A DNA stretch of 64,000 nucleotides from Corynebacterium halotolerans YIM 70093 = DSM 44683 (GTDB taxonomy: Bacteria; Actinomycetota; Actinomycetes; Mycobacteriales; Mycobacteriaceae): NCBI RefSeq assembly GCF_000341345.1, contig NC_020302.1:2336075-2400074 (forward strand). The letters run 5' to 3'. A program made the translations under genes and the position numbers. The notes below the pieces were generated by a model. The model saw nothing but the letters and a program-made list of their open reading frames with translations, made no database searches and was not told the DNA's origin. Shown here in pieces: positions 1 through 64,000 of this stretch (position 1 is the stretch's first letter; each line of letters begins with the position of its first letter).

Positions 1-288
1 GACTCCGGCTCGATCTACCAGCGCCTGCTCGACTCGGGCGTCGACATCGACCACGCGACCCGCACCATCGACGCCGTGGGCGCCACCGCCGAGGACGCCG
101 CCCTGCTCGAGGTCCCGGAGGGCACTCCCCTGCTCCGGGTGCGCCGCCGCGCCTTCACCGGCGAGGGCACACCCGTCGAGTCCTCCGATGACCGGTACCT
201 GCCCGACAAGGCGAGCTTCACCCTCAACTCCATCCGGGGCAACAACCCGTCCTCGGTGTCGATGATCCACGGGGAGATGGCACGCTAG
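1..288 (+). CDS. GntR-family regulator, UTRA domain (5'-truncated by window edge)
   Basis: The frame is open from base 1, so the start and the DNA-binding half lie outside the window. The visible 95 residues are the end of a UTRA ligand-binding domain: a DSGSIYQRLLDSGVDID block, then GTPLLRVRRRAFT and a final ESSDDRYLPD strand. It aligns block for block with the end of the next gene (DAGSVHRRLLDAGVDYD, GTPLLRLTLRAFT), so the two are tandem paralogues 73 bp apart. UTRA proteins are effector-sensing repressors of transport or catabolic genes. The downstream peptide-type ABC operon is a plausible target, but that is inference. Confidence 0.85.
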   Translation, partial: DSGSIYQRLLDSGVDIDHATRTIDAVGATAEDAALLEVPEGTPLLRVRRRAFTGEGTPVESSDDRYLPDKASFTLNSIRGNNPSSVSMIHGEMAR

Positions 289-361
289 ACCAGCACGGGC
301 CGGGCCGGCGGCTGGGTAGGATCACTGCCGTCCCCAGATCCCCTGCCCCCGGAAGTGACCC

Positions 362-1117
362 GTGAACCCCACCCGCCCGCTGCAGCAGCACGAGGAGATC
401 GCCGCGTGGCTGCGCGACGCCATCGGAACACGGGAGTTCTCCCCCGGTGACCCGCTGCCCTCCGAGGCCGAGCTGTGCCGGCGGTTCAACTCCTCCCGTG
501 GGCCGGTGCGTCAGGCCATGGCCACCCTGCGCTCGGAGGGGCTGATCTCCTCCGGGCGCGGCCGGCGATCCACGGTGCTGGAGACCACCCCGACCGAGAC
601 CTTCGAGGCCACCATCTCCGCCACCACCGCCTTCCAACGGCTGGGTGCGATCCCGGGACAGGAGACCCGGTGGGTGGCCCGCCGCCCGGCCCCCGCGGAT
701 GTCGCGGCGGCCCTCGGGGTGGCCGAGGGCGGGCCGATCGTCTCCGTGCACCGCCTGCGGCTCGCCGACGCCGTGCCCGTGCTCGTTGAGCGGCAGAACT
801 ACCCGCTGGAGATCGGACGCCACCTGCTGGACTTCGACCCCGACGCCGGCTCCGTGCACCGCCGCCTGCTGGACGCCGGCGTCGACTACGACAACCTGGC
901 CCGTTCCTTCGACGCGATTCCCGCCGACGCCGACGACGCCGAGCTGCTGGACATCGCACCGGGGACTCCCCTGCTGCGCCTGACGCTGCGCGCGTTCACC
1001 CGCGCCGGTGAGCCAGTGGAGTTCTCCGACTACCGCTACCGCAGCGATCTGGTCACCCTGGGCGTGAACACCGTGCGCGGCAATCCCTCACCGTTGTGGA
1101 TGGAAATCCGGCGGTGA
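362..1117 (+). CDS. GntR/HutC-family transcriptional regulator
   Basis: Complete 251-residue regulator. Residues about 8-72 form the GntR winged helix (PGDPLPSEAELCRRFNSSRG, then QAMATLRSEGLI), and about 95-240 the UTRA effector domain. The GTG start is chosen because GGAAG lies just upstream and the winged helix begins at once. It is the second of two tandem UTRA regulators. The next gene downstream, 226 bp away on the same strand, is the binding protein of an ABC importer, so local control is likely. The ligand is unknown. Two imperfect palindromes in the gap could be its operators. Confidence 0.9.
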   Translation: MNPTRPLQQHEEIAAWLRDAIGTREFSPGDPLPSEAELCRRFNSSRGPVRQAMATLRSEGLISSGRGRRSTVLETTPTETFEATISATTAFQRLGAIPGQETRWVARRPAPADVAAALGVAEGGPIVSVHRLRLADAVPVLVERQNYPLEIGRHLLDFDPDAGSVHRRLLDAGVDYDNLARSFDAIPADADDAELLDIAPGTPLLRLTLRAFTRAGEPVEFSDYRYRSDLVTLGVNTVRGNPSPLWMEIRR

Positions 1118-1194
1118 CCGGCCGCCGGTAGGCGGTCCGCCACCCCCGAACGGGAATCGGGGATAAGGCACGCCGCGTCCCCGTCGGTGCACCT

Positions 1195-1281
1195 GGCAAT
1201 ACAAGTTGCCCCGGGTTTGCGGGCGCAGGACGGATGATCCCCACGGTTCGCGCCGAAGCCCGCCGAGTTGTGCACACAACT
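1195..1281. promoter_or_regulatory. Two candidate operator palindromes upstream of the ABC importer
   Basis: Within the 226-bp gap between the GntR gene and the binding-protein gene there are two inverted repeats. GGCAA-N6-TTGCC lies at 1195-1210 and AGTTGTG-CA-CACAACT at 1266-1281. Both carry the CAACT/AGTTG core. GntR-family dimers bind short palindromes of this size, and two GntR genes lie immediately upstream. The assignment is inference from position and symmetry only. Confidence 0.35.
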
Positions 1282-1343
1282 TCGACCATTACTCCTGCTC
1301 CGGCCATTTTTGCGCGCCAAACCGCCGGGGATAACCTGCACCC

Positions 1344-2852
1344 ATGCATTCAAGAAGGTGGTCGGCGTCACTGCTGGCGGTCATCAGCCTGGTCGGCCTC
1401 GTGCTCGCCTCCTGCTCCGCGGGCTCCACCGCGACGCAGATCGGGCGGGTGGCCGGGGCGTCGATAGTCGTCGGCACCACCGGGGTGCCCGCCTCCCTGG
1501 ACTTCACCGCCACGGGCGGGGCGGCGATCCCGCAGGCGTTGATGTCGAATGTCTACGAGGGGCTGGTGCGCATCGACCAGGACGGCGGGATCCGGCCCCA
1601 GCTCGCGGAGTCCTGGGAGGTCTCCGACGGCCGCACCCGCTACACCTTCGACCTGCGCGAGGACGTGACCTTCTCCAACGGTGACCCCTTCAACGCCGAA
1701 TCCGCGAAATTCTCCATCGAGTACGTGCAGAACGAGTGGACCAACGGCCTGAAGTCCCAGATGGACGTCGTCGAGGACGTCGAGGTGCTCGACGAGCACG
1801 TCCTGCAGGTCACCCTGTCGCGCCCCAGCAACAACTGGCTGTGGTCGATGGGCACGCTGACCGGCGCGATGATGACGCCGTCCGGTATTCCGACGCTGGC
1901 CACCGAACCGGTCGGCACGGGACCGTACGTGCTCGACCGCTTCGCCGTCGGCGAGTCCATCTCCTTCGACGTCCGCGAGGACTACTGGGGAACCCCCGCG
2001 CACCAGGACGCCGCGATCCGCTACTTCTCCGACGCCGTCTCCGCCGTCAACGCGCTGCGCTCCGGCGACATCGACCTGGTGTGGGCCATGCAGGCGCCCG
2101 AGCTGCTGGACACCCTGCCCGAGGAGTACGAGGTGGAGGTGGGCACCACCAACGGCGAGGTGATCTTCTCCATGAACAACGACGCCGCGCCGTTCGACGA
2201 CGTCCGCGTGCGGCAGGCCGTGGCCCACGCCGTCGACCGCACGGCCGTCAACGAGGTGGTCTGGGAGGGCCTGGCCACCGACACCGGCGGCGCACCGGTG
2301 CCCCCGACCGACCCCTGGTTCACGGGCCACAACTACTACCCCCACGACCCGGGGCGGGCGCGGGAGCTGCTGGCCGAGGCCGGCTACGGCGAGGGGAACC
2401 GGCCGGAGGTGACCATCTCCGTGCCCAGCCTGCCCTACGCGCAGAACATCTCCGAACTGGTGTACTCGCAGCTGAGCGAGGTCGGCTTCGACGTCGAGCT
2501 GACCACCGTCGAGTTCCCCGCCGTGTGGCTCGCCGAGGTCATGGGCGCGCATGACTACCAGATGTCGATCATCGCCCACGTCGAACCCCGCGACATCCCC
2601 ACCCTGTTCGGCGACGCGGACGGCTACCTCGGTTTCGACGACGCGGGCGTGCGCGAACAGTTGCTGGCCGCCGACACCGGCGAAGACCAGGTCCGGCACA
2701 TGCGCGCGGCCGTCGACGGCATCATGGCGGAGGCCGGCGCGCTGACCCTGTTCAACTCACCGAATATCGTGGTGCTCTCCCCCGGCGTGGAGGGCGTGAA
2801 CCCGAACGTGGTCACCGACGCCCTCCAGCTGTCGGAGATGGAGAAGGCATGA
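1344..2852 (+). CDS. ABC transporter substrate-binding lipoprotein, family 5 (peptide/nickel type)
   Basis: 502-residue extracytoplasmic solute receptor. The N-terminus has two arginines, a hydrophobic stretch and the lipobox LASC, so Cys24 is the likely lipidated residue. The body is an SBP_bac_5 fold: the LAESWEVSDGRTRYTFDLRE block near residue 90 and a later EPVGTGPYVL motif are typical. It would deliver peptides, nickel or similar ligands to the permeases encoded next. The stop overlaps the first permease by four bases (ATGA), and all four genes 1344-6080 form one operon. Specificity cannot be read from sequence. Confidence 0.9.
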   Translation: MHSRRWSASLLAVISLVGLVLASCSAGSTATQIGRVAGASIVVGTTGVPASLDFTATGGAAIPQALMSNVYEGLVRIDQDGGIRPQLAESWEVSDGRTRYTFDLREDVTFSNGDPFNAESAKFSIEYVQNEWTNGLKSQMDVVEDVEVLDEHVLQVTLSRPSNNWLWSMGTLTGAMMTPSGIPTLATEPVGTGPYVLDRFAVGESISFDVREDYWGTPAHQDAAIRYFSDAVSAVNALRSGDIDLVWAMQAPELLDTLPEEYEVEVGTTNGEVIFSMNNDAAPFDDVRVRQAVAHAVDRTAVNEVVWEGLATDTGGAPVPPTDPWFTGHNYYPHDPGRARELLAEAGYGEGNRPEVTISVPSLPYAQNISELVYSQLSEVGFDVELTTVEFPAVWLAEVMGAHDYQMSIIAHVEPRDIPTLFGDADGYLGFDDAGVREQLLAADTGEDQVRHMRAAVDGIMAEAGALTLFNSPNIVVLSPGVEGVNPNVVTDALQLSEMEKA

Positions 2853-3799
2853 TTCTCCGCGTCATCGCGCGCCTCGCGCTGAGATTCCTCGTCTCCCTGC
2901 TGCTGGCCTCCGCCGTCATCTTCCTGCTGCTGCGCGCCATCCCCGGCGACCCCGCACGGGTGGCCCTCGGGGTGACCGCCACCGAGGAGGCCGTCGCCGA
3001 GCTCTCGGCCCAGCTGGGCACCGACCGCCCGCTGATCACCCAGTACCTGGAGTGGGTGGGCGGACTGCTCACCGGCGACTTCGGCCTGTCCCTGGCCAGC
3101 CGCCAGGATCTCACCCCGCTGATCGTCGACCGGGCGCAGGTCTCCCTGATCCTGATCGGGGTGTCGATGGTGCTGTCCCTGCTCATCGCCGTGCCCATGG
3201 GCATGTGGGCCGCGCGGCGCTCGCGGCGGCTCGACGGCTCACTGATCACCGCCGCCTCGCAGATCGGCATCGCCATCCCCTCGTTTCTGGCCGGCGTGCT
3301 GCTGGTGACGGTGTTCTCCGTGCAACTGGGCTGGCTGCCCGCCAACGGCTGGATCCCGCCGAACGTGGATGCCGGCGGTTTCCTGCAACGGCTCATCCTG
3401 CCCGTGATCGCCCTGACCGCGGTGCAGGCGGCGATCCTGACCCGCTACGTGCGCTCCGCGATCCTCGAGGTGATGGACCAGGACTTCATGCGCACGGCCC
3501 GGGCCTCCGGGGCGTCGGTCGCCCAGGCGCTGCGCCGCCACGGCCTGCGCAACGCCGCCCTACCCGTGCTCACCGTCACCGGCCTGCAGCTGACTACCCT
3601 GGTCGTGGGGGCCGTCGTCATCGAACGCGTCTTCCTCATCCCCGGACTCGGCACGATGCTGCTGGACTCGGTGGCCAACCGCGACCTGACCGCCGTGCAG
3701 ACCATCGTCATGCTGCTGGTCGTGTTCACGCTGACCGTCAACTTCCTCGTCGACCTGGCCTACCGGCTCATCGACCCGCGGATCAGGAGGAGCGCATGA
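2849..3799 (+). CDS. ABC transporter permease, DppB-like
   Basis: 316-residue inner-membrane permease with six predicted helices. The N-terminal part (LLRAIPGDPARVALG and QLGTDRPLITQYLEWV) is typical of DppB/OppB/NikB proteins. The EAA loop that contacts the ATPase is near residues 210-240 (MRTARASGASVAQALRRHGL). The start overlaps the binding-protein stop as ATGA. The end overlaps the next permease by four bases, indicating translational coupling. Confidence 0.92.
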   Translation: MILRVIARLALRFLVSLLLASAVIFLLLRAIPGDPARVALGVTATEEAVAELSAQLGTDRPLITQYLEWVGGLLTGDFGLSLASRQDLTPLIVDRAQVSLILIGVSMVLSLLIAVPMGMWAARRSRRLDGSLITAASQIGIAIPSFLAGVLLVTVFSVQLGWLPANGWIPPNVDAGGFLQRLILPVIALTAVQAAILTRYVRSAILEVMDQDFMRTARASGASVAQALRRHGLRNAALPVLTVTGLQLTTLVVGAVVIERVFLIPGLGTMLLDSVANRDLTAVQTIVMLLVVFTLTVNFLVDLAYRLIDPRIRRSA

Positions 3800-4620
3800 C
3801 CAACCTGAAACGCCTGCCCGTCTCCGGGTGGATCGGCGCGGCCATCGTCGCACTCGTCGTCCTCACCGCGCTGATCTCCCTGGCGTGGACCCCCTACAAC
3901 CCGGTCCACGCCGTGCCCGCCGACCGGCTGCTCGGCTCCACGCCCGAGCACCTGATGGGCACCGACCGCTACGGCCGGGACGTGTTCTCCCGCATCCTGG
4001 CCGGCTCGCGGATCACGCTGTTCGTCGGCCTGGTCGCCGTGGGCATCTCCCTGGTGGTCGGCGTGCCGCTGGGCATCTGGGCGGGCATGCGCCGCGGCTG
4101 GACCGAGACGCTGATCATGCGCGGGTCCGACATCATGCTGGCCTTCCCGGCGCTGCTGCTGGCGATCGTCGCCGGGGCGGTCTTCGGGCCGTCGACACTG
4201 ACGGCGATGATCGCCATCGGTATCGCCGGTATCCCCGGTTTCGCCCGGGTGGCCCGCGCCGGGACCCTGCAGGTGATGACGCAGGACTACATCGCCTCCG
4301 CGAAGGTGTCGAAGGTGCCGGGGCTGGTGGTCGCGTGGCGCCACGTGCTGCCCAATATCGGCGCGGTGGTCATCGTCCAGGCGTCCGTGGCGTTCGCCCT
4401 GGCCATCCTCGCCGAGGCGGCCCTGAGCTTTCTGGGCCTGGGCACCGCCCCGCCCGACCCGTCCTGGGGCCGGATGCTCCAGTCCGCGCAGGCCTCGCTG
4501 GGCACCGCCCCGCAGCTGGCGTTCTGGCCCGGCCTGGCGATCGCCGTGACCGTGCTCGGATTCAACCTGCTGGGCGACGGACTGCGCGACGCCCTCGACC
4601 CGCGAAGGAGGCAGCGGTGA
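3796..4620 (+). CDS. ABC transporter permease, DppC-like
   Basis: 274-residue second permease. The ATG at 3796 overlaps the previous stop and is preceded by AGGAGG-like bases at 3786-3790. The motif LMGTDRYGRDVFSRIL near residue 50 is diagnostic of DppC/OppC/NikC subunits. The EAA loop lies near residues 160-185 (DYIASAKVSKVPGLVVAWRH). It pairs with the DppB-like protein to form the translocation pore. Its stop overlaps the ATPase start as GTGA. Confidence 0.92.
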   Translation: MTNLKRLPVSGWIGAAIVALVVLTALISLAWTPYNPVHAVPADRLLGSTPEHLMGTDRYGRDVFSRILAGSRITLFVGLVAVGISLVVGVPLGIWAGMRRGWTETLIMRGSDIMLAFPALLLAIVAGAVFGPSTLTAMIAIGIAGIPGFARVARAGTLQVMTQDYIASAKVSKVPGLVVAWRHVLPNIGAVVIVQASVAFALAILAEAALSFLGLGTAPPDPSWGRMLQSAQASLGTAPQLAFWPGLAIAVTVLGFNLLGDGLRDALDPRRRQR

Positions 4621-6080
4621 CTGTCCTGGAGATAACCGACCTGCACGTCAGCCGCCGCGGGCTCCCGGGTCGTTCCGGGCGTGACGCCGCCGGGCTGGTG
4701 CGCGGCATCTCGCTGACGATCGGCCGCGGCGAACGCGTCGGGCTGATCGGCCAGTCCGGCTCCGGCAAGTCCCTGACGGCCCTGGCGGTCATGGGCCTGC
4801 TGCCCGGCACGCTGACCGCGCGGGGCTCGGTGGCGTTGAACGGCACGGAGATCATCGGCCTCGACGACCGCCGCATGCGCCCGTTGCGCGGTAGGGCGGT
4901 GTCCATGGTCTTCCAGGAGCCGATGACCGCGCTCGACCCGCTGATGACCGTCGGGAAACAGGTCGCCGAGGTCGCCGGGCGGGCGGACGTGGCCGACCTG
5001 TTCTCCGACGTCGCCCTGCCGCCGGAGAAGATGTCGGCCTACCCGCACGAGCTCTCCGGCGGACAGCGCCAGCGCGTGCTCATCGCCATGGCCCTGGCCA
5101 ACAACCCCGACCTGCTGATCTGCGACGAACCGACCACCGCCCTGGACGTGACGGTCCAGGACCAGATCCTCACGCTGCTGTCCCGGCTCGTCGAGGAGCG
5201 CGGCGTCGCCCTGCTGTTCATCACCCACGACCTCGGAGTGATCTCCCGGATGTGCGAGCGCGTCCACGTCATGCACGACGGCGTGATCCTCGAATCCGGC
5301 GACACTCCCTCGGTGCTGGAGGCGCCCCGGCACGAGTATACCGCCGGTCTCGTCGCGGCCTCCCGCCCCGGCGCGCCCGCGGCCGTCCGGGAAGTCGGGG
5401 GGCCGGTGCTGCGGCTCGAGGGAGTGACCCGCGAGTTCGGTGGGCTGCGCGCACTCGACGATGTCTCGCTGACCGTCCGCCGCGGCGAGCGCCTGGGCAT
5501 CGTCGGCGGTTCCGGCTCCGGCAAGACCACCCTGCTGCGCCAGTTTGCCGGTCTCGATGCCCCCGATTCCGGCACGGTGACCGTGGACGACGGGGTGCAG
5601 GTGGTCTTCCAGGACCCGATGAGCTCGCTGAACCCGCGGCTGCGGGTGGACAGGTCCGTGGCCGAGGGGATGCCGCGCCCCGACCGGCACCGGGTGCGCG
5701 AGGTGCTCGCCGAGGTCGGGCTCCCGGCGGACGCGGCCGGCCGCTACCCGCACGAGTTCTCCGGGGGCCAGCGCCAGCGCATCTCGATCGCCCGGGCCCT
5801 CGCCGGTAAACCGGCGGTGCTGCTCGCCGATGAGGCCGTCTCCGCCCTCGACGTCTCCGTGCGCGCCCAGGTGCTCGAGCTGCTCGACAAGCTCGTCGAC
5901 GAGTACGGGCTGACCCTGGTGTTCATCTCCCACGACCTGTCCGTGGTCCGGCAGGTGTGCACCACCGTCGCGGTGATGCACGAGGGCAGGATCGTCGAGC
6001 ACGGCCCCACCGAGGACGTGTGGCGCGATCCGCAGCACGAGTACACGAAGTCCCTGCTGGCGGCCATCCCGGTGCTGTAG
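4617..6080 (+). CDS. Fused tandem ABC ATPase (DppD-DppF type)
   Basis: 487-residue protein with two complete nucleotide-binding domains in one chain. The first has GQSGSGKS at residues 45-52 and LSGGQRQR near 145. The second has GGSGSGKT near 300 and FSGGQRQR near 380. Both keep Walker B (LLICDEPTTALD, LLADEAVSALD) and H-loop histidines. In most dipeptide systems these are separate D and F subunits of about 330 residues. Here each half is about 240 residues, and the C-terminal iron-sulfur-like extension of DppD is absent. The GTG start overlaps the permease stop (GTGA). It energises the importer. Confidence 0.92.
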   Translation: MTVLEITDLHVSRRGLPGRSGRDAAGLVRGISLTIGRGERVGLIGQSGSGKSLTALAVMGLLPGTLTARGSVALNGTEIIGLDDRRMRPLRGRAVSMVFQEPMTALDPLMTVGKQVAEVAGRADVADLFSDVALPPEKMSAYPHELSGGQRQRVLIAMALANNPDLLICDEPTTALDVTVQDQILTLLSRLVEERGVALLFITHDLGVISRMCERVHVMHDGVILESGDTPSVLEAPRHEYTAGLVAASRPGAPAAVREVGGPVLRLEGVTREFGGLRALDDVSLTVRRGERLGIVGGSGSGKTTLLRQFAGLDAPDSGTVTVDDGVQVVFQDPMSSLNPRLRVDRSVAEGMPRPDRHRVREVLAEVGLPADAAGRYPHEFSGGQRQRISIARALAGKPAVLLADEAVSALDVSVRAQVLELLDKLVDEYGLTLVFISHDLSVVRQVCTTVAVMHEGRIVEHGPTEDVWRDPQHEYTKSLLAAIPVL

Positions 6081-6126
6081 GGGCGGGTGGGCTTGGAGGG
6101 GGAGTCCTCCTGTCTCTCCCCATCCC

Positions 6127-6169
6127 AAAAGGGGGCGGTACGCACGTGTACCGATGCGGGGTCCCTTTT
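6127..6169 (+). terminator. Hairpin downstream of the Dpp-type operon
   Basis: Nested inverted repeat 47 bp after the ATPase stop. The outer arms are AAAAGGG (6127-6133) and CCCTTTT (6163-6169). The inner arms are CGGTAC and GTACCG around a six-base loop. The T-run at the end of the outer arm fits an intrinsic terminator for the operon 1344-6080. Confidence 0.5.
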
Positions 6170-6509
6170 GCGCCGCTCGCGCGCCAACCGACGCCCGTGC
6201 TGTCGTTTTCAGAAGTCGTCTGGGACTGGCCGGTGTGGACGATGGCGGCGACAGACCGGCGAGGAACTGGGCGAACAACCATCCGTGGGCGTTGTTTCAT
6301 TCGCCATCGTCGAGAGGCGGGCTGGACGGCATCCTCCAGGCCCTCTGGAAGGATACTCGGGCGCTCTAAGAATGCTGCTCAATCTGCCACTTCCCGCGCC
6401 TGGAGGGTCCATGGGGCCGGGAAGGCAGGGTCCCAGCGGTTTGCAGCTGGGGCCGGCTGTCCGGCCCGGAGGCGCCAGAACATGCCCTTGACAGGGGTGA
6501 GGGGGCTCG
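6170..6509. other. Non-coding stretch, no recognisable gene
   Basis: About 340 bases between the operon terminator and the antitoxin gene. Open frames exist on both strands but none gives a recognisable protein, and none has a convincing ribosome site. Together with the resolvase stub at 7223-7411 it looks like decayed accessory DNA. Confidence 0.4.
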
Positions 6510-6782
6510 TCAGAGATCCTTGCCGGCGAGAAAATCATCCAGAGAGATACGCTCCCCGTCATCCTCGCGGCGGGCCTCCCGCAATGCTTCGAGATCGGCT
6601 CGACGTTCCAGCTCATCCAACAGGGCCAGATCCTCCACGGAGACAATCGCTGCGACCTTCTTGCCATGACGGGTCACAGCCGTGCGCTGACCCGCGAAAG
6701 TGGCCCGGTTGACGATCTCACCGAGCTCCTTGCGCAACTCCCCCAGGGAGACCGCGGACAGGTTGTTCATTGCAGTGGCCAT
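6510..6782 (-). CDS. Type II antitoxin, Phd/YefM family
   Basis: 90-residue protein. Residues about 8-60 are a Phd/YefM DNA-binding domain (SLGELRKELGEIVNRATFAG followed by VTRHGKKVAAIVSVEDL). The C-terminal tail is charged (REARREDDGERISLDDFL), typical of the toxin-neutralising segment. An alternative start is the second Met, four codons later. It should bind and inhibit the RelE-type toxin encoded on the opposite strand and repress the shared promoter region. The divergent layout is unusual, as family members normally precede the toxin in one operon. Confidence 0.88.
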   Translation of the reverse strand: MATAMNNLSAVSLGELRKELGEIVNRATFAGQRTAVTRHGKKVAAIVSVEDLALLDELERRADLEALREARREDDGERISLDDFLAGKDL

Positions 6783-6856
6783 GACTTCATCATGTCAGGA
6801 AAAGCAACAAAACACAACATTTAGTACAAACATTCATATGGTACGTTTTGTTCATT
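6783..6856. promoter_or_regulatory. AT-rich divergent promoter region of the toxin-antitoxin pair
   Basis: About 74 bp between the divergent antitoxin and toxin starts. It is clearly richer in A+T than the flanks, with AACA and GTAC repeats (TTAGTAC at 6821-6827, GGTACGTTTTG at 6840-6850). Both promoters and the antitoxin operator must lie here. No exact -35/-10 pair could be fixed. Confidence 0.4.
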
Positions 6857-7126
6857 ATGACGGCGGTATATCAGATCGACCTCACCAGGCGGGCAGCTCG
6901 GGACCTACGCAAGATCCAGCGCGGTGACCCAAAGCTCTATGGGCAGATCATCCACGCTATCCAGGCTCTGTCCACTGACCCGTACCCGGATGGGCATGTC
7001 GACCTGGGAGGCCGAGAAGGCTACCGTATCCGGGTACGTGACCACCGGATCTTGTACTCGGTAGAAGATCATCGACTGATCGTGGAAGTCGCCCGAGTCG
7101 GGCCCCGCGGCGATGTCTACAAATAG
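6857..7126 (+). CDS. Type II toxin, RelE/ParE superfamily
   Basis: 89-residue protein from the ATG at 6857; a TTG three codons upstream is possible. It has the compact RelE layout: YQIDLTRRAARDLRKI helix at the N-terminus, then DVDLGG-like turn (HVDLGGREGYRIRVRDHRIL) and a final VARVGPRGDVY strand. RelE toxins cleave mRNA in the ribosomal A site; the basic residues around YRIRVRDHRI are those expected for catalysis. Divergent to, not co-linear with, its Phd-type partner. A+T content is higher than in neighbours, which suggests horizontal acquisition. Confidence 0.88.
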   Translation: MTAVYQIDLTRRAARDLRKIQRGDPKLYGQIIHAIQALSTDPYPDGHVDLGGREGYRIRVRDHRILYSVEDHRLIVEVARVGPRGDVYK

Positions 7127-7222
7127 TCGCGCAGCCCTAAAGCAGGTATCGCGTACCCCTGCTCCCGGGGGCCTGAGCCACCGACAACCGCACCTCCCCG
7201 CAAGCTATGCACATGGGGAGGA

Positions 7223-7411
7223 TTAATCGCCCTTCGATAGTGCCCGGTAGAGGGTGGCCCTGCTGACGCCGAGGTCTTTGGCGATGGCGACCGTGGATTT
7301 GCCGGCGTCGGCCCGCCGACGGGCCTCTGCAACTTTCTCCGGACTGAGAGCACGTTTGCGACCTGTGTACTCGCCGGCCTTTTTCGCCAGGGCAATCCCC
7401 TGGGCCTGGCG
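7223..7411 (-). pseudogene. Serine resolvase/invertase, C-terminal remnant
   Basis: About 62 codons match only the end of Hin/Tn3-type serine recombinases: the hinge ALAKKAGEYTGRKRALS and then the helix-turn-helix STVAIAKDLGVSRATLYRAL. The catalytic serine domain of about 120 residues is missing, and sequence upstream of about 7411 bears no resemblance to it. The frame runs on into unrelated sequence, so this is a decayed fragment. With the toxin-antitoxin pair it marks 6081-7457 as a former mobile insertion. Confidence 0.75.
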
Positions 7412-7457
7412 AACAGGACCGGGTGGGCTGTCGCCTCCGGTCACCACACGGCCCGGA

Positions 7458-8003
7458 CTACCCCAGCAACCGGATCTCCGACACGGTCTCGTACCGCGGC
7501 CCGCCGGAACGCCCCGCCCCGAGGTGGGACTGCACCAGTTCAATCCGGTCGCAGGTGAACTGCGGGCCGTCGTAGACGGCCAGGGCGTGCACGAGGTCGT
7601 CGAGCAGCCACCGGTCGCGGGTGCGGCTGCCGGTGCGGGCCACGGTCAGGTGCGCCCGCTGGCGCTGCCGCTCCCCCGGGTCGAGCAGGCACTCGGCCAT
7701 CAGGTGGCGCAGCTGGGTGGTGTCCCCGTCCACGCCGATCCACAGGGTGCGCTGATTGAAGGAACCGGCCCCGCGCAGCCCCAGTTCCAGGGGCCCGTAG
7801 CCGGCCGCGACGGCGGCGAGGTGGCGTTCCAGATCGGCAGGATCGTTGGGCTGGTCGCCGTAGAAGGCCAGGGTCAGGTGCCAGCTGTCGGGGTCGGTCC
7901 AGCGCAGCTCCTGGCCGGTGCGCTCCCGGATGGGGCGCAGCGCGGCCACCAGGTGCTCCCGGGCCTCGTCGGAGGGCGTGAACGCCGCAAACAGACGCAT
8001 CAT
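7458..8003 (-). CDS. thpR: RNA 2',3'-cyclic phosphodiesterase (2'-5' RNA ligase family)
   Basis: 181 residues, the usual length. The two HxTx catalytic motifs are visible: HLTL in SWHLTLAFYGDQP near residue 42 and HLTV in RAHLTVARTG near 127. They open 2',3'-cyclic phosphates on RNA ends. The start ATG at 8003 overlaps the upstream gene's TGA by four bases, and an AGGAGG lies about 11 nt before it. It is co-transcribed with two unknown genes upstream. Confidence 0.9.
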   Translation of the reverse strand: MMRLFAAFTPSDEAREHLVAALRPIRERTGQELRWTDPDSWHLTLAFYGDQPNDPADLERHLAAVAAGYGPLELGLRGAGSFNQRTLWIGVDGDTTQLRHLMAECLLDPGERQRQRAHLTVARTGSRTRDRWLLDDLVHALAVYDGPQFTCDRIELVQSHLGAGRSGGPRYETVSEIRLLG

Positions 8004-9157
8004 GTCGGATCAATCCTCCTCGCCAGTGTGTTCAGTCCCTTGGCCACACCCCGCCGGCCCGCCCGGCCGATCGCCCCGGCGCGCCCGCGGTAGTGGTGGA
8101 CGGCGTCGCGCACCCTCGCCGAGTCGGCCAGCTCCCAGCGCTCCGCCTGGGCCTGGCGGTGACTGAGGAACTCCTCGACGTCCGCCGCCAGCTGCGCGCG
8201 GTGGGCGTCGAGTGAGCGGCGGGTCAGCACGTCCCAGCCCTCGGCCGGACGGAGGACGGCGACGTCGTTGAGGATGCGGCGTAGCTCGACGGCGAGCTGG
8301 GTGTCCAACACGAGGTTCTCGTCGAGGATGCGGCGGATGCTGGCCACAGTCTGCTCGACGGCCCCGGGTTCCCGGTCGTGCACGCGCTCCAGGCGCAGCC
8401 GCTGGTAGAGGGCGAGGGTCTCCTCGGCGGTGACGAGCAGTTTGAGCAGATCCCCCATGCGCCCGGTGCCCACCATCCGCCGCAGCGCCTTCGCCCGCGC
8501 CCGCGGGGAGGCGTCCACGGTCAGGGTGGACAGCTGGCCCAGAAGGTGGCGGCGCAGCTTCTCGGTGCCCACCTCCAGTCCCGGGCCGAGCCCGGCGATA
8601 GCCTCCCAGTCGGTCGTCGTCAGGCGGTGGCCGTCGGCGAGGTCGCCGACCATGCGGACCAGGATGCGGTGGCGGCCGTAGACGTCGCCGAGCTGCTCGG
8701 CGTCGGCGGCGCGCAGCAGCTCCTCGACGCCCTCGCGCACCTCGTCGAGGGACTCGCGGATTTCCCCCAGGGCGGAGCTGACGGCCGTGACGGCGGCCTG
8801 GACGACGAGCAGCTGCGGGTTGAGCCTCGTCAGGCCGGCCAGCTGCGCGGGGCTCAGCAGCGTGCTGGAGGTGTACCGGCCGTCCGCGCCGCGGGTGAGC
8901 AGGCGGATCTCCCCGGACGAGGACGCGGAGCGCCGCCGCAGGAACGACGTCGCCACCTCGGTGGCGGCGGGCAGCAGCTCCCCGGCGAGCTCGCGCGTGC
9001 GGGCGTCGGGGTTCCCTGAGCGGATGGCCCGACCGGCGCCGCTGTTTCCGGCGGAGGCCTCCCACTCGTCGAGCTGCGAGGCCGTGCCGATGGCGAGGAT
9101 GCCGTCGGCGCCCTCCACCAGGATCAGGTCGGCGGGTTCGTGGTCAGCGTGGGACAT
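8000..9157 (-). CDS. Hypothetical protein, helical, 385 aa
   Basis: I do not recognise a family. The ATG at 9157 gives a natural start (MSHADHEPADLILVEG); an open frame continues upstream but overlaps the neighbouring gene. Residues about 110-180 and 240-370 are rich in Leu, Glu, Arg and Ala and look helical or coiled coil (SALGEIRESLDEVREGVEEL). No signal peptide or membrane segment is seen. It overlaps the upstream gene by 14 bp and thpR by 4 bp, so the three genes form one operon. A cytosolic, possibly scaffold-like protein is as far as the sequence allows. Confidence 0.75.
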   Translation of the reverse strand: MSHADHEPADLILVEGADGILAIGTASQLDEWEASAGNSGAGRAIRSGNPDARTRELAGELLPAATEVATSFLRRRSASSSGEIRLLTRGADGRYTSSTLLSPAQLAGLTRLNPQLLVVQAAVTAVSSALGEIRESLDEVREGVEELLRAADAEQLGDVYGRHRILVRMVGDLADGHRLTTTDWEAIAGLGPGLEVGTEKLRRHLLGQLSTLTVDASPRARAKALRRMVGTGRMGDLLKLLVTAEETLALYQRLRLERVHDREPGAVEQTVASIRRILDENLVLDTQLAVELRRILNDVAVLRPAEGWDVLTRRSLDAHRAQLAADVEEFLSHRQAQAERWELADSARVRDAVHHYRGRAGAIGRAGRRGVAKGLNTLARRIDPT

Positions 9158-9656
9158 ATTGGACGTCAAAGCTTCCGGTGCGGTCGAAGATGAGGAGGAC
9201 GGTCTCCCCCGCCCCCACCCCGAGGTCCTCAAGGAAGCGGCGGATGGAGCCGATGCGCGCATCCTCCTGGCCCAGGTGGATCGCCTGCGGGCCGAGACGG
9301 GAGTGGAGACTGCGGTGGCACAGGCGCGGGACCTTGAGCAGGGCGGCCACCGCGCGCGGGACGGTCACGGCGGCGTCAGCGAGCATCTCGGTGGTGACGG
9401 TGAGCGCCATCGAGTAGATGCCCGTCCCCGGGTCCTCGGCGCGCAGGGACGGTTCGGACTGCACGAACCAGGTGGCCGGGGTGGGCTCGGTGACCCGCCG
9501 GACCTCACCGTCGACGACCTCGAAATCCCCGGATTCGGCCACGGTGCGCAGCGCGGGCCCGGAGAACGGGCTGGTGCCCAAAAGCTCCTGCAGGTCGGTG
9601 CGCCCGGCGTCGACCTGTTCGGCCAGCCAGTCCGGGAGCAGCGGAGGGGTGTCCAT
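9144..9656 (-). CDS. Hypothetical protein, 170 aa
   Basis: No family recognised. Soluble and acidic, with no export signal. The C-terminal 40 residues (RIGSIRRFLEDLGVGAGETV, then FDRTGSFDVQYV) look like a small beta-rich domain. It is the first gene of a three-gene operon with the 385-residue protein and thpR. The 14-bp overlap with the next gene argues both are real. Confidence 0.7.
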   Translation of the reverse strand: MDTPPLLPDWLAEQVDAGRTDLQELLGTSPFSGPALRTVAESGDFEVVDGEVRRVTEPTPATWFVQSEPSLRAEDPGTGIYSMALTVTTEMLADAAVTVPRAVAALLKVPRLCHRSLHSRLGPQAIHLGQEDARIGSIRRFLEDLGVGAGETVLLIFDRTGSFDVQYVPR

Positions 9657-9784
9657 GGCATCCGACGCTACCCGCTGCCCGGGTTTGGCGGGACGGACTT
9701 CTCATCGTGAATCGGGTTGCCTCCCCCACCGCGGGAGATGACGTGGCCCCAGGCACCTAAGAAATCTGCAGTGATGCGGGGCAC

Positions 9785-9814
9785 TTGACAGTGTGCGGGG
9801 CATCACCTTAGTTT
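9785..9814 (+). promoter_or_regulatory. Candidate promoter of the ribose operon
   Basis: TTGACA at 9785-9790 is a perfect -35 hexamer. Seventeen to eighteen bases later there is a weak -10 (TTAGTT or TAGTTT, 9808-9814). The palindromic operator follows about 17 bp downstream, a position suited to repression. Confidence 0.5.
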
Positions 9815-9830
9815 TACTTCAATCCTACTT

Positions 9831-9844
9831 TGCAATCGATTGCA
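9831..9844. promoter_or_regulatory. LacI-type operator palindrome of the ribose operon
   Basis: TGCAATCGATTGCA is a perfect 14-bp palindrome with the central CG typical of LacI-family operators. It lies between the promoter and the GTG of the adjacent LacI-family gene. This suggests autoregulation and repression of the whole ribose operon by that gene product. Confidence 0.7.
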
Positions 9845-9866
9845 TAAACCCCGACCCGAGGTATCC

Positions 9867-10886
9867 GTGAATTTCCCGATCCCCACCCTCAAGGACGTGG
9901 CCGCCGCCGCTGGGGTGTCCGTGTCCACGGCCTCCCGCGCGCTGGCCGGCAACCCCGTGATCTCCCAGGAGACCCGGGACCGGGTGCAGCAGCGCGCCAT
10001 CGATCTGAACTACCGCCCCAACGCGCAGGCCCGGGCGTTGCGCAGCTCCCGCACCAATATCATCGGGGTGGCGATTCCCAGCCTGGTCAACCCGTTTTTT
10101 GCGGAGATGGCCGCCGCCATCCAGCTCGAGGCCACCTCCCAGGGGTTCTCCACCATTATCTCGAGCACCTCCGAGGACCCCGCCCAACTCAGCGACTCCC
10201 TCGAGGTCCTCGCCGACCTGCGGGTCGACGGCATCCTCGCCGTCCCCTACCGCGGTACGGAGAAAGTGCTCACGGAGCTACAGGAGTCGGGCCTGCCGGT
10301 GGTCCTGGTCGACCGCGAGCTGCCCGGCACCGACCTGGTCACCGTCGCCTCCGACCCTGGGCCGAGTCTGAAGGCGGCGGTCGCCCACCTCGCGAAACTC
10401 GGCCACCTGCCGGTCGGCTACCTCTCCGGCCCCATGAACACCTCGACGGGGAGCAGGCGCCTGGCGGCCTTCCTCACCGCCTGCCGAGAGCTGGGGTTGC
10501 CGGAGCAGCCGGTCTACCGCGGCGGCTACGACCGTGAGGAGGGTTACCGCGGCACGGGTCAGCTCATCGACGGCGGGGTGAGGTCGATCATCGCCGGCGA
10601 CACGATGATGTCCATCGGCGCCCTCGAGGCCTGCCACGCCCGGGGCGTGGCCATCGGCCGCGATCTGGCGCTGATCGGCTACGACGACCATCCCGTGCTG
10701 CGCCTGCAGGCCTGCCCGGTCTCGGTCATCGACCAACAGGTCGCCGAGCTGGGACGAACCGCGTTCCACCTGCTCTTCGAGCTGATCGCCGGTGCATCAC
10801 CGCCTGCTTCCGTCCACACCCCCAGCACCTTGATCATCCGGCCCTCATCCAACTTCACTTCCCCCGCAAAGGAGGCTACGTCGTGA
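9867..10886 (+). CDS. rbsR: LacI-family regulator of the ribose operon
   Basis: 339 residues from GTG at 9867; an earlier TTG at 9840 would place the start inside the operator, so it is rejected. The LacI helix-turn-helix is at about residues 6-26 (TLKDVAAAAGVSVSTASRAL), followed by the hinge and a periplasmic-binding-protein-like sensor domain. As first gene of an rbs cluster it most likely senses ribose or a derivative and represses the operon. Its last four bases overlap the start of the ATPase gene (GTGA). Confidence 0.85.
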   Translation: MNFPIPTLKDVAAAAGVSVSTASRALAGNPVISQETRDRVQQRAIDLNYRPNAQARALRSSRTNIIGVAIPSLVNPFFAEMAAAIQLEATSQGFSTIISSTSEDPAQLSDSLEVLADLRVDGILAVPYRGTEKVLTELQESGLPVVLVDRELPGTDLVTVASDPGPSLKAAVAHLAKLGHLPVGYLSGPMNTSTGSRRLAAFLTACRELGLPEQPVYRGGYDREEGYRGTGQLIDGGVRSIIAGDTMMSIGALEACHARGVAIGRDLALIGYDDHPVLRLQACPVSVIDQQVAELGRTAFHLLFELIAGASPPASVHTPSTLIIRPSSNFTSPAKEATS

Positions 10887-12436
10887 GCGACACGATCCTG
10901 GAGCTCGACAAAGTCTCGAAGTCCTTCGGCCCCGTCAATGTCATCAAACAGGTCAGTGTCTCCATCCGCCCGGGCAAGGTCCAGGCCCTGCTCGGCGAGA
11001 ACGGTGCCGGCAAATCCACCCTGATCAAGATGATGTCCGGCGTCCACCAGCCGGACGGAGGCCGCATCCTCGTCGACGGCAGGGAAACTGTCCTGCCCAA
11101 CACCAAGGCCGCCGAAGCATTGGGCATCGCCACCATCCACCAGGAACTCAACCTGGTGCCCTCCATGTCGGTGGCCGAGAACGTGCTGCTCGGCCGGACT
11201 CCCCGCAGATTCGGCCTGGTCAACTATCCGAGACTGCGTCGCGACGCCCGCGCCGCCCTTGAGGTCATCGGCGTCGACGTCGACCTCGACACCCCCGTCG
11301 GGGAGCTGGGCATCGCCCGCCAGCAGCTCGTCGAGATCGCCAAAGCGCTGTCCATGGACGCCCGGATGCTCATTCTCGACGAGCCCACCGCCGCCCTGAC
11401 CGGACATGAGATCGACCAGCTCTTCCGCGTGGTCGACGACCTCAAGGCCAAGGGGGTGGGCATGGTGTTCATCTCCCATCACCTCGACGAGATCGCCCGG
11501 ATCGCCGACAGCGTCTCGGTGCTGCGCGACGGCGAGTTCGTCGCCGAGGTCCCGGCGGACACAGAAGAGGACGAGCTCGTCCGGCTCATGGTCGGCCGCG
11601 ACATCGACAACCAGTTCCCGCGCCAGACCCCGCGGATCGGCGAGCCGATCCTCGAGGTCGACACCCTGTCCTCCCACGGGAAATTCGAGGATGTCAGCTT
11701 CACGGTCCGGGCCGGGGAGGTCGTGGGGCTGGCCGGGCTCGTCGGCGCGGGGCGCACCGAGGTGGTCCGCGCCCTCGCCGGAGCCGACGCGATCGATTCC
11801 GGCGCGGTGCGCGTCGACGGCAGGCCGCTCCCCCTGCGCAATATCGCGGAGGCAATCCGGCGCGGTATCGGCCATGTGCCGGAGAGTCGCAAGTCCCAGG
11901 GCCTGGTCCTCGACGGTTCGGTGGGCGAGAACCTCGGCCTGGCCACCCTGCGTTCGACCTCACGGCTGGGCCTGGCCGACCGGGCGGGGCAACGCCGCCG
12001 GGCCGGTGAGGTGGCCGAGAAGCTGCGCATCCGGATGGCCGATCTCGACCAGCCCATCCGCAACCTCTCGGGCGGCAATCAGCAGAAGGCGGTGTTCGGC
12101 CGCTGGGTCCTGGCGGGCTCGAAGGTCCTGCTGCTGGATGAACCAACCCGCGGCGTCGATGTCGGCGCGAAGGTCGAAATCTACAACATCATCAACGAGA
12201 TCACCGCCGCAGGTGGCGCGGTGCTCATGGTCTCCAGCGAACTACCCGAGGTCCTCGGAATGTCCGATCGCATCCTCGTGATGTCGGGTGGACGACTCGC
12301 CGGGGAACTGCCCCGCACCGCCACCCAGGACGAGGTGATGGCGCTCGCCGTCTCCCACGTCGACGACTCGCTCACCGAGAACGCCATCGGCCACCTCGAG
12401 CATGACACCTCCCGTTCAGACAAGGAAACCCCATGA
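10883..12436 (+). CDS. rbsA: Ribose ABC transporter ATP-binding protein
   Basis: 517 residues, two fused ATPase domains as in RbsA/MglA. Walker A of domain 1 is GENGAGKS at residues 38-45. Domain 2 has the variant GLVGAGRTE in place of Walker A, normal for this family, and SGGNQQK near 396. It drives uptake through the permease encoded next. GTG start overlaps the regulator stop, and a GGAGG lies upstream. The end overlaps the permease start as ATGA. Confidence 0.93.
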   Translation: MSDTILELDKVSKSFGPVNVIKQVSVSIRPGKVQALLGENGAGKSTLIKMMSGVHQPDGGRILVDGRETVLPNTKAAEALGIATIHQELNLVPSMSVAENVLLGRTPRRFGLVNYPRLRRDARAALEVIGVDVDLDTPVGELGIARQQLVEIAKALSMDARMLILDEPTAALTGHEIDQLFRVVDDLKAKGVGMVFISHHLDEIARIADSVSVLRDGEFVAEVPADTEEDELVRLMVGRDIDNQFPRQTPRIGEPILEVDTLSSHGKFEDVSFTVRAGEVVGLAGLVGAGRTEVVRALAGADAIDSGAVRVDGRPLPLRNIAEAIRRGIGHVPESRKSQGLVLDGSVGENLGLATLRSTSRLGLADRAGQRRRAGEVAEKLRIRMADLDQPIRNLSGGNQQKAVFGRWVLAGSKVLLLDEPTRGVDVGAKVEIYNIINEITAAGGAVLMVSSELPEVLGMSDRILVMSGGRLAGELPRTATQDEVMALAVSHVDDSLTENAIGHLEHDTSRSDKETP

Positions 12437-13431
12437 CCACCGCGACAAAAGCGACGCAAACGAAGCAAGGCGCGAACGGCCACACCACTGGGACCGGCCG
12501 CACGGTAGTGAACTGGGTGATGAACAACGGTGCCCTCGTGGGCCTGGTCGTCCTGTGCGTCGCCCTGTTCATCGCCACCCCGCACTTTTTGACCGTCAAC
12601 AATCTGATCAACATCGGCATCCAGGCCGCCACCGTGGCCATCCTCGCCTTCGGCATGACGTTCGTGATTGTCACCGCGGGTATCGACCTGTCCGTCGGTG
12701 CCGTCGCCGCCCTGGGTGCGATGGTCTCGGCCTACTTCTGGACGGATGCGGGACTGCCCGGGTGGCTCACGCTCCTGGCGGGCCTGCTCACCGGCCTGGC
12801 AGCCGGAGCAATCAGCGGCCTGGCCACCGCCTACGGCAAGCTTCCCGCGTTCATCGCCACGCTGGCGATGATGTCCATCGCCCGGGGAGCGACCCTGGTG
12901 ATCTCCCAGGGTTCGCCGATCGCCACGGCCCCGTCCGTCAACTGGCTCGGTTCCACCGTGGCCGGGATCCCGATCCCCATCGTCATGATGGTCATCGCTG
13001 GCCTGCTGTGCTGGTTCATTCTCTCCCGCACCGTCATCGGCCGCTCCATGTACGCCATCGGCGGAAACATGGAGGCGGCGCGCCTGTCCGGTCTGCCGGT
13101 CAAGAAGATCCTGGTGACCGTCTACGCGTTGTCAGGTCTGTTCGCCGGGCTCGCCGGTCTGGTGATGGCCGGACGCCTGTCCTCTGCGCAGCCGCAAGCC
13201 GGGGTGGGCTACGAGCTCGACGCCATCGCGGCCGTCGTCATCGGCGGCGCGTCGCTGGCCGGCGGTACCGGTAAGGCCACCGGCACGCTCATCGGCGCCA
13301 TCCTCCTGGCCGTCATCCGCAACGGACTCAACCTGCTCAACGTCTCGTCCTTCTGGCAGCAGATCGTCATCGGTCTCGTCATCGCCTTCGCCGTGGGATT
13401 CGACGTCCTCCGCAAGAAGACCACCACCTAA
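12433..13431 (+). CDS. rbsC: Ribose ABC transporter permease
   Basis: 332 residues with about eight to ten membrane helices. The segment FGMTFVIVTAGIDLSVGAV near residue 75 is the family hallmark of RbsC/AraH-type permeases. The AARLSGLPVKKILVTVYALSG loop near residue 215 is likely to contact the ATPase. Start overlaps the ATPase stop. The binding-protein gene follows after 27 bp. Confidence 0.93.
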   Translation: MTTATKATQTKQGANGHTTGTGRTVVNWVMNNGALVGLVVLCVALFIATPHFLTVNNLINIGIQAATVAILAFGMTFVIVTAGIDLSVGAVAALGAMVSAYFWTDAGLPGWLTLLAGLLTGLAAGAISGLATAYGKLPAFIATLAMMSIARGATLVISQGSPIATAPSVNWLGSTVAGIPIPIVMMVIAGLLCWFILSRTVIGRSMYAIGGNMEAARLSGLPVKKILVTVYALSGLFAGLAGLVMAGRLSSAQPQAGVGYELDAIAAVVIGGASLAGGTGKATGTLIGAILLAVIRNGLNLLNVSSFWQQIVIGLVIAFAVGFDVLRKKTTT

Positions 13432-13458
13432 CCCCCCTCTCCCAGAAAGAAGAACGTC

Positions 13459-14382
13459 ATGTCCATCCTCCGCAAGTCCATCGCCATCACCGCCACCGCC
13501 GCCCTCGCCTTCGGCCTGACCGCCTGCAACCGCGACTCCGCCGGAGAGGGAACCGTCACCCTGGCCCTGTCCACGCAGACCAACCCCTTCTTCGTCGAGC
13601 TGCGGGACGGTGCGCAGGACAAGGCCGACGAGCTCGGGATCAACCTGAACATCCAGGACGCTTCCGACGATCCGTCCGCCCAGATCAACCAACTCAATAA
13701 CGCCGCCACCTCGGGCACTGACGTGGTCATCGTCAACCCGACCGACTCCGACGCCGTCGTACCCGCCGTCGAATCCCTCAACAACGCGGACATCCCGGTC
13801 GTCGCCGTGGACCGCTCCTCCAACGGCGGGGACATCGCCTCCTTCATCGCCTCCGACAACGTCGCCGGCGGCAAGCAGGCCGCTGACGCCCTCGCCGCCG
13901 CCATCGGGGAAGAAGGCGAGGTCCTCGTCCTCCAGGGCATCGCCGGCTCCTCCGCCTCCCGTGACCGCGGTCAGGGCTTCACTGAGGGAATCGCCGCTTA
14001 CCCGAATATCGACGTCGTCGCCCAGCAGACCGCCGGTTTCGACCGCACCCAGGGCCTGAACGTGGCCACCAACCTGCTGCAGGCGCACCCGAACGTCAAG
14101 GCCATCTTCGCGGAGAACGACGAGATGGCCCTGGGCGCCCTGGAGGCCCTGGGAGACCGGGCCGGCTCCGAGGTCTTCGTCGTCGGCTTCGACGGCACGG
14201 ACGACGGTCTCCAGGCGGTCGACGACGGCCGCATGGTCGCCACCATCGCCCAGCAACCCTCTGAGCTGGGCGCCCAGGCGGTGGAGCAGGCCGCGAAGCT
14301 CCTCGACGAGGAGACCCCCGAGGAAGAGGTGCCGGTCGAGGTCGTCACGGTGACCCGCGACAACGTCGGGGAATTCCTGTGA
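13459..14382 (+). CDS. rbsB: Ribose-binding lipoprotein
   Basis: 307-residue periplasmic-binding-protein fold of the sugar ABC type. The leader ends in the lipobox LTAC with Cys23. Typical blocks are STQTNPFFVELRDGAQ near the start of the mature protein and NPTDSDAVVPAVE. It captures ribose outside the membrane for the RbsAC transporter. AGAAAGAAG precedes the start. Confidence 0.92.
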   Translation: MSILRKSIAITATAALAFGLTACNRDSAGEGTVTLALSTQTNPFFVELRDGAQDKADELGINLNIQDASDDPSAQINQLNNAATSGTDVVIVNPTDSDAVVPAVESLNNADIPVVAVDRSSNGGDIASFIASDNVAGGKQAADALAAAIGEEGEVLVLQGIAGSSASRDRGQGFTEGIAAYPNIDVVAQQTAGFDRTQGLNVATNLLQAHPNVKAIFAENDEMALGALEALGDRAGSEVFVVGFDGTDDGLQAVDDGRMVATIAQQPSELGAQAVEQAAKLLDEETPEEEVPVEVVTVTRDNVGEFL

Positions 14383-14421
14383 CCGAACGGAATCAGGCTC
14401 CCGTCCGGGGATGGTGCGGTC

Positions 14422-14793
14422 GTGCGTAGCTCCGGCATCCTCAACCCGGACCTGGCCGCCCGGATCAACCGGCTCGGGCACACGGACACTTTCGTCATCG
14501 CTGACTGTGGCCTGCCCGTCCCGGCCACCGTGCCGGTGGTCGATCTGGCGCTGGTGTTCGGGATCCCCCGGTTCCGCGAGGTCGTAGAGGCGGTGCTGGC
14601 CGAGGTCGTCGTCGAGACGGTGACCATCGCCCATCAGACGCCCGCCGAGATCCGCGACCTGTTGCCCGGCGAGCCCCGGGAGGTCAGCCACGAGGAGCTG
14701 AAGAAGATGGTCGCCTCGGCCTCCTTCGTCATCCGCTCCGGTGAAACCACCCCGTACGCCAACGCCGTATTCCACAGCGGGGTGCCGTTCTAG
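14422..14793 (+). CDS. rbsD: D-ribose pyranase
   Basis: 123 residues, GTG start. It matches RbsD over its length: RLGHTD at residues 17-22 includes the catalytic His20, and the C-terminal block IRSGETTPYAN is conserved. It interconverts pyranose and furanose forms so that ribokinase is supplied. 39 bp after rbsB and therefore in the same transcript. Confidence 0.92.
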   Translation: MRSSGILNPDLAARINRLGHTDTFVIADCGLPVPATVPVVDLALVFGIPRFREVVEAVLAEVVVETVTIAHQTPAEIRDLLPGEPREVSHEELKKMVASASFVIRSGETTPYANAVFHSGVPF

Positions 14794-14888
14794 GCGCCGC
14801 CGCAAACACTGCAGCCCCGGGTCGTGCCGGGCACCCCACCCTCTAATCTTGGTGGGGTCATCCTTCCACGAGGTTAGGAGTCTCTGCC

Positions 14889-15788
14889 ATGGGAATCGTC
14901 GTCGTCGGCTCGATCAACGCCGACCTGTCCGTCACCGTCGACCGCCACCCGCGGCCGGGCGAAACGCTGCTCGGCGCCGGCGGGGACATCTCCGCCGGCG
15001 GCAAGGGCGCCAACCAGGCGGTGGCCGCCGCGCGCCTCGGGGCGGACGTCGCGCTGGTCGGCGCCGTCGGCCGCGATCCGTACGCGGGACCGGCCACGGA
15101 GCACCTGCGGGCCTCGGGCACGGACCTGTCCGCCGTCGCGGAGACCGACGAGGTCACCGGCCTGGCCGTGATCACCGTCGACGCCCGCGGCGAGAACACC
15201 ATCGTCGTCGTGCCCGGCGCGAACGCGACCGTCGGCGCGGAGTACGTCGCGCAACACGCGGAGCTGATCGGCGACGCGGACGTCGTCCTGCTGCAGGGCG
15301 AGGTCCCGGCCGACGGTTTCGCCGAGGCGGTGCGCCTGGCGCGGGGGCGGGTGGTGGTCAATCTCGCGCCCGTCATCGAGGTCGACGCCGCAACTCTGCT
15401 CAAGGCCGATCCGCTGATGGCCAACGAGCACGAGGCCGGGCTCATCCTCGCCCAGCTCGGTGTGGACACCGTCTCCTCGGAGCCGCGGGAGCTGGCGAAA
15501 GCGCTTCTCGACGCCGGCTTCCCCTCCGTGGTGCTGACCATCGGCGCGCAGGGCGCGCTGGTGGCCACCGGGGAGGAACTGGTGCAGATCCCGACACCGA
15601 AGGTCGGGGCCATCAGCACCGTGGGCGCCGGGGACGCCTTCGCGGGCGCGTTCTGCCACCGGATCGTCGCCGGGGACGGGCTGGTCGACGCCGCGAAGTA
15701 CGCGGCCCGGGTCGGGGCGTTCAGTGTCACCCGGAAGGGCGCCCAGAACTCCTACCCCACCGCCGGGGACATGCTGCCGGAGGTGTAG
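14889..15788 (+). CDS. rbsK: Ribokinase
   Basis: 299 residues, PfkB family. Motif 1 is AGGKGANQAVAAARLG near residue 38 and motif 2 is STVGAGDAFAGAF near 242, which includes the catalytic Asp. It phosphorylates ribose to ribose 5-phosphate. A 95-bp gap separates it from rbsD. A -10-like TAATCT at about 14842 suggests a second internal promoter, and TTAGGAG precedes the start. Confidence 0.93.
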   Translation: MGIVVVGSINADLSVTVDRHPRPGETLLGAGGDISAGGKGANQAVAAARLGADVALVGAVGRDPYAGPATEHLRASGTDLSAVAETDEVTGLAVITVDARGENTIVVVPGANATVGAEYVAQHAELIGDADVVLLQGEVPADGFAEAVRLARGRVVVNLAPVIEVDAATLLKADPLMANEHEAGLILAQLGVDTVSSEPRELAKALLDAGFPSVVLTIGAQGALVATGEELVQIPTPKVGAISTVGAGDAFAGAFCHRIVAGDGLVDAAKYAARVGAFSVTRKGAQNSYPTAGDMLPEV

Positions 15789-15852
15789 TCACGGCTTCAT
15801 CACGATAGTGGGCTGACATGGTGTGGACCGCGGCCCGGGACGGTTGCCTCGG

Positions 15853-15858
15853 TACGAT
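15853..15858 (+). promoter_or_regulatory. -10 hexamer giving a probable leaderless PTS transcript
   Basis: TACGAT ends six bases before the ATG of the PTS gene at 15865, and no ribosome site is present. This spacing fits transcription starting at or next to the start codon. Confidence 0.45.
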
Positions 15859-15864
15859 TTTTCC

Positions 15865-16647
15865 ATGTCCACCATCAACGAGTTACTCGCCGATGAAGCG
15901 GTCGATCTCGATGCCCGCGCCTCCGGTTGGGAGGACGCGGTCACCCAGGCCGGTCGGCTGCTGGAGCGGGCCGGAACCATTGAGCCCGCCTATACCCGGG
16001 CGATGATCGACAGCGTCCACACCAACGGCCCGTACATCGTCATCTCCCCCGGTTTCGCCTTCGCCCACGCCCGCCCCTCGGAGGCGGTGAAGGAAACCTC
16101 CCTGTCCTGGCTGCGGCTGGCCGAGCCCGTCGAGTTCGGTCACGAGAAAAACGACCCTGTGTCCCTCGTCGTCGCCCTCGCGGCCGTCGATTCCAGGGCC
16201 CACACCTCCGCCATGGCGGAACTTGCGCGTCTCCTGGGCAACCGCGGCAAGCGGGAGGCTCTGGACCGGGCCGACTCGGTCACCGAGTTGAGACAGATCC
16301 TCACCGGGACGGCGGCCTCCGCTCCGCCGGAGACCGATGACGCGGAGGCCGCCGCCCGAACGCGGAACAAGATTCTCACCGTGTGTGGTAACGGGCTGGG
16401 TACCTCGCTGTTCCTCAAGAACACGCTGGAGCAGGTCCTCGACACCTGGGGCTGGACCCCGTACATCACCGTCGAGGCCACCGACACCATCTCCGCGAAG
16501 GGCAAGGCCAAGGAGTCGGATCTCATCCTCACCTCCGGGGAGATCGCCCGCACCCTGGGTGATGTCGGGGTTCCCGTCCACGTCATAGAGAACTTCACGT
16601 CCACCACCGAGATCGACGCGGCCATGCGCGATCTCTACGACATCTGA
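15865..16647 (+). CDS. PTS ascorbate/galactitol-type fused IIA-IIB component
   Basis: 260 residues. Residues 1-150 are a PTS EIIA type-2 domain with the phospho-accepting His68 in FAFAHARP. A short linker precedes a IIB domain from about 168, with the P-loop Cys174 in TVCGNGLGTSLF. It relays phosphate from HPr to the incoming sugar. The IIC gene follows after 20 bp. In enteric bacteria the ascorbate IIA (UlaC) and IIB (UlaB) are separate; here they are fused. No catabolic ula enzymes are nearby, so the true sugar is uncertain. Confidence 0.9.
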   Translation: MSTINELLADEAVDLDARASGWEDAVTQAGRLLERAGTIEPAYTRAMIDSVHTNGPYIVISPGFAFAHARPSEAVKETSLSWLRLAEPVEFGHEKNDPVSLVVALAAVDSRAHTSAMAELARLLGNRGKREALDRADSVTELRQILTGTAASAPPETDDAEAAARTRNKILTVCGNGLGTSLFLKNTLEQVLDTWGWTPYITVEATDTISAKGKAKESDLILTSGEIARTLGDVGVPVHVIENFTSTTEIDAAMRDLYDI

Positions 16648-16667
16648 CCGCCGGGAAGGACCACCAC

Positions 16668-18230
16668 ATGGACTGGCTCGTCGCCATCCCCCAGTTTCTC
16701 GTCAACGAGATTCTCTCCGTTCCCGCCTTCCTCATCGGCATCATCACGGCCGTGGGGCTCGCCGCACTGCGGCGGCCCACCGGCCAGGTCATCGGCGGTG
16801 CCATCAAGGCCACCCTCGGTTTCCTGCTCATCAACGCCGGCGCCAGCCTCGTCGTCGCCGCCCTCGATCCACTCGGCGCCATGATCCAGGGCGCGACCGG
16901 CGCCCGGGGAGTCGTTCCCACCAATGAGGCCATCGCGGGCATCGCCCAGCAGGAGTACGGCTCCCAGGTCGCCTGGCTGATGATCCTCGGATTCGCCGTC
17001 TCGCTCATCCTGGCGCGGTTCACCCCGCTGCACTACGTCTTCCTCACCGGGCACCATGTGCTGTTCATGGCCACGATGCTCACGATCGTCCTGGTCACCG
17101 CGGGTTTCAACAGCTGGATCGTCATCGTGCTCGGGGCCGTGCTGCTGGGCATCCTCATGGTGTCACTGCCCGCCATCGCGCATCCGTGGACCCGCCGTAT
17201 CACCGGCGATGACTCGATCGCCATCGGTCACTTCGGCACCGCCGGTTATGTCGCGGCCGGCGCCGTCGGCAAGCTCGTCGGCGGCAAGGGGGAGAAGGCC
17301 AGCGCCTCCACCGAGGAGCTCAAGCTGCCGGAGGGCCTGCGCTTCCTGCGCGACTCCATGGTCGCCACCGCCCTGTCGATGGCCCTGATGTACGTTATCC
17401 TCGCCGTCCTGTTCATGCTGCGCGCCGGCACCGAGGATGCCTACACCGCCTTCGCCGGAGGCGCCACGGGCGTCGGCAACTACCTGATGCAGTCCGTGAC
17501 GCAGGGTCTGCAGTTCGGCGTGGCCGTCGCCGTCATCCTCTTCGGCGTCCGCACCATCCTCGGCGAACTGGTGCCCGCCTTCCAGGGCATCGCCGCAAAG
17601 GTCGTCCCCGGGGCCATCCCGGCCCTGGATGCCCCGATCGTCTTCCCCTTCGCCCAGAACGCGGTGCTCATCGGCTTCATCACCTCCTTCGCCGGTGGTC
17701 TCGTCGGCCTCGCGGTGCTGTCCCTGTGGCTCAATCCGGCCTTCGGCATCGCCCTGATCCTGCCGGGGCTGGTGCCCCACTTCTTCACCGGCGGTGCGGC
17801 CGGCGTCTACGGCAACGCCACCGGCGGACGACGCGGCGCCGTGGCCGGCGGCTTCGTCAACGGTCTGCTGATCACCTTCCTGCCGGCGTTCCTCCTGCAG
17901 GTGCTCGGCGCCTTCGGCTCCGAGAACACCACCTTCGGCGACGCCGACTTCGGCTGGTTCGGCATCCTCATCGGCTCCGCGGCACAGCTCGGCTCCGTGG
18001 CCGGACTCATCCTCATCCTGCTCATCGGCGCCGCCGTCCTCGGAGTCGGTATCTGGACCCAGAAGAAGCTCGTCGACGGCAACTGGGATCCCACTCCCCA
18101 CCGCCCGAACCCGAAGGGTGCCAGCTCCTCGGAGGCAGCGGCGGCCGGCCCCACCGCCGCCTCACGCACGTACCCGAAGATCACACCTCCTCAGGGCGCT
18201 CCGGTTCCGCCCCCTCCGCCACGGGGCTGA
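16668..18230 (+). CDS. ulaA: PTS ascorbate-type transporter IIC (UlaA/SgaT family)
   Basis: 520-residue membrane protein with about eleven helices. Blocks such as LINAGASLVVAALDP, FTPLHYVFLTGHHVLFMAT and VVPGAIPALDAPIVFPFAQN are typical of the UlaA family, which moves L-ascorbate or a related acid sugar while it is phosphorylated. It has a 60-residue hydrophilic C-terminal tail ending in prolines. Paired with the fused IIA-IIB just upstream. Confidence 0.9.
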   Translation: MDWLVAIPQFLVNEILSVPAFLIGIITAVGLAALRRPTGQVIGGAIKATLGFLLINAGASLVVAALDPLGAMIQGATGARGVVPTNEAIAGIAQQEYGSQVAWLMILGFAVSLILARFTPLHYVFLTGHHVLFMATMLTIVLVTAGFNSWIVIVLGAVLLGILMVSLPAIAHPWTRRITGDDSIAIGHFGTAGYVAAGAVGKLVGGKGEKASASTEELKLPEGLRFLRDSMVATALSMALMYVILAVLFMLRAGTEDAYTAFAGGATGVGNYLMQSVTQGLQFGVAVAVILFGVRTILGELVPAFQGIAAKVVPGAIPALDAPIVFPFAQNAVLIGFITSFAGGLVGLAVLSLWLNPAFGIALILPGLVPHFFTGGAAGVYGNATGGRRGAVAGGFVNGLLITFLPAFLLQVLGAFGSENTTFGDADFGWFGILIGSAAQLGSVAGLILILLIGAAVLGVGIWTQKKLVDGNWDPTPHRPNPKGASSSEAAAAGPTAASRTYPKITPPQGAPVPPPPPRG

Positions 18231-18267
18231 GCCCGCGCGAACCGCGACTCTCCCGGAGAATCGGAAC

Positions 18268-18304
18268 GTCCCGGCAGCATCACAACCGTGAAGCTGCCGG
18301 GGCG
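18268..18304. terminator. Bidirectional hairpin between convergent ulaA and FMO genes
   Basis: Arms CCCGGCAGC (18270-18278) and GCTGCCGGG (18293-18301) with a 14-base loop, extended by near-complementary CG pairs. It sits in the 94-bp gap between two convergent genes. No T-run, so termination efficiency is uncertain. Confidence 0.5.
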
Positions 18305-18324
18305 TTCGCCGTCAGGGGGAGCAG

Positions 18325-20139
18325 CTACCCGGTGTGGTGGACCTCCGCCATCTTGTAGACGGGGGTGTCCAACCCCTCGTAGCGGGCCTTGAGCTGCAGA
18401 GAAAGGTAGCGCGAGTAGTGGCGCGACTGGTGGAGGTTGCCGCCGTGGAACCACAGCGCCTCGACGTTCGTCGGCTTCCACATGTTGCGCAGCTCGCCCT
18501 CCCACGGACCCGGGTCCTTGGTCGTGTCCGATCCCAGGCCCCAGCACCGGCCCACCTGGTCGGCCACCTCGGGGCTGATCAGCTGGGCGGCCCAGCCGTT
18601 CATCGAGCCGTAGCCGGTGGCGAGCACGATGACGTCGGCGGGCAGCTCGCTGCCGTCGGTGAGCACCACCGAATTCTCCCTGACGTGGTCGATGCCCACG
18701 CCCGAGCGCACCGGGATCTCACCGTCGGCAACGAGCTGAGAGGCGCCGACATCGATGTAGTAACCGGAGCCGCGGCGCAGGTACTTCAGGAACAGACCGG
18801 AGTCATCGTCACCGAAGTCGAGGAGGAAGCCAGCGTTCTCGAGCTTGTCGTAGAACTCCTTGTCGTCCTCCCGGATCTTGTCGAAGGCCTGTTTCTGCAC
18901 CCCGGGCAGGACCTTGTACGGCCAGGAGGCGAACAGCAGATCCGCGGTGTCGGTGTCGATGCCCGCCTCGAGCGCGTCCTCCGAGTAGAGGGGCCCGAAG
19001 ACCTCCTTCATCAGGGAATCGGAGCGGACGATGTGGCTCGAGGAGCGCTGGATCATCACCGGTTTGGCGCCATTCTCGTACAGGTCGGCGCAGATGTCGT
19101 GGGCGGAGTTGTTCGCGCCGAGGACCACGACGTTCTTCCCGCGGTCGACGTCCCCGCCGGGGTGCTCCGAGGAGTGCCGGACCTCCCCGGCGAAGTTCTC
19201 CTCGCCCGGCAGATGCGGCCGGTTGGGCACCCCGGACATGCCGGTGGCCAGCACCAGCTGGGTGGGGTGCAGCAGGAACGGCTCCCCCTCCCGGTCGATC
19301 TCGACGTTCCAGCGCTTCTCCGACTCGTCGAAGCTCGCTCGCACGCACTCCGCACCGGTCCAGTAGTCCAGATCCATCACCCCGACGTAGTGCTCGAGCC
19401 AGTCGCCCATCTTGTCCTTCGGTGTGAACACCGGCCAGTCGTCCGGGAAGGGCAGGTACGGCAGATGGTCGTACCAGACGGGGTCGTGCAGGCACAGGGA
19501 GTGGTAGCGGCCGCGCCACTGGTCACCGGGGCGGGCCGCCTTGTCGACGATGAGCGTGGGCACCCCGAGCCGCTTCAGGCGCGCGCCGAGGGCGATGCCA
19601 CCCTGCCCGCCGCCGACGATGAGGACGTACGGCTGTTCCGTGGCACCGAGGGCCGCCTGCCGGTCGGCCTTCCGGTCCGCCCAGTTGCGCTTGTCGGTGC
19701 GCTGGCCGTGCTCGGCCCCCAGCGGACGCCTGCGCCCCTTCGGCTCCGGATGCTCGATGAGCTCGCGGGCCGAGGTCAACATCGTCCACGCTTTGCCCCC
19801 GCGCAGCCGGACGATTCCCGTGCAGCGGAAATCCCGGGAATGGCAGGTGAACTGCACCCGGGTGACACCGTCGCCCTCGTCGACGGGTTCACCGTCGAGT
19901 TTGATGTCAGTGAGCTGGCTGGCCGGCCAGGTTCCGCGGATCATCTCCCGGATGTCATCGACCCCCTCCGCCGTGGTGAGGTTCCAGGTGAAGGCGAGCA
20001 GATCCCGCCAGTAGCCCTCGGTCTCGAACAGGTTCCCGACGGCCTCGGCGACGGAATCAGCGTCCGGGCCCGAGGTCGCTTCCTCGAGCGCGGCGAGCCA
20101 CCGGGTGGCGGTCTCCTTTGTATCGATGACGGCGGTCAT
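18325..20139 (-). CDS. Flavin-containing monooxygenase with N-terminal NTF2-like domain
   Basis: 604 residues. The first about 130 residues look like a SnoaL/NTF2 small-ligand domain (LLAFTWNLTTAEGVDDIREM). After a basic linker comes the FAD dinucleotide fold GGGQGG at 176-181 and a second NADPH fold VVVLGANNSAHD near 345. The C-terminal part has ATGYGSMNGW. FAD/NADPH monooxygenases of this type oxidise ketones, amines or sulfides. The NTF2 fusion makes it longer than the usual 450-500 residues. It is monocistronic and convergent with ulaA. Substrate unknown. Confidence 0.85.
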   Translation of the reverse strand: MTAVIDTKETATRWLAALEEATSGPDADSVAEAVGNLFETEGYWRDLLAFTWNLTTAEGVDDIREMIRGTWPASQLTDIKLDGEPVDEGDGVTRVQFTCHSRDFRCTGIVRLRGGKAWTMLTSARELIEHPEPKGRRRPLGAEHGQRTDKRNWADRKADRQAALGATEQPYVLIVGGGQGGIALGARLKRLGVPTLIVDKAARPGDQWRGRYHSLCLHDPVWYDHLPYLPFPDDWPVFTPKDKMGDWLEHYVGVMDLDYWTGAECVRASFDESEKRWNVEIDREGEPFLLHPTQLVLATGMSGVPNRPHLPGEENFAGEVRHSSEHPGGDVDRGKNVVVLGANNSAHDICADLYENGAKPVMIQRSSSHIVRSDSLMKEVFGPLYSEDALEAGIDTDTADLLFASWPYKVLPGVQKQAFDKIREDDKEFYDKLENAGFLLDFGDDDSGLFLKYLRRGSGYYIDVGASQLVADGEIPVRSGVGIDHVRENSVVLTDGSELPADVIVLATGYGSMNGWAAQLISPEVADQVGRCWGLGSDTTKDPGPWEGELRNMWKPTNVEALWFHGGNLHQSRHYSRYLSLQLKARYEGLDTPVYKMAEVHHTG

Positions 20140-20181
20140 GTCATCCTCTCCTCACAGGTCAGCAGGCGCGTATAAATGACT

Positions 20182-20211
20182 TACATCACAATACGATCAC
20201 TTCATGATGTA
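20182..20211. promoter_or_regulatory. Inverted repeat upstream of the FMO gene
   Basis: TACATCA (20182-20188) and TGATGTA (20205-20211) with 16 bp between them, starting 43 bp before the FMO start codon. The region is more A+T rich than its surroundings. It could be an operator or part of the promoter. The rest of 20212-20442 contains no convincing gene. Confidence 0.35.
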
Positions 20212-20442
20212 CGACACTGAAGTGCCCCCGCTTGCGAGGATTGCCAATCCGCGTTCCACCGAACCGCAGTGCATCGTGCTGCCGCCCATGACCGCTGTGC
20301 ATCATTATGCGAAGTGCGGGCGCTACCCCACGGCCGGGACACCTGGTGGGGTTCGCGGCGGACCCGCCACCTCCCCGGCTCACCGCCGGATGAACTCCCC
20401 CACCAGCGGGCAATTCCATCCCGCCGGTCGGCGAGGATCACC

Positions 20443-20478
20443 AAGGCCCCTCAGCACTTCCAGCGCTGAGGGGCCTTT
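20443..20478 (-). terminator. Strong hairpin terminator
   Basis: AAGGCCCCTCAGC (20443-20455) pairs with GCTGAGGGGCCTT (20465-20477) over 13 bp with a nine-base loop. It lies 35 bp past the end of the small gene at 20513 on the minus strand, and would serve the minus-strand genes from the BASS transporter downwards. Confidence 0.65.
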
Positions 20479-20512
20479 CCGGTACCGGCATCCGGCCCGG
20501 GACCGGCAGCCA

Positions 20513-20653
20513 CTACCCCGAATAGACCTGGAGCAGGAGCTCGGGATCAAGCACGTGTTCCTCGACGACCTCGAAAATGGCGGTCAGGCGGGAGAACTCC
20601 GAGCTCTCCTCGACAGACAGGGCCACATGTTCACGGTTGTCCGGCATCTGCAT
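20513..20653 (-). CDS. Small hypothetical protein
   Basis: 46 residues from an ATG preceded by GGAAGGTG. A longer version from 20701 is open but lacks a ribosome site. The peptide (HVALSVEESSEFSRLTAIFE) is acidic and probably helical. No family recognised. It sits between the BASS gene and a terminator on the same strand, which is the main reason to keep it. Confidence 0.35.
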   Translation of the reverse strand: MQMPDNREHVALSVEESSEFSRLTAIFEVVEEHVLDPELLLQVYSG

Positions 20654-20767
20654 GGTTATCACCGCACCTTCCGGTCGACTGACCCGATAACAGTTGAGCA
20701 TGATCTTAGACCACGACACCGGCCCGGGAAAGAATGTGCGAAGCAATTCCCGCCGCCCCTCACCGGC

Positions 20768-21799
20768 TCAGGAGACCGTGACCTTCTCCTCGGCGGTGGC
20801 GGCGGGAGCAGCCTCGCCCTTTTCCTCCTCCGGCAGCGGGAACTTCCGGGCGATGGAGGCGTAGACGGCACCGGTGATGTTGTGCAGCACCGCGGCCACC
20901 GCCCCCGGCAGGGCGGCCTCCGGGGAGAAGAACTTCGCCGACATGCCCGAGGCCAGGCCCGCGGACTGGGTGCCGATCTCCACGGCCATCGTGCGGTTGG
21001 CGGAGCCGGGCAGGCCGAACACGCGGCCGGCGACGTAGCCGAGGGCGTAGCCGAAGACGTTGTGGGCGAGGACGGCGGCGAAGACGATCAGTCCGACGGA
21101 GGCCAGCCGCTCGGCGTTGCCCGCCACGGCGGGGAAGACCACACCGCCGATGCCCAGGATGGAGATCCACGGCAGGACCGGGGTGACCAGGCCGATCCAC
21201 TTGTCCGCGAAGTAGCGGATGGCCAGGCCGCCGACGACCGGCAGGAGCACGGTCTGGACGAGGGTGAGCGCCATGCCCCACCCGTCGACGTCGGTGCGGG
21301 TGTCGGCCAGCAGCAGCATGAGCATCGGGGTGATGATCGGCGAGAGCAGCGTCGACACGCTCGTCATGGCCACGGACAGCGCGACGTCGCCCTTGGCCAG
21401 GTAGGTGATGACGTTGGACGACGTCCCGCCCGGCACCGAGCCCAGCATGAGCAGGCCGACGGCCAGCGCGGGGTTCAGGCCGAGCACCCGGGCCACCAGG
21501 ATGGCACTCAGGGGCATGATCACGAACTGGGCGATGACACCGAGCAGCACCGGCAGCGGCCGACGGGCGATCTCGCGGAAGTCCGGGATGGTCAGCGTCA
21601 GACCCATCGCGAACATGATGATCATCAGGAAGTACGTGATGTAGCCCGACAGCGGCAGGAACGGCGCCGGGAAGAAGAACGCCAGCGCGGTGCCCGCGAG
21701 GATGAACAACGGGAACGCGGTCACCGCGATGGCGGCGGACCGGTCCTCCTTCGCGGCGGCGGTACCGGGCGGTGTGGCTGACTGACTGGTGGTGGACAT
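20768..21799 (-). CDS. Bile acid:sodium symporter (BASS) family transporter
   Basis: 343 residues with about nine to ten helices. The motif GSVPGGTSSNVITYLAKGDV near residue 142 matches the conserved sodium-site crossover of BASS proteins, and EIGTQSAGLASGMSAKFF near 285 the second. Actinobacterial members move organic anions such as keto acids with sodium. The hydrophilic N-terminus (25 residues) and the Glu/Ala-rich tail are cytosolic. Probably its own transcript, with a promoter near 21890. Confidence 0.88.
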   Translation of the reverse strand: MSTTSQSATPPGTAAAKEDRSAAIAVTAFPLFILAGTALAFFFPAPFLPLSGYITYFLMIIMFAMGLTLTIPDFREIARRPLPVLLGVIAQFVIMPLSAILVARVLGLNPALAVGLLMLGSVPGGTSSNVITYLAKGDVALSVAMTSVSTLLSPIITPMLMLLLADTRTDVDGWGMALTLVQTVLLPVVGGLAIRYFADKWIGLVTPVLPWISILGIGGVVFPAVAGNAERLASVGLIVFAAVLAHNVFGYALGYVAGRVFGLPGSANRTMAVEIGTQSAGLASGMSAKFFSPEAALPGAVAAVLHNITGAVYASIARKFPLPEEEKGEAAPAATAEEKVTVS

Positions 21800-21888
21800 G
21801 GCGGAATCTCCGAGAACGTGGGCCTACAACGGCAGGCCGCACACGGGTGGGCGCGGCACAGTGGGTGCGTCTCGGATGGTGGGGAGAC

Positions 21889-21908
21889 GTGTGCACTATA
21901 GGTCACAC
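21889..21908 (-). promoter_or_regulatory. Promoter with overlapping inverted repeat upstream of the BASS gene
   Basis: Read on the minus strand, TTTCAC is followed after 18 bp by TATAGT, a good -35/-10 pair. The -10 lies inside GTGTG-N10-CACAC (21889-21908), so a regulator bound there would block RNA polymerase. A GlxR (CRP-like) site would need TGTGA-N6-TCACA; the spacing here is longer, so the identity of the regulator is open. Confidence 0.4.
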
Positions 21909-21928
21909 GTCACGCTTTGTGAAAGCGG

Positions 21929-23233
21929 TCACCCCCGCACCATCGCGTGGAGGCGGCGGAAGATGTTCTCCCCGTCGGCGCGCAGCCCGTCGTGCTGGTG
22001 CTCATTGGTGATCCAGGGGCGCAGGTCGCGAATGCGGGCGGCCGTCGCCAGGGAGTGCTCCATGGGCACGTAGATGTCGTCGACGTAGACGGCCGCGGCG
22101 CCGGTGGCGGGGGCTCCGGCGAGCGACGCCTCGTCGTAGAGCCGCGGCCACTCCCGCTGCGCGAGGTCCTCCGCAACGCGCCGGAACGGCACGAGCGCCG
22201 GATCCTCCTCGAACTGCCAGGGGAAGATGTGCTCGCCGGTGAGGTGGAACTTCTCGTCGCGGACAGGGTCGAGGTTCTCCTCGAAACCCTCGACCTCCTC
22301 GCGCACGCAGTTGGCGGCCCAGGCGGTCGGACCGGGGGTGGAACCGCCGTAGATCGACTCGTGGACCACCGCGTAAAGGGGGTTGGCCTCGAAGGACAAC
22401 CGCTGACCCAGCTCCGCCAGGGTGTCGCCGCGCAGGCGCTTCTCCCCGCGCACATCATGGAAGGGGGCGTCGAGCAGGTGCGCCAGGGAGTGGAAGCCGG
22501 TGGCGCGGCCGAGCTCGATGCCGATGGTGCGGAAGCGCCGGGAGCTCAGCCGCTCGCCGGTGGGCAGGCGCTCGTCGGAGTTGTTGAGGTGGTGGCAGAT
22601 CTCCCGGATGCGCCGCTCCGCCCAGGGCACGGTGCGGTAGAAGGCCTCGTGCCGGGCGGCGAGCCTGGCGAAGGTCGCGCGGTAGACCTCGTCGGCGTGG
22701 ACGTCGATGGCCGGCAGTCCGCCGGTGAAGTAGGCGTAGCGGATCGACTCCGGGTGGCGGGAGAGGTAGGTGGTGATGCAGAACCCGCCGAAGGACTGGC
22801 CGAGCACGTCCCAGCGGTCGACGCCCAGCCCCGCACGCAGGGCCTCCGCGTCGGCGACGATGCTGTCGGCGCGCAGCAGCGACAGATGCGCGGCGTCGAG
22901 AAGCGTCTCGTCGGCGTGCCGGTCCAGGCGGGTGGAGCGTCCCGTGCCGCGCTGGTCGAGGAGGAGGATGCGGTGATGCCGCAGCGCCTCCCCGAGCCAG
23001 CCGCCCAGTTCCACGGGCCGCGGGGCGGGGTTGCCGGGCCCACCCTGGAGGAAGAGCAGGACCGGGGTGTCCGGGCCGGCGTCCTCGGCGGCGAGCTCGC
23101 GGGCGAAGACCTCGAGCGTTCCGCCCGGGTTGTGCCAGTCCCAGGGCACGGTCATGGTGTGTTCGCGCACGGACAGACCGAACGCGCGGCGGGTCGTGGT
23201 CTGCAGGTCAACGGGGGTGTGGCCAGGTTCCAT
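21929..23233 (-). CDS. Alpha/beta hydrolase, proline iminopeptidase type (S33)
   Basis: 434 residues. The oxyanion motif LQGGPGNP is near residue 63, the DQRGTGRS block near 93, and the nucleophile Ser147 in GQSFGG. The long cap region is that of prolyl aminopeptidases of about 430 residues. These release N-terminal proline from peptides. No signal peptide, so cytosolic. It diverges from the epimerase gene, with 66 bp between the starts. Confidence 0.85.
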   Translation of the reverse strand: MEPGHTPVDLQTTTRRAFGLSVREHTMTVPWDWHNPGGTLEVFARELAAEDAGPDTPVLLFLQGGPGNPAPRPVELGGWLGEALRHHRILLLDQRGTGRSTRLDRHADETLLDAAHLSLLRADSIVADAEALRAGLGVDRWDVLGQSFGGFCITTYLSRHPESIRYAYFTGGLPAIDVHADEVYRATFARLAARHEAFYRTVPWAERRIREICHHLNNSDERLPTGERLSSRRFRTIGIELGRATGFHSLAHLLDAPFHDVRGEKRLRGDTLAELGQRLSFEANPLYAVVHESIYGGSTPGPTAWAANCVREEVEGFEENLDPVRDEKFHLTGEHIFPWQFEEDPALVPFRRVAEDLAQREWPRLYDEASLAGAPATGAAAVYVDDIYVPMEHSLATAARIRDLRPWITNEHQHDGLRADGENIFRRLHAMVRG

Positions 23234-23287
23234 TCAGGACAGTCTAGCGGCCGTCCGGACACCACCACCGGCTGCGCGAAACGTCGT

Positions 23288-23293
23288 TAGGCT
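23288..23293 (+). promoter_or_regulatory. -10 hexamer of a probable leaderless epimerase transcript
   Basis: TAGGCT ends six bases before the ATG at 23300 and no ribosome site is visible. This supports a leaderless mRNA. Confidence 0.4.
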
Positions 23294-23299
23294 GGGGTC

Positions 23300-24070
23300 A
23301 TGAGTGATCTCCTCACCTCCGGACGACTGACCATCTCCCCCGTCGGCGCGCATCTGACCAGTGCCGACACCACGCACGGCGAGCTGTTCTACCTCAGCTC
23401 CACCAGCCGCTACGGAGTGGGCGAATCCATCCGCGGCGGCGTGCCCGTCATCGCCCCCTGGTTCGCGGACCTGCTCGGACTTGAGCCGAAGCACGGCTGG
23501 GCGCGCCGCAGCGAATGGGACACCGGCACGGGAAAGGGCGGTTTCCGCGCCTCCCTCACCCGCGACGGGCTCGCCCTCCAGCTGCTCGGCATCGAGCTGT
23601 CCGACGGCGTGCACCTGCAGCTGTCCGCCGCCAACGAGTCCGATGAGACGAAGACCGTGCAGCTGGCCTTCCACCCCTACTTCGCGGTCTCCGACGTCGC
23701 GGAGATCTCGGTCCGCGGCCTGGACGGCGTGGACGTGCTCGACCGGCTGACCGGCCAGGCCTCCCGGCAGAAGGGCGACATCACCTTCGACGGCGAGTTC
23801 GACCGCATCGCGCTCGGCACGCCGGAGGTCACGATCGTCGACCGCGACCGCACCATCACCGTCACCCCGGACGGCACCGACTCCACCGTCGTGTGGAACC
23901 CGGGCGCCGAACTCGCCGACACGCTGCCCGACATCGGCCCCGGCGAGTGGCAGCGCTTCGTGTGCGTGGAACCGGCGCTGCTGGGTGCCCGCCAGCGCGG
24001 CGTGGAGCTCGCACCGGGCGAGGATCTGCAGCTGGGGATGACGGTTTCCGCGTCCGGGACGGGCAGCTGA
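23300..24070 (+). CDS. D-hexose-6-phosphate mutarotase-like protein (aldose 1-epimerase family)
   Basis: 256 residues, YeaD branch of the galactose-mutarotase fold. Expected signatures are RGGVPVIAPWFAD near residue 45, HGWAR near 62 and the catalytic histidine in FHPYFAVSD near 127. The late acid residue is in CVEPALLG. The family interconverts anomers of hexose 6-phosphates. It stands alone between a divergent peptidase and a convergent transporter. Confidence 0.85.
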   Translation: MSDLLTSGRLTISPVGAHLTSADTTHGELFYLSSTSRYGVGESIRGGVPVIAPWFADLLGLEPKHGWARRSEWDTGTGKGGFRASLTRDGLALQLLGIELSDGVHLQLSAANESDETKTVQLAFHPYFAVSDVAEISVRGLDGVDVLDRLTGQASRQKGDITFDGEFDRIALGTPEVTIVDRDRTITVTPDGTDSTVVWNPGAELADTLPDIGPGEWQRFVCVEPALLGARQRGVELAPGEDLQLGMTVSASGTGS

Positions 24071-24082
24071 CCTCGAGGCAGA

Positions 24083-24130
24083 TGACACCGGGGCCCCGGG
24101 GAGAGTGAACTCCCCGGGGCCCCGGTGTCA
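24083..24130. terminator. Perfect 21-bp stem, bidirectional terminator
   Basis: The stem arms at 24083-24103 and 24110-24130 are perfectly complementary over 21 bases, with a six-base AGTGAA loop. It separates the convergent epimerase and thiosulfate-transporter genes and can act in both directions. Confidence 0.7.
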
Positions 24131-24164
24131 TGGAAGGCGCGGAACAGGCGGCGGCCAGCGGCGG

Positions 24165-25616
24165 TTAGCCCTTGACCACCGTGATCTGCCAGGCGGACTC
24201 GCCCTTCTGGTGGAAGTCGGTGACCTCGTGGCCGTTGTCCACGGCCCACTGCGGGATGGACTCCGTGCCCTGGGTGCAGTCGAAGTCGATCACCAGCGCC
24301 TCGCCGGTGTCGATCTCCTGGATGGCGTCCTTGGCCTCGATGACCGGGAAGGGGCAGACCGCGCCCATGGCGTCGAGCAGGTAGCGCCCCTCCCCCAACG
24401 GCTGCGCCTTGCGCGCCGGCTTCGGGGCCTTGAGCGCGACCGTACCGGTGGCCACGGCGAAGGAGGGCTTCGTGACGACGCCGCCCTCGGTGCCGCCGTC
24501 GATGTCGCCGTCGATGTCGCCGGAGGTCGGATTGAGCACCGCGTCCTCGGCGGAGACCGCGCCGGTGTGGTGGACGGACTCCTCGGTGGTGTAGGTCTCG
24601 GTCGGCTCCGGGGTGACGACCTTCTTCGGCTTCAGCCACAGCTTCGCGCCGGCGCCCACGCCGAGCGCGATGAACAGCAGCGCGACCCAGCCCTGGTAGC
24701 TGAACAGGGAGGTCTGGACCATACCGTTGCCGACGGTGCAGCCGCCGGCCAGGGAGGCGCCCACGCCCATCATGGCCCCGCCGAAGACGGAGCGCACGGT
24801 GGTGGTGGCGTCGGGGACGCGCACGCGGAACTCACCGGTGGCCTTGGCGGCGAGGAAGGAACCGACCAGCAGGCCGAGCACCAGCATGGTGCCCCAGTTG
24901 ATGTGGGCGGTGTCGCCGGTGGTGGTGTAGTTGACCACGTCCGAGGTCGGGGTGGTGATGCCCAGGCCGGAGTTGCGGCCGGTGGCCGCCGACAGCGGCC
25001 AGGCGATCACTCCGATCAGGCCGATGACCGCGCCGGCGGTGTACATGTGCAGCGGCTTCCTCCACCACGGCTGGTTGAGGGTGACCTTCGGGCGGGCGGC
25101 GTCCTTGGCCAGGAAGTGGCGGGCCAGGAAGAAGGTGACCACGGCCAGGGCGATGGCGAACCACCACGGGGAGACGCCCAGGGTCTCGGGCACGGTGGTC
25201 GCGCTCGTCTCCCAGGACTTCATCCAGCCGTTGAAGCCGCTCAGCGCACCGGTCTTCATCGCGGCGGCGGACAGGCCGTACATGATCAGCGCGATCCAGG
25301 AGCCGACGAGCCCCTCACCACTGCGGTACCAGGTGCCGGAGGCGCAGCCGCCGGCGAGGATGATGCCGAGGCCGAAGACGAAGCCACCGATGACGATGGC
25401 CGCGGGGGCGAAGGTGCTGTAGTTCGGGGAGATCACGCCGGTGGAGGTCAGGGCGGCGAGCCCGACGGCGTGAACGGCGATGACGATGAGCAGGGCGACG
25501 AAGCTGCGCCAGGTGCGCTGCAGGAAGATGTCGCGCAGCATGCCGGTGACACAGAACCGGCCGCGCTGCATGACGATGCCGAGCACGGCGCCGAGGGCCA
25601 GGCCGGTCAGGATCAT
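24165..25616 (-). CDS. tsuA: Thiosulfate transporter TsuA (YeeE/YedE) fused to a TusA sulfurtransferase domain
   Basis: 483 residues. The first about 340 form a YeeE/YedE membrane domain with its conserved cysteines in GRFCVTG, LAGGCASGTW and LAGGCTVGNG, which pass thiosulfate through the pore. An acidic linker (residues about 345-400) leads to a C-terminal TusA domain with the sulfur-carrying Cys in AVCPFPVIEAKDAI. In E. coli the partner YeeD/TsuB is a separate TusA-like protein; here transporter and sulfur carrier are one chain. A McbR-like box lies upstream, so control by sulfur supply is likely. Confidence 0.88.
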   Translation of the reverse strand: MILTGLALGAVLGIVMQRGRFCVTGMLRDIFLQRTWRSFVALLIVIAVHAVGLAALTSTGVISPNYSTFAPAAIVIGGFVFGLGIILAGGCASGTWYRSGEGLVGSWIALIMYGLSAAAMKTGALSGFNGWMKSWETSATTVPETLGVSPWWFAIALAVVTFFLARHFLAKDAARPKVTLNQPWWRKPLHMYTAGAVIGLIGVIAWPLSAATGRNSGLGITTPTSDVVNYTTTGDTAHINWGTMLVLGLLVGSFLAAKATGEFRVRVPDATTTVRSVFGGAMMGVGASLAGGCTVGNGMVQTSLFSYQGWVALLFIALGVGAGAKLWLKPKKVVTPEPTETYTTEESVHHTGAVSAEDAVLNPTSGDIDGDIDGGTEGGVVTKPSFAVATGTVALKAPKPARKAQPLGEGRYLLDAMGAVCPFPVIEAKDAIQEIDTGEALVIDFDCTQGTESIPQWAVDNGHEVTDFHQKGESAWQITVVKG

Positions 25617-25672
25617 GAATTTCTCCAGTTTATATTCAGGTGTCCGTTGATGTGACGAATCCTAGAGCATGA

Positions 25673-25688
25673 CAGACTGTCTTGTCTA
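25673..25688. promoter_or_regulatory. McbR-like operator upstream of tsuA
   Basis: CAGAC-TGTCTT-GTCTA differs by one base from the corynebacterial McbR consensus TAGAC-N6-GTCTA, known from the sulfur regulon of C. glutamicum. It lies 57 bp before the tsuA start. A further TAGAC half-site is at 25696-25700. McbR represses sulfur assimilation genes, which fits the thiosulfate transporter. Confidence 0.6.
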
Positions 25689-25914
25689 CCCCGTTTAGAC
25701 CAAGTGTTTCTCCCGGCCGTCTGCCCATGAGGTGGCGCACTCCAGGGGCGGCGACCGCGTGGTGTCACCTGCTGAAACGCCACTTCCGGGGCATCTCCCG
25801 TGGCCACCCCGGCTTAAGGTGGGGGAAGAAGCATCCGTTTCCGCGGTTCGCCGTGTCGCACTCCGCACGACGCGCGGAGTCGGGGCACCGCACAACTGAA
25901 AGGGAGAGCATCTG

Positions 25915-27705
25915 GTGTCCGATTCACGTCCGGAAGATGAGTCATCGCACGAGACGGCCCCGCGGGAGCCTGTCCCGCACACCGCCCCGCGCAACACCGA
26001 GCGCGCGAACGTCGAGACGGAGCCCCTGCCCGCCCGCCCGCGCGCCTGGCAGCTGTTGACCGCCTTCCATTCCACCGGCCCCCGCTGGCCGGGCTCGCTG
26101 CGGGCTGCACTCGCGCTGACGATCCCCGGCCTGATCGCGCTGACGTTCGGGCTGGAGAACGAGATGCTGCTCATCGCCGCCGGCGGTTTCACCGTCATCT
26201 ACGGCGAGGGCCACCCCTTCCGCGCCCGGTGGCGGATCATGCTCACCGCCGGTCTGCTGATCGCCGCCGGTGCCACCACCGGCGCTTTCGTGGGCACCTT
26301 CGTCTGGCAGAACATCGACGCCGGCGGCTCCCACTGGTGGCTGATGCTCGCCGCGGTCTACACCTCACTGATCGCCACGGGCGGCGGGTTCATCCAGAAC
26401 GCGTTACGACTGAATCCGCCGGGTTCCTTCTTCATCGTCATGGTCTCCGGCGGTTCCACCGTCGTCGCCCGACTGGGCCTGAACCCGGTCGAGGTGGGCG
26501 CCTGGGCCCTGGTCGGCGTCGCCTCGGGCGTCATCATCGGCATGGCCCCGGCGCTGCTCAACGCGCGCCGCCCCCAGGAGCAGGCCGTCGGCACCCTCGA
26601 GAAGGCCGTCGCCGACTTCGAGAACGCCCCGCAGCCCGCCGTGGCGAAGAATCACCAGGCCAAGACCGCCCTGGCCAATGCCTGGGCCTCGCTCGCGGAC
26701 GCCGGAGTGCTCCGCGACGGCCGCGTCATCGACCACCGGCAGGAGGATCTCGTCCGCCGCACCACGGCCGCCCATCACCGGTTGGTCAACGCCAGCGTAA
26801 TGCTGCCGAACGACGGCACCGTCGAGGAACTGACGGACACCCCGAACTACATCGACCTCTCGCGCACCTCCATCCCGCACGCGCGGCCGACGATCGCCTA
26901 CCGGCTCTACCGTTCGATGCACCCGTACAGCCACGCCTCCCTGACGGCGGGCAGGATCCTGGTGGCCACCCTGCTGGCCAGCACCGTCGGCATCGCCTTC
27001 GGCCTCGACCGCCCGGACTGGGCGATCGTGTCCGCGCTGCTGATCCTCCAGTGGGGCCCCGACCGGGTGCCGGGCACGATCCGTGGCCTGCACCGCCTGG
27101 TCGGCTCCGTGGCGGGCATCGGCCTGTTCGCGGTCTTCCACCTGCTGCAGGTGGAGGGCGTGACCCTGCTGCTGGCGCTGGCGGTCTGCCAGTTCTTCGC
27201 CGAGTTCTTCGTCGTCCGCAACTACGCCTTCGCCGTCATCTTCACCACGCCGCTGGCGCTGCTGATGGGCAACTCGATCGCGGATCCGCTCGGCGACGTG
27301 GTGGTCTCCCGTTCCCTGGAGGTGGCCCTGTCGATCATCTTCGGCATCCTGCTGCTGTGGGTCTGGTTCGCCAACTCGGAGCCGCGCCACCACGCCCGCC
27401 TGGTCCAGCGCAGCTTCGACGCGATGGGCTCCCTGCTCGGCGCGCTGATGGTGACCAGCCCCGCCGACGCCCTGACCGAGCGGCGCGACCTGCAGTACGA
27501 GCTGCTCAGCGAGCGCCGCGCCGCCCACTCCCTGGCCAACAACCACCCCGAGCTGGCGAAGAAGCGCTGGGAGACGCACCTGGCCGTGCAGATGGCCGGC
27601 TACGGGTTGCTGGACTCCGCCGCAGCCCACCCCGGCCGACCGATGACCCCGGAGGAGATCGTCGTCCTGGCGGGCCGGGTCCGCGCCGCCGCGGAATACC
27701 GCTAG
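25915..27705 (+). CDS. FUSC-family integral membrane protein (aromatic acid exporter-like)
   Basis: 596 residues. A 45-residue hydrophilic leader is followed by two repeats, each a bundle of about five to six helices (residues about 65-215 and 345-480) with a soluble segment after each. This is the layout of YccS/FUSC exporters. The line SALLILQWGPDRVPGTIRGLHR in the second half matches their conserved loop. Presumed efflux of organic acids. GTG start with AAGGGAG upstream. The TAG stop is part of the CTAG where an IS-derived cassette begins. Confidence 0.8.
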   Translation: MSDSRPEDESSHETAPREPVPHTAPRNTERANVETEPLPARPRAWQLLTAFHSTGPRWPGSLRAALALTIPGLIALTFGLENEMLLIAAGGFTVIYGEGHPFRARWRIMLTAGLLIAAGATTGAFVGTFVWQNIDAGGSHWWLMLAAVYTSLIATGGGFIQNALRLNPPGSFFIVMVSGGSTVVARLGLNPVEVGAWALVGVASGVIIGMAPALLNARRPQEQAVGTLEKAVADFENAPQPAVAKNHQAKTALANAWASLADAGVLRDGRVIDHRQEDLVRRTTAAHHRLVNASVMLPNDGTVEELTDTPNYIDLSRTSIPHARPTIAYRLYRSMHPYSHASLTAGRILVATLLASTVGIAFGLDRPDWAIVSALLILQWGPDRVPGTIRGLHRLVGSVAGIGLFAVFHLLQVEGVTLLLALAVCQFFAEFFVVRNYAFAVIFTTPLALLMGNSIADPLGDVVVSRSLEVALSIIFGILLLWVWFANSEPRHHARLVQRSFDAMGSLLGALMVTSPADALTERRDLQYELLSERRAAHSLANNHPELAKKRWETHLAVQMAGYGLLDSAAAHPGRPMTPEEIVVLAGRVRAAAEYR

Positions 27706-27915
27706 GGCGTGTTTAGCAATCTCCTCAGCCACATCACGACCGCGACGGTCACCAGGCCAGCCCGGTAGACAACCACGAGTTTGTCGAACCGGGCGGCCAG
27801 CCCGCGCCACTGCTTGAGGTTGTCGAAGAACCGTCCCACCACGTTGCGCCCCTTGCAGGACTCCGCATTGAAAGACGGTGGCCTCCCGCCCTTCGAGCCC
27901 TTGCGTTTCCGGGCG
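27703..27915 (-). pseudogene. IS5-family transposase, C-terminal remnant
   Basis: On the minus strand about 70 codons encode the end of an IS5-type transposase: KGSKGGRPPSFNAE, KGRNVVGRFFDNLKQWRGLA, RFDKLVVVYRAGLVTVAVVM and a stop that uses the target CTAG. It holds the end of the DDE domain, including a NVVGRFF block where the catalytic Glu (usually NVVERxF) is replaced by Gly. The N-terminal two thirds are gone, replaced by the lipoprotein region. Confidence 0.8.
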
Positions 27916-28459
27916 GCGTTTCGACATTCAGCACTGCTATTCGAGATATGGTTGCGTTGTGAAGAAAATTCTCGTCATCTGTGCGACGGCTTTGGTGTTG
28001 GCGGGCTGTTCGAGCCCCGAGGGTGAGCAGACGGTTACTGAGGTGCCAGCGGAGACCGTTGCTGAGGCGCCGGCAGAGACGGTCACTTTGCCAGAAGGCT
28101 ACCCGCAGATTGTCCCGATCTCGGAGCTTCCCGAAAACATGCAGTGGGCATTTGAGGGAACAGGCACTGGAGAGGCTGTAGCGGTTGCGCCTGGCGTATG
28201 GGCAGAACTTGCCCCGGGAGCGACAGCGGAAGATGCCGTTAATGCGGGGGTATTTAACGGTCACTGTTCTTCTAAGGAAGCGTTCGAGCGAGAATATCTG
28301 AACGGGGAGTCGACCGCTGGAACTTGCTGGTAGCCTTATTTTTCCTTCGAGCTTCGCCTGGTATGGCATTGGTTTGAGGGCGTGTCTCATAAAACTATGA
28401 AGCGCGGCATGGGATCGAGGATCCCATGCCGCGCTTCCCCCCTAATTGTCAGACACGCC
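27706..28459. mobile_element. IS5-derived cassette with matching ends and CTAG target duplication
   Basis: The left end GGCGTGTTTAGCAAT (27706-27720) and the inverted right end GGCGTGTCTGACAAT (28459 backwards) agree at 12 of 15 positions. Both ends are flanked by CTAG (27702-27705 and 28460-28463), the kind of target used by IS5 relatives. Inside are a transposase stub, a small lipoprotein gene of clearly lower G+C, and a short inverted-repeat unit. It can no longer transpose by itself but has the form of a mobile insertion cassette carrying a passenger gene. Confidence 0.75.
27959..28333 (+). CDS. Small secreted lipoprotein (passenger gene)
   Basis: 124 residues from GTG: KK, a hydrophobic stretch and the lipobox LAGC give a clear lipoprotein leader. 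The mature part begins with a Thr/Glu/Ala repeat (TEVPAETVAEAPAETVTLPE) as extended linker, then a small domain with two cysteines near the end (GHCSSKE and AGTC). No family recognised. Its lower G+C sets it apart from flanking genes. A TATGGT -10 hexamer six bases before the GTG suggests leaderless expression. It lies wholly inside the IS-derived cassette. Confidence 0.75.
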   Translation: MKKILVICATALVLAGCSSPEGEQTVTEVPAETVAEAPAETVTLPEGYPQIVPISELPENMQWAFEGTGTGEAVAVAPGVWAELAPGATAEDAVNAGVFNGHCSSKEAFEREYLNGESTAGTCW

Positions 28460-28461
28460 CT
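28377..28461. repeat. 85-bp MITE-like unit with central hairpin
   Basis: Perfect 11-bp terminal inverted repeats AGGGCGTGTCT (28377-28387) and AGACACGCCCT (28451-28461). In the middle is a perfect 17-bp stem (28400-28416 and 28420-28436) with a GAG loop. Its outer end coincides with the right end of the larger IS-derived cassette. It may be an independent miniature element or the shared IS end, and the hairpin could terminate transcription from both sides. Confidence 0.65.
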
Positions 28462-29035
28462 AGCCGGCCTCGGGCCGGAACAACAGTTCCTGGACCCGGG
28501 GCTGCGGCACCGGCCGCATCCCCCAGGCGTCCAGGCCGACATCCACCTGCCCGGGGCAGCTCACCGGCGACGTCGAATGCAGGTGCCCGTGGACGAGCCA
28601 GTCGACGTCGAGCCGCACGTCGTCGTGGCGCGACTCCGTCCTTTCGTGGTCCTGCCCCGGACGCGGGAAGTGGCTGAGGTAGACGGCACGTCCCTCCCAG
28701 CGCAGCTTCTGATACGGCTGCACCGAGGCGAAGACCTCCAGGAACTTCGGCTGCATGCGGAAGGCCGACTTGTGCAGCGGGTGGCACGAGTCGTGGTTGC
28801 CCGGGACCAGATGAATCTCCAGGTGCGCGGCGTGCTCGGCGATCAACCGCAGCGCCCGCTGTTCGTCCTCCGGGGCACCGCGTGAGAGGTCGCCGAGCAC
28901 CCACAGGCGGTCGCCGGCCGGCAGCGCGGCGAGATTGGCGAGCACCAGTTCATCATGGTCGTCGACCTCCATCCCGCGCGTACGGGCCACGAAGCGGTGG
29001 CCCAGGTGCAGGTCCGAGGTGAACCAGACCGTCAC
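28460..29035 (-). CDS. Metallophosphoesterase
   Basis: 191 residues, calcineurin-like fold. Metal ligands are visible in order: SDLHLGH at residues 6-12, LGDLS near 47, PGNHD near 78, SHFPRPG near 120 and HGHLH near 148. Small proteins of this type hydrolyse phosphodiesters or nucleotides. The start is four bases inside the upstream DsbA-like gene. The TAG stop lies in the CTAG at the right edge of the IS-derived cassette. Confidence 0.88.
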   Translation of the reverse strand: MTVWFTSDLHLGHRFVARTRGMEVDDHDELVLANLAALPAGDRLWVLGDLSRGAPEDEQRALRLIAEHAAHLEIHLVPGNHDSCHPLHKSAFRMQPKFLEVFASVQPYQKLRWEGRAVYLSHFPRPGQDHERTESRHDDVRLDVDWLVHGHLHSTSPVSCPGQVDVGLDAWGMRPVPQPRVQELLFRPEAG

Positions 29036-29721
29036 TGGTCGTCCCGGACGCTCTGCCCGGCCTGGTCCGCTTGGTCCGCCTGGTCCGCTTGGTCCAGGGC
29101 CTGGGTGAAGACCTCCACCGGCTGCGCGCCGGAGACGGCGAGTCTGCCGTCGAAGACGAAGAAGGGCACGCCCTGCACCCCGATCTGCCGGGCGAGGGCG
29201 ATCTCCTCGGCGACGGCGTCGGCGTACTCGTCGGAGGCGAGCACCCGGTCAACCTCCGCGCGCTCCAGGCCGACCTGCTCGGCGAAGACGCGCAGCTGGT
29301 CGTGGTCGGCGACGTTCTTCCCCTGGGTGAAGTAGCCGGACTTCACGGTGTCGTCCCATGCCGTGCCCAGGCCGCGCCCGCGGGCCAGGTGGCCGAGGCG
29401 GTGGGCGTCCCTGGTGTTGGCGTTGACCGCCTCGCGCCAGTTGAACTCCAGGCCGACGGCCGCGGCGCGCTGGGCCAGGGAGGCGTTCATCGCCTCGACC
29501 TGCCCGACCGGCATGCCCTTGGACTGCGACAGGTACTCGACCATCGTGCCCTCCGGTTCAGTCGGGGCATCCGGGTCGAGCTGGAAGCTGCGCCAGACGA
29601 TCTCGACGCCCTCCCGGGCCGGGTGATTCTCCAGCGCCAGGGAGAGATGGCGCTCGCCGACGGTGCAGAACGGACAGACGTAATCGGACCAGATATCGAT
29701 TCTCACAGTAATATTCAACAC
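29032..29721 (-). CDS. DsbA-family (FrnE-like) oxidoreductase
   Basis: 229 residues. The thioredoxin-fold active site CPFC is at residues 16-19 (WSDYVCPFC), and the cis-Pro loop is in GVQGVPFFVFDG. FrnE-type proteins are cytosolic, polyketide-linked or stress-linked dithiol oxidoreductases. The C-terminus carries a short repeat, ADQADQADQAGQ. Start is GTG at 29721; a second GTG five codons later is possible. Divergent from the BCCT gene. Confidence 0.85.
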   Translation of the reverse strand: MLNITVRIDIWSDYVCPFCTVGERHLSLALENHPAREGVEIVWRSFQLDPDAPTEPEGTMVEYLSQSKGMPVGQVEAMNASLAQRAAAVGLEFNWREAVNANTRDAHRLGHLARGRGLGTAWDDTVKSGYFTQGKNVADHDQLRVFAEQVGLERAEVDRVLASDEYADAVAEEIALARQIGVQGVPFFVFDGRLAVSGAQPVEVFTQALDQADQADQADQAGQSVRDDQ

Positions 29722-29871
29722 CCCCGCTCAGCACTTTGTTCCCGCCCGGATCCCGGGTCACTGGATTTGCCGGAGCGGGGGAACGGCTGAATAATGTCCG
29801 ACAACTTCCGATTCTTGAGAATTCACCTCCAAATCTGGCCGTGGGAACGGGCAGTGAAGGGAAACACCCCC

Positions 29872-31902
29872 GTGTCCGATCAGTCCGACAGTAGTACTGA
29901 CCATCCCCCCAATCCCTCGAACGAGACCCTCGCCGGCGGCCTCTCCCGCCGGCTGTTCGGCCCCACGCGCGGCGCGTCCGTGGGCATCTACCCGCACGAC
30001 ATCCACCCCGGCCTGGTCCCCGGCATCAGCGTGGACGAGCAGCGCAACCGCTTCGGCCTGGACCGCGGTCTCTTCTTCGTCACCGCCGCGCTCATCGTGG
30101 CCTTCATCATCTGGGGCGTGACCAACCCGGAGTCCGTCTCCGAGGTCTCCTCCACCGCCTTCGACTGGGGCATGAAAAACACCGGCTGGCTGCTCAACCT
30201 GGTGATGATCCTCGGCCTGGGCGTCATGATCTACCTGGCGTTCTCCCGCAAGGGCCGGATTACGCTGGGTCGGGACGACGAGGAGCCGGAGTTCTCCCGC
30301 TTCTCCTGGATCGCCATGATGTTCGGCGCCGGTATCGGCGTGGGCATCTTCTTCTTCGGTCCCTCCGAGCCACTGTCGTACTTCCTCTCCCCGCCCCCGC
30401 ACACCGTCGAGGCGGGCACCCCGGAGGCCCTCCACCAGGCCGTGGCCCAGTCCCACTTCCACTGGGGTCTGTCCGCCTGGGGTCTGTACGCCCTCGTCGG
30501 CGGCGCACTGGCCTACTCCACCTACCGACGCGGCCGGGTCTCCCTGCTCAGCTCCGTGTTCCGCCCGCTGTTCGGCGCCAAGCAGACCGACGGCCTGGCG
30601 GGGCGCATCATCGACATGCTGGCGATCATCGCCACGCTGTTCGGCACCGCCGCCACCCTCGGCCTGTCCGCCGTGCAGATCAGCCAGGGCATGGAGATCA
30701 TCTCCGGGGCCGGACCCCTGGCCAACAACACCATCCTGGTGATCATTGCCGTGCTGGGGGTGGCGTTCATCATCAGCGCCGTCTCGGGCGTGGCCCGTGG
30801 CATCCGCTACCTGTCCAACATCAACATCACGCTCACCCTGGCCCTGGTGGCCTTCGTGTTCGTCTTCGGCCCCAGCCTCTTCCTGCTCAACCTCATCCCC
30901 TCGGGTGTGGCCACCTACCTCGACGAGATGCTGCCGATGATGGGCAAGTCCCTGTCCTGGGGCGAGGAGACCCTGGAGTTCCAGGGCTGGTGGACGGCCT
31001 TCTACTGGGCCTGGTGGATCGCCTGGACCCCGTTCGTGGGCATGTTCATCGCGCGTATCTCCCGCGGTCGCACCCTGCGTGAGTTCGCGCTGGTGACCAT
31101 GGCGGTGCCCACCTTCATTCTCATCCTGGCGTTCACCATCTTCGGCGGCGCAGCCATCAGCTTCCACCGCGAGGGCGTCGACGCCTTCGACGGCACCGCC
31201 AGCAATGAACAGGTGCTGTTCGCCCTGTTCGACCAGCTGCCGCTCAGTGCGGTCACCCCGTTCATCCTCATCCTGGTGCTGGCGATCTTCTTCGTCACCT
31301 CCGCCGATTCCGCCTCGGTGGTCATGGGCACCATGTCGTCGAAGGGCGACCCGGCCCCGAGCAAGCTCGTCGTGGTGTTCTGGGGCCTGTGCATGATGGG
31401 CATCGCCGTCGTCATGCTGCTCGCCGGTGGGGAGACCGCACTCAGTGGCCTGCAGAACCTCACCATCCTCATCGCGCTGCCGTTCTCGGCGGTGCTGATC
31501 CTCATGATCGTGGCCTTCCTCCGGGACCTGGCCACGGATCCGGTGGCCATCCGCCGCACCTACGCCCGCACGGCCGTCGAGAACGCCGTCGTCCGCGGCC
31601 TCGAGGAGCACGGCGACGACTTCGAGCTCAGCGTCTCCCCCGCCCCGGAGGGCCGCGGCGCCGGAGCGGACTTCGACTCGACCTCCGACCGCGTCACGCG
31701 GTGGTACCAGCGCACCGACGAGGAGGGCAACGAGGTCGACTACGACTACAGCACCGGCGAGTGGGCCGACGGATGGACCTCTCAGGACGATGACGACAAG
31801 GACCCCGACACCGCCACGCTCCCCGGCAGCGAGGGCGGCGGTGACACTGGTGACGCCGACGAAGACGGTGACGGCACGACGCGGACGTCATCACGCGGGT
31901 AG
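29872..31902 (+). CDS. BCCT-family compatible-solute transporter
   Basis: 676 residues from GTG at 29872, chosen for the AAGGGA about ten bases upstream; an ATG at 29794 is in frame. About twelve helices. The tryptophan-rich segment YWAWWIAWTPFVGMFIARIS near residue 405 is the BCCT signature for trimethylammonium or ectoine binding, and FFGPSEPLSYF lies in an earlier helix. A hydrophilic tail of about 110 residues follows, rich in Asp/Glu. Close to LcoP/EctP of C. glutamicum in type. It imports osmoprotectants with sodium. The tail could sense osmotic stress, as BetP's does, though with opposite charge. Confidence 0.88.
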   Translation: MSDQSDSSTDHPPNPSNETLAGGLSRRLFGPTRGASVGIYPHDIHPGLVPGISVDEQRNRFGLDRGLFFVTAALIVAFIIWGVTNPESVSEVSSTAFDWGMKNTGWLLNLVMILGLGVMIYLAFSRKGRITLGRDDEEPEFSRFSWIAMMFGAGIGVGIFFFGPSEPLSYFLSPPPHTVEAGTPEALHQAVAQSHFHWGLSAWGLYALVGGALAYSTYRRGRVSLLSSVFRPLFGAKQTDGLAGRIIDMLAIIATLFGTAATLGLSAVQISQGMEIISGAGPLANNTILVIIAVLGVAFIISAVSGVARGIRYLSNINITLTLALVAFVFVFGPSLFLLNLIPSGVATYLDEMLPMMGKSLSWGEETLEFQGWWTAFYWAWWIAWTPFVGMFIARISRGRTLREFALVTMAVPTFILILAFTIFGGAAISFHREGVDAFDGTASNEQVLFALFDQLPLSAVTPFILILVLAIFFVTSADSASVVMGTMSSKGDPAPSKLVVVFWGLCMMGIAVVMLLAGGETALSGLQNLTILIALPFSAVLILMIVAFLRDLATDPVAIRRTYARTAVENAVVRGLEEHGDDFELSVSPAPEGRGAGADFDSTSDRVTRWYQRTDEEGNEVDYDYSTGEWADGWTSQDDDDKDPDTATLPGSEGGGDTGDADEDGDGTTRTSSRG

Positions 31903-31954
31903 GAGCCGGGTGGACCTCGCGCCGTTCGCCCCACGCACGGAACCGGTGACATGA

Positions 31955-31993
31955 CCGAAGCCCGGGACACGACATTCGTGTCCCGGGCTTCGG
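31955..31993 (+). terminator. Terminator after the BCCT gene
   Basis: Perfect 18-bp stem (31955-31972 with 31976-31993) and a CAT loop, 52 bp after the stop. The rest of the gap to 32185 holds the next promoter region, which is A+T richer near 32100-32140. Confidence 0.65.
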
Positions 31994-32185
31994 CCGTCCT
32001 CGGGTGGGCGCCAACTCATAACGGTTTGGCCGTTTCCGTGATCCGTCTGTTACCTGGAGAGATAACCCTCCATCCTGTCATCGCATCCTTTACGTGGGAC
32101 CTACTTCACAGTAAAGTGTGATCCACATTACGAATCTTCGCCGCGAGGAGCACCACTCAACCATCATCCCGGAAGGGAGACAACC

Positions 32186-33121
32186 ATGGACCTCCAACTG
32201 CGTGCCCGCACCGATCAGTTCACCGCCGAGCTCGTCCGCGCCATGCCCCAGCTCACCGTCCCGCAGGCGGTGTCCGCCGCCATGCAACTCGTCGACGCCG
32301 TCGAGATCTCCCGCTACGAGGACTTCGGGGCCGTGATCGGCATGGTCAGTCAGCTCCAGCTACGCCCGGCCTCCGAATGGGAGTTCTTCGGCTACGAGCC
32401 GAAACCCGACGCCGCCGTCGTCCGGCTCGAGATGCCCCAGGAGGGGCGGGAGGGGCGCGACCGCATCCAGTTCGAGGACCACTATCTGGCCTCCGACATG
32501 AAGCGCATCCACCACTCCCAGGTGCATCTGCCCGCCTACCGCGACGCGGTGGGCGGTTGGCGTAAGCGCCTGGGATATGTCACGGAACCGTCCATGGCCT
32601 ACCTCGAATTCGGGGCCGGCCGCCCGCTGCGGCGCATCGAGATGCTGGGCAACCTGTGGAAGATCGGAGCGGTGGCCACCTGGGAGCACGACTGGGAGGG
32701 AGCGACCTCCTGGTGCTACATCGACAACCGTCCCGAGACGGGCGCCGCGCCCTACCTGATGATGAGTGAACTCGACGCCTGGTACCGCCTGCGGATCCAC
32801 CACGAGGTCGGCCGCGACGGTTTCGTCGAGATCGCCCGCTGCCTCGGCGAGATCTTCTGCGGCTACGTCGACCAGCTCTGGGATCGCCCGGTACCGGCGG
32901 GCTCGCTGCGCGGCCCGGAATCCGAGGCCGCGGCCTACATCGCCCTCGAGCGACTCTGGGTGCCCATGCGCTCGAAGCGCACCGAGTGGTTCCACAAGTA
33001 CGTCTCCGGCGAGCCGATGCCCGAGGAGTTCCGCTGGAACGTGGTCTTCGAGGCCGCCGCCCAGATCGAGGACCTGCTCCGCGGCGACACCGCCCCGGTG
33101 ACGGTGACGGCAACGGCGTAG
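32186..33121 (+). CDS. ArdC-like protein with a degenerate metallopeptidase domain (paralogue 1)
   Basis: 311 residues, GGAAGGGAG before the ATG. It shares MLGNLWKIGAVA, TEWF, PEEFRW and EDLLRGDT with the gene at 34560. The N-terminal SRYEDFGAV and SEWEFFGYEPKPDAAVV segments resemble the ArdC N-terminal domain (usually an SRY..N block and W..LG..V.KGE.). The segment FVEIARCLGEIFCGY then ESEAAAYIALERL mirrors the zinc-protease core, but RCLGE stands where HELAH is expected. A pseudo-peptidase is inferred; the family assignment needs a profile search. Confidence 0.6.
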   Translation: MDLQLRARTDQFTAELVRAMPQLTVPQAVSAAMQLVDAVEISRYEDFGAVIGMVSQLQLRPASEWEFFGYEPKPDAAVVRLEMPQEGREGRDRIQFEDHYLASDMKRIHHSQVHLPAYRDAVGGWRKRLGYVTEPSMAYLEFGAGRPLRRIEMLGNLWKIGAVATWEHDWEGATSWCYIDNRPETGAAPYLMMSELDAWYRLRIHHEVGRDGFVEIARCLGEIFCGYVDQLWDRPVPAGSLRGPESEAAAYIALERLWVPMRSKRTEWFHKYVSGEPMPEEFRWNVVFEAAAQIEDLLRGDTAPVTVTATA

Positions 33122-33196
33122 GCCGCGGCGGGGCCGGCGGGCCGCAGCCGGCGGTCCGACTTCCGGCTCCCGCCCGGACCGGGCAGGCATGTCTTC

Positions 33197-33571
33197 ATGA
33201 CTACGAGGACGGTGTTGGTGGCCGTGGGAGCCGCGGCGGGCGCTCTCCTGCTGTGCGGGTGCGATTCCCCGCCGGGCGAAGACGCGCCTGACCCGGAGGG
33301 CACCTGGGGTAGCCGGGAGCCCGGCCACCCCGAGCTCACCCTGGAGGCCGACGGCCGCGCCCACGGCACCGACGGGTGCAACCAGTTCACCGGCTCCTGG
33401 TATCTCGCGGACACCGAGATCACCTTCGTCGACATGACGAGCACGCTCATGGCCTGCGAAAACGTGGACGACTGGTTCGCCGACGCCGCGACCGCGACCA
33501 TCGACGACGACACGATGCACTGCTTCGACGCGGCAGGCCGCGAGATCGGCACGCTCCCACGACAGGGGTGA
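33197..33571 (+). CDS. META-domain lipoprotein
   Basis: 124 residues. The leader ends in the lipobox LCGC. The body is a META/HslJ-like domain: GTDGCNQFTGSW and then MTSTLMACE are the family signatures. Such lipoproteins are surface proteins linked to stress or antibiotic tolerance, mechanism unknown. It sits between the two ArdC-like paralogues on the same strand, 75 bp after the first. Confidence 0.85.
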   Translation: MTTRTVLVAVGAAAGALLLCGCDSPPGEDAPDPEGTWGSREPGHPELTLEADGRAHGTDGCNQFTGSWYLADTEITFVDMTSTLMACENVDDWFADAATATIDDDTMHCFDAAGREIGTLPRQG

Positions 33572-33707
33572 GTACCGCCACCCCGCACACCCCCTCTCGG
33601 CATAATCCACCCCGCCGCGGCCACGACGGGCGATACTTACAGGGGCGCCGTGAGCAGCGGATCAATTCCCGGATCCGGGCCCGGCGGGAGTGTTAAGGAG
33701 CGTTGGG

Positions 33708-34406
33708 TTGCTGAGGTACAGCGCCGGCGAACGGAATCTGGCCGCCAGTTACGCGTTCATCGCCGGCTTCGTGGACTCGATCGGTTTTCTCTTCCTCGGG
33801 GGTGTGTTCCTGTCCTTCATGTCGGGCAACACCACCCGCATCGCCACCTCCACGGTGGAGGGCGATGCCGGTCTGGCCCTGCTGGCCGGATCGTCTGTGG
33901 TGTTCTTCCTCCTCGGCGTGATGGAGGGTGCCCTGGTCCGGCGCCTGGCGGTGAGACACCTACCGCGCCACCGGGTGCGCGAGGTGGTCATGGCGAATAT
34001 GTGCGTGCTGTTCGCCCTCGCCTCCCTCCTGGTGTTCGTGGACCTGCCCCGGACCGCGGTGGTCCTGCTCTCCCTCGGCATCGGCGCCATGAACAGCATC
34101 TTCGAACGCGATGGAGAGGTGGCCATCCCGTTGACGTACATGACGGGCACGCTGGTGAAGATGGGCCAGCGTTTCGTCGACGCCTTCTTCGGCGGCAGCC
34201 ACGCCGCCTGGCTCGGGCACCTGAAGATGTGGACGGGGCTGACCGCGGGTGCGTTCCTCGGGGCGATGGCCTACCACCGGCTCGGGCTCAACGCCGTGCA
34301 CGTGGTGGCCGCGCTGACCGTCACCCTCAGTGTCGGGGCCTTCGCCGTCCGCGTCCACGGTCGCCGACACGGCACGATCATCCGTCAGCAGGTCGACCCG
34401 CACTGA
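33708..34406 (+). CDS. YoaK/DUF1275-family membrane protein
   Basis: 232 residues with about six to seven helices. FIAGFVDSIGFLFLGGVFLSF followed by MSGNTTR is the DUF1275 signature; a later LTYMTGTLVKMGQR is also conserved. Start set at TTG 33708 because AAGGAG lies eight bases upstream; a GTG at 33690 is the alternative. Function of the family unknown, probably transport. Confidence 0.85.
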   Translation: MLRYSAGERNLAASYAFIAGFVDSIGFLFLGGVFLSFMSGNTTRIATSTVEGDAGLALLAGSSVVFFLLGVMEGALVRRLAVRHLPRHRVREVVMANMCVLFALASLLVFVDLPRTAVVLLSLGIGAMNSIFERDGEVAIPLTYMTGTLVKMGQRFVDAFFGGSHAAWLGHLKMWTGLTAGAFLGAMAYHRLGLNAVHVVAALTVTLSVGAFAVRVHGRRHGTIIRQQVDPH

Positions 34407-34559
34407 CCGTGCGGCCCCTTTTCGCCGGGCCGGTTGACGGGGACCTGCCGGAAAGGTGGTTGCCGGAGCCCGTCTCCCCGGTATCCTCGCCGGTAGATGA
34501 CCGCATCGTGGAAAGTGGCGTCAGTCGGCACTTCCCCACCCTGACCCGTAGGAGCCGTC

Positions 34560-35582
34560 ATGACCTTCACCGAGATTCACCGTCGCCTGCGTGAGGAGGA
34601 GGACCCGGCGCGTCGGAGGCGGCTGGAGCAGTTCGTCGTCGAGGTGGTGCGCAACCTGCCGACCTACCCGGTGGACCAGGCGGCGCTGGTCGCCCTGCAG
34701 GTCAGCGACGTCGTGGACATCCACCGCTGCGAGGATCTGACCCAGGTCATCCAGCGGGCCTGGCGTCTGCCCGTGTACCCGGAGAGCGAATGGCGGATGC
34801 TCGGCCACCGGCCGATGACCACCGCCACGCCCATCCGCTTCGAGACGCCCCGGGAGACCCCCGCGGCGGGTGAGCCGACGACGGAGGCCCACTACATCGA
34901 CCGGGACATGCTCCGCACCCCCGCCGCCGGAGACACGACCGGCTCGTCCCCCCGCTCCCTCCGCTCCGCCACCGGCGACGCCGTCCACGGTTGGTCACGG
35001 CGGGTCGTCCACGATGCGGGGGCCGCGGGCGTCTACGTGGACCTCCATGCGGAACTGCCCGCCCACAGCGTGGCGATGCTGGGCAATCTGTGGAAGATCG
35101 GGGCCGTGGCCGAGTGGGCCGAGGGACTGGGAAGCGCCACGAGTCGGCAGCGGGTCAACCCCGCGGCGGTATCCCGGATGCCGGCGGGCCCGGCTCTGCC
35201 GCACCGCGACGCCTGGTACCACCTCGAGCTCAATCCGCAGCTGGGCCCGGAGGTCTTCGCCGAGATCTGCCTGTGCGTCGCCTCGATTCTCTCCGGTTAC
35301 TCGCCTCAGGTGTGGGAGAACCCCTATGTGATACGTCGCCGCGGGCCGATGCGGATCATCGAGTGCGAGGCGGCGGGCTACCTCGCCGGCGGCCGGCTGG
35401 GGGCTCCCCGCCGCCGCACCTGCACCGAGTGGTTCCGGCTGCACTCGGGCAACGACGAACCACTGCCCGAGGAGTTCCGCTGGGATCTGGTGCTGCACAC
35501 CGCCGCCCGGGTGGAGGATCTGCTGCGCGGGGACACCGAGCCGGTGTGGATGGAAGCGGAGGCGGCGCTGGGCGGGGACTGA
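34560..35582 (+). CDS. ArdC-like protein with a degenerate metallopeptidase domain (paralogue 2)
   Basis: 340 residues, AGGAG before the ATG. Paralogue of the gene at 32186: the same SEW..(L/F)G block (SEWRMLGHRPMTTATPIRF), MLGNLWKIGAVAEW, FAEICLCVASILSGY in the place of the HExxH helix, ECEAAGYLAGGRLG, TEWF and PEEFRWDLVLHTAARVEDLL. A Pro/Thr/Ser-rich insert at residues about 100-145 is absent from paralogue 1. Neither copy keeps zinc-binding histidines, so a binding rather than protease role is inferred. Confidence 0.6.
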   Translation: MTFTEIHRRLREEEDPARRRRLEQFVVEVVRNLPTYPVDQAALVALQVSDVVDIHRCEDLTQVIQRAWRLPVYPESEWRMLGHRPMTTATPIRFETPRETPAAGEPTTEAHYIDRDMLRTPAAGDTTGSSPRSLRSATGDAVHGWSRRVVHDAGAAGVYVDLHAELPAHSVAMLGNLWKIGAVAEWAEGLGSATSRQRVNPAAVSRMPAGPALPHRDAWYHLELNPQLGPEVFAEICLCVASILSGYSPQVWENPYVIRRRGPMRIIECEAAGYLAGGRLGAPRRRTCTEWFRLHSGNDEPLPEEFRWDLVLHTAARVEDLLRGDTEPVWMEAEAALGGD

Positions 35583-35678
35583 GTACCCCGTCGACCGGGA
35601 ATGGGATTATTTGAAGGGGAACGTGATAGATTTCCCCCCCGTTCATCATCTCTTTCACCTCCCGGAGGTCCCACCGCC

Positions 35679-36845
35679 TTGCGCAGGCCAGTTTTCGGCG
35701 CCCTCATCGCCGGTGCCGCCATCACCACCGCCCTCGCCGCCCCCGCCACCGCCCAGAGTTCCGGTTCCTCGGACGAGCCGATCCGCGATCTCATCGTCGG
35801 CTCCTCCGCCGACCCCGGCTCGAGCGGCTCCTCGCTCAACGCCCTGCTGAGCTCGATGTCCCTGCTCGGCTCCTCCGAGGTCCCCCTGTCGGGCCCGCTG
35901 ATCAGCTCGGAGGATGGCTACCCGCTGGACACGGATCCCTCGATCGAGACCCCCGCGATCGTCGACAAGCAGATCGAGAACGCGGACCTGCGCCTGGAGC
36001 GCTGGACCGTCGCCTCGCCGTCGATGCAGCGCAACGTCGAGGTCCAGATCCTGAAGCCCGCGGACCCGGGTGCCCCTGCCCCCATGCTGTACATGCTCGA
36101 CGGCATCGGCGGCAGCAAGGGCTCCTCCGGCTGGATCAACAACGGCGCGGGCCCGGAGGTCTTCGCCGAGGAGAACGCCACCGTCGTGATGCCGCTCGGC
36201 GCCGCGGCGTCCATGTACTCCGACTGGCTCGAGGAGGACCCCGCCCTGGGCCGGATCATGTGGGAGACCTTCATCACCGAGGAACTCGCGCCCCTCCTCG
36301 AGGCCGAGGAGGAGCTGAACTTCAACGGGCACCGCGGCATCGGTGGGCTGTCCATGGGGGCGACCGGTGCCGTGCACCTGGCCAACACCAACCCGGATTT
36401 CTTCGATGCGGTCATCGGCATCTCCGGCTGCTACTCCACGATGGATCCGATCGGCCGCCAGACGGTCTCACTGATCGTGGGTTCCCGCGGCGGCGACACC
36501 GAGAACATGTGGGGCCCCTACGGCTCCGAGACCTGGCGCGAGCACGACGTCGTCTCCCACCCCGAGGGCCTGGGTGAGATGGCCGTGTACCTCTCGGCGG
36601 CCAACGGTTCCCTCACCGAGGCCGACATCGCCGACTACGCCGACGACCCCTTCTACAACATGCTCGCCGGCGTCGTCCTCGAGCGTGGGGTGCTGGACTG
36701 CACCGAGGCCCTCGATGACGCGATGCACGACGCCGGCATGAATCACCAGGACGTCGAATACAAGGGGCCCGGCGTGCACAACTGGCGCAACTACAGCGAG
36801 CAGCTGCAGCCGGCCTGGGACGCGGTCAAGCACGCCCTGTACTGA
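35679..36845 (+). CDS. Secreted trehalose corynomycolyl transferase (antigen 85-type)
   Basis: 388 residues from TTG at 35679, with GGAGG 12 bases before it. The Sec leader has RR, a hydrophobic core and a likely cut at ATAQ-SS. After a Ser-rich, probably disordered stretch (residues 27-85) comes the esterase-D/antigen-85 fold. The nucleophile is Ser225 in GGLSMGATGA, the catalytic histidine is in GPGVHNW near the C-terminus. These enzymes transfer corynomycolates to trehalose and arabinogalactan in the mycomembrane. Presence supports a mycolic-acid-bearing genus. Monocistronic with its own terminator. Confidence 0.88.
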   Translation: MRRPVFGALIAGAAITTALAAPATAQSSGSSDEPIRDLIVGSSADPGSSGSSLNALLSSMSLLGSSEVPLSGPLISSEDGYPLDTDPSIETPAIVDKQIENADLRLERWTVASPSMQRNVEVQILKPADPGAPAPMLYMLDGIGGSKGSSGWINNGAGPEVFAEENATVVMPLGAAASMYSDWLEEDPALGRIMWETFITEELAPLLEAEEELNFNGHRGIGGLSMGATGAVHLANTNPDFFDAVIGISGCYSTMDPIGRQTVSLIVGSRGGDTENMWGPYGSETWREHDVVSHPEGLGEMAVYLSAANGSLTEADIADYADDPFYNMLAGVVLERGVLDCTEALDDAMHDAGMNHQDVEYKGPGVHNWRNYSEQLQPAWDAVKHALY

Positions 36846-36860
36846 GCCTTACGGGCCAGC

Positions 36861-36884
36861 CTCACCGGCTGACGGGCCGGTGAG
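36861..36884 (+). terminator. Hairpin after the mycolyltransferase
   Basis: CTCACCGGC and GCCGGTGAG (36861-36869, 36876-36884), loop of six. Sixteen bases after the stop; extended by imperfect GGGCC/GGCCC pairs. Confidence 0.5.
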
Positions 36885-37018
36885 CGGCCCCTGATCTTTC
36901 CCTGCCAATTGCGCAGCAGGTCCCGGTCCGGAGTCAAAGATCGGTACCCTCGGTAGTGTCCGGGTCACACCTGTGACGCTGTCCCGGAACCCACACGTAC
37001 CGAGGAAAGGACGAGATC

Positions 37019-37306
37019 ATGGGACTGATGGACAAGGCCAAGGACTTCCTGAACAGCGAGTCCGGCAAGCAGAAGACGGGCGAGTTCCTCGACAAGGCGG
37101 AGCGGGCCGCCACCGACCGGCTCGGCGCGGACAAGGCCGACAAGATCGGCAAGGCCCGCGACGCGATCGAGGACCGGCTGGGCGCCACGGGCACCAATGA
37201 CGCTGCTCCCCCCAGCATGGATCGCCCCGAGGAGCCCGGTGTCGCGGACGGTAAGGGGCGCGACGCCCCCGGCGCCGCCGGCGGCGAGGGCAATCCCCGC
37301 CCTTAG
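37019..37306 (+). CDS. Rv0909-type small protein (putative antitoxin family)
   Basis: 95 residues. GLMDKAKDFLNSESGKQKTG and the later DKADKIGKARDAIEDRLG are the Lys/Ala/Asp-rich helical pattern of the Rv0909/MT0933 family, named as antitoxins in mycobacteria. The C-terminal third is Gly/Pro-rich and probably disordered. GAGGAAAGG is 10 bases before the ATG. No toxin gene is adjacent, so a stress or hydrophilin-like role is equally possible. Confidence 0.75.
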   Translation: MGLMDKAKDFLNSESGKQKTGEFLDKAERAATDRLGADKADKIGKARDAIEDRLGATGTNDAAPPSMDRPEEPGVADGKGRDAPGAAGGEGNPRP

Positions 37307-37443
37307 TCATCTGCCGGGAGCGGATCAGAGAGCATCCCCGTTCATTGACAATGTGATTCACGTCTCTCAGCTTGGGCAGTGGACCGGGAAAACCAACGGA
37401 CCGGAAACCAGCACATCTCGACACCACTTAAGGAGTGAGTGTG

Positions 37444-37662
37444 ATGACCGAACCCCAAAGCCCCGTCAAGGACAAGAACTACAACCTCATTTGGGTCCTC
37501 GAGGCCTCGCTGCACACCGTCTTCCGGATGGAGAACTACATCCAGGACGCAGAGGAGGCCGGCGACACCGAACTGGCGGAATGGTTCCGCAAGATCCAGG
37601 AAAGCAACCGCAAGGCCGGCGACCAGGGCAAGGAGCTGCTGGCCAAGCGCCTCGAGAAGTAA
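37444..37662 (+). CDS. Conserved small acidic helical protein
   Basis: 72 residues from ATG at 37444 with AAGGAG upstream. NLIWVLEASLHTVFRMENYI, then EEAGDTELAEWFRKIQESNR, looks like an all-helical bundle. No named family recognised. It lies between the Rv0909-type gene and a strong terminator. It could be co-transcribed with that gene. Confidence 0.7.
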   Translation: MTEPQSPVKDKNYNLIWVLEASLHTVFRMENYIQDAEEAGDTELAEWFRKIQESNRKAGDQGKELLAKRLEK

Positions 37663-37709
37663 CCGCGACCCCTACCGGACGGCGGGACCGAAACCGCCGC
37701 ACCACTGAC

Positions 37710-37744
37710 AACGCGACGTGAGACACCCGGTCTCACGTCGCGTT
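37710..37744 (+). terminator. Terminator with T-run after the small genes
   Basis: AACGCGACGTGAGAC (37710-37724) pairs with GTCTCACGTCGCGTT (37730-37744) over 15 bp, loop ACCCG, followed by TTCCC. It separates this pair from the convergent ABC operon. Confidence 0.75.
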
Positions 37745-37845
37745 TCCCATGCTCCGCCCCCCGTTGCTGCCGGGTGGCGCGGAAACCCCTTGAGTATCCC
37801 AGCCGCCTGCGGGCCGCAGCGACCGGCCTCACCCGCAGCCTGCAC

Positions 37846-39603
37846 TCAGCGGCCTTCCGTTCCGCCCTGCCACGCCGCCCACAGCTTCGAGTACACGCCG
37901 GATCCGGCGCTCAGCTGCTCGTGGGTGCCGGCCTCGATGATCCGGCCGTGGTCCATCACCACCACCCGGTCGGCGGCCGCCGCCTGGCTCAGCCGGTGGG
38001 CGACGATGAGTGCTCCCCGGCCCGCGAGCACGGCGGCCGCCGCGGCGTCGAGACGCTCCGCACCACCGGATCCGGATTCCGCGGTCGCCTCGTCGAGGAT
38101 CACGAACCGCGGGTCGGCCAGCTGGAGGCGGGCCAGCGCCAGCATCTGCTCCTGCACGGGTGTCAGGCGGTGGCCGCCGTCGCCGATGACCGTGTCGCCG
38201 CCGTCGACGAGGCCCGCCACCCACCTGTCCGCGCCCACGGCGGCGAGGGCCGCGTGTGCCTCGGCGTCGGTTGCCTCCGGCCGGGCGAGGCGCACGTTGT
38301 CGAGGACGCTGCCCCGGAAGCAGTGCACCTCCTGGCTGACCATGGCGACGAACGACCGCAGGCACACCGGATCGACCTGCGGGGCGGGCACCCCACCGAG
38401 GCGGACGGTACCGCGGACCGGGGTGAGCAGTCCCGCGGCGATCAGGGCGACGGTGGACTTGCCCGCGCCGGTGGCGCCGACCACCGCGACGTGCTCGCCC
38501 GGGCGCACCGCCAGATCAACGTCCGCGACCACCGCACGGTCGCCGTCGTAGCTGTGGTGGACCCCGGACAAACTCAGCCCCTCCGCCGGGGCGGGAGTGA
38601 ACCGCCCCGACGGCGCCGCGTGCCCGGCCGCGTCGATGACCCCGACCATGCGCACCAGGGACGCCCCGGCCGACTGCACCTGGTCGAACATGCCCACCAG
38701 AGTGCCGATCGGCCCGAACAGGCGGTGGAAGATCAGCGCCGCGGTGGAGACGGCGCCGACGGTGACCGCGCCCGCGTCCACGAGCAGGAAGCCGGCTCCG
38801 AGGAGGAGCACGAGCACGACGGCCTCGGCCCGGTTATTGCGGCTGAATGCCCAGGTGACGAACCGGAACACGGAGATCGAGAGGCCGCGCGCCCGCGCGG
38901 AGGCGCCGTCGATGCGCCGCAGCTCCGTCGCTTCGGCGCCGTAGGCGCGCAGGGTGCGCACGCCGCCGATCCCGCCGAGCAGCCGCTGGGTCCGCACGCC
39001 GAAGGCCTCCCGTTCCCGGCGGTACAACGGCCCGGACCGCGGCAGGTAGGCGCGCAGGGTGGACCAGTACAGGGGGATGGCCACCAGCCCGATCACGCCG
39101 AGCCGCCAGTCCACCGCCGTCATCCCCCCCGCGGAGACCACGACGGTGAACAGTGACTGCACCACCAGCGGCAGGACGGTCGTCGCCGCGGCCGAGACCT
39201 CGCGGGAATCGTCGGCGATGCGGGAGACGAGGTCACCGCGGCCGGTGCTCTCCACCGCCCGGGAATCCAGCGACAGCCCCGCGGAGAGCACGGCCTCGCG
39301 CAGCCGGGCGATCGCCGACTCGAGCGCCCGGCTCAGGAAAACCTGCCCCAGCCAGGTGCCCAGTCCGGAAACCACGCCTGCGGCGACGACGACGCCGGCC
39401 GCGCCCGCCACGACAGCGAAGGAGTCCTTCACGGACAAGGTGTCGACGAGCCGTCCGACCACCCACGGGCCCGCGAGCCCGGCGACGGCGGTCACCAGGC
39501 CGAGGACGACCACGGCCACCAGATAAGGCCACCCCGGCCGCAGATCCGCCGCCACCCGGCGCGCGGCGCGCCGGGCCGGGGCCTCCGGCAGGATTCCGCT
39601 CAC
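37846..39603 (-). CDS. ABC half-transporter of exporter fold, subunit B (catalytic Walker A)
   Basis: 585 residues. Six membrane helices (about 25-300), then a nucleotide-binding domain. Walker A is intact (GATGAGKST near 375), the Q-loop is MVSQEVHCF, Walker B is FVILDEAT with the catalytic Glu, and the H-loop is AHRLS. The signature is degenerate: HRLTPVQEQMLALARL instead of LSGGQ, and the D-loop is AESGSG. Last gene of a five-gene siderophore-type operon; GTG overlaps the stop of its partner as GTGA. Together they resemble IrtAB/YbtPQ, which import siderophores despite an exporter fold. Confidence 0.85.
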   Translation of the reverse strand: MSGILPEAPARRAARRVAADLRPGWPYLVAVVVLGLVTAVAGLAGPWVVGRLVDTLSVKDSFAVVAGAAGVVVAAGVVSGLGTWLGQVFLSRALESAIARLREAVLSAGLSLDSRAVESTGRGDLVSRIADDSREVSAAATTVLPLVVQSLFTVVVSAGGMTAVDWRLGVIGLVAIPLYWSTLRAYLPRSGPLYRREREAFGVRTQRLLGGIGGVRTLRAYGAEATELRRIDGASARARGLSISVFRFVTWAFSRNNRAEAVVLVLLLGAGFLLVDAGAVTVGAVSTAALIFHRLFGPIGTLVGMFDQVQSAGASLVRMVGVIDAAGHAAPSGRFTPAPAEGLSLSGVHHSYDGDRAVVADVDLAVRPGEHVAVVGATGAGKSTVALIAAGLLTPVRGTVRLGGVPAPQVDPVCLRSFVAMVSQEVHCFRGSVLDNVRLARPEATDAEAHAALAAVGADRWVAGLVDGGDTVIGDGGHRLTPVQEQMLALARLQLADPRFVILDEATAESGSGGAERLDAAAAAVLAGRGALIVAHRLSQAAAADRVVVMDHGRIIEAGTHEQLSAGSGVYSKLWAAWQGGTEGR

Positions 39604-41255
39604 GGTCGTCGTCCTTCCGCGCCTGCGCCGGCGAGTTCGATGACCGTGTCGGCGGCCGCGCGGAACGACGGGGAGTCGCTGATCACCAGTGTGGTGCGCC
39701 CGGCCCGCAGGCGGCGCACCCCGTGGGCGATGGCGTGGTCCGTGACGGAGTCGACTGCGCTGGTGGGATCGTCGAGCACCAGGAGGACCGGATCGGCGTG
39801 CAGCGCCCGGGCGAGCGCGATGCGTTGACGCTGCCCGCCGGAGAGGTTCGACCCCGCTTCGCGGATCCCCCCGTCCAGCCCAGCGGGGTCGGCGTCGACC
39901 ACCTCGCGGGCCGCGGAGGCCTCGAGCACGGCCGGGTCGACCGGGGCGTTCCCGTCATGGGTCAGCGTGATGTTGGAGCGCAGGGTGCCCTCGAACAGGT
40001 CGGCGGAGTGCGGGGCGAGCACCACTCCCCCGGCCGGTCCGACGGCGAACTCCGCGGCCGGCCGGCCGTCGATGACCGCCCCCGGGGCGGTGCCGGCGAT
40101 GGCCGCGAGCACGGCGTCGTGGGTCGCGGCGTCGGGCACGTCGAGCACGCAGAGGCCGCCGACGGGCAGGTCGACACGCGTACCCGTCCCCGGCGGCCCG
40201 AGGGTGACCGCGCCGCGCCGGATCCGGGCGGTACCGGCCCGGCGCGGGTCCGACCGGCCCAGAAACTCGGCGATGCGGGTGGCCGCCCCGTGGGCGACGG
40301 CGGTGAGGGCGATGGTGTTGCCGAGCAGCCGGATGGGTTCGGACAGGTACACGGCCACCCCGACGATGCCCACGAGCTGACCGGCGCCGAGGTCCCCGTC
40401 GATGACCCGCCAGCCGGCCAGGAGCAGCACGGCCCCCAGGGTCAGCGCGACGGCAAGCTCACCGATCCCGGCGACCTTGCCGGTGACCGATGCCGTGCCC
40501 ACCGCCGCCCGGGCGGAGTCCTGCGAGGCCGCGCGGTAGTTCTCCCGAGCCCAGGCCTCGCCGCCCAGTCCCTTGAGCACGCGCAGCCCCGCCATGATGT
40601 CCCCGGCGCGGGCCCCGGCCTCGGCGGTGGCGGACTGCTGGTCACGGCTGCGCAGGGAGATGCCCCGGCCGAAGCGCGACATCACCACCGAGATCACCGG
40701 CGTCACCACCAGCACGAGCAGGCCGATGAGCCAGTCCGTGACCAGCAGGTAGACGGCTGCGCCGAGGAAGCCGGCCAGGGCGGACGCCCCCATCCCGAGC
40801 TGGTCGAAGACGGTGACGGTCTTGTCGGCGTCGGCCGTGGAGCGGGACATCACCTCGCCCGGCACCAGCTCCCCGGTAGCGGTGCCGGTCATCGCGTGGG
40901 TGGCGACCTCCACGCGCAGGTCGTGGGCCTCGTGGTGGGCGGCGCGGTTGAGGGCGCGGGAGCCGAAGCGATAGGCGAAGCTGAGCACGACGAACAGCGC
41001 GGACATCCCGAGCAGGCCGATGAGCAGGGCGCGGGCGTCGCGCGGGCCGATGGCGTGGTCGACGATCAGCCCGATGGCCACCGGGACGAGCGCCTCGCTG
41101 AGCTGCCACAGCATCAGGAAGACCGCGCCCGGCAGGCAGGTGCGCCACCGGCGGCGCAGGCTGCGGAGCAGGATGGCGCCGCCGGTGGGCGGGGCGGTGC
41201 CGGTCGCCGCGGGCTTCACCGCGTCTTTCACTGTGGGCTTCACTGTGGGCTTCAC
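39600..41255 (-). CDS. ABC half-transporter of exporter fold, subunit A (lacks Walker A)
   Basis: 551 residues from GTG at 41255, which overlaps the preceding stop. Six membrane helices, then a nucleotide-binding domain with an intact signature (SNLSGGQRQRIALARAL). The Walker A loop is missing: LCVLDVPDAATHDAVL stands where GxxGxGKST belongs. The Q-loop Gln is His (LAPHSADLF), Walker B ends LVLDDPTS (Asp for Glu), and the H-loop is VISDSPSF without His. It can contribute only its LSGGQ to a site formed with Walker A of the next gene product. The N-terminus repeats KPTVKPTVK. Confidence 0.85.
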   Translation of the reverse strand: MKPTVKPTVKDAVKPAATGTAPPTGGAILLRSLRRRWRTCLPGAVFLMLWQLSEALVPVAIGLIVDHAIGPRDARALLIGLLGMSALFVVLSFAYRFGSRALNRAAHHEAHDLRVEVATHAMTGTATGELVPGEVMSRSTADADKTVTVFDQLGMGASALAGFLGAAVYLLVTDWLIGLLVLVVTPVISVVMSRFGRGISLRSRDQQSATAEAGARAGDIMAGLRVLKGLGGEAWARENYRAASQDSARAAVGTASVTGKVAGIGELAVALTLGAVLLLAGWRVIDGDLGAGQLVGIVGVAVYLSEPIRLLGNTIALTAVAHGAATRIAEFLGRSDPRRAGTARIRRGAVTLGPPGTGTRVDLPVGGLCVLDVPDAATHDAVLAAIAGTAPGAVIDGRPAAEFAVGPAGGVVLAPHSADLFEGTLRSNITLTHDGNAPVDPAVLEASAAREVVDADPAGLDGGIREAGSNLSGGQRQRIALARALHADPVLLVLDDPTSAVDSVTDHAIAHGVRRLRAGRTTLVISDSPSFRAAADTVIELAGAGAEGRRP

Positions 41256-41264
41256 TGTGGGCTC
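41229..41264. repeat. Three perfect 12-bp tandem repeats at a gene junction
   Basis: Unit TCACTGTGGGCT, three exact copies. Read on the minus strand it holds the end of the FecE-like gene (stop at 41252-41254) and the start of half-transporter A, and each copy contains an in-frame GTG. The copies therefore supply alternative start codons and a KPTVKPTVK peptide. Slippage would change the protein N-terminus by four residues per copy without shifting the frame. Confidence 0.75.
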
Positions 41265-42073
41265 CGGGAGACGGGGACGACCAGGGGGCCGCCGGTGTGC
41301 GGATCGGGGATCACGGAACAGGACACCCCGTACACGGCGGCCATGGTCTCCTCCGTGATCACGTCCCCGGGGGTGCCGTAGGCCAGCATCCGGCCGGTGC
41401 GCATAGCGGCGATCCGGGTGGAGTAGCGGGCCGCCAGGTTGAGGTCGTGCAGCACGGCGACGATCGTGCGGCCCTCGCGGTGGAGTTCGGCGAACAGGTC
41501 GAGAAGCTCCAGCTGGTAGGCGATGTCGAGGAAGGTGGTCGGCTCGTCGAGCAGCAGGATCCCGGACTCCTGTGCCAGGGTCATCGCCACCCACACGCGC
41601 TGACGCTGGCCGCCGGAGAGCTCCCCGACTTGGGCGTCGCGCAGCTCGGTGACGCCGGTGCGGGCCATGGCGGCGGTGACGGCCCGTTCGTCGGCGTCGT
41701 TCCACGGTGCTAGGAAGCCCTGGTGCGGGAACCGTCCGCGCCGGACCAGCCCGTAAACCGTCGAGCCGTCCGGTGCGTTGGAGGTCTGCGGCAGCAGGCC
41801 CACCCGGCGGGCGGCGGCCTTCGGTTTCCAGCTCTGCAGGGGCGAGCCGTCGAGCAGCACCTGTCCGGTGGTGGGGGTGAGCAATCTGCTCATGCCCTTG
41901 AGCAGGGTGGATTTCCCGCAGCCGTTGGGACCGATGATGCTGGTGAAGGAGCCGGGTTCGACGTCGAGGTCCACGTGGTCGACGATCGTCCCCCCGCCGT
42001 AGCCGAGGCTGACGCCCCGGACGGACAGGCCCTCATCCGAGCGGCCGGCGGGATACTGCTGCGGGCGGATCAC
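41252..42073 (-). CDS. Iron-siderophore ABC transporter ATP-binding protein (FecE/FepC type)
   Basis: 273 residues. Walker A GPNGCGKST at 48-56, signature ELSGGQRQRVWVAMTLAQ near 150, Walker B ILLLDEPTTFLD and H-loop VLHDLN are all intact. WKPKAAARRVGLLPQ is typical of siderophore and cobalamin ATPases. GTG start overlaps the permease stop as GTGA. It powers the two FecCD-type permeases upstream. Confidence 0.92.
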   Translation of the reverse strand: MIRPQQYPAGRSDEGLSVRGVSLGYGGGTIVDHVDLDVEPGSFTSIIGPNGCGKSTLLKGMSRLLTPTTGQVLLDGSPLQSWKPKAAARRVGLLPQTSNAPDGSTVYGLVRRGRFPHQGFLAPWNDADERAVTAAMARTGVTELRDAQVGELSGGQRQRVWVAMTLAQESGILLLDEPTTFLDIAYQLELLDLFAELHREGRTIVAVLHDLNLAARYSTRIAAMRTGRMLAYGTPGDVITEETMAAVYGVSCSVIPDPHTGGPLVVPVSRSPQ

Positions 42074-43125
42074 CGTCGACCTCCGCTCCGTCGGGTCTGG
42101 AGAACGAGCAACCACATGAGATAGATACCTCCGATGACGACGGTGACGGTGCCCACGGGGACCCCGCCGGGCAGCAGGTGCCGGGCGACCAGGTCGGCGA
42201 GCAGCAGCAGGAGCGCACCGGTCAGGGCGCTGCCGATCAGCGGCAGCCCCTCGCTGCGCTGCAGCCGCCGGGCGATCTGCGGGGCCGACAGGGCGATGAA
42301 CGCGATGGGTCCGGCGAAGGCGGTGACCGCGGCGACCGGGGCGACGGCGATGACGATGATCAGCAGGCGGACGGGCTCGACGCGCACGCCGTGGGCGATG
42401 GCGGCGTCGTCGCCGAGTTCGAGCTGACGCAGCGGGCGGGCGATCAGACCGGTGCCGAGCAGGCCCGGCACGATGACGGCCGCGGCGATCGCCACGGACC
42501 CGAGGGTGATGCCCGACAGGGTGCCGGCGCCCCACATCGCGGCGTTCATCGCCTCCCCGGCGTCCACCCGCAGCAGGAGCCAGACATTGACGGAGCTGAG
42601 CGCCGCGGTGGTGCCGATGCCCGCGATGATCAACCGGTACCCCTCCACCCCGCGGTTGAAGGCGAAGAGGTAGACCAGCAGGGCGGTGGCCACCCCGCCC
42701 AGCAGCGCGCCGACGGCCGTCCCACCCGCGCCCGCCCCGATCACCGTCATGGCGATCAGCGCCCCGGTGTACGCCCCCGTGGAGAAGCCCACGACGTCCG
42801 GGGAGCCGAGCGCATTGTCGGTCAACGTCTGGAACAACGCGCCGGAGATTCCCAGGGCGGCCCCGAAGAGGCAGGCCGCGGCGACCCGTGGGGCGCGCCA
42901 CTCGTTGACCACCACGGCGGCGAAGCCGGTGTCCCGTCCGAGCAGGGAGCGGATCACGTCCTGCGGGGCGACGTAGAATTCTCCGATCCCGAGCGCGGCG
43001 ATCACCAGGCAGACGACCGCGACGGCCAGCACCGCAGTGACGACGCGGCTGCGGGTCACCGCGCGCGGGAACCGGTGCCGGGGCGGGCGGGCCGGGGATC
43101 CGGGTTTCGTGGTGTTCCCCCTCAC
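42070..43125 (-). CDS. Iron-siderophore ABC transporter permease (FecCD family), second
   Basis: 351 residues, about ten helices. LGSPDVVGFSTGAYTGALIA is the FecCD landmark (LxxPxxLGxxxGA), and the C-terminal GSALTGALLLLLADLVARHL with PVGTVTVVIGGIYLMWLL completes the family pattern. GTG start overlaps the first permease by four bases. Confidence 0.92.
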   Translation of the reverse strand: MRGNTTKPGSPARPPRHRFPRAVTRSRVVTAVLAVAVVCLVIAALGIGEFYVAPQDVIRSLLGRDTGFAAVVVNEWRAPRVAAACLFGAALGISGALFQTLTDNALGSPDVVGFSTGAYTGALIAMTVIGAGAGGTAVGALLGGVATALLVYLFAFNRGVEGYRLIIAGIGTTAALSSVNVWLLLRVDAGEAMNAAMWGAGTLSGITLGSVAIAAAVIVPGLLGTGLIARPLRQLELGDDAAIAHGVRVEPVRLLIIVIAVAPVAAVTAFAGPIAFIALSAPQIARRLQRSEGLPLIGSALTGALLLLLADLVARHLLPGGVPVGTVTVVIGGIYLMWLLVLQTRRSGGRR

Positions 43126-44186
43126 AGCTTCGCCAGCTCCCGTCGGCGTGACAGCCAGATGAGCACCGGGGCGCCGACCACCCCCATGACGATGCCGACG
43201 GGCACCTCCCCGTTGGGCAGGATCAGGCGGCCGATGATGTCGGCGGCCAGTACGACGCTCGGTCCGATGAGCAGCGACAACGCCAGCACGCGCAGCAGCT
43301 CCGGGCCCACCAGCGCGCGGACGACCAGCGGCACGAGCAGGCCGACGAAGCCGACGGGCCCGGCCACGGCGGTACCGGAACCGGCGAGCACCGTGATGCC
43401 GGCGAGGGTGACGGCGCGGATGAGCACCGTGTTGACGCCGAGTGCCCGGGCGGACTCCTCGCCGAGGGAGAGCACGTTGAGCGCCCGTGCCATCCCGAGT
43501 GCGACGACCGCCGCGAGCGCGGCCGGCGGCAGGGCCGGGAGGAGGTCGCCCCAGGCCCGGCCCTCAAGCGATCCGGCGGTCCAGGCGGTCATGACGGTGA
43601 ACGACGCCGGATCGCTGAGCACCAGGGCCTGGGTGATGCCGGAGAGCACCGCGCCGAGTGCCACACCGGTGAGCACCAGCCGGGCGGGGGCCGCGTTCCC
43701 ACCGGTGACGCCGCCGATGACGAAGACGAGCAGCGCCGCGGCGAAGGCCCCGAGGAACGCGAACGGCAGGAGCGCGCCGGTGGCGGTGATTCCGAGGAAA
43801 CCCGCCCCCAGGGCGATGGCGAACGCCGCCCCGGCGTTGACGCCCAGCAGCCCCGGTTCGGCCAGGGCGTTGCGGGTCAGGGCCTGCATCAGGGCGCCGG
43901 CGACGGCGAAGGAGGCGCCGGCGAAGACCGCCGCCGCCGTCCGCGGGAGGCGCAGGGTGGCGACGACCGAGTTGGCGTCGGTCACGGTGCCGCTCAGTGC
44001 CAGCCACACCTCCCGCGGCGGCAGGTCACGGGAGCCGAGCAGCAGACTCAGCGCGGCGAGGACCACCAGCAGCACGACGGCCCCCAGGGCGGCGAGCAGC
44101 AGACGCGCGCCGGTGGACCGCCCCGCCGCGGAGGGTGGGACAGTCGGGGGCGTGCCGTGGGTCGACGCCACAGAGCTGGCAGACAT
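43122..44186 (-). CDS. Iron-siderophore ABC transporter permease (FecCD family), first
   Basis: 354 residues from ATG at 44186 with AAGGATGAG upstream; the frame extends further but without a ribosome site. LAEPGLLGVNAGAAFAIALG and the C-terminal LPNGEVPVGIVMGVVGAPVL are FecCD landmarks. First gene of a five-gene operon in which every junction is a 4-bp GTGA overlap. Divergent from the binding-protein gene, with the DtxR-like box between them. Confidence 0.92.
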   Translation of the reverse strand: MSASSVASTHGTPPTVPPSAAGRSTGARLLLAALGAVVLLVVLAALSLLLGSRDLPPREVWLALSGTVTDANSVVATLRLPRTAAAVFAGASFAVAGALMQALTRNALAEPGLLGVNAGAAFAIALGAGFLGITATGALLPFAFLGAFAAALLVFVIGGVTGGNAAPARLVLTGVALGAVLSGITQALVLSDPASFTVMTAWTAGSLEGRAWGDLLPALPPAALAAVVALGMARALNVLSLGEESARALGVNTVLIRAVTLAGITVLAGSGTAVAGPVGFVGLLVPLVVRALVGPELLRVLALSLLIGPSVVLAADIIGRLILPNGEVPVGIVMGVVGAPVLIWLSRRRELAKL

Positions 44187-44268
44187 CTCATCCTTGAGGT
44201 CGGTCGGGCCGGAGGCGGGAGGGCACGGGAGGGGGCCGGCGGCCCGCACAGCCTTTTTCTCAAATAAC

Positions 44269-44287
44269 TTAGGTTACCCTATATGAT
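44269..44287. promoter_or_regulatory. DtxR-type iron box in the divergent siderophore promoter
   Basis: TTAGGTTACCCTATATGAT matches 13 of 19 positions of the DtxR consensus TTAGGTTAGCCTAACCTAA, with a perfect left half (TTAGGTTA). It lies in the 164-bp gap between the permease and binding-protein genes. Iron-dependent repression of both directions is expected. Confidence 0.7.
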
Positions 44288-44350
44288 GACTGGCAACACT
44301 TGATAATTCGCCCAGCAGTGGGGCGAGTCCCTACCGAAAGGTCACGGACC

Positions 44351-45364
44351 GTGAAAACTCCCAGCATCATGCGAACCCTCCGGAAGATGGCCGTCGGCAC
44401 CGGTGCGGTCGGGGCGGCGGCGCTGCTGCTCACCGGTTGCACCTCGAGCGTCGACACCACCTCCACCGGGGAGCAGGCCGCCGGCGCCACCGTGAGCACC
44501 AAGTTCGGCGACGTCACCGTGCCGGAGGACGCCGAGCGCGTCGTCGCGCTGGGCTGGGGCGACGCCGAGACGGCGCTGGCGCTCGGCGTCCAGCCGGTCG
44601 GGGCGTCGGACTGGCTGGACTTCGGCGGTAACGGGGTCGGCCCCTGGGCCGAGGGCCTCTACGACCGGCCCCCGGAGATCATCGGGACGCTGGAGCCGGA
44701 CTACGAGCGGATCGCCGCCCTGCAGCCGGACCTCATCCTCGACGTCAAGAGCTCGGGGGACCAGGAGCGCTACGAGCGCCTCTCCCAGATCGCCCCCACC
44801 GTCGGGGTGCCCGAGGGCGGGGACTCCTACCTGACGCCCCTCGACGCACAGGTGGAGATGATCGCCACGGCACTCGGCAAGGAGGACGAGGGCGAGCAGC
44901 TGCTCGACGACCTCGATGCGCAGTTCGAGCAGGCCCGCAACGCGCACCCCGAGTTCGAGGGCAGCTCCGTGGCGGTCGCCTCCTTCACCTCCGAGGGCTG
45001 GGGCGCCTATGTCGAGGGCTCCGAGCGGGTGCAGTTCATGCAGCAGCTCGGCTTCGAGCAGTCCGAGGATGTCGCGGCCCTGACCGCGCAGGGCTTCACC
45101 GCCCCGGTCTCCCAGGAGCAGCTCGACGTCCTGGACGCCGACCTGCTGGTGGTCTTCCCGATCTACCTGCCCGCCTCCGAGGTCACCGAACAGGCCGAAT
45201 TCCAGCGCCTCCCGGCCGTCGAGGGCGGCCACGCCATCGTCTTCGACGAGGGGGATCCGGAGGAGCAGGCCATCAGCCAGGCCTACTCGCTGAACTCCGT
45301 GCTCTCCATCCCGTACGCCCTGGAGAAGATGGTCCCGCTGGCCGCGGAGAAGGTGCGGCAGTAA
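44351..45364 (+). CDS. Iron-siderophore substrate-binding lipoprotein
   Basis: 337 residues from GTG at 44351 with GAAAGG upstream. The leader ends in the lipobox LTGC. The mature protein is a FepB/FecB-type class III binding protein: VVALGWGDAETALALGVQPVG and PDYERIAALQPDLILDVKS are typical blocks. It captures the ferric siderophore for the divergent FecCD/FecE importer. Confidence 0.92.
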   Translation: MKTPSIMRTLRKMAVGTGAVGAAALLLTGCTSSVDTTSTGEQAAGATVSTKFGDVTVPEDAERVVALGWGDAETALALGVQPVGASDWLDFGGNGVGPWAEGLYDRPPEIIGTLEPDYERIAALQPDLILDVKSSGDQERYERLSQIAPTVGVPEGGDSYLTPLDAQVEMIATALGKEDEGEQLLDDLDAQFEQARNAHPEFEGSSVAVASFTSEGWGAYVEGSERVQFMQQLGFEQSEDVAALTAQGFTAPVSQEQLDVLDADLLVVFPIYLPASEVTEQAEFQRLPAVEGGHAIVFDEGDPEEQAISQAYSLNSVLSIPYALEKMVPLAAEKVRQ

Positions 45365-45421
45365 CGGCACCGCGGCCTCGGCCGGGCTGTCCGGCCGCCC
45401 GTGCACCCGTTCCCCCGCTGC

Positions 45422-45427
45422 TACGAT
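45422..45427 (+). promoter_or_regulatory. -10 hexamer of a probable leaderless kinase transcript
   Basis: TACGAT ends seven bases before the GTG at 45435. No ribosome site precedes the start. No good -35 is visible at the usual distance. Confidence 0.4.
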
Positions 45428-45434
45428 CCACAGG

Positions 45435-46883
45435 GTGACCACGCCCGCGATTCTCGCCCTCGACCTGGGGACCTCCGGGGCGAAGGCCGCCCTGATCGAC
45501 GTCCGCACGGGTCGCCCCACCGCCAGCGCCTTCCGTCCCTACCCCACCCGGAACCTGCCCGGCGGTGGGGTGGAGCAGGATCCCGCGGACTGGTTGCACG
45601 CGGCCCGCGCGGCGATCACCGGATGCCTGGGGGACGGCGTGCGCCCCGCGGCGCTGTCGCTGACCGGCCAGATGCAGGATCTGATCTGTCTGGACGCCTC
45701 CGGCCGGCCGCTGGGTCCCGCGGTGCTCTACAGCGACACCCGCGCGAGCCGGCAGGCCACGGAGATTGCGCAGGTGGTACCCGACTGGGAGGAGATCACC
45801 GGCAACGAACACAACGCCACGAGCAACGCGGCCATGTTCCGCCGGCTGGCCCAGCTGAACGACCCGCGTGCCGAGGCCGCGACCCTGCTGTTCTCCCCCG
45901 CCGGGTACCTGATCCACCGGCTCGGCCTCGGCACGGTCGTCGACGAGACCACCGCCGGCACCACCGGACTATTCGACATCCGCATCCGCGGGTTCTCCGG
46001 ACAGGTCGCCGCCGCCGCAGGGATCGACGCCGCCGTGCTGCCGCAGGTGCGCAGCGGCCACGTCGGCGACACGGGCGACGGCGCCTTCGAGCTGCTCGGC
46101 CTCCCGGCCGGGGTACCGGTGGTCCTGGCCCCGGGGGACGCGACCGCCACCACCGCCGGAATCGTGGGCGTGGCTCCGGGCGACGACTACCTCTACCTGG
46201 GCTCCAGTGGCTGGCACGCGGAAGTCCGGGAGGAGATCACGATGGGTGGCCCCGGCGCGGTCCACCAGCTCGCGCTGCCCGATGGCGGGATCCTGCGGAT
46301 TGCCGCGGTGCTCAGTGCCGGAGCCACGGCACAGTGGGCACGGTCGACGTTCCTGGGTGGGTTACCACCGGAGGACGCCGACCGCATGCTCGTCGAACGT
46401 GGGATCCGTGGCTTCCACGGCCTGCTCAGCCTGCCGTCCATCCACGGCGAGCGCTTCCCCGTCCGCGATGACGCGCTCGGGGCGGCGGTGACCGGGATGC
46501 GCGCCGGCACCCGACCGATCGACATCTACGCCGCCGTGCTGGAGGGCGTGGCCCTCGGGCTGAGTCACAGCCTGCCGGAGGACGGCGACCGGCCCCTGCC
46601 CGTGGTCGGCGGTGGCACGAACTCGCGGCCGTGGATGGAGATCGTCGCCGACGTCACGGGACGCGAGGTCCGCGTGATCAGTGGCGTCGACGCCGCGCTC
46701 AATGGTTGCGCCCTCGCCGCGACCGACGCGCTGGGCCTCACAGACACGGGTGTCGCCCCGCTCGTGCAGGGCAACGCCGCCGGGGAGGCCGTCCTGCCGG
46801 ACCCGGCCGCGCACGCCTCCTGGTGCCAGGTGCGGGCCCGGCACCGCGCGCTGTACGCGGCGCTCGGGCCGAGGCGTCGATAA
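45435..46883 (+). CDS. FGGY-family carbohydrate kinase (xylulokinase-like)
   Basis: 482 residues. The first ATP-binding strand is ILALDLGTSGAKAALID at residues 6-22, and the second FGGY signature region is VVGGGTNSRPWMEIVADVTG near 395. SLTGQMQDLICLDASG and SDTRASRQ are xylulokinase-type blocks. It should phosphorylate a ketose or polyol. No sugar isomerase or transporter is adjacent, so substrate is open. Confidence 0.85.
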   Translation: MTTPAILALDLGTSGAKAALIDVRTGRPTASAFRPYPTRNLPGGGVEQDPADWLHAARAAITGCLGDGVRPAALSLTGQMQDLICLDASGRPLGPAVLYSDTRASRQATEIAQVVPDWEEITGNEHNATSNAAMFRRLAQLNDPRAEAATLLFSPAGYLIHRLGLGTVVDETTAGTTGLFDIRIRGFSGQVAAAAGIDAAVLPQVRSGHVGDTGDGAFELLGLPAGVPVVLAPGDATATTAGIVGVAPGDDYLYLGSSGWHAEVREEITMGGPGAVHQLALPDGGILRIAAVLSAGATAQWARSTFLGGLPPEDADRMLVERGIRGFHGLLSLPSIHGERFPVRDDALGAAVTGMRAGTRPIDIYAAVLEGVALGLSHSLPEDGDRPLPVVGGGTNSRPWMEIVADVTGREVRVISGVDAALNGCALAATDALGLTDTGVAPLVQGNAAGEAVLPDPAAHASWCQVRARHRALYAALGPRRR

Positions 46884-47194
46884 GCACCTCCTCGGCCCCT
46901 CGGGGGCTCCCCCATTTGGTAGGGGGATTCCGGGTCCACGCCCCGTGCCGTAGACGTGTTACAGAAATGTTATGCACCCCTGTTGGCCAGCACTTACCCT
47001 CTGATTCCCGTGTCGTGAATCACACAATCGATCTGACTTTGACCCCGCGCATAGGTAATCTTTTCAGCCATCATCAAAACCCCCGGGGTCGGCCGCCTGC
47101 GTGCCCCGACCCCTGCTCGCCGGCGAAAGGACCAGATCAGGACCCTGGAAGACCACCAGAACGACTGAGGATCACCTTGAGAGGTTGAGAGCAC
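46884..47194 (+). promoter_or_regulatory. Long upstream region of the ProP-like gene
   Basis: 311 bases without a gene. Hints of a promoter occur near 46960-47060, including TTGACC at about 47038 in an A+T richer stretch. A hairpin GGGGTCGG/CCGACCCC (47085-47092 with 47106-47113) would lie in the mRNA leader, about 80 bases before the start. No known riboswitch pattern was recognised. Confidence 0.4.
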
Positions 47195-48718
47195 GTGCGA
47201 GAAGAGCACACGCAGAAGAACACAATTGAATATCCCCCCGAGACCACCCCGCGACTGACCTACGACGACATCAACATCGTCCCGCCGAAGAAACTCAAGC
47301 CCGCCATCACCGGCACCGTCGTGGGCAATTTCATGGAGTGGTACGACTTCGGCATCTACGGGTACCTGACCGTCACGATGACCGCCGTCTTCACCCAGGG
47401 CCTGCCCGAGCAGTGGCGGCTGCTCGCGATGCTGCTCGGCTTCGCCGTCAGCTACCTGGTCCGCCCGCTCGGCGGCATCGTCTTAGGACCGCTCGGCGAC
47501 CGCATCGGCCGGCAGAAGGTCCTCTACGGCACCATGGCGATGATGGCCGTCGCCACCGCCCTGATCGGCCTGCTCCCCACGGCCGCCGCGATCGGCGGGT
47601 GGGCGCTGGTGCTGCTCTACCTCCTCAAGCTCGTCCAGGGCTTCTCCACCGGCGGCGAATACGCCGGTGCCGCCACCTACGTGGCGGAATTCGCCCCGGA
47701 CAAACGCCGCAGCTACTTCACCTCCTTCCTCGACATGGGGTCCCTGCTGGGCTTCGCCGCCGGTGCGGCGGTGGTCGCCCTGACCAACTGGATCACCACC
47801 TCGCTCGCCGGCCCAGGCGCAATGGAGGACTTCGGCTGGCGTATCCCCTTCCTCACCGCCATCCCGCTGGGCATCATCGCCGTGTGGGTGCGTACCCGCC
47901 TCCCGGAGACCCCCGCCTTCGAGAACACCCGGGAGGACGAGGACGTCGTCGAGCCCGTCGAGGAGGACCAGGATGACCCCTACGCCCGGCTCAACCTGTC
48001 CGGCGTGATCCGCCACCACTGGCGCGCCCTGCTCACCGGCATGGCCCTGGTCGCCGCCACCAACACCGTCGGCTACGCCCTGACCGCCTACATGCCCGTC
48101 TATCTGGAGGAGCAGGTCGGCCTGGGGTCGATCTCCGCCGCCGCGGTCACCGTGCCGGTGTTCGCCGCCACAGCGCTGTTCCTGCCCGTGGTCGGCAAGG
48201 CGACCGACCGTTTCGGACACAAGCCGGTCTACCTCGCGGCGGTGATCAGCGCGCTGGTCCTGCTGGTCCCGGCCTTCATCATCATGAACCGCGGCACAGT
48301 GGCCAGCGTGACCGTCGCCCTGCTGATTCTGGGCTTCATCTACGCCCTGTACATTGCGCACTCCGCCGCGGCGCTTCCGGCGCTGTTCCCCACCGCCTCC
48401 CGGTTCAGCGGCATGGGCCTGTGCTACAACGTGGCCGTGTCCCTCTTCGGCGGCACCACCCCGCTGTTCACCCAGTACCTGCTGCAGAAGACGGGCCTCG
48501 ATATCGTCCCGGCCTTCTACATCATGTTCTTCTCCCTGCTGGCCGGCGTCGCCCTGTTCTTCCTGCCGGAGTTCTCCCAGAAGCCCCTGACGGGCTCCTT
48601 CCCCACCGTGGAGACCCCGGGCGAGGCCCGCGAGGTCGTCGCCCACCAGGACACCGACCCCAACATCGACGTCTCCCACATGCCCTTCCCGGAGGTCCGG
48701 GAACCGGTCAACGCCTGA
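47195..48718 (+). CDS. proP: MFS metabolite:proton symporter, ProP type
   Basis: 507 residues, twelve helices. GNFMEWYDFGIYGYL near residue 45 and RPLGGIVLGPLGDRIGRQ near 90 are hallmarks of the metabolite:H+ symporter branch; FSTGGEYAGAATYVAEFAP follows. In Corynebacterium, ProP of this type takes up proline and ectoine, but citrate-type relatives look alike, so substrate is tentative. A 40-residue hydrophilic N-terminus and 35-residue tail are cytosolic. GTG start with GAGAGG upstream. Confidence 0.82.
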   Translation: MREEHTQKNTIEYPPETTPRLTYDDINIVPPKKLKPAITGTVVGNFMEWYDFGIYGYLTVTMTAVFTQGLPEQWRLLAMLLGFAVSYLVRPLGGIVLGPLGDRIGRQKVLYGTMAMMAVATALIGLLPTAAAIGGWALVLLYLLKLVQGFSTGGEYAGAATYVAEFAPDKRRSYFTSFLDMGSLLGFAAGAAVVALTNWITTSLAGPGAMEDFGWRIPFLTAIPLGIIAVWVRTRLPETPAFENTREDEDVVEPVEEDQDDPYARLNLSGVIRHHWRALLTGMALVAATNTVGYALTAYMPVYLEEQVGLGSISAAAVTVPVFAATALFLPVVGKATDRFGHKPVYLAAVISALVLLVPAFIIMNRGTVASVTVALLILGFIYALYIAHSAAALPALFPTASRFSGMGLCYNVAVSLFGGTTPLFTQYLLQKTGLDIVPAFYIMFFSLLAGVALFFLPEFSQKPLTGSFPTVETPGEAREVVAHQDTDPNIDVSHMPFPEVREPVNA

Positions 48719-48732
48719 GACGCGCGCAGAAG

Positions 48733-48773
48733 ACAGGCCCCGGAACTGGATGTGCACCGGTTCCGGGGCCTGT
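48733..48773. terminator. Bidirectional terminator between proP and the methyltransferase
   Basis: ACAGGCCCCGGAAC (48733-48746) pairs with GTTCCGGGGCCTGT (48760-48773), 14 bp with a 13-base loop. It lies 14 bp after the ProP-like gene and serves the convergent methyltransferase transcript as well. Confidence 0.65.
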
Positions 48774-48821
48774 TGCGTGACGACGCCGTGGTGCCGCGCT
48801 GCCGTGCACGCCGCTCAGGTA

Positions 48822-49847
48822 TCAGACCCCCGGGGACGTGAAGAGATATTCCTTGACCTGGTTCCTGGTGGTCTTCTCCCGCGTCGAGAAGCTGTAGCGG
48901 TGGTTGACCTCGGCCACCCGGACCGTCCTGCCGACCTGAATGAACAGCTCGACGAGCTCCTCCTTCGTCGGCAGGGAGTTGGAACTGTAGGACAGGATCA
49001 CGTCATTGCCCGGGTGGGCGGAGAGAATCTCCCGCAGGGCCTCCAGTGTTCCGTTCTGGGTGCTGAACGGCGTGGGGAAGTTCGCGAATTTCCTGGTCTT
49101 GGTGTGCGGCTGCATCTCGACGTCCCGCCACTCGCGGGACAGTCCCTCGACGAAGTGGTAGCGGCGCACGTACTGGTTGTCGGAGACCGGCGAGTAATAC
49201 GGCGGATCCAGGTAGAGGATCGCGTTCTCGGGCACCTCGAGCTCCCGGAAGTCCAGGTTCGTGGAGTAGGAGCGCCGGCCGTTGTCGAAGACCGCGGCGT
49301 TGACCTTGGCCACCTGGATGCGGAAGTGCTCCTCGATGCTCAGGCGCAGGTCCCTCCGCCCGTCGTCGTAGCGCAGCCCGGTGTAGGTGAAGATACCGCG
49401 GGGACGCTTCTTGAGGCAGGCGCGCACCAGCCCGGACACGGCGATCGCCGCCTCGTACTCGCTGAGCCCGAGTTCCCGGATGCCGGTGCGGATCCGGTCG
49501 ATGGCCCGGGTGTCGGTCCGGTGGTAGAAGATGTCCGTGTAGGTCCGTTCGACGAAGCCGTCACCGGGATCCGGGTGGGCGACCAGGCGCTCGACCAGTT
49601 CGTCGCTGAGCCGCTCGCTGCTGTTCTCCACCATGGCCTTCGTGTAGGTGGCGCAGAACCGCAGGTAGTCGTTGGTGTGGACGGCGTAGCCGTGCCGCTT
49701 CGCGGCGTGGGCGACCACCCCGGAGCCCGAGAAGACGTCGACGAAGACGTCCTTGCCAAACTCCGCGGCGGTCTCCATGATCCGGGCCGTCAGTTTCTCC
49801 TTGGAGCCCATGTAGCGGGTCTCCGGGTACACGGGGGTCGTCGTCAT
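48822..49847 (-). CDS. D12-class DNA adenine methyltransferase
   Basis: 341 residues. RYMGSKEKL at 11-19 replaces the KWAGGK lead motif, the SAM-binding motif I is FSGSGVVAHA at 39-48, and the catalytic motif IV is DPPY at 214-217. This is the alpha-type N6-adenine class. ATG overlaps the stop of the upstream methyltransferase (ATGA), so the pair is co-translated. No restriction endonuclease is next to it. The short C-terminal part likely holds a target recognition element. Confidence 0.87.
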   Translation of the reverse strand: MTTTPVYPETRYMGSKEKLTARIMETAAEFGKDVFVDVFSGSGVVAHAAKRHGYAVHTNDYLRFCATYTKAMVENSSERLSDELVERLVAHPDPGDGFVERTYTDIFYHRTDTRAIDRIRTGIRELGLSEYEAAIAVSGLVRACLKKRPRGIFTYTGLRYDDGRRDLRLSIEEHFRIQVAKVNAAVFDNGRRSYSTNLDFRELEVPENAILYLDPPYYSPVSDNQYVRRYHFVEGLSREWRDVEMQPHTKTRKFANFPTPFSTQNGTLEALREILSAHPGNDVILSYSSNSLPTKEELVELFIQVGRTVRVAEVNHRYSFSTREKTTRNQVKEYLFTSPGV

Positions 49848-50641
49848 GCCGCCTGCCCCACCATGATCAGCTCGCTTCCGCCCCGTTTCTCCGGGTCCTT
49901 GTTGATTGCCCGGCGCACCGCCACCTCGTGGATGCGGAAACCCTCGTAGAGGGAACGGATCAGCTCGGTGTCGCTGTTGGTGATCACCACGAACACGCCC
50001 CGTTCGCTCAGCTCCCGGGCCAGCTCGGCGACCTCCGACTGGTCGTCGGCGAAGAACTTCGCCGGGGTGTACCGGGTAAAGTCGGAGTAGCGGGAGATCG
50101 GGTCGTAGGGCGGGTCCAGGAACACCTGGTCCCCCGGCCGCACGACCTTCCGGAGGAAATCGCGGTAGTCACCGTCGTGGATCTCAACCCGCTGGAGAAA
50201 GGCGGACAACTCCCGCAGGTACTCCAGACCCGGCAACGACGGGCGCCGGTAGTTGCCGAAGGGGACGTTGAACCGGTTCTGCCTGTTCACCCGGTACAGA
50301 CCGTTGAAGCAGGTCTTGTTGAGGAAGATCATCCGCCCGGCCAGCGCCACGGGATCCAGGGTCTCCGGGTCCACCGCGCGGAGCTCGAGGAAGTACTCCT
50401 TTTCGTTGCGGTGGGACTGGACGGCCTCGAACACCGCGTCCGGTTCCTCCCGGATCGCCCGGTACGTGGCCATCAGCTCCCGGTTGCTGTCATTGACCAC
50501 GGCCGCTTCCGGCATGAGGTCGAAGAGCAGGGCCCCGCCACCGAGAAACGGTTCGATGTACCGTTTTTCAGGATTGAAGAAAGGGCGCAGGTGAGGAAGA
50601 AGCTGCGTTTTCCCACCCGCCCATTTCAGTACGGGCTTCAC
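49844..50641 (-). CDS. Dam-like D12-class DNA adenine methyltransferase
   Basis: 265 residues. KWAGGK at 6-11, FLGGG at 32-36, the Dam-type NGLYRVN at 113-119 and DPPY at 176-179 are all present. It resembles Dam/DpnM more closely than its downstream partner does. The GTG start follows the lepA TAG with no base between. Its ribosome site (AAGGA) lies inside the last lepA codons. N6-methylation of a short sequence is expected; the target is unknown. Confidence 0.9.
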   Translation of the reverse strand: MKPVLKWAGGKTQLLPHLRPFFNPEKRYIEPFLGGGALLFDLMPEAAVVNDSNRELMATYRAIREEPDAVFEAVQSHRNEKEYFLELRAVDPETLDPVALAGRMIFLNKTCFNGLYRVNRQNRFNVPFGNYRRPSLPGLEYLRELSAFLQRVEIHDGDYRDFLRKVVRPGDQVFLDPPYDPISRYSDFTRYTPAKFFADDQSEVAELARELSERGVFVVITNSDTELIRSLYEGFRIHEVAVRRAINKDPEKRGGSELIMVGQAA

Positions 50642-52489
50642 CTATCCTTCATCCGTCGAGAGCGCGGCCACGAAGGCCTCCTGCGGCACGGAGACGGAAC
50701 CGATGTTCTTCATGCGCTTCTTGCCGGCCTTCTGCTTCTCCAGCAGCTTGCGCTTACGGGAGATGTCGCCGCCGTAGCACTTGGACAGCACGTCCTTGCG
50801 CAGCGCACGGATATTCTCACGGGCGATGATCTTCGAGCCGATCGCCGCCTGGACGGGGACCTCGAACTGCTGGCGCGGGATGAGCTCCTTGAGCTTGACG
50901 GTCATCTTGTTGCCGTAGCCCTGGGCGTGATCACGGTGCACGATCGCGGAGAACGCGTCCACGGCCTCGCCCTGCAGCAGGATGTCCACCTTGACCAGAT
51001 CCGCCTGCTGCTCGCCGGCCTCCTCGTAGTTCAGGGAGGCGTAGCCCTTGGTGCGGGACTTGAGCATGTCGAAGAAGTCGAAGATGATCTCACCCAGCGG
51101 CATGGTGTAGCGCAGCTCGACGCGGTCCTCGGACAGGTAGTCCATGCCGCCCATCTGGCCGCGCTTGGACTGGCACAGCTCCATTGTCGGGCCGACGAAC
51201 TCGGAGGGGACGATCAGCGTCATCTTCACGATCGGTTCGTAGACCTCGCGCAGCTTGCCCTCCGGCCAGTCGGAGGGGTTGTGCACGCGCTGCTCGCTGC
51301 CGTCCTCCGCGATGACGCGGTAGGTCACCGACGGTGCGGTGGAGATCAGGTCGAGGTCGAACTCGCGCTCGAGGCGGTCGCGGGTGATCTCCATGTGCAG
51401 CAGTCCGAGGAACCCGCAGCGGAAACCGAAGCCCAGCGCCACGGAGGTCTCCGGTTCGAAGGTCAGGGAGGCGTCGTTGAGCTGCAGCTTGTCCAGGGCC
51501 TCCCGCAGGGCCGGGAAGTCGGCCTGGGACACCGGGAACAGACCCGAGTACACCATCGGCACCGGCTCGGCGTAGCCCTTCAGCGGCTCGGTGGCGCCCT
51601 TGTTCGCCCAGGTGACGGTGTCACCGACCTTCGTCTCACGGACGTCCTTCACACCGGTGATGAGGTAACCGACCTCGCCGGGGCCCAGCCCCTCGCATTT
51701 CTTCGGGGTCGGCGAGACGACGCCGATCTCGAGGATCTCGTGGTCGGCCCCGGTGTTCATCATCCGCACCTTCTGACGCGGGGCCAGGCGGCCGTCCATC
51801 ATGCGGATGTAGGTGACCACACCACGGTAGGTGTCGTAGACGGAGTCGAAGATCATGGCGCGTGCCGGGGCGTCGTCGGGGGCGTCGGTGCTGGGGACCG
51901 GGACGAGCTCGGCGACCTTGTCCAGCAGCTCGGGCACGCCCACACCGGTCTTACCGGAGACGCGCAGCACCTCCTCCGGCTCACAGCCGATGATGTTGGC
52001 GATCTCGAGGGCGTACTTCTCCGGGTCCGCGGCCGGCAGATCGATCTTGTTGAGGACCGGGATGATCTCCAGGTCGTTCTCCATCGCCAGGTACAGGTTG
52101 GCCAGCGTCTGCGCCTCGATGCCCTGGGCGGCGTCGACAAGCAGGATGGCCCCCTCACACGCCTCCAGGGCGCGGGAGACCTCGTAGGTGAAGTCGACGT
52201 GGCCGGGGGTGTCGATCATCTGCATGACGATCTCCTCCCCCTCGTGGGGGCCGGATCGCGGAACCCACGGCAGGCGCACGTTCTGCGCCTTGATGGTGAT
52301 GCCCCGCTCGCGCTCGATGTCCATGTTGTCGAGGTACTGGTCGCGCATGTCACGCGCGGCGACGACATTGGAGAGCTGGAGGATGCGGTCCGCGAGCGTC
52401 GACTTGCCGTGGTCGATGTGCGCGATGATGCAGAAGTTACGGATCCGGGCCGGATCGGTGAACGTCTTCTCCGCAAAGTTGGTGGTCAT
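50642..52489 (-). CDS. lepA: Elongation factor 4
   Basis: 615 residues, full length. G1 is AHIDHGKST at 23-31, followed by DTPGHVDF (G3) and NKIDLP (G4). The C-terminal domain [20 protein letters not shown] is specific for LepA. It is a ribosome-associated GTPase that acts under stress or during initiation. Two methyltransferase genes are attached downstream. The catalase block separates it from the PemK-rpsT region, with which it is usually close. Confidence 0.97.
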
Positions 52490-53205
52490 GTAAGTGGCGG
52501 CACCTTTCTCTATAGCTTCTCCAACCTTACCTGACGCCTCCCGGCTGATTGGCCCGCTTCCCAGCTGGCGTTACATCTCCGGGCCCGACGCACGTGCACG
52601 GCAATCACATCCACCATCCCGCACCTCGCTGAGCAGCGGAAACGTGCCCATCTCCCGATGCAGGACCGCGGCGGACCGGGCGAGCCGCACCGCCGGAACG
52701 TCAGCTCCCCCCTCAAGCGCCGAGGCTTGCGGGACGGCGCGCGACGACGACGCCCGCGGCCATCACTTCGGAGGGTGGAGTGGAAGGCGCCGGAAGAATA
52801 TAAGAAATCCCGCACCCGATTCAGAACCGCCAGTTGCCCACCCCTGCATGCCACAGGGGCCCTGAGCGGATGACAGAAAGACGATGACCAGCACTTCACG
52901 TTCCCGACCGCCATCCGCGCCCCGCTCCCGCAGGGGATCGCGACGACCGCAGGGGCGGGCTCCGGCCCCATCAGGCTCCGGCAAATGCGCGGCACGAACG
53001 CCCGCCCCGCGTATAGCATGGGCCACACTCACTGAGGCAGTGAGTTGCGCCTGACATGACCGACCCGTACATCAACCCCTCACAACCGGCGCCCCTGACA
53101 GACAATCGATCAGGGCAGGTGGAGAGGGACCGAGCTCGACTCTGCCCGCGTCGTCGCCGCGGCGGCTGCGCGGACAGTCCGAAGCGAGAACCGAGGAGAT
53201 GACGC
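52490..53205. other. 716-bp gap between lepA and the Mn-catalase
   Basis: The largest stretch without a convincing gene. Open frames exist on both strands (for example 52510-53028 minus and 52494-52865 plus), but their Arg/Pro/Ser-rich translations look like by-products of high G+C. The lepA promoter must be at the left end. A palindromic operator candidate and a TATAGC -10 lie near 53011-53045. Confidence 0.45.
53027..53045. promoter_or_regulatory. Inverted repeat in the Mn-catalase promoter
   Basis: ACTCACTG-AGG-CAGTGAGT, perfect 8-bp arms, ten bases after a -10-like TATAGC (53011-53016). Its size fits a TetR or MarR dimer. It lies about 160 bp before the catalase start. Confidence 0.5.
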
Positions 53206-54087
53206 ATGTTCATTCACAAGCAGACACTGCAGTACCCGTCAAAGCCGGAGAAGCCCGACGCCGACTACGCGCGCAAGCTCCAGGAGGTGATCGGCGGCCA
53301 GTACGGCGAGATCACCGTCGCCATGCAGTACAGCTTCCAGGCCTGGAACTCCCACATCCCGGGCAAGTACCGCGACCTGCTGTTCAGCACCGCCGCCGAG
53401 GAATTCGGCCACATCGAGATGCTCGCGACCATGGTCGCCCAGCTGCTCGAGGACTCCCCGCTGGGCATCACCGAGAAGGCCATCCAGGATGATCCGGCGG
53501 TGGCGGCGGTCATCGGCGGCACCGACCTGCAGCACGCCATCGTCTCCGGTGCCGGCGCCCGTCCCTTCGACAGCATGGGCAACCCGTGGAGCGGTTCCTA
53601 CGTGACCGCCAGCGGCAATCTGCTGGCCGATATGACCTCCAACATCAACGCTGAGATGCAGGGTCGCACCCAGGTCGCCCGGCTGTACCACATGACCGAC
53701 GACCGCGGCGTGAAGGACATGCTGGGCTTCCTGCTGGCGCGCGACACCATGCACCAGAACCAGTGGCTGGCCGCCGCCCGCGACCTGCAGAAGGAGGGCA
53801 ACGAGAACCTGCCGGTGCCGAGCAACTTCCCGCGCAGCAAGGAGCACGAGGAGTTCTCCCACCAGGCCATCAACTTCTCCGACGGTGAGCACATGGCGGA
53901 GGGCTCCTGGGCCTCGGGCCCGGCCCCGGACGGCCTGGCCAACTTCACCTACGTCGAGACCCCGCCGGAGGGAGCGCCGATGAACCCGCCGACCCATCCG
54001 GACGCCCGGTTCTACGGCACCACCGAGTTGCCCAACACCATGGAGAAGGTGGCCGGCCGGGTCCAGGAAAAGTTCAATAAGGAGTAA
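53206..54087 (+). CDS. Manganese catalase
   Basis: 293 residues, typical for the family. The four-helix core has metal-ligand acids and histidines in GEITVAMQYSFQAW, TAAEEFGHIEMLATMV, INAEMQGRTQVARLY and RDTMHQNQWLAA. It breaks down hydrogen peroxide without haem. Cytosolic. AGGAG precedes the ATG. The di-iron enzyme operon follows 192 bp later on the same strand. Confidence 0.93.
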   Translation: MFIHKQTLQYPSKPEKPDADYARKLQEVIGGQYGEITVAMQYSFQAWNSHIPGKYRDLLFSTAAEEFGHIEMLATMVAQLLEDSPLGITEKAIQDDPAVAAVIGGTDLQHAIVSGAGARPFDSMGNPWSGSYVTASGNLLADMTSNINAEMQGRTQVARLYHMTDDRGVKDMLGFLLARDTMHQNQWLAAARDLQKEGNENLPVPSNFPRSKEHEEFSHQAINFSDGEHMAEGSWASGPAPDGLANFTYVETPPEGAPMNPPTHPDARFYGTTELPNTMEKVAGRVQEKFNKE

Positions 54088-54279
54088 ATCGGGGCGGCTC
54101 CTCCGGTAACTTCCGTTCCAGAGGCACGCTCAGCGACACCGCCCCGCCCCGCCCCCATCCCACGATGGCACCGGGGTGGGGCAGTCTCCCCGCCTCACCG
54201 ACTCACTGTCCGCAAGGCCGCATGACCCGGTGCGCCTGATCGCATTCCCATCAGCCTTTCAGAGAAATGACAACCGAGA

Positions 54280-55338
54280 ATGACGACCGTCGAGACCATC
54301 TCCACCACCGCACCCGCCCCACGCGGCACCGCCAGCCAGATCCTGCTTGAGCTGCTGTCCCGCGAGCCGGGCTCCCCCGCCTCCGACGTCAGCCACCTCG
54401 CGGAGACCGTCGACCGCGCCCTGGCCGACTCCGGGGACCTGCTCACCGACGACGACCTGCAGCTGACCCTGTTCATCCTCTATCTCCTCCACTACGGGCC
54501 GGTGCCCTTCGTGGTCGGCGACTGGGAGTGGCACCCCGGCCTGCTGGCAGTCCGCGCCCGCATCGAGGCGGAGTTCGAGACCGCCCTGCGGAAGGTCGTG
54601 CAGCTTCCCGACGCCGCCCGGGGCGACAACGCCCCCACCGGCGCGGAGGTCACCCAGATGCTGTTCGACCTGACGAATGAGGTGGCCAGACCGGAGTTGG
54701 CCATGTGGGCGGCCCGCCACGCCACCGATGAACAGCTGCGGGAGTTTCTGATCCTGCGCAGCATCTACACGCTCCGCGAGGCGGATCCGCACTCCTGGGC
54801 CATCCCGCGGCTGCGGGGCCGGGCGAAGGCCGCGCTGGTGGAGATCCAGTCCGACGAGTACGGCGGCGGACGCCCCGAGCGGCTGCACGCGTCGATCTTC
54901 GCCCGCACCCTGCGCGGGATGGGCCTCAGCGACACCCCCGACGCCTATCTCAACCTGGTCCCGGCGGTCACACTGGCGTCGGTGAACACAATGAGCTTCT
55001 TCGGGCTGCACCGGCGACTGCGCGGGGCGATCGTCGGGCACCTGGCCGCCTTCGAGATGACCTCCTCGCTGCCGAACAAGCACTACGGCAACGCTTTCCG
55101 GCGTCTCGGCCACGGACCCGAGGTCACCTGGTACTACGACGAGCACGTCGAGGCCGACGCGGTGCACGAGCAGATCGCCGCACGTGACCTGGCCGGTTCG
55201 CTGGCCGACGACGATCCTGAGGTGGCCGCCGACATCGTCTTCGGTGCCTGCGCCAGTCTGCACATGGACGACCTGGTCGGCGCCCACCTGAAGACCGCGT
55301 GGACGGAAGGCCACTCGGCCCTGCGGGAGGCGCGATGA
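54280..55338 (+). CDS. Haem-oxygenase-like iron-containing redox enzyme
   Basis: 352 residues. The C-terminal half carries the expected metal ligands of the haem-oxygenase-like di-iron group: Glu in AAFEMTSSLPNKHYGN near 259, His near 268, and YYDEHVEADAVHEQ near 285-298. Members oxidise amino acids, fatty acids or small amines, or serve in oxidative stress. The ATG of the glycosyltransferase overlaps its stop (ATGA). Substrate unknown. Confidence 0.8.
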   Translation: MTTVETISTTAPAPRGTASQILLELLSREPGSPASDVSHLAETVDRALADSGDLLTDDDLQLTLFILYLLHYGPVPFVVGDWEWHPGLLAVRARIEAEFETALRKVVQLPDAARGDNAPTGAEVTQMLFDLTNEVARPELAMWAARHATDEQLREFLILRSIYTLREADPHSWAIPRLRGRAKAALVEIQSDEYGGGRPERLHASIFARTLRGMGLSDTPDAYLNLVPAVTLASVNTMSFFGLHRRLRGAIVGHLAAFEMTSSLPNKHYGNAFRRLGHGPEVTWYYDEHVEADAVHEQIAARDLAGSLADDDPEVAADIVFGACASLHMDDLVGAHLKTAWTEGHSALREAR

Positions 55339-56333
55339 CCGTCCCCACACCCGTGCTCGAATACCTCCTGCCGCTGAAGTGGAGCGACGACGCCGATCCG
55401 GCGGAACTCGCCGAACTCGCCGAGTACCTGGGCCGGGTGGTCACCCACGCCCGCGTCACCCTCGTCGACGGCTCCAGCCCCGAGGCGCGCGCCCGCCACG
55501 AGGCGGCGCTGCCGGACGAGGTCAACGTCATCCCCGCCGACCCTGAGTTGGCCCGCAACGGCAAGGTCGCCGGCGTGCTCACCGCCATCCCGACGCTGCG
55601 CGCGGAGAAGGTCATCATCGCCGACGACGATGTGCGCTACACCGCCACCACCCTGACCCGGATGTCCGAGGCGCTCGACGACCACGCCATCGTCCGCCCC
55701 CAGAACCATTTCGTCACCGCGGACGGCTCCCCGCTGCCCTGGCACGCCCGCTGGGACACCGGCCGCACGCTCCTCAACCGGGCCTTCGGCTCCGACTACC
55801 CCGGCACGCTCGGGGTGCGGCTGGAGTACCTGGCCGGCGGCTACGACGGTGACCTGCTCTTCGAGAACCTCGAACTGATCCGCACCGTCCTGGCCCGCGG
55901 CGGCCGCGAGCTGGCCGCCGACGACCTCTTCGTCGTCCGCCGCCCGCCCTCGACCCGCGGCTTCCTCGGCCAGCGCGTCCGTCAGGCCTACGACAGCTTC
56001 GCCCAGCCCACCCGGCTCGCGGCCGAACTGGCGATCCTGCCCGCGGCACTCCTCGCTTCACGACGCCCGGTGTGGCTGCTCATCGGTTTCGCCGGCACGG
56101 CCGCCGCGGCCGAGGTCGGACGTCGCCGCAGCGGTGGTGACCGCATCTTCGACCGCACCGCCGCACTGTGGGCCCCGCTGTGGGTCACGGAGCGTGGACT
56201 GTGCATCTGGCTCGCGCTCATCGAACGGGCCCGTGGGGGCGTGCGCTACCGCGATTCGCGCCTGCTGACCGCGGCGCACTCCCTGCGCGCGCTGAAATCC
56301 CGGGAAGAGAACAGGAGCCTGACCCATGTCTGA
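55335..56333 (+). CDS. Family 2-type glycosyltransferase
   Basis: 332 residues from ATG at 55335. A GT-A fold: LLPLKW near the start, the DxD-like IADDDVRYTATTLTRM near residue 98, and acceptor-side DLLFENLELIRT near 180. Two hydrophobic stretches near 230-265 suggest membrane association. It should transfer a nucleotide sugar to an unknown acceptor. Overlaps both neighbours (4 and 8 bp). Confidence 0.78.
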   Translation: MTVPTPVLEYLLPLKWSDDADPAELAELAEYLGRVVTHARVTLVDGSSPEARARHEAALPDEVNVIPADPELARNGKVAGVLTAIPTLRAEKVIIADDDVRYTATTLTRMSEALDDHAIVRPQNHFVTADGSPLPWHARWDTGRTLLNRAFGSDYPGTLGVRLEYLAGGYDGDLLFENLELIRTVLARGGRELAADDLFVVRRPPSTRGFLGQRVRQAYDSFAQPTRLAAELAILPAALLASRRPVWLLIGFAGTAAAAEVGRRRSGGDRIFDRTAALWAPLWVTERGLCIWLALIERARGGVRYRDSRLLTAAHSLRALKSREENRSLTHV

Positions 56334-56562
56334 GCACGATCAGCCCACCGTCATCACCGCCTGCCCCGACGGACCACTGCTGGTCCGCGGCGACATCGCC
56401 ATCGCCCTGGAACCCGGCGCGGATCCGAAGCGCCCCGACCGCCGCGTGGTGGCCCTGTGCCGCTGCGGAGCCTCGGGCATCAAGCCGTTGTGCGATGGCA
56501 CGCACAAGCTCACGCGTTTCCGCAGCCACGACACCGGATGGGTCGAGCTCCCGGAGGAATGA
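56326..56562 (+). CDS. CDGSH iron-sulfur protein
   Basis: 78 residues. CRCGASGIKPLCDGTH gives the three cysteines (45, 47, 56) and His60 that bind a 2Fe-2S cluster in MitoNEET-type proteins. A single CDGSH motif. The start is inside the glycosyltransferase gene, so expression is coupled. Likely an electron carrier for the di-iron enzyme of the same operon. Confidence 0.88.
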   Translation: MSEHDQPTVITACPDGPLLVRGDIAIALEPGADPKRPDRRVVALCRCGASGIKPLCDGTHKLTRFRSHDTGWVELPEE

Positions 56563-56583
56563 CCGGCCCCCTGCTGTTCAGCC

Positions 56584-56638
56584 GTTGAGCCCGGCACGGC
56601 ACTGCCTGTGCGCGGGCAGGGCTTCAACCAACCGCCTC
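56584..56638 (+). terminator. Imperfect hairpin after the CDGSH gene
   Basis: GTTGAGCCC (56584-56592) pairs with GGGCTTCAAC (56629-56638) with one bulged A; the inside is also self-complementary (CGGCAC/GTGCGCG). 22 bp after the stop. Confidence 0.4.
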
Positions 56639-56726
56639 CGTCAGATTCCCCCGTCCGCCCCGTCCCGGGTGTGACGGCGGGATTTCCCTCACTCGCCCGC
56701 CACCCCCGTTCCCAGTTAGTGGACGT

Positions 56727-56754
56727 TTCAACTTTTCTGGTCTGGGGCTACCAT
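56727..56754 (+). promoter_or_regulatory. Candidate promoter of the PemK-like gene
   Basis: TTCAAC (56727-56732) and TACCAT (56749-56754), spacer 16 bp, in an A+T richer stretch. The remaining leader to 56935 has no gene I can support. Confidence 0.4.
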
Positions 56755-56935
56755 GGGGTCAACGCCAGGCGCAGTAGCGGCAGCTTCCCCACCCGACCCG
56801 TCTCCCCACCCGTCCATTGGCACGGGTGGGGCGGATGAAACGTTCTCCACTACCGCGTCGATACAACACAATAGGGGCACCTCCCGGCAGGCGTCACATT
56901 TCTACGCGATATTTCAGGACATAGGATCGAAGGAC

Positions 56936-57502
56936 ATGGGGCTCGGACAGCGCATCAGAAAGCAGCTCGGCAAGACTAGGGCGAAGCTGCGAAACCGCCT
57001 GTCCACGCCCGAGCCGAGCGAGTCGCTCGACAACGGACTGGCCCGCATCAATGAGCGCCTTGGCCTCCACTCCGAGTCCCGGTCCGACGCCGCCCGCCCC
57101 GTCACCACCATCCGGGTCGAACCCACCCACCGGCTCTCGCGCAGCATCTACTACGCCCCGGACATGGACGGCCAGGCCGAGCCCGGCGAGGTCGTGTGGA
57201 TCTGGGCGCCGAGCGACGGCCCGGCGCATCCGCCCCGCGAGCGGGCCGTCCTCGTCGTCGGCCGCACCCGCCACACGATCCTGGGGCTGTTGATCTCCCC
57301 GAATCCGGAGCACGACGGTGAGGAGCACTGGCTGGACATCGGCGCCGGCGAATGGGACGCCTCGGGCCGCCAGTGCTGGATCCGGCTGGACCGGGTCCTC
57401 GAGGCCCCCGAGCGCGGCATCCGCCGACAGGGCACCCTGTTCCCGCAACCGCGGTTCGAGCGCATCGCCAACAAGCTGCGCTCCTCCTACCAGTGGGCGT
57501 GA
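56936..57502 (+). CDS. PemK/MazF-like protein next to rpsT
   Basis: 188 residues from ATG at 56936; the open frame extends upstream but with low-complexity sequence. The first 40 residues are basic (GLGQRIRKQLGKTRAKLRNR). The PemK-like part starts about residue 65: IYYAPDMDGQAEPGEVVWIW, then VLVVGRTRHTILGLLIS and WIRLDRVLEAPERGIRRQG. Actinobacteria keep this gene beside rpsT without an antitoxin, so a housekeeping RNA- or ribosome-linked role is more likely than a toxin. Function unproven. Confidence 0.75.
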   Translation: MGLGQRIRKQLGKTRAKLRNRLSTPEPSESLDNGLARINERLGLHSESRSDAARPVTTIRVEPTHRLSRSIYYAPDMDGQAEPGEVVWIWAPSDGPAHPPRERAVLVVGRTRHTILGLLISPNPEHDGEEHWLDIGAGEWDASGRQCWIRLDRVLEAPERGIRRQGTLFPQPRFERIANKLRSSYQWA

Positions 57503-57509
57503 GGCGCTT

Positions 57510-57539
57510 TTGGGCAACTGGTACCCCACCTGCTAGAAT
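57510..57539 (+). promoter_or_regulatory. rpsT promoter
   Basis: TTGGGC (57510-57515), 18-bp spacer, TAGAAT (57534-57539). The resulting leader to the start codon is about 145 bases long, long enough for a control structure such as S20 autoregulation. Confidence 0.6.
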
Positions 57540-57691
57540 TTCGCTGTTATTCATCTCCGGGCGCACCGGTCGGGGCGGGCAGGACCTTGGGTCCGCTCTT
57601 CGAACACCGGCGCCAAGGGCCACACGGTCCGGGACATGTCCGGTTGGTGGGTCACTGACACCGATCCTTCTAATCCAAGAGGTATTTCACG

Positions 57692-57955
57692 ATGGCAAAC
57701 ATCAAGTCCCAGCAGAAGCGCGTTCTCACCAACGAGAAGGCTCGTCAGCGTAACCAGGCCGTCCGCTCCGCCGTGCGCACCGAGATCCGCAAGTTCCGTG
57801 CCGCCGTCGACGCCGGCGACAAGGCCGCCGCTGAGACCCAGCTCCGCGTTGCTTCCCGCGCGCTGGACAAGTCCGTCTCCAAGGGCGTGTTCCACCGCAA
57901 CAACGCCGCCAACAAGAAGTCCAGCATGGCCCTGGCCCTGAACAAGATGGCCTAA
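57692..57955 (+). CDS. rpsT: Small-subunit ribosomal protein S20
   Basis: 87 residues, the expected length. [20 protein letters not shown] and [20 protein letters not shown] are the family signatures; strongly basic and helical. It binds 16S rRNA early in assembly. AGAGG precedes the ATG. Codon use is typical of a highly expressed gene. Confidence 0.98.
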
Positions 57956-57975
57956 GCAGCCCTCTGACTTCCCGG

Positions 57976-58001
57976 AAGTCCCCGCCCTCGGGCGGGGACT
58001 T
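57976..58001. terminator. rpsT terminator
   Basis: AAGTCCCCGCC (57976-57986) pairs with GGCGGGGACTT (57991-58001), loop CTCG, then TTCTG. 20 bp after the stop. It can also serve the convergent LysE-type gene. Confidence 0.8.
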
Positions 58002-58061
58002 TCTGCGTTCCGGGGTCGGTGGTAGCCCCGCCCATCCGGCGTGAACCGCCGACGCGGGCCG

Positions 58062-58706
58062 TCAGACCAGTTCCCCCAGCCCGCGCACCGCGAGCACGCC
58101 GCCGGCGATGAGGAAGAAGATTCCGGCGAAGACGTCGATCCACGGTCCCGCGTTCAGCAGCTTCTGCCGCATCGTCGGGGTGGAGATCAGCAGCGACATG
58201 AACGTGAACAGCGCCAGCGACGACAGTGAGAGCGCCACAATAACCAGGACCGCCACCCCGGCACCCGGTTCGGCGGGCAGCAGCGGGGCGATCATGGCGG
58301 ACAGGAACAGCACGATCTTCGGGTTCGACAGGTTCGTTGTGAGCCCACGCCAGAACGCCGAGCGCAGCGGCCCGAGCCGGGCGGCGGCGTCCTCGAGGTT
58401 CCGGGGCGGGCTGCCGCGCTCCGCCCAGCCGGCGATGAGCATGCCGCGGCCCATCCACATCAGCCACGCGCCGCCGATCAGCTGCACGAATCCGAGCGCC
58501 GCCGGGAAGGCGTTGAGCACCGCCGCCGCCCCGAGGACGGTGAGACTGCACCAGAAGACCACACCCACGTGGATGCCGAGGGTGGTGGCCATCGCGTGCC
58601 GGCGCGAACGGGTGGCCATCCGGGTCACCAACATGACGTCGGGCCCCGGGGAGGCGGCCCCGACCAGGTTCATCAGGACGAGGGTGCCCAGTTGGGCGAG
58701 GTTCAC
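58062..58706 (-). CDS. LysE/RhtB-family exporter
   Basis: 214 residues, six helices. VGAASPGPDVMLVTRMATRS near residue 15 is the LysE-superfamily hallmark, and GLTTNLSNPKIVLFLSAM near 122 the second. It exports an amino acid or similar metabolite. GTG start overlaps the ankyrin gene stop by four bases. Confidence 0.88.
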   Translation of the reverse strand: MNLAQLGTLVLMNLVGAASPGPDVMLVTRMATRSRRHAMATTLGIHVGVVFWCSLTVLGAAAVLNAFPAALGFVQLIGGAWLMWMGRGMLIAGWAERGSPPRNLEDAAARLGPLRSAFWRGLTTNLSNPKIVLFLSAMIAPLLPAEPGAGVAVLVIVALSLSSLALFTFMSLLISTPTMRQKLLNAGPWIDVFAGIFFLIAGGVLAVRGLGELV

Positions 58707-59092
58707 TCCTCCACGCCGAGACGACCGAGCAGGTCGTCACGGCCGAACATCCGGGCGCAGTCGACGGCGGTGGGGTGGCCGATGGTGGGATCGGCGCCGG
58801 CGTCGATGAGCACGTCGACGACCTCGTTCTCCTTCTTGAAGATCGCCCCGGCCAGCGGGGACTGCGCGCGGTCGTTGAGCTTGTTGATGTCCGCGCCCCG
58901 TTCGATGAGGCCGCGCACCAGCGTGGGCTGGCCGTTGTAGGCGGCGAGCATGAGCAGGGTGTTGCCTTCCTGGTTCATCAGGTCGACGTTGAGCCCCTGG
59001 TCGATGATCTCGAGCAGGTCCTGGTGGCCTTTGCGTGCCATGTCGAAGAGCTGGGTGGCCAGCTCCTGTACATCCTGGGGAATATCAGTCAT
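58703..59092 (-). CDS. Ankyrin-repeat protein
   Basis: 129 residues from ATG at 59092; an upstream in-frame ATG at 59113 is less likely. Three ankyrin units are visible: DLMNQEGNTLLMLAAYNGQP, LIERGADINKLNDRAQSPLA and VLIDAGADPTIGHPTAVDCA. A cytosolic binding protein. In actinobacteria small ankyrin proteins of this kind accompany catalases or exporters. Partner unknown. Confidence 0.85.
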   Translation of the reverse strand: MTDIPQDVQELATQLFDMARKGHQDLLEIIDQGLNVDLMNQEGNTLLMLAAYNGQPTLVRGLIERGADINKLNDRAQSPLAGAIFKKENEVVDVLIDAGADPTIGHPTAVDCARMFGRDDLLGRLGVEE

Positions 59093-59113
59093 GCGTGCCA
59101 GTGTAAACCGCAA

Positions 59114-60061
59114 CTACCCCGCAAGCTCGCTGATCCGCCGGACCGCGTGCTCGATCGCGAACTCGGGGTCGCCGCCCTGCCCCTTGACCTCAGCGTCGAG
59201 CTCGGCGACGACGATGACCGCCTCCGAGACGGCGTCCCCGGACCAGCGGCGCGCGACCTTGGCGGTCTTCTCTATGACGAACGGCGGCAGCCCCAGCGTG
59301 CCGGCCAGCGGGCGGTAATCGGTGGTGCGCGTGGAGTACAGCCGGGCGATGGTACCCACCTTGGAGCTCAGCGCCGAGGCGAGCATGACCGGGTGCATGC
59401 CCAGCTGCAGGGCACGCCTGGTGCTGGCCACCGCCCGCGCGGTCTGGCCCGTCACGGCCAGGTCGGCGATGTCGAAGCCGGAGACCTCCGCGACGCCGGC
59501 GTAGTACTCGCGCACGGTGGCCGCGGTGATCTCCCCGTCGGTGTCGGCCACCAGCTGGGAGACGGCCGAGGCCAGCTCGCGCAGATCGGAACCGACGCCC
59601 TCGAGCAGGGCGTGGACGACGTCCGGGGTCGGGCGCACGCCGTGGGTGCGGAACTCGTTGGTCACCCAGCTGACGCGCTCGGAGGGGCGGACGGGGTCGG
59701 CCGGGTGGACCTCGGCGACCTTCTTGAACTTCGACACCAGGGCCTTCTGCCGCCCGCCGCCGGTGTGCTGGATGATCAGATGGATGCCCGGCGCGAGATT
59801 GCGGCAGGTCTGCAGCAGCAGTTCGACGGGTTCCTTGCCGGCCTGCTCCGTCTTCGTGATGATGACGACGCGGTCCTCGCCGAACAGCGACGGGCTGGTG
59901 GCGTCGATGAGCTCGGGGCCGCTCAGATCGACGGCGCGCAGGGTGGTGATCTCCAGTTCCCCGCCCTCGGGCACCTCGGCCCGGACCTGTTCGGTGAGGT
60001 GGCGGCGGGTGCGTTCGGCGAGGAACTCCTCCTCGCCGAGGATGAGGTGAACGGGTGCCAC
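59114..60061 (-). CDS. holA: DNA polymerase III delta subunit
   Basis: 315 residues from GTG at 60061, chosen because GGAGG is eight bases upstream; ATGs at 60076 and 60067 are alternatives. HLILGEEEFLAERTRRHLTE opens the clamp-loader fold, and GVGSDLRELASAVSQLV begins domain III. It opens the sliding clamp within the clamp loader. It is the last gene of a comEA-comEC-holA string. Confidence 0.93.
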   Translation of the reverse strand: MAPVHLILGEEEFLAERTRRHLTEQVRAEVPEGGELEITTLRAVDLSGPELIDATSPSLFGEDRVVIITKTEQAGKEPVELLLQTCRNLAPGIHLIIQHTGGGRQKALVSKFKKVAEVHPADPVRPSERVSWVTNEFRTHGVRPTPDVVHALLEGVGSDLRELASAVSQLVADTDGEITAATVREYYAGVAEVSGFDIADLAVTGQTARAVASTRRALQLGMHPVMLASALSSKVGTIARLYSTRTTDYRPLAGTLGLPPFVIEKTAKVARRWSGDAVSEAVIVVAELDAEVKGQGGDPEFAIEHAVRRISELAG

Positions 60062-60093
60062 GGACATGACCTCCATCGTGCCACACCGGGGTG

Positions 60094-61755
60094 TCAGAAC
60101 CGGCCGTCGCGGGCGTGCTGGGTGCCGTCACGGTGCAGGCTGACCTCCCCGTCGCGGTGGGGGAAGAGCACGGGCACACCCGCCCGGGTGACGGTGGGCC
60201 GATCCGACGCCCGCCCGGTGTCGTCGAGGACGATGATCACCTGCGTGCCGGGTGGGGCGGTGTCCACCTCCCCGACGGTGCCGACGACCGCGACCGCCCG
60301 CTCCGGCAGTGTCTCCAGCGGGATCTCCGCGGCCCCGGTGCCGGTCCCCGCCCCGGCGTGCAGGGACCAGAGGAAGAACACCCCCACCCCGGCCAGCACC
60401 TTCCACGGGTGGCCGGCGAGCACCGCCGCGAGCACCCAGCCGTAGCCCACGAGCACCCAGCCGGGGTCGGCCGGCACGGTCGCGTTCGGCAGCTGCGCGC
60501 ACCACTGCGCCACCGTGTGGATCCACCAGGTGCACGGCTCGAGCATTTTCAGGGGCGGGATCTCCAGCCCACCGGGCAGGAGGCAGAGACCGGCCGCGAT
60601 GAGCCCGAGGACGGTGACCGGGGCGACCGCGGGGGCGACGAGCACGTTGGCCACGACGGAGACCAGCGAGACCTCCCCGGCCATCACCGCGATGATCGGC
60701 ATGGTGACGATATCGGCGGCCACGGCCACGGCCAGGGCGCGCACGAGGATATCGGGCAGTCGGGTACGCGCCAGCGGCCGGTAGAGCAGCGGGTGCAGGG
60801 CGACGATGCCGGCGGTCGCCGCCACCGACAACGCGAAGCCATAGGAGACGGCCAGATCCGGGTCCCACAGGATCAACCCGATGACCGCCAGGCACAACCC
60901 GTGGACCGGTTCCATCCGCGCGGAGTTCAGCACGGCCAGCAACCCCACGAGTCCGGTGACCGAGGCGCGCAGCACGCTCGGTTCGGTGCCCACGAGCCCG
61001 ACGAAGACCAGCAGCGCGCCCGAGGCCGCCGCGACCTGGACGCGGGGGCCCAGGGTCAGCAGCCGGCAGACCACCACGGCGGCGGTGGTGACGATCGCGA
61101 CATTCGCCCCGCTGACCGCGCTCAGGTGGGACAGGCCGGTGTCGATGTAGAGCTGCTGTTCGGCGGCCGACTGCCCGGAGGTGTCACCGAGCACCATTCC
61201 GGGCACCAGCCCCTGCGAGGCGGGACCGACCACCGCCGCCACCGACTCCCCGAAGGTCTGGCGCACATGCGCGGCGAAGGCGGCCATCCCGGCCGGTTCC
61301 GCCTCCACCCGCAGCTCACCGGAAGCTACGTGCGCGCCGAGGCCCGGCCGGTCCGACGGCGACAGCGCCACCTCGGCGGTGACCCGCGCCCCGGCCACCA
61401 CCCCCGCGGGCAGCTCCCCGGTGAACACGGGCAGCTCCGCGGGGTGGCCCGGCACGTGCAGGCGCACCAGGTGGCGCTCCGGGGCGATCCCGGTGGGTTG
61501 GGCGGCCACCGTGCCCGTCACGACGTCGCCGAGCTCCGCCTCTCCGGCGCCTCGCTGGCGGGTGCGGGTGAGCACCAGCGCCGCGGCCCCCAATACCGCG
61601 GCCAGCACGGCCTGCCCCGGCTGACGCAGCACCGCCAGACAGGCCGCGGCCACCACCACGAGCCCGGCGGCCGCGGGAAGGGATCCGGTGAGCAGCAGCA
61701 GGAGCGTGACGGCCCAGACCACGAGTGCGGCGGGGACGAGCCGCAGTTCGCTCAC
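60094..61755 (-). CDS. comEC: ComEC/Rec2-family DNA uptake channel protein
   Basis: 553 residues. Four to five early hydrophobic stretches, an OB-like soluble segment (about 75-170), then the competence domain with GLVPGMVLGDTSG, DTGLSHLSAVSGANVAI and about seven helices. The C-terminal metallo-hydrolase of long ComEC proteins is absent, as is usual in actinobacteria. It would move single-stranded DNA across the membrane. Overlaps comEA by four bases. Confidence 0.92.
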   Translation of the reverse strand: MSELRLVPAALVVWAVTLLLLLTGSLPAAAGLVVVAAACLAVLRQPGQAVLAAVLGAAALVLTRTRQRGAGEAELGDVVTGTVAAQPTGIAPERHLVRLHVPGHPAELPVFTGELPAGVVAGARVTAEVALSPSDRPGLGAHVASGELRVEAEPAGMAAFAAHVRQTFGESVAAVVGPASQGLVPGMVLGDTSGQSAAEQQLYIDTGLSHLSAVSGANVAIVTTAAVVVCRLLTLGPRVQVAAASGALLVFVGLVGTEPSVLRASVTGLVGLLAVLNSARMEPVHGLCLAVIGLILWDPDLAVSYGFALSVAATAGIVALHPLLYRPLARTRLPDILVRALAVAVAADIVTMPIIAVMAGEVSLVSVVANVLVAPAVAPVTVLGLIAAGLCLLPGGLEIPPLKMLEPCTWWIHTVAQWCAQLPNATVPADPGWVLVGYGWVLAAVLAGHPWKVLAGVGVFFLWSLHAGAGTGTGAAEIPLETLPERAVAVVGTVGEVDTAPPGTQVIIVLDDTGRASDRPTVTRAGVPVLFPHRDGEVSLHRDGTQHARDGRF

Positions 61756-62489
61756 AGGCTCACCTGGTCCCGCAGCGCCTCGAATTTGGCGGGCCCGATG
61801 CCTTTGACGTCCATTAGCTGCTCCGGGGCGGTGAAACCACCGGTGGCCTCGCGGTGGGCGATGATCGCCTCAGCGGTCTTCTCCCCCACCCCGTCGAGGG
61901 TGATCAGCTCCGCCGCGGAGGCCAAGTTCAGGGAGACCGGCCCCTCCCCGGTTCCTCCCGCTGCCGCCTGCGGCGCCTGCCCGTCCGGTTCCCCGGCCTC
62001 GGCGGCCGCGGGCACCACCAGCTGCTGGCCGTCGGTCAGCCGCTGGGCCTGGTTGAGGGCGAGCAGCTCGGCGCCGGGCAGCGGCTCGGCCTCGGCGAGG
62101 GCGTCGGCGACCCGCGCGCCGGGCGCCAGCGTGAGCAACCCCGGGCGGGTGACCTCCCCGACGACGGAGACCACCAGCTCCCCCTCCCCTTCCCCGGCGG
62201 CGGTGGCCTCCGGCAACCCGGGCACACCGGTCAGCCCGACGCCGGCGGGCTCCCCGGGCGCGAGGGTGCCGATGGTCCCGGTTCCGGTTCCGGACTCAGC
62301 CCCGGTCTCAGGTGTCGGGCGCAGGGCCAACCAGCCGAGCACGAGAATGAGCACCACGGCGGCGGCGAAGACCGCGTGGCGGGGTGCGACGGACCAGCGG
62401 GGGGCGGGATAGGCGACGTCGAGGAGGTCCTCCTCCCCGGTGGGGCGGGTCAGTTCCTTCAGACGGCTCACAGCGCTCATGGCGCTCAC
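61752..62489 (-). CDS. comEA: ComEA-like DNA-binding competence protein
   Basis: 245 residues. One membrane helix (about 40-57), an acidic linker, an SLBB domain (about 105-162: VVSVVGEVTRPGLLTLAPG) and two helix-hairpin-helix motifs at the end (ELITLDGVGEKTAEAII and MDVKGIGPAKFEAL). It binds DNA outside the cell and passes it to ComEC. Confidence 0.92.
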   Translation of the reverse strand: MSAMSAVSRLKELTRPTGEEDLLDVAYPAPRWSVAPRHAVFAAAVVLILVLGWLALRPTPETGAESGTGTGTIGTLAPGEPAGVGLTGVPGLPEATAAGEGEGELVVSVVGEVTRPGLLTLAPGARVADALAEAEPLPGAELLALNQAQRLTDGQQLVVPAAAEAGEPDGQAPQAAAGGTGEGPVSLNLASAAELITLDGVGEKTAEAIIAHREATGGFTAPEQLMDVKGIGPAKFEALRDQVSL

Positions 62490-62570
62490 GCTAGGGCGCG
62501 GGCCCCCACCGGGCGAGCGTCGGCGGCAAAACCTGTGGACGGATTCGGTGAAACATCACCGAGCTGTGGA

Positions 62571-63371
62571 CTACTCCACCGGGGCGGTGGCGAACACGGC
62601 GGAGACCCCGACCGCGCCGGGGCCGACGTGCACGGCCAGGGTGTTCTCCATCTCCAGGCACATGAAGCTGGAGTCGTCCGGCAGGGCGTCCTCGAGCAGT
62701 TCCTGCAGTTCCCCGGCGGCCTCCCGGGCGTCGTTGTGCTGGATGGCCAGGAACACGGGCTCGTCGTCGGCGCGCTCGCCCACGAGCTCGACCAGCCGGG
62801 CGAAGGCCTTGGTCTGGGTGCGGGTCTTGCCGGCCAACTCCAGCTTGCCGTCGCGGATCTCCATGATCGGCTTCGTGGCCAGCAGGGCCGCCGAGAGCAG
62901 CGTGGTGGCGGCGGACATGCGCCCGGACTTGCGGATCTCCTCGATGCGGTGGAGGTAGACCCAGGTCGCCGAGCGTTCCAGGATGTCAACGGCCATGTCG
63001 TGGCAGGCCGTGAGGTCCGCGCCCTCGAGCGCGAGCGTGGCGGCCGCCATCGCCGCCGCGCCCACGGCCATGCCGACGGAGCCGGTGTCGACGACCCGGA
63101 CGGTGTCGGGGAAGACGGCCGCGGCCTGGACCGCCGAGGACCACGTCGAGGACAGTTCCTTGGACAGGTGCAGGGCGAGCACGCCGTCGTCGCCGCCGCG
63201 CTCCAGCTGGCGGGCGTAGGCGGCCGTCAGCTCCAGCGACGACAGGCCGGCGGTGGAGGCCTCCTCGTCGCCGCCACCCATGACGTGCAGGTCGACGACG
63301 GTGATGCCGAGTTCCTCGACGACCGCGTCGGGCAGGCCGGAGGATGAGTCGGTGACGATGCGGACCGGCAT
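62571..63371 (-). CDS. DegV-family fatty-acid-binding protein
   Basis: 266 residues. VRIVTDSSSGLPDAVVEELG starts the fold; HLSKELSSTWSSAVQAA holds the lipid-binding Ser/Thr residues. In Firmicutes DegV proteins (FakB) present fatty acids to a kinase; the actinobacterial role is less clear. Start ATG follows the preceding gene's TAA with no gap, so co-translated. Confidence 0.9.
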   Translation of the reverse strand: MPVRIVTDSSSGLPDAVVEELGITVVDLHVMGGGDEEASTAGLSSLELTAAYARQLERGGDDGVLALHLSKELSSTWSSAVQAAAVFPDTVRVVDTGSVGMAVGAAAMAAATLALEGADLTACHDMAVDILERSATWVYLHRIEEIRKSGRMSAATTLLSAALLATKPIMEIRDGKLELAGKTRTQTKAFARLVELVGERADDEPVFLAIQHNDAREAAGELQELLEDALPDDSSFMCLEMENTLAVHVGPGAVGVSAVFATAPVE

Positions 63372-64000
63372 TTATCCCATGTTCCATCCGTCGAGGTACC
63401 ACTGGGGATCGCCGACGGTGCCCGGGGTGAACTCCACGGAGGGGCGCACCTCGTCACCCGCCTCGGCGCTGCCCGGGAAGAAGCGCGGGCGCGCCGTCAG
63501 CTGAGACCAGCAGGTGTTGCGCAGGCCCGAGAGAATCGGGTACATCCCCGCCTCGAAACCCAGCAGGTTCGAGGTCAGGGCGGAGATCGTGCCGCCGTGG
63601 GCGACGAACAGGACGCTGCCACCCTCCCAGCCGTCGTAGTCGGCCATCAGCTCGTCGACGACCGGGCGGGCGCGCTTCGCGACGTCGAGACGGGACTCGC
63701 CGCCCGGTGGGGCCCAGCTGGCGTCGTGGCGCCAGACCGCGCGGGCACCGGGCGATTCGGCGTCGACGTCCATGTGCGTCTTCGACTGCCACTGCCCGAG
63801 GTGGGTCTCCCGCAGGCGGGGATCCGTGCCGACCTCCACGCCGAGGATCCCGGCGATGATCTCGGCGGTGTCCTGCGCGCGGGACAGGTCGGAGGCGATG
63901 ATGCGCTGGATATCGGCATTGCGGAGCTTCTCGCCCGCGGTCCACGCCTGGTCCCGGCCCACCTCGGACAGCTGCGTGTCCAGCTGACCCTGCATACGAC
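63372..64000 (-). CDS. Histidine phosphatase (gpgP-like), N-terminus outside the window
   Basis: The visible 209 codons lack the RHG motif, which would lie just beyond base 64000. MQGQLDTQLSEVGRDQAW, SDLSRAQDTAEII, LRETHLGQWQ and FVAHGGTISALTSNLLGF follow the phosphoglycerate-mutase family pattern, with the second catalytic His in VAHGG. The gene order gpgP-degV-comEA-holA is that of Mycobacterium, where this gene is glucosyl-3-phosphoglycerate phosphatase. Confidence 0.88.
   Translation of the reverse strand, partial: RMQGQLDTQLSEVGRDQAWTAGEKLRNADIQRIIASDLSRAQDTAEIIAGILGVEVGTDPRLRETHLGQWQSKTHMDVDAESPGARAVWRHDASWAPPGGESRLDVAKRARPVVDELMADYDGWEGGSVLFVAHGGTISALTSNLLGFEAGMYPILSGLRNTCWSQLTARPRFFPGSAEAGDEVRPSVEFTPGTVGDPQWYLDGWNMG

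Follow-up and report, generated by a model that had tools for sequence, protein, structure and literature searches.

A composite IS5-type insert flanked by the stop codons of two convergent genes in Corynebacterium halotolerans

IS870 is an IS5-family element of Agrobacterium. Its CTAG target reportedly generates the stop codon of the element's own reading frame (Fournier, Paulus and Otten 1993). Mobile insertion cassettes (MICs) and transporter ISs are described as IS ends and a target repeat around cargo other than a transposase (PMC3129680). In Aeromonas pAC3, qnrS2 is carried by a mobile insertion cassette that has a MITE inside it, and the insertion disrupted a gene (PMC5444012). MITEPsy1 measures 100 nt, has inverted ends, targets CTAG or YTAA, and may derive from an IS5 element; it is present in several copies, and its transposition has been demonstrated (PMC3189936). 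In this study, we describe an insert between two convergent genes of Corynebacterium halotolerans YIM 70093 = DSM 44683, located in a 64,000-nt stretch of contig NC_020302.1 (positions 2,336,075 to 2,400,074), hereafter the window. The genome from which the window is taken comprises 3.22 Mb in two contigs.

Two copies of CTAG, at 27702-27705 and 28460-28463, flank the insert. By ORF reading, the TAG stop codon of a FUSC-type membrane protein gene lies within the left copy (27703-27705, plus strand) and that of a calcineurin-like phosphoesterase gene within the right copy (28460-28462, minus strand). The 754 bp between the two copies (27706-28459) begin with GGCGTGT and end with ACACGCC, and a repeat search returned an inverted repeat of 85% over 20 nt (27701-27720 and 28445-28464). 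An earlier, sequence-only reading of this DNA had given the CTAG copies, both stop codons, and the inverted ends exactly to the base. It had also called the ends IS5-type, which the comparison with other Corynebacterium genomes bears out: the left 213 bp share 82-83% DNA identity with IS5-type elements in three of them, and the last 61 bp match the opposite ends of such elements at 83-85%. CTAG is scarce in the window, with 10 copies observed against 47.9 expected from trinucleotide counts, and this scarcity, together with the IS5-type matches at both sides, argues that the ends of the insert are not a chance arrangement. The gene within the insert, the MITE-like right end with its hairpin, and the inner IS-like end at 28378 were absent from the earlier reading; all features are listed in Table 1.

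Table 1. Features of the insert and of the two genes that flank it, in window positions
Feature	Position	Strand	Basis
FUSC-type membrane protein gene (PF13515, FUSC_2)	25915..27705	+	ORFs, Pfam; tail compared with 13 relatives
Left TA target copy, in CTAG 27702-27705	27703..27704		Sequence; flanks of relatives
IS5-type 3' end with terminal inverted repeat (GGGCGTGTTTAGCAAT)	27705..27918	-	DNA and protein identity to relatives
Foreign segment between IS parts, 56% GC against 69% in the window	27919..28377	+	GC; no IS match
Cargo gene for a putative lipoprotein of 124 aa; starts with GTG, LAGC precedes the mature part	27959..28333	+	ORFs, homologue search
MITE-like right end, 83 bp	28378..28460		Outer IS end GGGCGTGTCTGACAAT (-), hairpin, inner IS-like end GGGCGTGTCTCATAA
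Perfect 18-bp inverted repeat, 3-nt loop	28399..28437		Repeat search; terminator-like on minus strand
Calcineurin-like phosphoesterase gene (PF00149, Metallophos)	28460..29035	-	ORFs, Pfam; tail compared with 13 relatives
Right TA target copy, in CTAG 28460-28463	28461..28462		Sequence; flanks of relatives

The insertion had been proposed to have duplicated its target, CTAG. Duplication as such is supported, with TA repeats flanking both the insert and 17 of 19 candidate intact relatives, but the unit is better read as TA than as CTAG: a matching 4-bp form was found in only 14 of the same 19 (a set in which at least two rows look like one insertion repeated in another genome), and we rejected CTAG as the true duplication. 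For this reason the element is better read as spanning 27705-28460 (756 bp), with TA repeats at its sides. With TA as the duplicated unit, the first base of the element proper is G and the last is C. The short inverted repeats and the TA-centred target repeat of the IS5 family are both present in the window element. Among 50 related elements preselected for TA on both sides, which are considered further below, the targets were CTAG in 40 cases, CTAA in six, TTAG in two, and GTAG and CTAT in one each.

Judged by its similarity to relatives, the element is probably of the two-ORF IS5 type, of the DUF4096/DDE_Tnp_1 kind, which would correspond to the IS427 group. The related elements are 924-983 bp long, save five longer ones, and have ends like GGGCGTGT; an intact relative matches the Pfam profiles PF13340 (4e-26) and PF01609 (1e-19), and in the one intact relative examined the transposase is split over two frames with DUF4096 and DDE_Tnp_1 domains. 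Set beside intact relatives, the outer ends of the insert stand in the order of a single IS, with the 3' end at the left and the 5' end at the right. What remains of the transposase is a 73-aa C-terminal piece on the minus strand, 80% identical to an intact relative over 70 aa, and its TAG stop, read on the minus strand, comes from the left CTAG. The match of this piece to PF13586 is below the cut-off (E 0.047). The Y and E of the relative's motif YKGRNVVERFF are C and G in the remnant, and this E is presumably the catalytic residue of the IS5 family. A working transposase is absent from the window element, the N-terminal part being missing and the conserved E being replaced by G.

The 83-bp right end folds strongly (fold z-score -10.65). 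In similar intact relatives its hairpin spans the transposase start, and three terminator-like sites were found in the region against 1.1 expected, the 18-bp hairpin among them. Like a MITE, the unit is short, has two inverted ends, and contains no transposase, but the several copies with target repeats of their own that characterize MITEs were not found for 28378-28460, and a full-length match was obtained at this place only among the 242 genomes searched. The inner end at 28378 is flanked by GA and the outer end by TA. The pattern of the inner end occurs at 14 places in seven of the 242 genomes and is free of mismatches in two of these, those of the window and of G207, and as an exact pattern it has no match in viral contigs. 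The possibility that the inner end marks a cassette family common to the window and G207 was rejected on the basis of plasmid record H33, in which the match to the G207 gene starts just within the IS end; the likeness to G207 beyond the inner end is probably due to chance.

The cargo protein gives a Pfam lipoprotein signal below the cut-off. Among the 242 genus genomes, a clear relative was found only in G088 (71% over residues 21-124), and four other matches (E 1e-4 to 1e-3) were partial and confined to residues 1-66. As read from its ORFs, the G088 relative lies between an apparent exporter gene and a phage-type integrase gene, and its signal peptide and mature part are in different frames. 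The IS parts have no match in the 2.7 kb around it. Comparison of the window and G088 cargo genes gave a dN of 0.10 and a dS of 1.06 over 85 codons (dN/dS ~0.09), values which indicate that the cargo represents a real protein family. No match to the cargo protein was found in the phage and plasmid collections or in viral contigs, and the genome contig collection yielded a single match, partial in length, from an Oribacterium MAG. In G426, from another genus of the family, there is a full-length but distant match (28%), which adjoins what looks like a DNA methyltransferase gene. The N-terminus of the cargo protein has weak matches in PHROGs and NCBIfam, and its single-sequence fold has a mean pLDDT of 47.

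To what extent the relatives preserve the arrangement before insertion can be judged from 48 loci with relatives of the phosphoesterase, 13 of which have the FUSC gene adjoining in convergent order within the DNA covered; a fourteenth FUSC match, located elsewhere than at the junction, was left out of this number. The sequence-only reading had predicted an empty site in which the two genes converge on a single CTAG. At all 13 loci the genes are indeed convergent, overlapping, and free of any insert, but the exact 4-nt CTAG overlap occurs at none of them, the overlap being 8-15 nt at 10 loci and 119-161 nt at three. Since even the nearest relative is only 76% identical in the phosphoesterase, the single CTAG is not directly readable from these loci. 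That both proteins were left whole is apparently true. The window tails end within a few residues of the tails of 10 of the 13 relatives. The FUSC tail is longer than in eight relatives and shorter than in five (by three residues in two and by far more in the three long-overlap loci), and the phosphoesterase tail is longer than in 10 relatives and shorter than in the three long-overlap loci.

Taken together, we consider it likely that an IS5-type element entered at the TA of a CTAG which stopped two convergent genes, that TAG was rebuilt on both strands, and that the element now seen is a composite without a working transposase. In this scenario, the CTAG would already have served as the stop of both genes, transposition would have doubled the TA, and the G...C ends of the element would have rebuilt TAG on both strands, so that FUSC and the phosphoesterase would end as before. 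The exact empty site would have had the junction ...CGCTAGCC... / ...CCGCTAGCCGG..., with an overlap of 4 nt. Points against this reading are that no relative shows the 4-nt overlap, that the composite was found once, that GA rather than TA adjoins the inner end, and that none of the 50 related elements has a double stop of 100 codons or more. Given a G at the start of the element and a C at its end, a gene that stops at the targeted TA keeps its TAG on either strand. The elegant neutral site of the earlier reading is explained by the element ends (G...C) together with the YTAR target. Other copies show such stop-keeping placement on one side.

The principle described for IS870, in which the target supplies the transposase stop, also operates here: in 13 of 19 relatives (a set that differs partly from the 19 used for the TA flanks) and in the window remnant, the transposase frame is open to the last base of the element and takes its stop from the target. 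In two of the remaining six relatives the frame stops 12 nt short of this point, in one it continues 17 nt beyond the end, and the last three gave no qualifying frame. Like IS870, these 13 Corynebacterium relatives have a transposase frame stopped by a CTAG target. Unlike IS870, the target bases in the window also keep two host stops, and the window element has no transposase. With IS ends, a cargo gene, and no transposase gene, the window insert resembles a MIC, albeit one in which a transposase remnant remains. As in MICs, non-transposase cargo lies between IS ends with a target repeat, whereas, unlike the MICs described, the insert is single-copy, has one MITE-like end and a piece of a transposase, and its mobility is presumed (PMC3129680). 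Like the qnrS2 cassette, it combines a cargo gene between IS-type ends with a MITE-like unit, but the ends and the cargo differ, and both host genes are spared (PMC5444012). The 83-bp end is short, with inverted ends and a CTAG target, as given for MITEPsy1 (PMC3189936), but only one copy of it was found among the 242 genomes.

Several routes could have led to this combination of an IS 3' end, a putative lipoprotein gene, and a MITE-like end of 83 bp. The insert may have entered as a ready composite, moved in trans by a related transposase in the manner of a mobile insertion cassette, a route to which we give an even chance. In its own genome the composite is matched in full at one place, and none of the matches in 241 other genomes spans it (best two candidates per genome scored). 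This single copy is also what would be expected if an intact IS had inserted and its transposase middle had later been lost and replaced in place by the lipoprotein segment and the inner IS-like end. Such remodelling agrees with the single-IS order of the outer ends and with the decay of the 3' end (E to G, Y to C), but it calls for two or more additional events, and the right end of 83 bp looks like an entire MITE-like unit, not like an IS end that was cut; we regard remodelling as less likely than not. The presence of two IS-like ends within the right 83 bp alone could instead mean that a MITE and an IS entered separately near the gene ends and were fused by a deletion, with the agreement of the outer CTAGs being coincidental. 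However, CTAG occurs only 10 times in the 64 kb, each outer CTAG directly adjoins an outer end, and the direct overlap of the genes in relatives makes the whole segment a single interruption, all of which renders two insertions highly improbable.

A different kind of explanation is that the cassette has been kept as useful, either with the hairpin separating the convergent genes by ending antisense read-through or with the lipoprotein being of help. The perfect 18-bp hairpin, terminator-like on the minus strand, and the low dN/dS of the lipoprotein between the window and G088 are in line with this. Nevertheless, a simple scan found no promoter-like site in 27600-28560, the 13 adjacent relatives all do without the cassette, and the low dN/dS may predate capture, so that a useful role seems unlikely. 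In the genome from which the window is taken, IS5-type transposase matches occur at seven places, the window's own included. No cognate intact element was found in the window's genome; a convincing pair of ends, GGACGTGTT, was found for only one of those elements by end search, and the end pattern fits five other places, all widely spaced, which suggests that the cassette is probably immobile at present.

If entry at a CTAG that held two stops is the correct reading, it provides a simple rule that can be checked in any genome: ISs which target TA or CTAG can survive where a stop codon is restored by their own ends. Should this rule be true, stops of genes are to be expected within target repeats when ISs are annotated, and places where convergent genes overlap would be predicted harmless sites. 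The cargo, for its part, adds to the cases in which IS ends enclose a small gene. No description of host stop codons as IS sites was found in a literature search by title and opening of the abstract, a search with most subscription papers outside its reach.

In what seems to be a modest general pattern, relatives of this element lie at gene stops with a frequency above expectation. The first hint came from 20 relatives. A motif search then listed at least 95 element ends, and the 59 stretches fetched, covering 84 of the 95, gave the set of 50 elements with TA on both sides; five of these are long (1139-2354 bp) with other genes inside, and the two ends of some of them may belong to separate elements. 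Of the 50 elements, 23 have a host frame, open for 100 codons or more, that ends precisely at the duplicated stop; for the other CTAGs in these flanks the count is 44 of 203. After a base-composition filter and removal of transposases, the counts were 17 of the 50 elements and 28 of the 203 background CTAGs (exploratory, p 0.0017); one candidate host frame (L202) proved to be a neighbouring transposase and was excluded from the filtered counts. With the same filter, 12 of the 34 elements judged new since the first hint are at a stop (p 0.0049), as are 13 of the 40 with CTAG targets (p 0.0092). The unfiltered comparison at 200 codons was not significant (Fisher's test, 0.074). CTAGs were also resampled from the same genome, with 43 of the 50 elements usable; the number of draws out of 5000 that reached the observed count was 63 at 100 codons, one at 80, zero at 60, and 48 at 150. 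These figures belong to an idea that arose from part of the data, and copies within one genome are not independent. In these data, selection is indistinguishable from targeting. With a little less than even confidence, we speculate that stop codons are a class-wide landing place for these elements, copies being either retained at or aimed at gene ends, and that the window is the extreme case with two genes.

By a crude gene caller, the 50 elements divided into 19 at a stop, 13 in intergenic positions, and 18 within a called gene, and the 219 background sites into 32, 54, and 133, respectively; against the intergenic sites alone, the difference gave a p of 0.038. Sites with two stops, as in the window, were considered as a common class and rejected as such, since there were four among the 50 by open frames alone and one after the coding filter. 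That last one (L224) was dropped as a double stop because its target is CTAT and its left stop is missing from the modelled empty site. In the modelled empty sites, none of the 50 elements has a double stop with filtered frames of at least 100 codons, and the crude caller gave one with shorter frames (L198). For each of the 17 elements at filtered stops, the stop of one or more such frames persists in the modelled empty site. Furthermore, 16 of the 17 frames, taken one per element (for L224 the left one, the stop of which is absent from the modelled empty site), contain a Pfam domain, including those of enoyl-CoA hydratase and threonine dehydratase.

Among 50 related IS5-type elements of Corynebacterium, chosen for TA on both sides (loci L183-L241), 17 lie where a coding-like host frame ends exactly at the duplicated stop. 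The same placement was found less often for background CTAGs, the other CTAGs within the same flanks (28/203). In the window, CTAG itself is strongly depleted, with 10 occurrences observed versus 47.9 expected from trinucleotide counts. In five relatives (L010, L011, L085, L086, and L087), the 8-nt palindrome TCAGCTGA serves as the stop of both the FUSC and the phosphoesterase genes.

Related IS ends with TA repeats also enclose other genes at three of these loci, and these units may represent further cassettes. At another locus, L194 (3003-5240), an IS3-like reading-frame pair, typed from its ORFs, apparently lies within an IS5-type element.

Genes enclosed by related IS ends and TA repeats (names from reading of the translations)
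Locus	Position	Enclosed gene(s)
L202	3003-4141	Membrane protein
L234	2493-4846	LysR-like regulator and acetyltransferase
L238	2113-4015	TetR-like regulator and VOC-like protein

The sole clear relative in the genus of the cargo gene, which encodes a putative lipoprotein, is located at L100 (11523-12018), where it adjoins a phage-type integrase gene, so named from its ORF; the mature part and the signal peptide of this relative are in different frames.
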